From Thermoplasmata archaeon (GTDB lineage Archaea > Thermoplasmatota > Thermoplasmata > GCA-020350865): a stretch of DNA of 15,516 nt. This document shows, in pieces, positions 1 through 15,516 of the stretch. Within the stretch, counting starts at the first letter, position 1, and the number at the start of each line of letters is the position of its first letter. Location of the stretch: the NCBI GenBank assembly GCA_020350865.1, contig CP070726.1, positions 2,352,243 through 2,367,758 of the forward strand. The letters run 5' to 3'. The notes under the pieces were generated by a model. It was not told where the DNA came from. It saw only the letters and a list, made by a program, of their open reading frames with translations, and did no database searches. The position numbers were made by a program, and so were the translations under genes.

Positions 1-3000
1 CTTGAACCATCAGCAGAGATGGCGGAAGAAGGTGTTGTGGAACCTGAGCCATTAGAAGAGGTGGAGGAAGTAATCGGGGAACCTGAGGTCCTCAAAGAGG
101 CGGAAGATGTTGTGGCATATGAAGAATTAATAGCAGAAGGACCTGAAGTAATCGAGGGGTTAGCCGAGGAGTATGAACCATTAGAAGGCCTAGAAGAAGT
201 TGAAAAGGCCCAAGGATTGGAGGACCTGGATTTAGAGGCTATCGAAGAGAAGATTAAGGATCTGGAAGCCATAGAAGAGGTGGGAGAGGTTGAGAAGGCA
301 AGACAAACCGGGCTGTTGGAAGAATTGGAGGAACTGGAAAAATCCCTAGGAATATTAGTGGCGGAGGGATTTGATGGGATTGAGTTGGCCGAAGAGCCCG
401 GGGAAATGGAAGGGATTGCCGAAGAGGGAGGTTACGACGAAGTAAAGGAAGCAATGAAAATAGAGGGACTCCATGTGTGTCCTGCCTGTGGGGTGCCCGT
501 GGAATTAGGTGATTCTGAGTGTTACAATTGCGGGGTTATAATCCGCGAGTTGGAGCCTTTGGCAGAAGAAGCCGTAAAAAAGGGCGTTTCAAGGGATTTT
601 AGGCAAAGATGGGATAAACTGAGCAGCATGGAAGAAATGGGGGAACTTGACCTTGTAATGGAGGATCTGGAGCGGGAATCTCAGGCCATTGCAGAAGTGG
701 AAGAAACACTGCCATCTTGCCCGATTTGTGATAAAAGACTCGGTTACGGTGTGGAAATCTGTCCCGAATGCGGTGCTGACGTAGAGCCTGTGACGGAAAT
801 CGAATCCCTTGAGGAACTTACCCAAGGCCTTGAAGCCGCACCTCCCTCCCGCATTTCATATACTGGTCTTACGAACGGTCTCACCAATGGCCTTACAAAT
901 GGTCTCACAAACGGGATAAAGGCACAAAAAGGCGAGGGGACGGGAATCCTTTCGGATGGTCTGATCAACGGGAACGGCATTACAAATGGCCTCACCAACG
1001 GTCTCACAAACGGTTTGACCAATGGACTTCGTTCAATTAAACGCGGATTGACAAACGGGATCACCAACGGCAACGGTATCACAAATGGACTGGGTATGGC
1101 CCCAAAAGCAGGTGGTCGTGATGGAAGTATTGTTAGGGTCATAGCGGTGTTTATCCTTGTTGTTGTGCTGATCTCAGCACCTTTCATTATCAACAGATTG
1201 ATCATTGTCGAGCCGAAAGTTATGGGTATCGATGGTGTTTTTAATGAATGGAAGGGAATTCAGGGCTTTTCAGATTCACTGGTAGATCAGGATGAAAATC
1301 AGGATGTGAACCTTGTGGATTACAAGGTCAGTGTCGATCGGTTGGCCACCCTCTCCATGTATTCCAAGGTAAACGGAACCATGCTCAACGGGAAATACGG
1401 TTTGGATACCATCAACATCTTCATAGACGAGGATAGTGATGTGCAAACAGGGTACAGAATTTCGTCCCTGGGTGCGGATAAAATGGTTTCGATTGTAGGC
1501 TGGAACAATGATATCTATTTCAGAGGCTACAGCCAGTTCAATGACACCCGCTCCCAATTGGATATTAACGGCTTTACAAACTTCGCCAGGGTTTCTGCTG
1601 CCATCGATGATGACGAGCTCGAAACAAAGTTATTTCTTTCGGGGCTCCACCTTCAGCCACAAAAACCAATAAAATTGCTTTTTGCCGCAAGGGACACGGC
1701 AGGCAACGAAGATCTATCAGACATTATCATCAGCCAGGTTGAGGGAGTTCTCATAGTCAACGAGACGAGCATCGGGCCGTCAACAATCCCCTTAGGATCA
1801 AGGAATGTGACCATGTTGAAGCTGGATATGAGGGCAGTGGGCAGGGATGTAACAATCGATTCCATAAACATAACCCTCACAGGGTCCGTGAATATGACAG
1901 GTATCGCCAACCTTACAGCCCACTTCGACACGAATCACGATGACCTTGTTGATGATGGTGACATTGATATCGCAACCGGTGTTTTCTCTCATAAAAAGGC
2001 GTCAATTCCATTGGACTTCGTTATCCCTGAGGGAAGTAATGAGACGGTGCTCATCTCATTGGACGTAACCGATAATGCAGATAACAACTCCACTGTAGGA
2101 GTGAGGATCGCTGAGCCAAAAGACTTGATCGCAAGCCCCAGCGTGCTCACTCTAAACCCGATATACCTCACAAACTGCTACATTGGTAATGTGGATGGTT
2201 CAGTAAGAATCGATGGTGCCTTCGGCGAATGGGATGAATCCGAACAAAGGATCGATGGTTTCGAGGATGTGAAATTAAAAAACAGCCCTTTAGGTAATCC
2301 CAACATTGATATATTGGGTTATGACATCAAATGCGATGAAGAATCCCTTTCTCTGTACTTTGATGTTGAAGGGACCATGCTGGGCGGTGTCAGTGTGCCC
2401 TGGAACGCATCGCGGCCTCCACCTCCAACCCCCCCTGCCAAAAAGGCAGACAGTGATGGCGATGGCATAAACGATATTGATGAACAGCCCGGTTTTGAGC
2501 ATGATTTTGACAACGATGTGGGCAAGCCTGACAACCTCACCAACCCTGTCAGACCCAATACGGGTCCTGATGGGTACGATCACGACAGCGATAATGACGG
2601 TGATGAGGACTGGCCCTGGGGAAACGATACCAAGCTTGTCCAGCCCGTCACTGGCAGTATAAAATACAATGGACCTCCCCCGGCAAGACCAAAGCTCCCA
2701 GTAATCACAGGTGAGGATGTTGTGTACATCTTCATCGACAGTGACAACAATCCTCAAACCGGTTACTTTGTGAACCAGTATATTGGTGCGGATTACATGC
2801 TCAATATTACGTGTAAGGCCAATGTCATTAACTCAAAACTGCTGTGCAAATTCGATTCCCGAGACACTACACTATGGAAATGGAGTATTATGGACAATGT
2901 GGATGCTGCTGTCAACTCAAGGGCTCTGGAAACACAGGTGGATTTTGATGACATTCTAATATCCAGTAACACCAGTTTCAATGTTTGGTTCTTCACCACG

Positions 3001-3525
3001 GACTGGCGGGATGGTTGGGACCTGTCGGATTCCGGTATTTTCGAGACAAGGGGCAACAGAGGGACAAGGGCAGGACTGGGTGGTGTCCTCATAAACGAGG
3101 TCTTTCCTGACGCCAATGGCTGGGTCGAGCTGTACAATCCGACGAAAAAAGCAGTGGACCTTACAGATTGGACCCTCGTATGGAGCGGTGGTACATATAC
3201 AGTTCCTGCAGGAACCTCTATTCAACCTGGACAGTATCTTGTATTTTACATCGGCACCATTCAATCCACAGACAATGTAGCACTTTTCAATCACAAGGGC
3301 CAAAAAAAGGATGAAACGGGTTTTTCTAACATACCACCCGGATTAGGTTGGGGCCGGGATCCTGCAAAAATCCAGAATTGGTACATCACATACCCCACCG
3401 CAGGAGGTCAGAATGTCATTCCCGAATACCAAGATGCCCTAGTACCCATACTTTTTATGCTGTTTGTATGCATTTTAATATATCGTAAAAGACACGAAAA
3501 AATATTTAAAAGGATAAGCTCATGA
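1..3525 (+). CDS. Giant membrane-anchored surface protein: zinc ribbons, GLTN repeats, CBM9-like and lamin-tail domains (5' end outside window)
   Basis: The reading frame is open from base 1, and the codons before the first ATG (at 19) have the same Glu-rich character, so the true start probably lies upstream. Numbering from that ATG: a very acidic region (1-150); two CxxC-CxxC zinc ribbons (C154/C157/C168/C171 and C234/C237/C248/C251); GLTN repeats (283-359); a membrane helix (about 372-393). Outside the membrane there is an 'IDGxFxEW' module (404 on) and a second copy (731 on), which look like CBM9/DOMON-type sugar-binding folds. A beta-rich spacer lies between them, and an Asp-rich, probably calcium-binding insert (811-864) lies in the second copy. 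A lamin-tail-like domain starts near 1023 ('INEVFPDANGWVELYNP'). The end is VIPEY, a hydrophobic helix and a basic tail, resembling a PEF-type sorting signal or a plain anchor. Zinc ribbons are inferred to face the cytoplasm. The stop overlaps the next ATG. The molecular function is unknown. Confidence 0.88.
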   Translation, partial: LEPSAEMAEEGVVEPEPLEEVEEVIGEPEVLKEAEDVVAYEELIAEGPEVIEGLAEEYEPLEGLEEVEKAQGLEDLDLEAIEEKIKDLEAIEEVGEVEKARQTGLLEELEELEKSLGILVAEGFDGIELAEEPGEMEGIAEEGGYDEVKEAMKIEGLHVCPACGVPVELGDSECYNCGVIIRELEPLAEEAVKKGVSRDFRQRWDKLSSMEEMGELDLVMEDLERESQAIAEVEETLPSCPICDKRLGYGVEICPECGADVEPVTEIESLEELTQGLEAAPPSRISYTGLTNGLTNGLTNGLTNGIKAQKGEGTGILSDGLINGNGITNGLTNGLTNGLTNGLRSIKRGLTNGITNGNGITNGLGMAPKAGGRDGSIVRVIAVFILVVVLISAPFIINRLIIVEPKVMGIDGVFNEWKGIQGFSDSLVDQDENQDVNLVDYKVSVDRLATLSMYSKVNGTMLNGKYGLDTINIFIDEDSDVQTGYRISSLGADKMVSIVGWNNDIYFRGYSQFNDTRSQLDINGFTNFARVSAAIDDDELETKLFLSGLHLQPQKPIKLLFAARDTAGNEDLSDIIISQVEGVLIVNETSIGPSTIPLGSRNVTMLKLDMRAVGRDVTIDSINITLTGSVNMTGIANLTAHFDTNHDDLVDDGDIDIATGVFSHKKASIPLDFVIPEGSNETVLISLDVTDNADNNSTVGVRIAEPKDLIASPSVLTLNPIYLTNCYIGNVDGSVRIDGAFGEWDESEQRIDGFEDVKLKNSPLGNPNIDILGYDIKCDEESLSLYFDVEGTMLGGVSVPWNASRPPPPTPPAKKADSDGDGINDIDEQPGFEHDFDNDVGKPDNLTNPVRPNTGPDGYDHDSDNDGDEDWPWGNDTKLVQPVTGSIKYNGPPPARPKLPVITGEDVVYIFIDSDNNPQTGYFVNQYIGADYMLNITCKANVINSKLLCKFDSRDTTLWKWSIMDNVDAAVNSRALETQVDFDDILISSNTSFNVWFFTTDWRDGWDLSDSGIFETRGNRGTRAGLGGVLINEVFPDANGWVELYNPTKKAVDLTDWTLVWSGGTYTVPAGTSIQPGQYLVFYIGTIQSTDNVALFNHKGQKKDETGFSNIPPGLGWGRDPAKIQNWYITYPTAGGQNVIPEYQDALVPILFMLFVCILIYRKRHEKIFKRISS
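865..1095 (+). repeat. Gly-(Leu/Ile)-Thr-Asn tetrapeptide repeat linker
   Basis: Within residues 283-359 there are 12 G-[L/I]-[T/I]-N units (11 G[LI]TN and one GLIN). They fall in three clusters of 4, 5 and 3, broken by short spacers, two of which contain basic residues. The units are encoded by different synonymous codons (for example ggt-ctt-acg-aac, ggc-ctt-aca-aat, gga-ttg-aca-aac); only ggt-ctc-aca-aac clearly recurs. The repeat is therefore kept at protein level and is not a fresh DNA tandem duplication. It joins the zinc ribbons to the membrane helix. I recall similar repeats in uncultured Thermoplasmata proteins but cannot verify this here. Confidence 0.9.
3511..3514 (+). promoter_or_regulatory. 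Shine-Dalgarno-like AGGA for the coupled nuclease gene
   Basis: AGGA lies 7 bases before the ATG at 3522, inside the last codons of the upstream gene. Together with the ATGA overlap (3522-3525) it supports this start over a second in-frame ATG at 3537, and suggests translational coupling. Confidence 0.45.
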
Positions 3526-5189
3526 GAAAAAACGAAATGCCCGCAAAAAAGGTATCTGCAAGCGATGTTGAGAAGTACGGATACTGCCCGTTAAGCTGGT
3601 GGCTCAGCGAGCAGGGCGCTCATGGCGATGATGAGAGCCTGAGGAGGGGTAGCAAGCAACACGCCGAAATCGGCAACGAAGTGAAAAAGATCAAGAAAAG
3701 AGAAGAGTTCAGCCGGGAATCAGAGCGCAGTGTTCTATGGTTTTCACTGATAGCAATAGTAATCGGTGTCAATGCCGTTGCCATTGTGTACAGCGCTTAC
3801 GCACCCCAAACACAGGGCAGGGCCGTAACTATTCTGCTTTCCATTATCGCCGTCCTTTGGGTGATAGTGGCGCTGCTGTTCTTTTATACAGGTATGAAAA
3901 GCGAAAAGATCATCAGGGGAGAAGACGGGGTTACAACCAGCCGCGAAGGGACTATTGAGGACGAAAAAGCGGTTGAGGCCATAGAACCGTACTTGGATTG
4001 GAGACAGATACCCAAGGAGGCGAGATGGACAACATTGGCATTTTTCATAGTAAGTGGTGTCCTGGCTTTGCATGGTGTGATCATCCTGGTAAGTTTCGGT
4101 AATATATATTCCGATATTTTAAGCAACATATTCATAATCATGGCCCTCATATGGCTTATCGGCAGTGCCTTCTTTTACATCATCTCTCTTAGACGGGAAT
4201 TTAGAGCGAAAAAATCCAGTAAAATAGCCACTTTGGAGGGCAGGAAACAAACCTTCACTGACTCCGAGATATCTGTTGTGCTTTTCGCGCTGATAGCCAC
4301 CGTATTGGCATCCAACAGCCTCACCATATATCAAAACCCCCATACCGTCATTGGAATGATCATCATGATCGTGGCCATTGTTTGGCTGTACGGAGGATTC
4401 GCTTTTCTGTACACTACTTTCAGAGCCAACCTGAAGCTCAGGCTGCTCATCATAGATCACCGTAAAATTGAGGAGCGGGCTTCAAAGAAGAAACTGCCCA
4501 CCGCCTCGAATCTGGAGTACGCCATCGAAGAGGGTGCATTCGAATATGAACGTGCTGTTATCTGGTTTGCAGCGGTGGCCATGGTTTTAGCACTGAATGC
4601 CATCATCATGAACTTCTCTGAAAGTATTGAAGAACTGAGAGGATCCATCATAGCCCACATATTTGTAATAGTGGCCCTCATCTGGCTCATTGGAGCCTCC
4701 TTCTTCTTGTATATGGTGCTGCGCTACTCCCATCTTGCCATCTGGCTGAGACAAAAGCATGGAATCGAGGAGGGATCCATCGAGTATGTGGATGCGGACG
4801 GAGAGAATCCAAACATCCTTGTTTCGAACAAATACAGCCTCAGGGGACGGCCAGATTATATCCTCAGAAGGGGAAGTTATCTGATACCCGTGGAGGTAAA
4901 GACCGGGAGAGTGCCAAGAGGCCCTCTATTTTCCCATATTCTCCAACTTGCAGCATACTGTTTACTGATAGAAGACAAATACAATAGCGCTCCCCCTTAC
5001 GGCATTATCAGGTACTCCAATGCCCAGCATGAAATAGACTATACAGAGGACCTGAAAAACATACTGACCGCCAAACTCAAGGACATGAGAGAAATCATGG
5101 AGAAAGGGGTGGCACACAGGAACCATAACCGGCCAAACAAGTGTAAGGGTTGTTCCCGGCGTGATATATGCTCCGAAAAGTTGGCATGA
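3522..5189 (+). CDS. Membrane-embedded Cas4/RecB-like PD-(D/E)XK nuclease with split catalytic domain
   Basis: The two ends together carry the full Cas4-type signature. The N-terminus has C22 in 'YCPLSWWL' and H47 in 'GSKQH'. The C-terminus has D445 in 'GRPD', E458 and K460 in 'VEVK', Q475 and Y479 in 'QLAAY', then C541, C544 and C550. In the Cas4/PDDEXK_1 family the His, Asp, Glu and Lys form the metal-dependent nuclease site, and one N-terminal plus three C-terminal cysteines hold a [4Fe-4S] cluster. Cas4 proteins are usually about 200 residues; this one has 555 because residues about 69-401 are eight membrane helices in four repeated hairpins, inserted between the His motif and the GRPD motif. 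The soluble ends should lie on the same side, since the helix number is even, presumably cytoplasmic. The gene overlaps the surface-protein gene by ATGA. No cas1, cas2 or CRISPR repeats are present, so a role in adaptation is not supported. DNA cleavage or processing at the membrane is inference. Confidence 0.88.
   Translation: MRKNEMPAKKVSASDVEKYGYCPLSWWLSEQGAHGDDESLRRGSKQHAEIGNEVKKIKKREEFSRESERSVLWFSLIAIVIGVNAVAIVYSAYAPQTQGRAVTILLSIIAVLWVIVALLFFYTGMKSEKIIRGEDGVTTSREGTIEDEKAVEAIEPYLDWRQIPKEARWTTLAFFIVSGVLALHGVIILVSFGNIYSDILSNIFIIMALIWLIGSAFFYIISLRREFRAKKSSKIATLEGRKQTFTDSEISVVLFALIATVLASNSLTIYQNPHTVIGMIIMIVAIVWLYGGFAFLYTTFRANLKLRLLIIDHRKIEERASKKKLPTASNLEYAIEEGAFEYERAVIWFAAVAMVLALNAIIMNFSESIEELRGSIIAHIFVIVALIWLIGASFFLYMVLRYSHLAIWLRQKHGIEEGSIEYVDADGENPNILVSNKYSLRGRPDYILRRGSYLIPVEVKTGRVPRGPLFSHILQLAAYCLLIEDKYNSAPPYGIIRYSNAQHEIDYTEDLKNILTAKLKDMREIMEKGVAHRNHNRPNKCKGCSRRDICSEKLA
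3726..4724 (+). repeat. Four-fold repeated two-helix membrane hairpin inside the nuclease
   Basis: Four units are visible at residues about 69-126, 166-223, 247-300 and 342-401. Each has a first helix ending in a small/polar pattern (N84, H184, N265 and N359 at matching positions), a short loop, and a second helix with an aligned Trp core: 'AVLWVIVALLFFY', 'ALIWLIGSAFFY', 'AIVWLYGGFAFLY' and 'ALIWLIGASFFLY'. Charged linkers of roughly 20-40 residues separate the units. The copies have diverged strongly, so this is an old internal duplication. Confidence 0.85.
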
Positions 5190-5254
5190 GTATTGTCTAT
5201 TGAACACTATTTTCCCTTAATCTCCAATCTACCTTCCTTTTCCATTGGTATGGC

Positions 5255-5623
5255 CTAAACCTCCTTTTTGCCCCCTTTTTCTTCCCTTATAAGTCCCCCC
5301 TCAGCCATGATGGTTTCCAGTTTCTCATTTATGGCGGTTATATCCTGCCTCATTTTGAGCATCTCCTCTTCGAAAGGGGTAAAGGATCCAACGGACAATA
5401 TCCTGTGGGAAAGCAACATGCCGACGAAGATTGCACCTATCAGTGCCAGGATAATCATTGCGGACCAGCTGACTATGGCTCCCACTACCCAAAAGTATAC
5501 ACTGTCAATATCCAAAATCCCGGTAAAAATGGAAATCAATGGGACCACTACTAATAATGCGATTATAAATAGAATTATGAGCCACAAAACGTACGAAAAC
5601 GGGGTTTTTACTGCCAGTTTCAT
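5255..5623 (-). CDS. Small two-helix membrane protein with C-terminal coiled coil
   Basis: The 122-residue product has two hydrophobic helices (about 12-35 and 43-71). A charged segment follows (about 83-108, 'EEEMLKMRQDITAINEKLET') with heptad-like spacing typical of a short coiled coil, then a Lys/Glu/Gly tail. I do not recognise the family. The start ATG overlaps the TGA of the upstream lipoprotein gene (5620-5623). A GGAGA stretch on the minus strand, at plus positions 5631-5635, sits at suitable Shine-Dalgarno distance. The two genes are therefore very likely one transcript, and the products may act together at the membrane. It converges with the nuclease gene; the 65 bases between them hold nothing clear beyond pyrimidine-rich tracts. 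Confidence 0.8.
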   Translation of the reverse strand: MKLAVKTPFSYVLWLIILFIIALLVVVPLISIFTGILDIDSVYFWVVGAIVSWSAMIILALIGAIFVGMLLSHRILSVGSFTPFEEEMLKMRQDITAINEKLETIMAEGGLIREEKGGKKEV

Positions 5624-6045
5624 TCTTTTCTCTCCATAATCAAGGTGTACGGCAAGGAGCGCTCGATTGTATCATCGTGCCTCTCATCCTCGATTTGCAG
5701 TGTAATTTCATTATCCTCAGTAAGTATTGTAAGGTTGGCTGCATATTCATATTGCTTCAAATCATCCCATACCGAGACATTGAGTATAAATCTATCTAAT
5801 ATAGTGGTGAGGTGAAGCGCATATGTGAAATTCTCTGTGGCAGTGACGTTGTTTATTTGTATAGTGATATTCGAGAATCGATAATCATCCAAGCCATGAA
5901 CATAAACCTTTGTCTCCTTGTTCTCCTCGATGTGGTCGATGAGAAGCATGGGAATGGACGATAGGGGCGAGGGCGGTCCGTTCGTACACCCTGCAAAGAA
6001 GCAAAGCAGTAAAACTAAGCCCGTACCAAAAGCCTTACCCTGCAT
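5620..6045 (-). CDS. Small secreted lipoprotein, leaderless start
   Basis: From the ATG at 6045 the product has 141 residues. It opens with a short signal peptide (basic residue K4, hydrophobic core 9-18) and a lipobox 'FFAGC', so C20 would be the lipidated residue. The rest is beta-rich with several N-x-T/S sequons ('NITIQ', 'NVTATENFT') and no recognisable family. A GTG at 6063 would add six residues, but it lies in the spacer between a TATA box (6068-6075) and the expected transcription start. The box centre is about 26 bases from the 6045 ATG, which fits a leaderless mRNA starting at that codon. The gene overlaps the following membrane protein gene by ATGA. Function is unknown; an envelope partner of the two-helix protein is an inference. 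Confidence 0.8.
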   Translation of the reverse strand: MQGKAFGTGLVLLLCFFAGCTNGPPSPLSSIPMLLIDHIEENKETKVYVHGLDDYRFSNITIQINNVTATENFTYALHLTTILDRFILNVSVWDDLKQYEYAANLTILTEDNEITLQIEDERHDDTIERSLPYTLIMERKE

Positions 6046-6067
6046 CACATCCTTATCAATCACATAC

Positions 6068-6075
6068 TATATAAA
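6068..6075 (-). promoter_or_regulatory. TATA box (TTTATATA) for the lipoprotein operon
   Basis: Read on the minus strand this is TTTATATA, preceded by more T. It matches the archaeal box-A consensus and is spaced about 26 bases from the ATG at 6045, the distance expected for a leaderless transcript. Confidence 0.65.
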
Positions 6076-6123
6076 AGTTAGATGAATAACGGTCTGGGGA
6101 TGCCTCTGCTGGTTATGAAACAG

Positions 6124-6142
6124 ATAAAAAGGAAAAGAAATT
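6124..6142 (-). terminator. Possible oligo-T terminator after the basic coiled-coil gene
   Basis: On the minus strand, about 15-35 bases past the TAA at 6159, there are successive T tracts (TTTCTTTTCCTTTTT-like). Archaeal termination commonly uses T-rich tracts without a hairpin. No stem-loop was seen. Confidence 0.35.
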
Positions 6143-6158
6143 GGGGAGAAAATTGTAT

Positions 6159-6446
6159 TTAATACCGATACTGATCGCCGTAACCTCGGCGGGACTGTTG
6201 TTGACCTGTGCCTCGACCATCCAGCTGGTCGGCCTTGTTCTCAAGCTCGTGGATTTCGCTCTGTATTTTCTTGAGTTTTGCTTCCAGTTTCGCCGCTTCG
6301 CCCCTCTTTTTGGCCACTTTGGCCCTGATTTCAGCGGCTTTTGCCGTTTGTTTTGCCGACTTCTTAACGGCCTTCGCCTCTCTCATCTGGTCCTTTGCAG
6401 CCCGCTTAGCGGCCTTTACTCCAGCTTTATTTGCCATATATATCAC
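6159..6446 (-). CDS. Very basic Lys/Ala-rich coiled-coil protein, possibly nucleic-acid binding
   Basis: The product is 95 residues from GTG at 6446, or 92 from ATG at 6437. It starts with an almost pure Lys/Ala/Arg helix ('KAAKRAAKDQMREAKAVKK') reminiscent of histone-H1-type tails, continues into a coiled-coil segment ('LEAKLKKIQSEIHELENK') and ends in a Gly/Arg/Gln/Tyr-rich tail ('RRGYGDQYRY'). It has no signal peptide or membrane helix. It is not the archaeal histone fold nor clearly the HU-like HTa of Thermoplasma; composition alone suggests DNA or RNA binding. The TATA-like box at 6470-6477 puts transcription start near 6447. That allows either a leaderless GTG start or an ATG start after a leader of about 10 bases; MANKAG at the ATG looks the more natural N-terminus. 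It has its own promoter and is not coupled to its neighbours. Confidence 0.72.
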   Translation of the reverse strand: MIYMANKAGVKAAKRAAKDQMREAKAVKKSAKQTAKAAEIRAKVAKKRGEAAKLEAKLKKIQSEIHELENKADQLDGRGTGQQQSRRGYGDQYRY

Positions 6447-6469
6447 AACAGGTCATATGCCTTTATTAC

Positions 6470-6477
6470 TTATAAAA
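6470..6477 (-). promoter_or_regulatory. TATA-like box (TTTTATAA) for the basic coiled-coil gene
   Basis: On the minus strand this reads TTTTATAA, about 27 bases from the GTG at 6446 and 36 from the ATG at 6437. It lies between the stop of the PHP gene and this start, so the small gene probably has its own transcript. Confidence 0.5.
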
Positions 6478-6527
6478 CTTGCCATGTCCCTCTTAAGAAT
6501 GATACTCATTGCCCTTTCGATTTCGGT

Positions 6528-8441
6528 CTAATTGGGCACCTGCCATTCACAATTCTCACTTACTTGTACCCAATAACCATATCCCGTTTCCAATGAACCG
6601 AGGGAGTTGAATTTATCCGGCTTTCCGGTGCTGTTGGAAAGGAAGCGGCCGCCACCATTACCTGATCGATAAGATTGTACGTTTTTCCAGTTCACACCGT
6701 CTAAGGTATCATTTAAATTCCTGTATATAAAAGAGGGATAACCCACTAAATTCCATCCAGCATAAAGATCGATAACCGTTGAGGACGGTATTTGACCTGC
6801 CGTAACCAAATAATCGGAGGCATTGGTATAAAGCCATAAAGCCATGGTATTGTTAAGCTTTTGTAAATCCCCAGATTCTGTATCTTTCCAGTGATCCATG
6901 GCATCGGATGCATCGTAGTAATATGCCACCCTGAGTGTATCATTTACCGTCTGGAGTACGTCCTCAGGCATGGTTTTCGAAAGAACGAGTGGTGTGGAGA
7001 CAAGGTTCCATCCCATGCTCAGTTGCCTGACATATTTACCGGCAACCTGCGTGTTGGTATCGTTGTACAGTTTCCAATCCACAGCCCTCACTATATAATA
7101 ATAATCTGTGGTATCTCCATCACCTGCCCCAAAATCGGTCCACTTGGTCTTCGAGGTGGAGGCAAAGGGGTATGTGAAATCAAAGACTCCAACTGTATCG
7201 CTCTTGTAGATGTTATAATAAGAAACATCGCTTGAGTTCGAAGCGGTCCAGTTCAGCACGATATCGCCTTTATCAACCCATGCCGTAAGATTTGACGGGG
7301 GATTGGGCACCTCCTCATACGGGCTCACATCGAAGTATATGGGGTTGGAAAATGCAACATTTGTCTCCCCTTTGAACATGTCGTGGTTGTTTGTTCTGAC
7401 CTCGGCCCTGAGATAGGTGTCGGCTGAGGCCATGTATCCATATGATACTGAGAATGGGCCCTGTGACACGCTTTCGGAATATATCTCAGCTCCGTTGCTG
7501 ATGATGCGCACAACCGAGTTCTCCACCGCTTCACCGGTAACCTCTATGCTCACGCTCTTTGAGCCGGTTGAGTAGATGGTGTCCCCCATGATGCAACCGT
7601 CCACCGTGAAGTTCATTGTGGGGCCGTCCGAAACATAACACCTCCCGTGCCTTACCGCCTCCATTATCCCGCGGACTGTAAATTCCCTGGCGTAGATGTA
7701 GTTGCGGGGATAACCGATGGCACCCCTTGTGTTGAAGAGATCCCCGTAATCAGGGGTGTTGTCGGCGTTTTTACAGTCGCTTTCCCCTAGAGCGGTCCTT
7801 CGCATTCCGTCCATCAGATACTGGTCCCACCGATCCAATGCCTCGCCGTCCATGGTGGTTGGAAAGGCCCTGTTGAATCCCCCGTACCCATGGTAGATGC
7901 TCATGGCATCGAAGTGGTCATAAACGCCAAAATAATCATAGTTGTCATCCTCATCAGGGGCAAATGGGTGGGGGACGTAGGCGAGCCCTCCCTTGGCATG
8001 GAGCTCGTCTATGATATCCCCGATGGTGTGGTTGGCATCGGCATACCAATCCACCAGGGAGTCTGTGCCCCAGGCGATGATCTCATTTGTGTAGGTGCCG
8101 TTCTCCAGCACCATCACCTCCTGGCCCAGTCCGCAGATAAAGGTTGCGTTTGTTTCCTGGAGGCAGTTATCCTTTGCAGCAATTGTATTGCCATCGGTGA
8201 TGAATATCCAATCCAGGCCGCGCTCCTGGGCCTTTTGCGCCATTTCGGACACAGTGCTCGTGCCGCTTGAATAGGCGGTATGCATGTGACCGTCGCCCAC
8301 GATTTCGATATAATCACCGTAATTGCTGGGACCTCCCAGAGGCTCCACCCCTCCATCACCCGCATTACCCGTGTTTCCGGCCTTCGCTGGAAAGAACGTG
8401 AGCAACAACAGAGCGAGACTGAGAAGCACAACTCGTTTCAT
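6528..8441 (-). CDS. Secreted PHP-domain (CehA/McbA-like) protein with FN3 and GWNLV modules
   Basis: The 637-residue product has a signal peptide (KR, a leucine-rich core, probable cleavage after AKA near residue 21). Residues about 45-275 match the PHP fold in its CehA/McbA-like form: D50, H52 and H54 ('GDGHMHT'), D83 ('ITDGNT'), E108, H158 ('VPHP'), S221/D222 ('GESDCK'), then 'AVRHGRCYVSDGP', which resembles the usual GR-x-[FY]-V-x-x-GP end. PHP proteins hydrolyse phosphate or carbamate esters with bound metals. Here the His normally after 'TD' is G84 and the His normally in 'SDxH' is K224, so activity may be altered or lost. An FN3-like domain spans about 379-473. Two 'GWNLV' modules follow (477 and 562), a type I associate with secreted Thermoplasmata proteins. 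There is no C-terminal anchor. AGAGGCG about 10 bases before the ATG is a plausible ribosome site. The gene is divergent from the RHS gene. Confidence 0.88.
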   Translation of the reverse strand: MKRVVLLSLALLLLTFFPAKAGNTGNAGDGGVEPLGGPSNYGDYIEIVGDGHMHTAYSSGTSTVSEMAQKAQERGLDWIFITDGNTIAAKDNCLQETNATFICGLGQEVMVLENGTYTNEIIAWGTDSLVDWYADANHTIGDIIDELHAKGGLAYVPHPFAPDEDDNYDYFGVYDHFDAMSIYHGYGGFNRAFPTTMDGEALDRWDQYLMDGMRRTALGESDCKNADNTPDYGDLFNTRGAIGYPRNYIYAREFTVRGIMEAVRHGRCYVSDGPTMNFTVDGCIMGDTIYSTGSKSVSIEVTGEAVENSVVRIISNGAEIYSESVSQGPFSVSYGYMASADTYLRAEVRTNNHDMFKGETNVAFSNPIYFDVSPYEEVPNPPSNLTAWVDKGDIVLNWTASNSSDVSYYNIYKSDTVGVFDFTYPFASTSKTKWTDFGAGDGDTTDYYYIVRAVDWKLYNDTNTQVAGKYVRQLSMGWNLVSTPLVLSKTMPEDVLQTVNDTLRVAYYYDASDAMDHWKDTESGDLQKLNNTMALWLYTNASDYLVTAGQIPSSTVIDLYAGWNLVGYPSFIYRNLNDTLDGVNWKNVQSYRSGNGGGRFLSNSTGKPDKFNSLGSLETGYGYWVQVSENCEWQVPN

Positions 8442-8482
8442 ATTTGTATTTCGCCTCTGGATTGTGTAAGATATATTTGACC

Positions 8483-8490
8483 TATATATA
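8483..8490 (-). promoter_or_regulatory. TATA box for the PHP gene
   Basis: TATATATA on the minus strand would set transcription start near 8460, giving a leader of about 19 bases that keeps the AGAGGCG ribosome site (8451-8458). A second AT-rich candidate at 8470-8478 would leave a leader too short to contain that site. Confidence 0.5.
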
Positions 8491-8589
8491 ATCTCTCCTA
8501 GACTTTGTCCTATTAAAAGGCTTATTCCAGTTCGATTTAAGGTGCGTGGGGGTCTTGACCATCTTTAATTTGCATAATCCTTTTCATTG

Positions 8590-8597
8590 TTATATAC
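8590..8597 (+). promoter_or_regulatory. Candidate TATA box for the small ORF and RHS gene
   Basis: TTATATAC on the plus strand is the best box-A-like element upstream of the RHS gene. It predicts transcription start near 8620, which would include the small ORF starting at 8650. Other AT-rich stretches (8631-8641) compete, so this is tentative. Confidence 0.35.
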
Positions 8598-8649
8598 AAC
8601 CTCGACATCATTTGTTTCTAGTGATTACCATAAAAAATATTATTCATAA

Positions 8650-8748
8650 ATGGATATGGTTGTAAAAAAAAGGTTATACCATTTTACAGCGTTTTTCCTG
8701 GATAATCTGGGCGGAATGCTTGAATCAATTGCCGAGGTGTTGAAATGA
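8650..8748 (+). CDS. Candidate 32-residue small protein overlapping the RHS start
   Basis: ATG at 8650 begins a frame of 32 codons ending in TGA at 8746-8748, which overlaps the RHS ATG as ATGA (8745-8748). The product starts MDMVVKKRLYH and continues as a probable amphipathic or hydrophobic helix ('FTAFFLDNLGGMLESIAEV'). No Shine-Dalgarno sequence precedes it, and a second ATG lies two codons in. The RHS Shine-Dalgarno sequence (GAGGTG) lies inside its last codons. The overlap repeats the ATGA coupling seen at 3522 and 5620, which supports a real coupled ORF, but at this length chance cannot be excluded. It could be a small partner peptide, a leader peptide controlling RHS translation, or spurious. 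Confidence 0.35.
   Translation: MDMVVKKRLYHFTAFFLDNLGGMLESIAEVLK
8734..8739 (+). promoter_or_regulatory. Strong Shine-Dalgarno site (GAGGTG) for the RHS gene
   Basis: GAGGTG is a six-base match to the archaeal anti-Shine-Dalgarno complement, 5 bases before the ATG at 8745. It decides that start over the ATG two codons later (8751). Confidence 0.75.
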
Positions 8749-11700
8749 AGATGAGGGAGTCAAGAGATAATAATAGCTGTGTCCATGTATGTAAAAAGAG
8801 GATAAGTGTGAAGACGAGGATAGTTGCGATCTTCGCCATCGTGATGATAATATTGAGTACATTTCCCCTTCAGATGGTGCTGATGGAGATGCTGTCCAAT
8901 AGGGAATCCGAACAGTGGGGTGCTGCGGCCTCACCCCAACCTGACATCACCCAGAATCCACTTCGTGACGAGAACTACACGGGTAATACCGGCTATGTCC
9001 AATGGAATTACTACGTGGGCGGAACCGTGAACGCCGCAAATGGCAACCTGTACCTCTCGAAAACGGATATCACGGTTATGGGCAGGGGTTTCGAAATCGA
9101 AATGACTCGATGCTACAATAGCCACAATGCCGAGTTTTTCGGGGTTTTGGGCCATGGATGGACCCATAACTACAATGTCTATCTCATTGAAAATGTGGAT
9201 GGCTCGGTCCTTGTGATCGACGGTACCGGGGCTGTGTTCAATTATACAAGTCTGGGCGGTGGTGTCTTTGCCTCACCCCCCGGAAGAAACAATACCCGCT
9301 TGTATAAGAATCCGGATAGCTCGTTTGCACTGCGGCAAAAAGACGGCTCAACACATAATTTCAACGCTACGGGAACCATCATGAATATCACGGACAAGAA
9401 CCAGAACATGCTGAACATGACGTACGTAGGGGGGAATCTTGACAAGGTTGATGACGGGACCGGAATATATATACAATTCACGTACAATCCCAATGGAACC
9501 ATAAGCAGTGTGATAGATACACTGGGTCGTGAGATCGATTACGGGTACGATGCTTTCGGGAACCTAAATTTGGTAGTCGATGCCATGGGCTATAACACCT
9601 CGTTCGAATATTATCCCAACCATTACATCTACTCCTCCATAAACCGCCTCAATGTCTCGACTTTCTATATCTATGACAGCGATTTCCGAGCAGGATCCAT
9701 TTGGAAGGGGCTTTACGACCCCATGGCAGGTGAACATCATTCGAATTTTCGATTGTACGCCCTTCAGTACGGTCATCAAATGGTGTACGTGACCGATGCA
9801 AAAGGATATAAAACACTGATTCAGATAAACGAAAACGGCAATCCCATACATATCATCGATGCACTGGGGGGAATGACGACCATGGCATGGGACGATGATA
9901 TGAACCTGGAAAGGTTTGTGGACTCAAACAGACATATGTGGGCGTTTGAGTACGATGCTTACGGAAACCAAATCAACCTGACAGACCCTATGGGCTACTA
10001 CAAAACTTATGAATGGAATAACACGGACACCTCCTCCAAGTTACTCTGTCTTCTTGAAAACATCACGTATCCCCGGGGCAACACTGTAAGATACAGATAC
10101 GATGTAAATGGTAATCTGTATAAAATGATTGATGCCCAGGACAATTACACCTTGTTTAACCACGACGCGTTCGGGAACCTATTGAATTTTACCGACTTTA
10201 ACGGCAATCTCTATCAGATGGAATATAATGGTCATGGTTACGCGGAGAACTTAACCAATCCCACGATGAATATCACCAGGTTGAGATACGACAGTGTTGG
10301 AAGGCTGGTTAACAGAACCGATGCCAACCTTCATTCAACGCTCTACCAGTACGGCGATAATGACCGTTTGATAAGCACCACCGATGCAACGAACAATCAA
10401 ACATTATTCTATTATAATGCAGAGGGAACACTTATTCGGACGGTTGATGCCAAAGGCCGAGCAACCGAATATGACAGCAATCTCGTAAACAGGGTAAACC
10501 GTATAGAGGATGCATCAGGGAACGAGACGAACTATGTCTACGATACCAGGGGTAATCTCATCTCACAGGTGAATTTTATTGGGGGGCGATCAAAGACTGA
10601 GTACGACGCACTGGGAAGGGTAATCCGCATATGCGATGCACTGGGATATAATGAAACTTACAATTACGATGCGGTTGGTAATGCGATTTCCATCACCAAT
10701 AAAAATAATTTCACAACGAGATATGAGTATGATTCCCTAAATCGTCTTGTCAAAACTATCGATCCTTTGGGTAATACAGAAATTATCGATTATGACGAGA
10801 ACGGTAACATTGTCGCGAAAACAGATAGAAATTCAAATACGGTATACTACGAATACGACATTCTAAACAGGCTCGTTAAGTTCACGGACTCCCTAGGCAA
10901 TTATTCGACATACGATTATGATAATAATGGAAATATCGTTAAAATTACAGACGCAAACGGTCATGCAACCGAGTACATTTACGATTCCCTGAACAGGCTC
11001 ACAACCGAAAGAAACGCTTTGGGTGCGGAATTCAATTATTCCTACGACCCTGTGGGAAATATCATTGAAACAAAGGATAGAAACGGAAATATGATTTCAT
11101 TTGAGTACGACGCCCTCAACCGGCTCATTGTTACAATCGATCCCCTTGGTAACGCCTCTACAAGGTTCTACAACGAAGTAGGCAATCTCATCAGGGAGGT
11201 AGATTTTAGAGGATTCGAAACTACATACACATACGATGAACTGAATCGGATAACTCAAATTACCGATCCAACCAATAACATCACCTCATACACCTATGAT
11301 GCAATGGGACATGTCCTCACGCAAACGGATGCCAACGGCAATACACACAGCTTCCAGTACAACGCAAGGGGGGATATCATTGGAATCACCGACCCCCTGG
11401 GATACTCAAGGAAATACGAATACGACGGTATGGGCAATATCGTGCGATATGAAGACCAGAACAATTACATAACATTTTTCGAATACGATGCGAACAACAA
11501 CCTCCGAAGGAAAATAGATGCCATGGGATACGAGACCTCTTATGAATACGACAACGTGGGCAATCAAATCTCTATCAACGACTCTAACTATCACATCACA
11601 TCGTATGAATACGATGGCCTCAATCGGCTGATAAGAATAACAAGCCAATTAGGTTCTGAGATCCAGTACGGCTACGACGCTTATGGGAATTATATCTTTA

Positions 11701-12800
11701 CCATCCACCCCAACGGAGATAGGGTAAATTACAGCTACAACGAAATCAACCGTATGATACGTGTCGAATACCCAGATGGAGGAAATTTCACCAGGGAGTT
11801 CGATCCCAACGGGAATCTCATCCGCATTCAAAATAATGCCACAGATGGCCTCGACGAGGTGATAACCAGACAGTTCGATGCTCTGGATCGGTTGACATCG
11901 GAACAGGTGGATTACGGACTTTTTACACATTCTGTGAGTTACTTATACGATGAAAATGGCAACAGAGAACAGATGACCGATCCCACCGGAAATATGACAA
12001 ATTACACGTATGATCCGCTAAACCGTTTGATTACTATAAACGATTCATCCGGGGTTACAATCGGGTTTACTTATGACAATGCGGGTAGAAGGATAGGGAT
12101 GGATCTGGGAAACGGAGTGACTACAACCTACATTTACGATGCGGCAGATCGACTCATCAATATTACAAATGAGAACGCATCAGGCATCATTTCCATGTCG
12201 AATTACACCTATGACCCCTCGGGCCATCGGACAGGTGTCCTTAATCAAAAACTGGAACTCACGCAGTACGAATACGATGATTTGTACCGCCTCACAAGAG
12301 CCCTGTATCCCTCGGGCCAGGATGTTCGTTACATCTACGATGGTGTCGGAAATCGTCTTGTTTTGAACGACACTGGTGTGGAAACGTCCTACCAGTACGA
12401 TGAGGACAACCGATTGACCAGTATTGATGGGGGTGCGGTTGATTACACCTACAATGCCAACGGCAATCTCATTACCCGAACCGAAGGCGCCCTTGTTACC
12501 ACCTACACTTATGATTATGAAAGACGATTGATCAATGTTACATTACCCGATCTCACTGGGGTCTCATACCAGTATTCCTCCCAGGGAAAACGTCTTTTAA
12601 GGACCAATTCCTCGGAAACTGCCTTCTTCTTTTACAGTTTCGAGGACGTTATTCTCGATCTAAACGGCTCGGGAGATATTAACGCAAGGTATATCCACGG
12701 CCCTGGCTATGATGAGCCTCTCTGTGTGAACCGCCAGGCAGAGGATTATTTCTACCACCTGGACGGTCTGGGAAGCGTTGCTGCCATATCGAACAGTTAA
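8745..12800 (+). CDS. RHS/YD-repeat surface protein, N-terminal 1351 residues, ending at an in-frame TAA
   Basis: The product opens with a basic segment and a hydrophobic helix (about 25-45) that acts as signal or anchor. From about residue 92, 'GGTVNAANGNLYLSKTDI' and 'RCYNSHN...GHGWTHNYNV' match the DUF6531 domain found at the start of RHS shells. From about residue 258 to the end there are dozens of YD repeats of the type 'YEYDxLNRLxxxxDxxGN'. In bacterial RHS, Tc-toxin and teneurin proteins these build a beta-cage that encloses a C-terminal part. The frame stops at TAA (12798-12800) just after 'DGLGSVAAISNS', in the middle of the conserved core, and the missing core end continues in the same frame. 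On its own this is a truncated RHS protein without the 'RYYxPxxGRFLSxDP' closing segment. Many N-x-S/T sequons and few cysteines fit a location outside the cell. Confidence 0.9.
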   Translation: MKMRESRDNNSCVHVCKKRISVKTRIVAIFAIVMIILSTFPLQMVLMEMLSNRESEQWGAAASPQPDITQNPLRDENYTGNTGYVQWNYYVGGTVNAANGNLYLSKTDITVMGRGFEIEMTRCYNSHNAEFFGVLGHGWTHNYNVYLIENVDGSVLVIDGTGAVFNYTSLGGGVFASPPGRNNTRLYKNPDSSFALRQKDGSTHNFNATGTIMNITDKNQNMLNMTYVGGNLDKVDDGTGIYIQFTYNPNGTISSVIDTLGREIDYGYDAFGNLNLVVDAMGYNTSFEYYPNHYIYSSINRLNVSTFYIYDSDFRAGSIWKGLYDPMAGEHHSNFRLYALQYGHQMVYVTDAKGYKTLIQINENGNPIHIIDALGGMTTMAWDDDMNLERFVDSNRHMWAFEYDAYGNQINLTDPMGYYKTYEWNNTDTSSKLLCLLENITYPRGNTVRYRYDVNGNLYKMIDAQDNYTLFNHDAFGNLLNFTDFNGNLYQMEYNGHGYAENLTNPTMNITRLRYDSVGRLVNRTDANLHSTLYQYGDNDRLISTTDATNNQTLFYYNAEGTLIRTVDAKGRATEYDSNLVNRVNRIEDASGNETNYVYDTRGNLISQVNFIGGRSKTEYDALGRVIRICDALGYNETYNYDAVGNAISITNKNNFTTRYEYDSLNRLVKTIDPLGNTEIIDYDENGNIVAKTDRNSNTVYYEYDILNRLVKFTDSLGNYSTYDYDNNGNIVKITDANGHATEYIYDSLNRLTTERNALGAEFNYSYDPVGNIIETKDRNGNMISFEYDALNRLIVTIDPLGNASTRFYNEVGNLIREVDFRGFETTYTYDELNRITQITDPTNNITSYTYDAMGHVLTQTDANGNTHSFQYNARGDIIGITDPLGYSRKYEYDGMGNIVRYEDQNNYITFFEYDANNNLRRKIDAMGYETSYEYDNVGNQISINDSNYHITSYEYDGLNRLIRITSQLGSEIQYGYDAYGNYIFTIHPNGDRVNYSYNEINRMIRVEYPDGGNFTREFDPNGNLIRIQNNATDGLDEVITRQFDALDRLTSEQVDYGLFTHSVSYLYDENGNREQMTDPTGNMTNYTYDPLNRLITINDSSGVTIGFTYDNAGRRIGMDLGNGVTTTYIYDAADRLINITNENASGIISMSNYTYDPSGHRTGVLNQKLELTQYEYDDLYRLTRALYPSGQDVRYIYDGVGNRLVLNDTGVETSYQYDEDNRLTSIDGGAVDYTYNANGNLITRTEGALVTTYTYDYERRLINVTLPDLTGVSYQYSSQGKRLLRTNSSETAFFFYSFEDVILDLNGSGDINARYIHGPGYDEPLCVNRQAEDYFYHLDGLGSVAAISNS

Positions 12801-13052
12801 GATGCTCGGATCGCAGAATTTGCATACGATGCATTCGGCCAAGTGATATCAGCTTACTCCGCGTTAGAGAACAGATATCTTTTTACCTCAAGGGAATGGG
12901 ATGAGGAAACCGGCCTGTATTATTATCGAGCACGATATTATGCTCCTGAGATAGGCAGGTTCCTCAGTCAGGACCCATTGATCAACAGTGGCATCGTTAA
13001 TTTGTACGTCTATGTTGACTGCGACCCTGTCAATTCAATCGATCCAACAGGT
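9516..13052 (+). repeat. YD-repeat array (RHS shell)
   Basis: The array has a period of about 20-22 residues with core 'x-Y-x-Y-D-x-x-G-N' alternating with 'L-N-R-L'. It runs from 'DTLGREIDYGYD' to the conserved terminal DPTG (13041-13052) and is crossed by the TAA at 12798. The copies have diverged at DNA level, so this is not a recent tandem duplication. Confidence 0.85.
12798..12800 (+). other. In-frame TAA interrupting the RHS core
   Basis: The codons before it read 'HLDGLGSVAAISNS' and those after it 'DARIAEFAYDAFG'. In RHS proteins this stretch is continuous, and removing the single TAA codon restores it with one residue in its place. CAA, GAA or AAA to TAA are one-base routes. No frameshift is needed. 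Confidence 0.9.
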
Positions 13053-15516
13053 GAAGATCTAATTTTTATCCCTGCCGCTCCAAGATTCGAGAGATTTATG
13101 GATGCATTCGGAATAAATGGCCGTTACTATCCATATACCAGATACGATCCAGATTGCATAGCTCGACTGGTTAGGGAATTCGAGAAAGCTTATGAGAAAT
13201 TGGAGCAGGATGCCAGGAAAATGGCAAGGGAGCTGGAAAGGCTCCAGGATACCATTATAAACCAATGGAATAAGGCGAACAGGGATTTTGCCATAAACAT
13301 GATATTCAATATCGCAGCCATTGCCGCCTCCATTGCCACGGGAGGACTGGCGGGTATAGCAATCGGTGTCGCAATAGCTGGTGGGAAGATACTATACAAC
13401 GAATTGTCCGGCTCCGCCACATCCAGTGTAACACAGCAAGGAATGGAAACCGCAGTGGGAACCACAGTGGGACATTTTACGGGGGAGCACCTATCCGACA
13501 TGTACGGTAAGGCGGTGGGAAATGTATTAGGAAAGGGGCTTGGCGTTTTGGGCGGGATGTTCAGCAGTGTTCTCGATATCTTAAATCACGCGGATACAAT
13601 CGAGGGGTTCAGGAGAGCCATGAAGAAAATCAAGGATGAGTTGACTCCGCAACTGAGGGATTGGGTCAGAGAAACATATAATACCCTATTAAAAGCACTG
13701 CAGGACGCAATTGAGAAGTGGTGCAAGAGAAAGAAGATAGAAACTCCATCGACTACAACTGTTGTGGATGATACAGCAACAGAGATTGGGCATCTGGAAA
13801 CACCGCCTTCCACAACGGCACCGCCATCTACATCAGGTGATGCATCCACAACAGGTGTGGATCACAGGGATGTGGGTATTCACATCGATTCGGATGATCC
13901 GCCAATAGGTGTTGAGGTCCCGATTTTAGTGGAGGTCACAAACAACGGATTTGACACTACCGAAAACATCTCCCTTCACCTCAAGGTATTTAAGAAGAAC
14001 GTGACAAGGGATATCCTGCTGGTTGCCGACGAATCCGACGGTGCAAACATGTGGTTCGAGGAGGCCTTAAATGCACTGAACATCACCTACGATATCGTCT
14101 TTGTGGATACTGAATATACGCCGGTATTCACCGATGGGAACACCTCGACAAAGGATCTCGAGGACTACGATGTAATCCTCTGGGAGTGCAGCAATGATGC
14201 ATCAGGTACACTGAACGGGTCGGACAGGGACATCGCCCTTGCCCTTCCACCCGGCCTTCACGACACCGTCTTCGAGCACAAGACCGCCTCACTTGCACAA
14301 CAGGAGCTCGAGAAGTTCCTGGATGACGGAGGCTGCCTCTTTGTTGGAGGTGAGGGCATCATGAAGGAATGGCCCCAGACAAGTGGCACCCTGATGAGCG
14401 ATTACATGTTTGCTAACGGCTACGGAACCGATACCTTTGATTTAATGACCGACGGGGTTCCGGGAACCATTGGCGATGGGCTTTCCCTTGCGCTCAGTGG
14501 CGGAAACGGCTCGAACTTCGAGCTGAACTCAAGCAGCATACACTCGGTAAAACCCGGTGGCCAGGTGGACTTCCTGTTCGAGTGCGGCATCGCAGGAATC
14601 GAGGCTGATACAGGCAAAAACAAGACGGTTTTGTTCGCCTACGATTTCGATTCCATAGCCCTGTTCCTGGAAAGGACGCTGGTCATGAAACGGATTCTTG
14701 ACTTCCTTGACTGCCGGTACGGGGATGGAAACGGTACCCCTGAAGACGACCAGCCCAACAATGGTTGCCCCCCCATCACACCGGGCCATTCCACCACCGT
14801 ACCGCTTTCCACGGTATTCACAGCATCGGGAGATTATACTGTGGAGGTTGTTGTCATGCCCGGTGGTAACTATCCCGAAAACGATATTGCAGTGGGAAGC
14901 AAGTACGTTCCCTTCGACGATGCGCGCATCGACCGGTGCAATATCTATGATGGCGATTATGTAACACCAGGCGCACACGATGTTATAGTAACCCTGGCCA
15001 ATCATTTCGTGGATCGCACCTTTGATACCTCTATCATTCTGCAAAGATATGATGCATACATTTGGGTCGACGAAGAGTTCGATGATTGGTGTCCAGATAC
15101 AAATCCCTGTGGATGGACGCATTTTGCTGATCCCGTTTCCAATTACTACTGGGAATTTGGGACACGCTGGACACCGGAAGGTGATAATCCAATAGCCTTT
15201 CTCTATCCATTCTGGCTTGATGAACCCATTGATACGTATCTTATTTCACCACCTTGCGATCTAACCGGCACTGAACTGAGTTTTCTTTATGCAAGCGATT
15301 TTTCAGGTGAGAATCATACACTAGAGGTTAAACTTGCTTTGAATGCTGTGGCCCCCTACAGCAGGGCGAATTTCACAGAAACTTTATTGGTCCTGGACAA
15401 CAGCAGTCAACCAAATAATAACTGGTCTGCCCCCCTTGTCATTGATCTTTCACCGTATGTAGGCAATACGGTCAACATTGCCTTTTTCTACAATTCCACC
15501 AATGGAAGTGCCGCGG
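12801..15516 (+). CDS. Continuation of the RHS gene past the stop: core end plus large adhesin-like C-terminus (partial, possible pseudogene half)
   Basis: The RHS frame stays open for 905 codons to the window edge. It first completes the core: 'YDAFGQVISAY', 'TSREWDEETGLYYYRARYY', 'GRFLSQDPL', 'DPVNSIDPTG' (to 13052). Then come a charged coiled coil (about 13167-13257), a Gly/Ala/Ile-rich hydrophobic stretch (about 13299-13385), and a Thr/Pro/Ser linker (about 13740-13860). Next is a CARDB-like half (from 13869) with a large alpha/beta domain inserted (14007-14714), followed by its second half (to about 14912). A second CARDB-like half then leads into a segment starting 'EEFDDWCPDTNPCGWTHF', like choice-of-anchor-J adhesin domains, cut by the window edge. 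Independent starts are poor: the first in-frame GTG is at 12843 and the first ATG at 13098, neither with a clear ribosome site. Either this is the lost half of a nonsense-mutated gene, or the stop is read through or is a sequence error. Confidence 0.8.
14007..14714 (+). other. Alpha/beta domain (class I amidotransferase-like fold) inserted in a CARDB-like domain
   Basis: The segment begins 'RDILLVADESDGANMWFEEAL', continues 'DLEDYDVILWECS', 'LEKFLDDGGCLFVGGEG' and ends 'KTVLFAYDFDSI...MKRILDFLDC'. This pattern of strand, helix and glycine-rich turn resembles the ThuA/class I glutamine-amidotransferase-like folds found in secreted archaeal proteins. 'GGCLFVGGEG' sits where a nucleophile elbow would lie, but no convincing Cys-His-Glu triad can be assigned, so it may bind rather than catalyse. 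Confidence 0.5.

Follow-up and report, generated by a model that had tools for sequence, protein, structure and literature searches.

A Cas4-type nuclease of Thermoplasmatota predicted to be interrupted by the membrane, with relatives encoded by two genes

Introduction

Why should the catalytic domain of a DNA nuclease be interrupted by predicted membrane helices, and on which DNA might such an enzyme act? The question is raised by an open reading frame, here termed M4 (3522..5189, forward strand, ATG start codon, 555 amino acids), that lies within a stretch of 15,516 nucleotides from a Thermoplasmata archaeon, referred to below as the window. A published survey presents Cas4 either as part of CRISPR adaptation, in which it serves as a nuclease, or as a stand-alone protein that is common in archaea and uncharacterised (PMC5704561). 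In the main text of that survey 'insertion' and 'Thermoplasmat' are absent, and the sole occurrence of 'membrane' concerns an unrelated gene. Many proteins of the M4 family carry the database name 'CRISPR-associated exonuclease Cas4'.

The nuclease domain and its residues

M4 was assigned from its reading frame, profile matches and alignment. It exceeds the cut-off of three profiles: TIGR00372 (cas4) with 89.4 bits over residues 428–551 (curated equivalog cut-off 65), PF12705 with 53.7 bits (cut-off 22) and PF01930 with 42.3 bits (cut-off 22.7). In PADLOC it matches the Cas4 and Cas4–Cas1 profiles, and DruK more weakly. The N-terminal part taken alone has no Pfam match above cut-off (Exo5 at residues 6–74, E = 0.089).

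The nuclease domain is divided into two parts. The N-terminal part (residues 11–65; 3552..3716, forward strand), placed by alignment and predicted model, contains C22, which we take to be an iron–sulfur ligand position, and H47, presumably the RecB-type histidine. The C-terminal part (residues 405–555; 4734..5186, forward strand) contains D445, E458, K460, Q475, Y479, C541, C544 and C550. A preliminary description had singled out these ten residues; their positions are correct, and all ten, including the H, D, E and K of the PD-(D/E)XK site and the Q...Y motif, are invariant in an alignment of 23 sequences. Among 120 sequences these motifs are counted in 115–116, KCxxCSRxxxC in all 120 and YCPLxWW in 108. 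When 117 sequences are aligned, E458, K460, Q475, Y479 and the three C-terminal cysteines remain invariant, with C22, H47 and D445 each kept in at least 90%; homologues thus retain the catalytic residues and four cysteines whose loss would have spoken against the original assignment.

The predicted model of the full protein aligns with solved Cas4 across both nuclease parts and has a Cas4 fold, the closest solved structure being the Cas4 of type I-C Cas4–Cas1–Cas2. A helix spanning residues 37–93 carries H47 and runs on into the first helix of the membrane insert. The model is weak in the membrane part (ten-residue means of 44–79) and poor at the C-terminal end, where the final 25 residues, including the three cysteines, score 42–60. 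Foldseek matches of the membrane part are helical bundles, and were set aside as generic. By its residues, four cysteines, curated profile and modelled fold M4 is a member of the Cas4 family, with a predicted iron–sulfur cluster and predicted exonuclease activity. The first reading of the gene, as a Cas4/PDDEXK-type nuclease split by membrane helices, is borne out by the profiles, by the model and by the eight segments described below.

The predicted membrane insert

The two nuclease parts are separated by 339 residues (66–404), in keeping with the earlier estimate of about 330. Eight Kyte–Doolittle segments start at residues 71, 102, 172, 203, 250, 276, 345 and 382. These are arranged as four hairpins, all on the forward strand: hairpin 1 (TM1–2, residues 67–127, 3720..3902), hairpin 2 (TM3–4, residues 165–226, 4014..4199), hairpin 3 (TM5–6, residues 245–304, 4254..4433) and hairpin 4 (TM7–8, residues 339–404, 4536..4733). 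Each is defined by hydropathy and hairpin comparison, and the first also by the model. The hairpins are alike in five of the six pairs (z = 4.1–12.6, scored against shuffles that preserve the hydrophobic pattern), hairpins 1 and 2 giving only z = 1.9.

A profile search had been proposed for homologues with the same split, and relatives across Thermoplasmatota have two, four or eight helices inserted at the same place. Insert lengths fall into three separate bands of 113–121 (two helices), 170–216 (four) and 336–425 residues (eight) in a set of 213 sequences, on whose tree the helix class clusters. In a set of 223, the number of helices is even in 212, and the content of K and R per residue is 0.209 in the linkers between hairpins against 0.069 in the loops within them; from both sets identical or motif-less sequences had been removed. 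The loop charges would place both nuclease halves in the cytosol. Together with the model spanning both halves and the even helix counts, they support the earlier proposal that the insertion closes on itself, so that the halves would meet on one face of the membrane.

Forms encoded by two genes

In 30 genomes, at 31 loci in all, two adjacent genes encode the enzyme in place of one. The first chain has one cysteine, usually the histidine, and a single C-terminal helix; the second begins with one helix, followed by the D, E and K residues and three cysteines. An N-half reading frame lies directly upstream in 19 of 20 loci with a single-helix C-half, and the split form recurs at 12 of another 30 loci. 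At L148, for instance, the N-half occupies positions 1160–1429 and the C-half 1429–1947. In three pairs that were scanned, the match to PF12705 covers just the beginning of the model for the N-halves (positions 2–47 at most, below cut-off) and its end for the C-halves (100–247, above cut-off). The cysteine, GxPD, Q..Y and CxxC..C motifs are present in all of 19 pairs, PxExK in 18 and the H motif in 17. Some pairs may be inactive, since the H motif is missing from L150 and L151, and PxExK also from L150. At locus L154 the C-half frame ends before the cysteine motif, and an N-half was not found. Among 120 listed database proteins that consist of the C-half, 91 have one helix before GxPD and 29 none by the threshold used, and the N-half motif is absent upstream in all of them. 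A Cuniculiplasma MAG is among the carriers of the C-half.

Because the catalytic residues and cysteines divide over two adjacent genes, one active site, and perhaps one iron–sulfur site, appears to be common to two single-pass proteins. Programmed frameshifting, giving one chain rather than two, is possible where the frames overlap: at L138 the only C-half start is a GTG that lies 42 nt ahead of the point where the N-half stop ends, and L140 and L141 have C-half starts both before and after that stop. It is unlikely at L136, L137, L139, L144, L149 and L150, where the C-half starts 2–24 nt past the N-half stop.

Rooted on two distant soluble Cas4 parts, the tree gives the order split, two, four and eight helices; long-branch attraction may contribute, several split sequences have an unusual letter composition, and the deepest forks are weak. 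A profile search with the C-terminal half gave 1712 matches at E ≤ 0.001. Among the 120 of these that were listed there is no full-length relative that lacks the insert, by a test requiring a YCP-type motif that altered motifs would escape and that leaves room for soluble intermediates.

Distribution and gene neighbourhood

M4 matches occur in up to 253 of 389 genomes, a number that overstates the family: 27 genomes with weak hits comprise 18 with split forms, two with truncated fused forms, one with a C-half for which no N-half was found and six that read as non-members. With no match in 136 of the 389, the gene is not universal. A scan of viral contigs with the patterns YCPL[SNT]WW and P[RK]GP[LH]FSH only, which divergent forms would escape, gave 15 stretches, none of them related, and a viral origin was rejected for want of a viral relative by this pattern search.

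In the window, M4 is preceded by a gene of 1168 amino acids (19..3525, forward strand) with weak zinc ribbon matches and a lamin tail domain (LTD) in Pfam and, by inspection, one membrane helix in mid-protein and another near the C-terminus. Its stop codon overlaps the M4 start (ATGA), and the two are possibly co-translated. Two convergent genes follow. The first encodes a small membrane protein of 122 amino acids (5255..5623, reverse strand), whose family is found at the same place in 38 of 104 distinct loci (116 sequences less 12 with identical last 150 residues). The second (5620..6063, reverse strand, 147 amino acids) appears exported or lipoprotein-like by inspection; its family is at the same place in 17 of the 104, and a different one (f3) in 20 more.

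Elsewhere the neighbours look like housekeeping genes, among them ribosomal L15e, GlmS and triose-phosphate isomerase, and the neighbourhoods resemble core genome rather than CRISPR loci. A TPD-domain gene and a secreted LTD-phospholipase-D (LTD-PLD) protein are also among the neighbours of the family. In one split clade the order SMC, ScpA-like gene, N-half, C-half is found in seven of seven wider loci, with no SMC beside M4 at any other locus examined. The gene between SMC and the N-half is ScpA-like at most, since its Pfam matches are below cut-off in L177 (SMC_ScpA, E = 0.005; Rad21_Rec8, E = 0.076) and L175 (E = 0.012 and 0.009), and L173 and L176 have no ScpA-type match.

No cas1 or cas2 is present among the window proteins scanned, and no cas gene was recognised among the neighbour proteins read, only part of which were scanned. 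Cas1 is found in only 27 of 97 genomes, and some genomes (e.g. G001, G007, G009 and G010) have M4 with no Cas1 match. M4 is therefore a solo-Cas4. L157, a protein from the same phylum that looks on inspection like a Cas4–Cas1 fusion, is distinct from M4. On our reading M4 belongs to the chromosome, is widespread in Thermoplasmatota and is not a gene of CRISPR adaptation.

Discussion

The most likely role of M4 is that of a housekeeping nuclease that handles DNA at the membrane, with predicted activity and topology. It would be an integral enzyme of the cytoplasmic membrane, a PD-(D/E)XK nuclease of Cas4 type. Its Cys/His part, at the start of the chain, would lie in the cytosol; one, two or four hairpins would then cross the membrane, and the D/E/K part with the three cysteines would again be cytosolic, the active site and presumed [4Fe-4S] cluster thereby forming at the inner membrane face. 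This assembly is suggested by the sequence, the predicted model, the charge pattern and the two-gene relatives. In the simplest state two adjacent genes would give single-pass products that must meet to make the enzyme. Its job would be to trim or degrade DNA ends held at the membrane, in normal genome upkeep or DNA turnover; the activity is suggested by the family, and the role by the neighbouring SMC (in one clade), TPD-domain gene and secreted LTD-PLD protein. Taken as a whole, this explanation is reasonably probable.

A possible but doubtful alternative is that M4 handles DNA from outside, for nutrition or uptake, with LTD-PLD cutting at the surface and M4 degrading the strand at the inner face. 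Of 136 sequences examined, 27 have an LTD-2xPLD gene that is co-directional with M4 and lies directly upstream of it or overlaps it; three of these, L081, L087 and L089, are repeats with a nuclease end identical to that of another locus. Pieces of other matches, such as a PKD-only match in L032, were dropped from the count. Six more have one within 5 kb, in different arrangements. It lies downstream by about 1.16 kb in L066, L115 and L120 and by 1.26 kb in L116; in L117 it is 4.6 kb upstream, and in L118 it is 3.1 kb upstream and on the opposite strand. Among about 66 genomes for which the positions of both M4 and LTD-PLD are listed, a reading by eye puts the two at most 5 kb apart in eight, against a random expectation of about 0.4 in 1.8 Mb, the eight not being independent lineages. 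The upstream gene of the window also has an LTD, as reportedly has the extracellular nuclease ExeM (PMC6085458). Against this, LTD-PLD is found in 14 of the 20 first-listed M4-negative genomes and in 263 of 389 overall, giving no sign of co-occurrence; 20 wider split loci have a single LTD-PLD match; and lipids, not DNA, may be the substrate of the PLD domains. ComEC was found in none of 97 Thermoplasmatota genomes (the control search was positive in 10 of 14 named genomes), so uptake through ComEC was rejected, though other channels may serve.

An extended scheme, speculative and unlikely, is that a phylum-wide membrane nuclease began as two single-pass proteins sharing the active site and [4Fe-4S] cluster, active only when the chains meet at a DNA-loaded membrane site; that these later fused and the hairpins multiplied to give four and eight helices; and that with surface LTD-PLD they form a ComEC-independent path and trap for DNA crossing the membrane.

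It is quite improbable that M4 is an antiviral nuclease cutting viral DNA during injection, by analogy with SNIPE. M4 is likewise a predicted membrane-bound nuclease, SNIPE shows that such a mechanism exists (PMC13190303), and the PLD domains of the LTD-PLD neighbour give it matches to DrmC defence profiles. However, M4 is widespread, its helix class clusters on the tree and it sits amid genes reading as housekeeping; four window neighbours scanned have no PADLOC match; and SNIPE homologues reach up to 10% of genomes in several clades, according to the same source. CRISPR adaptation, as many database names have it, is very improbable indeed and was rejected as the main role on the absence of cas1 and cas2 from the window proteins scanned and on M4 genomes with no Cas1 match, despite the TIGR00372 score and the type I-C fold.

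Returning to the housekeeping reading, division of the catalytic domain by membrane helices, and in some relatives over two genes, suggests that DNA on the cytoplasmic side of the cell membrane is the substrate of the M4 family. The name 'CRISPR-associated exonuclease Cas4' is probably misleading for this family. A widespread archaeal solo-Cas4 would thus be a membrane enzyme with its catalytic domain interrupted by the membrane, and its function becomes testable at one place, the inner membrane face. Within one enzyme family there is a natural two-gene version and a graded series of two, four and eight helices, and with it a natural case of an iron–sulfur site predicted to be common to two membrane chains.

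Comparison with known systems

M4 has the catalytic motifs, four-cysteine pattern and fold of the Cas4 family (PF01930, TIGR00372, COG1468), and differs in that its nuclease domain is broken by two to eight membrane helices or placed on two genes. No description of a two-gene Cas4 was found in the literature searched, and the split version of a membrane Cas4 nuclease appears to be what is new. MGME1, Dna2, AdnA, Exo5 and lambda exonuclease match the structure less well than Cas4 and, to our knowledge, none is membrane-embedded. ComEC is also a membrane protein linked to DNA handling; M4 has no match to its Competence domain (PF03772) in Pfam up to E = 0.1. The inheritance of solo-cas4, largely vertical according to part of the survey cited above (PMC5704561), resembles that of M4. 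SNIPE (GIY-YIG and DUF4041) is likewise a nuclease held at the cytoplasmic membrane, but as described in its report (PMC13190303) its nuclease domain is unrelated, it usually has a single membrane helix at the N-terminus, and its spread is the patchy one of a defence gene; neither GIY-YIG nor DUF4041 is found in M4 by a Pfam scan up to E = 0.1.

Organization of the M4 protein

The M4 gene (3522–5189, + strand) encodes 555 residues, and by its profile matches the protein is a putative Cas4/PD-(D/E)XK nuclease. In the profile scan TIGR00372 (cas4) scores 89.4 bits against a cut-off of 65, PF12705 53.7 bits and PF01930 42.3 bits, with all matches in residues 404–551. The preliminary description had listed catalytic and cysteine residues on either side of a membrane insert. 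Every one of these residues is present and is invariant across 23 aligned relatives, and the insert is borne out by eight hydrophobic segments in residues 66–404. The segments form four mutually similar hairpins (z = 4.1–12.6 for five pairs, with z only 1.9 for hairpins 1 and 2).

The 223 distinct proteins of the family contain two (n = 8), three (n = 10), four (n = 158), eight (n = 46) or nine (n = 1) helices, where the odd numbers look like threshold effects. Insert length falls into three bands, of 113–121, 170–216 and 336–425 residues. The helix class (two, four or eight helices between the nuclease halves) requires seven changes on a tree of 213 rows, against a shuffled mean of 48. The linkers between hairpins contain 0.209 Lys + Arg per residue, compared with 0.069 in the loops within hairpins. 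By the positive-inside rule, under which positively charged loops tend to lie on the cytosolic side of a membrane, a cytosolic location is predicted for the linkers and for the two parts of the nuclease.

Conservation and distribution

A protein search in which 8000 candidates were scored gave 1070 relatives at E ≤ 0.001; most of the 120 listed have lengths around 550 or 330 residues. Within these 120, the window protein included, KCxxCSRxxxC is present in all, HRNHxR in 117, GRPD, PxExKTGR and SHIxQ...Y in 116 each, G..H in 115 and YCPLxWW in 108. Relatives are encoded on 141 stretches of GTDB species contigs; the best 80 of these all have archaeal titles (Thermoplasmata/Thermoplasmatota, Methanomassiliicoccales, DHVE2, Aciduliprofundum, ‘Euryarchaeota’ or plain ‘archaeon’). 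The owners need not all be Thermoplasmatota; one C-half protein carries the name of a Methanothrix MAG. M4 matches occur in 253 of 389 Thermoplasmatota genomes at E ≤ 0.001 (368 for ribosomal protein uL2). This is an upper bound, because the 27 weak-hit genomes examined include six that read as non-members, together with 18 split forms, two truncated fused forms and one C-half alone.

The two-gene form

Genomes with weak hits carry the C-half as an ORF of its own that begins with one helix. Directly upstream on the same strand at 19 of 20 lone C-half loci lies an N-half ORF of 80–111 residues, with a (Y/F)C motif, usually G..H, and one helix whose end lies a mean of two residues ahead of the stop. 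In the twentieth (L154) the C-half ORF ends before the cysteine motif. A second sample, 30 loci from another 76 genomes, contains 12 split and 16 fused loci; L187 appears to be a fused form whose motif is altered, and L211 was assigned to neither form. The split form thus totals 31 loci in 30 genomes (L136–L144, L146–L153, L156, L163 and 12 of L186–L215), where the C-half carries the N-terminal helix, the D/E/K residues and three cysteines. All of the first 19 pairs have the Cys, GxPD, Q..Y and CxxC..C; 18 have PxExK and 17 the H motif. Pfam independently assigns the halves of three pairs to different parts of PF12705: each N-half matches the start (model 2–47 at most, below cut-off), each C-half the end (model 100–247, above cut-off). 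Among 120 listed C-half proteins, whose owners include Cuniculiplasma sp. and Thermoplasmataceae, one helix precedes GxPD in 91 and none in 29 by the threshold used; the N-half motif is found in none.

In N-halves the 15 residues preceding the helix hold 3.2 Lys + Arg, and a two-residue tail follows it. For the single-helix C-halves of the database list the values are 0.1 before the helix and 5.1 over the 15 residues past it. This distribution suggests that both pieces face the cytosol and that the break corresponds to what is the outer loop in the fused forms. At L138–L142 the last codons of the N-half contain GGTGAT (GGTGGT in L138) four bases before the stop, a string resembling an archaeal Shine–Dalgarno sequence for the C-half.

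A 64-row tree with two soluble Cas4 parts as its root places the split forms at the base as three groups and unites the fused forms in a single clade (97/90). The topology points to the pair as the earlier state, but long branches leave this order uncertain.

Genomic neighbourhood

The start codon of M4 and the stop codon of the preceding gene (19–3525), which encodes an 1168-residue lamin tail domain (LTD) protein, overlap as ATGA; L001 and L002 are arranged likewise. In all three LTD proteins a GLTNG-repeat stretch precedes the first membrane helix. Directly upstream in 27 of 136 sequences, three being repeats, is a gene encoding an LTD and two phospholipase D domains (LTD-PLD), whose product has a signal-like N-terminal sequence and a helix at its C-terminus; six further loci have one within 5 kb in other arrangements (in all, some of L005–L043, plus L066, L115–L118 and L120). 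At L029, L031, L032, L034, L038, L041 and L043 the two ORFs overlap by ~160 bases. LTD-PLD occurs in 263 of 389 Thermoplasmatota genomes overall and in 14 of the first 20 listed M4-negative genomes; it is equally frequent there, and the association is therefore one of proximity without co-occurrence.

In one split clade, SMC is followed at all seven wider loci (L173–L179) by a ScpA-like gene, the N-half, the C-half and a class I Tyr/Trp-tRNA synthetase gene, and genes resembling FEN1 and RadB lie close by. SMC was found at none of the other loci examined. A gene of the TPD-domain family, a family of PD-(D/E)XK-type nucleases, is upstream in 13 of 104 loci, and a small membrane protein gene is convergent in 38 of 104, the stops mostly overlapping by four bases. 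At other loci the neighbours include probable L15e, GlmS or triose-phosphate isomerase genes, judged from their sequences. In eight genomes, read by eye, M4 and uL2 share a contig and are 26–31 kb apart.

Elsewhere in the window, 6528–8441 (− strand) encodes a CehA/McbA-family PHP metallohydrolase (NCBIfam, 164 bits). Two consecutive ORFs (8745–12800 and 12843–15515) encode a long RHS/YD-repeat protein on this archaeal contig; the second extends beyond the window end and by eye apparently contains the RHS core end.

Possible function

Distribution and context speak against a role in CRISPR adaptation or in mobile defence. The LTD-PLD link, which is lineage-bound, points to externally arriving DNA. 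These proteins are possibly a surface nuclease family; ExeM (PMC6085458) is described as an LTD-bearing extracellular nuclease. ComEC was found in none of 97 Thermoplasmatota genomes, and the control was positive in 10 of 14 named genomes. The SMC link, also lineage-bound, points to the chromosome. Most support is for M4 as a chromosomal housekeeping nuclease at the inner membrane face.

Neither a membrane-embedded nor a two-gene Cas4 was found in listings from searches of the open-licence literature, nor in the passages covered of a Cas4 phylogenomics paper (PMC5704561). SNIPE (PMC13190303) offers a functional parallel to M4, with an unrelated nuclease.
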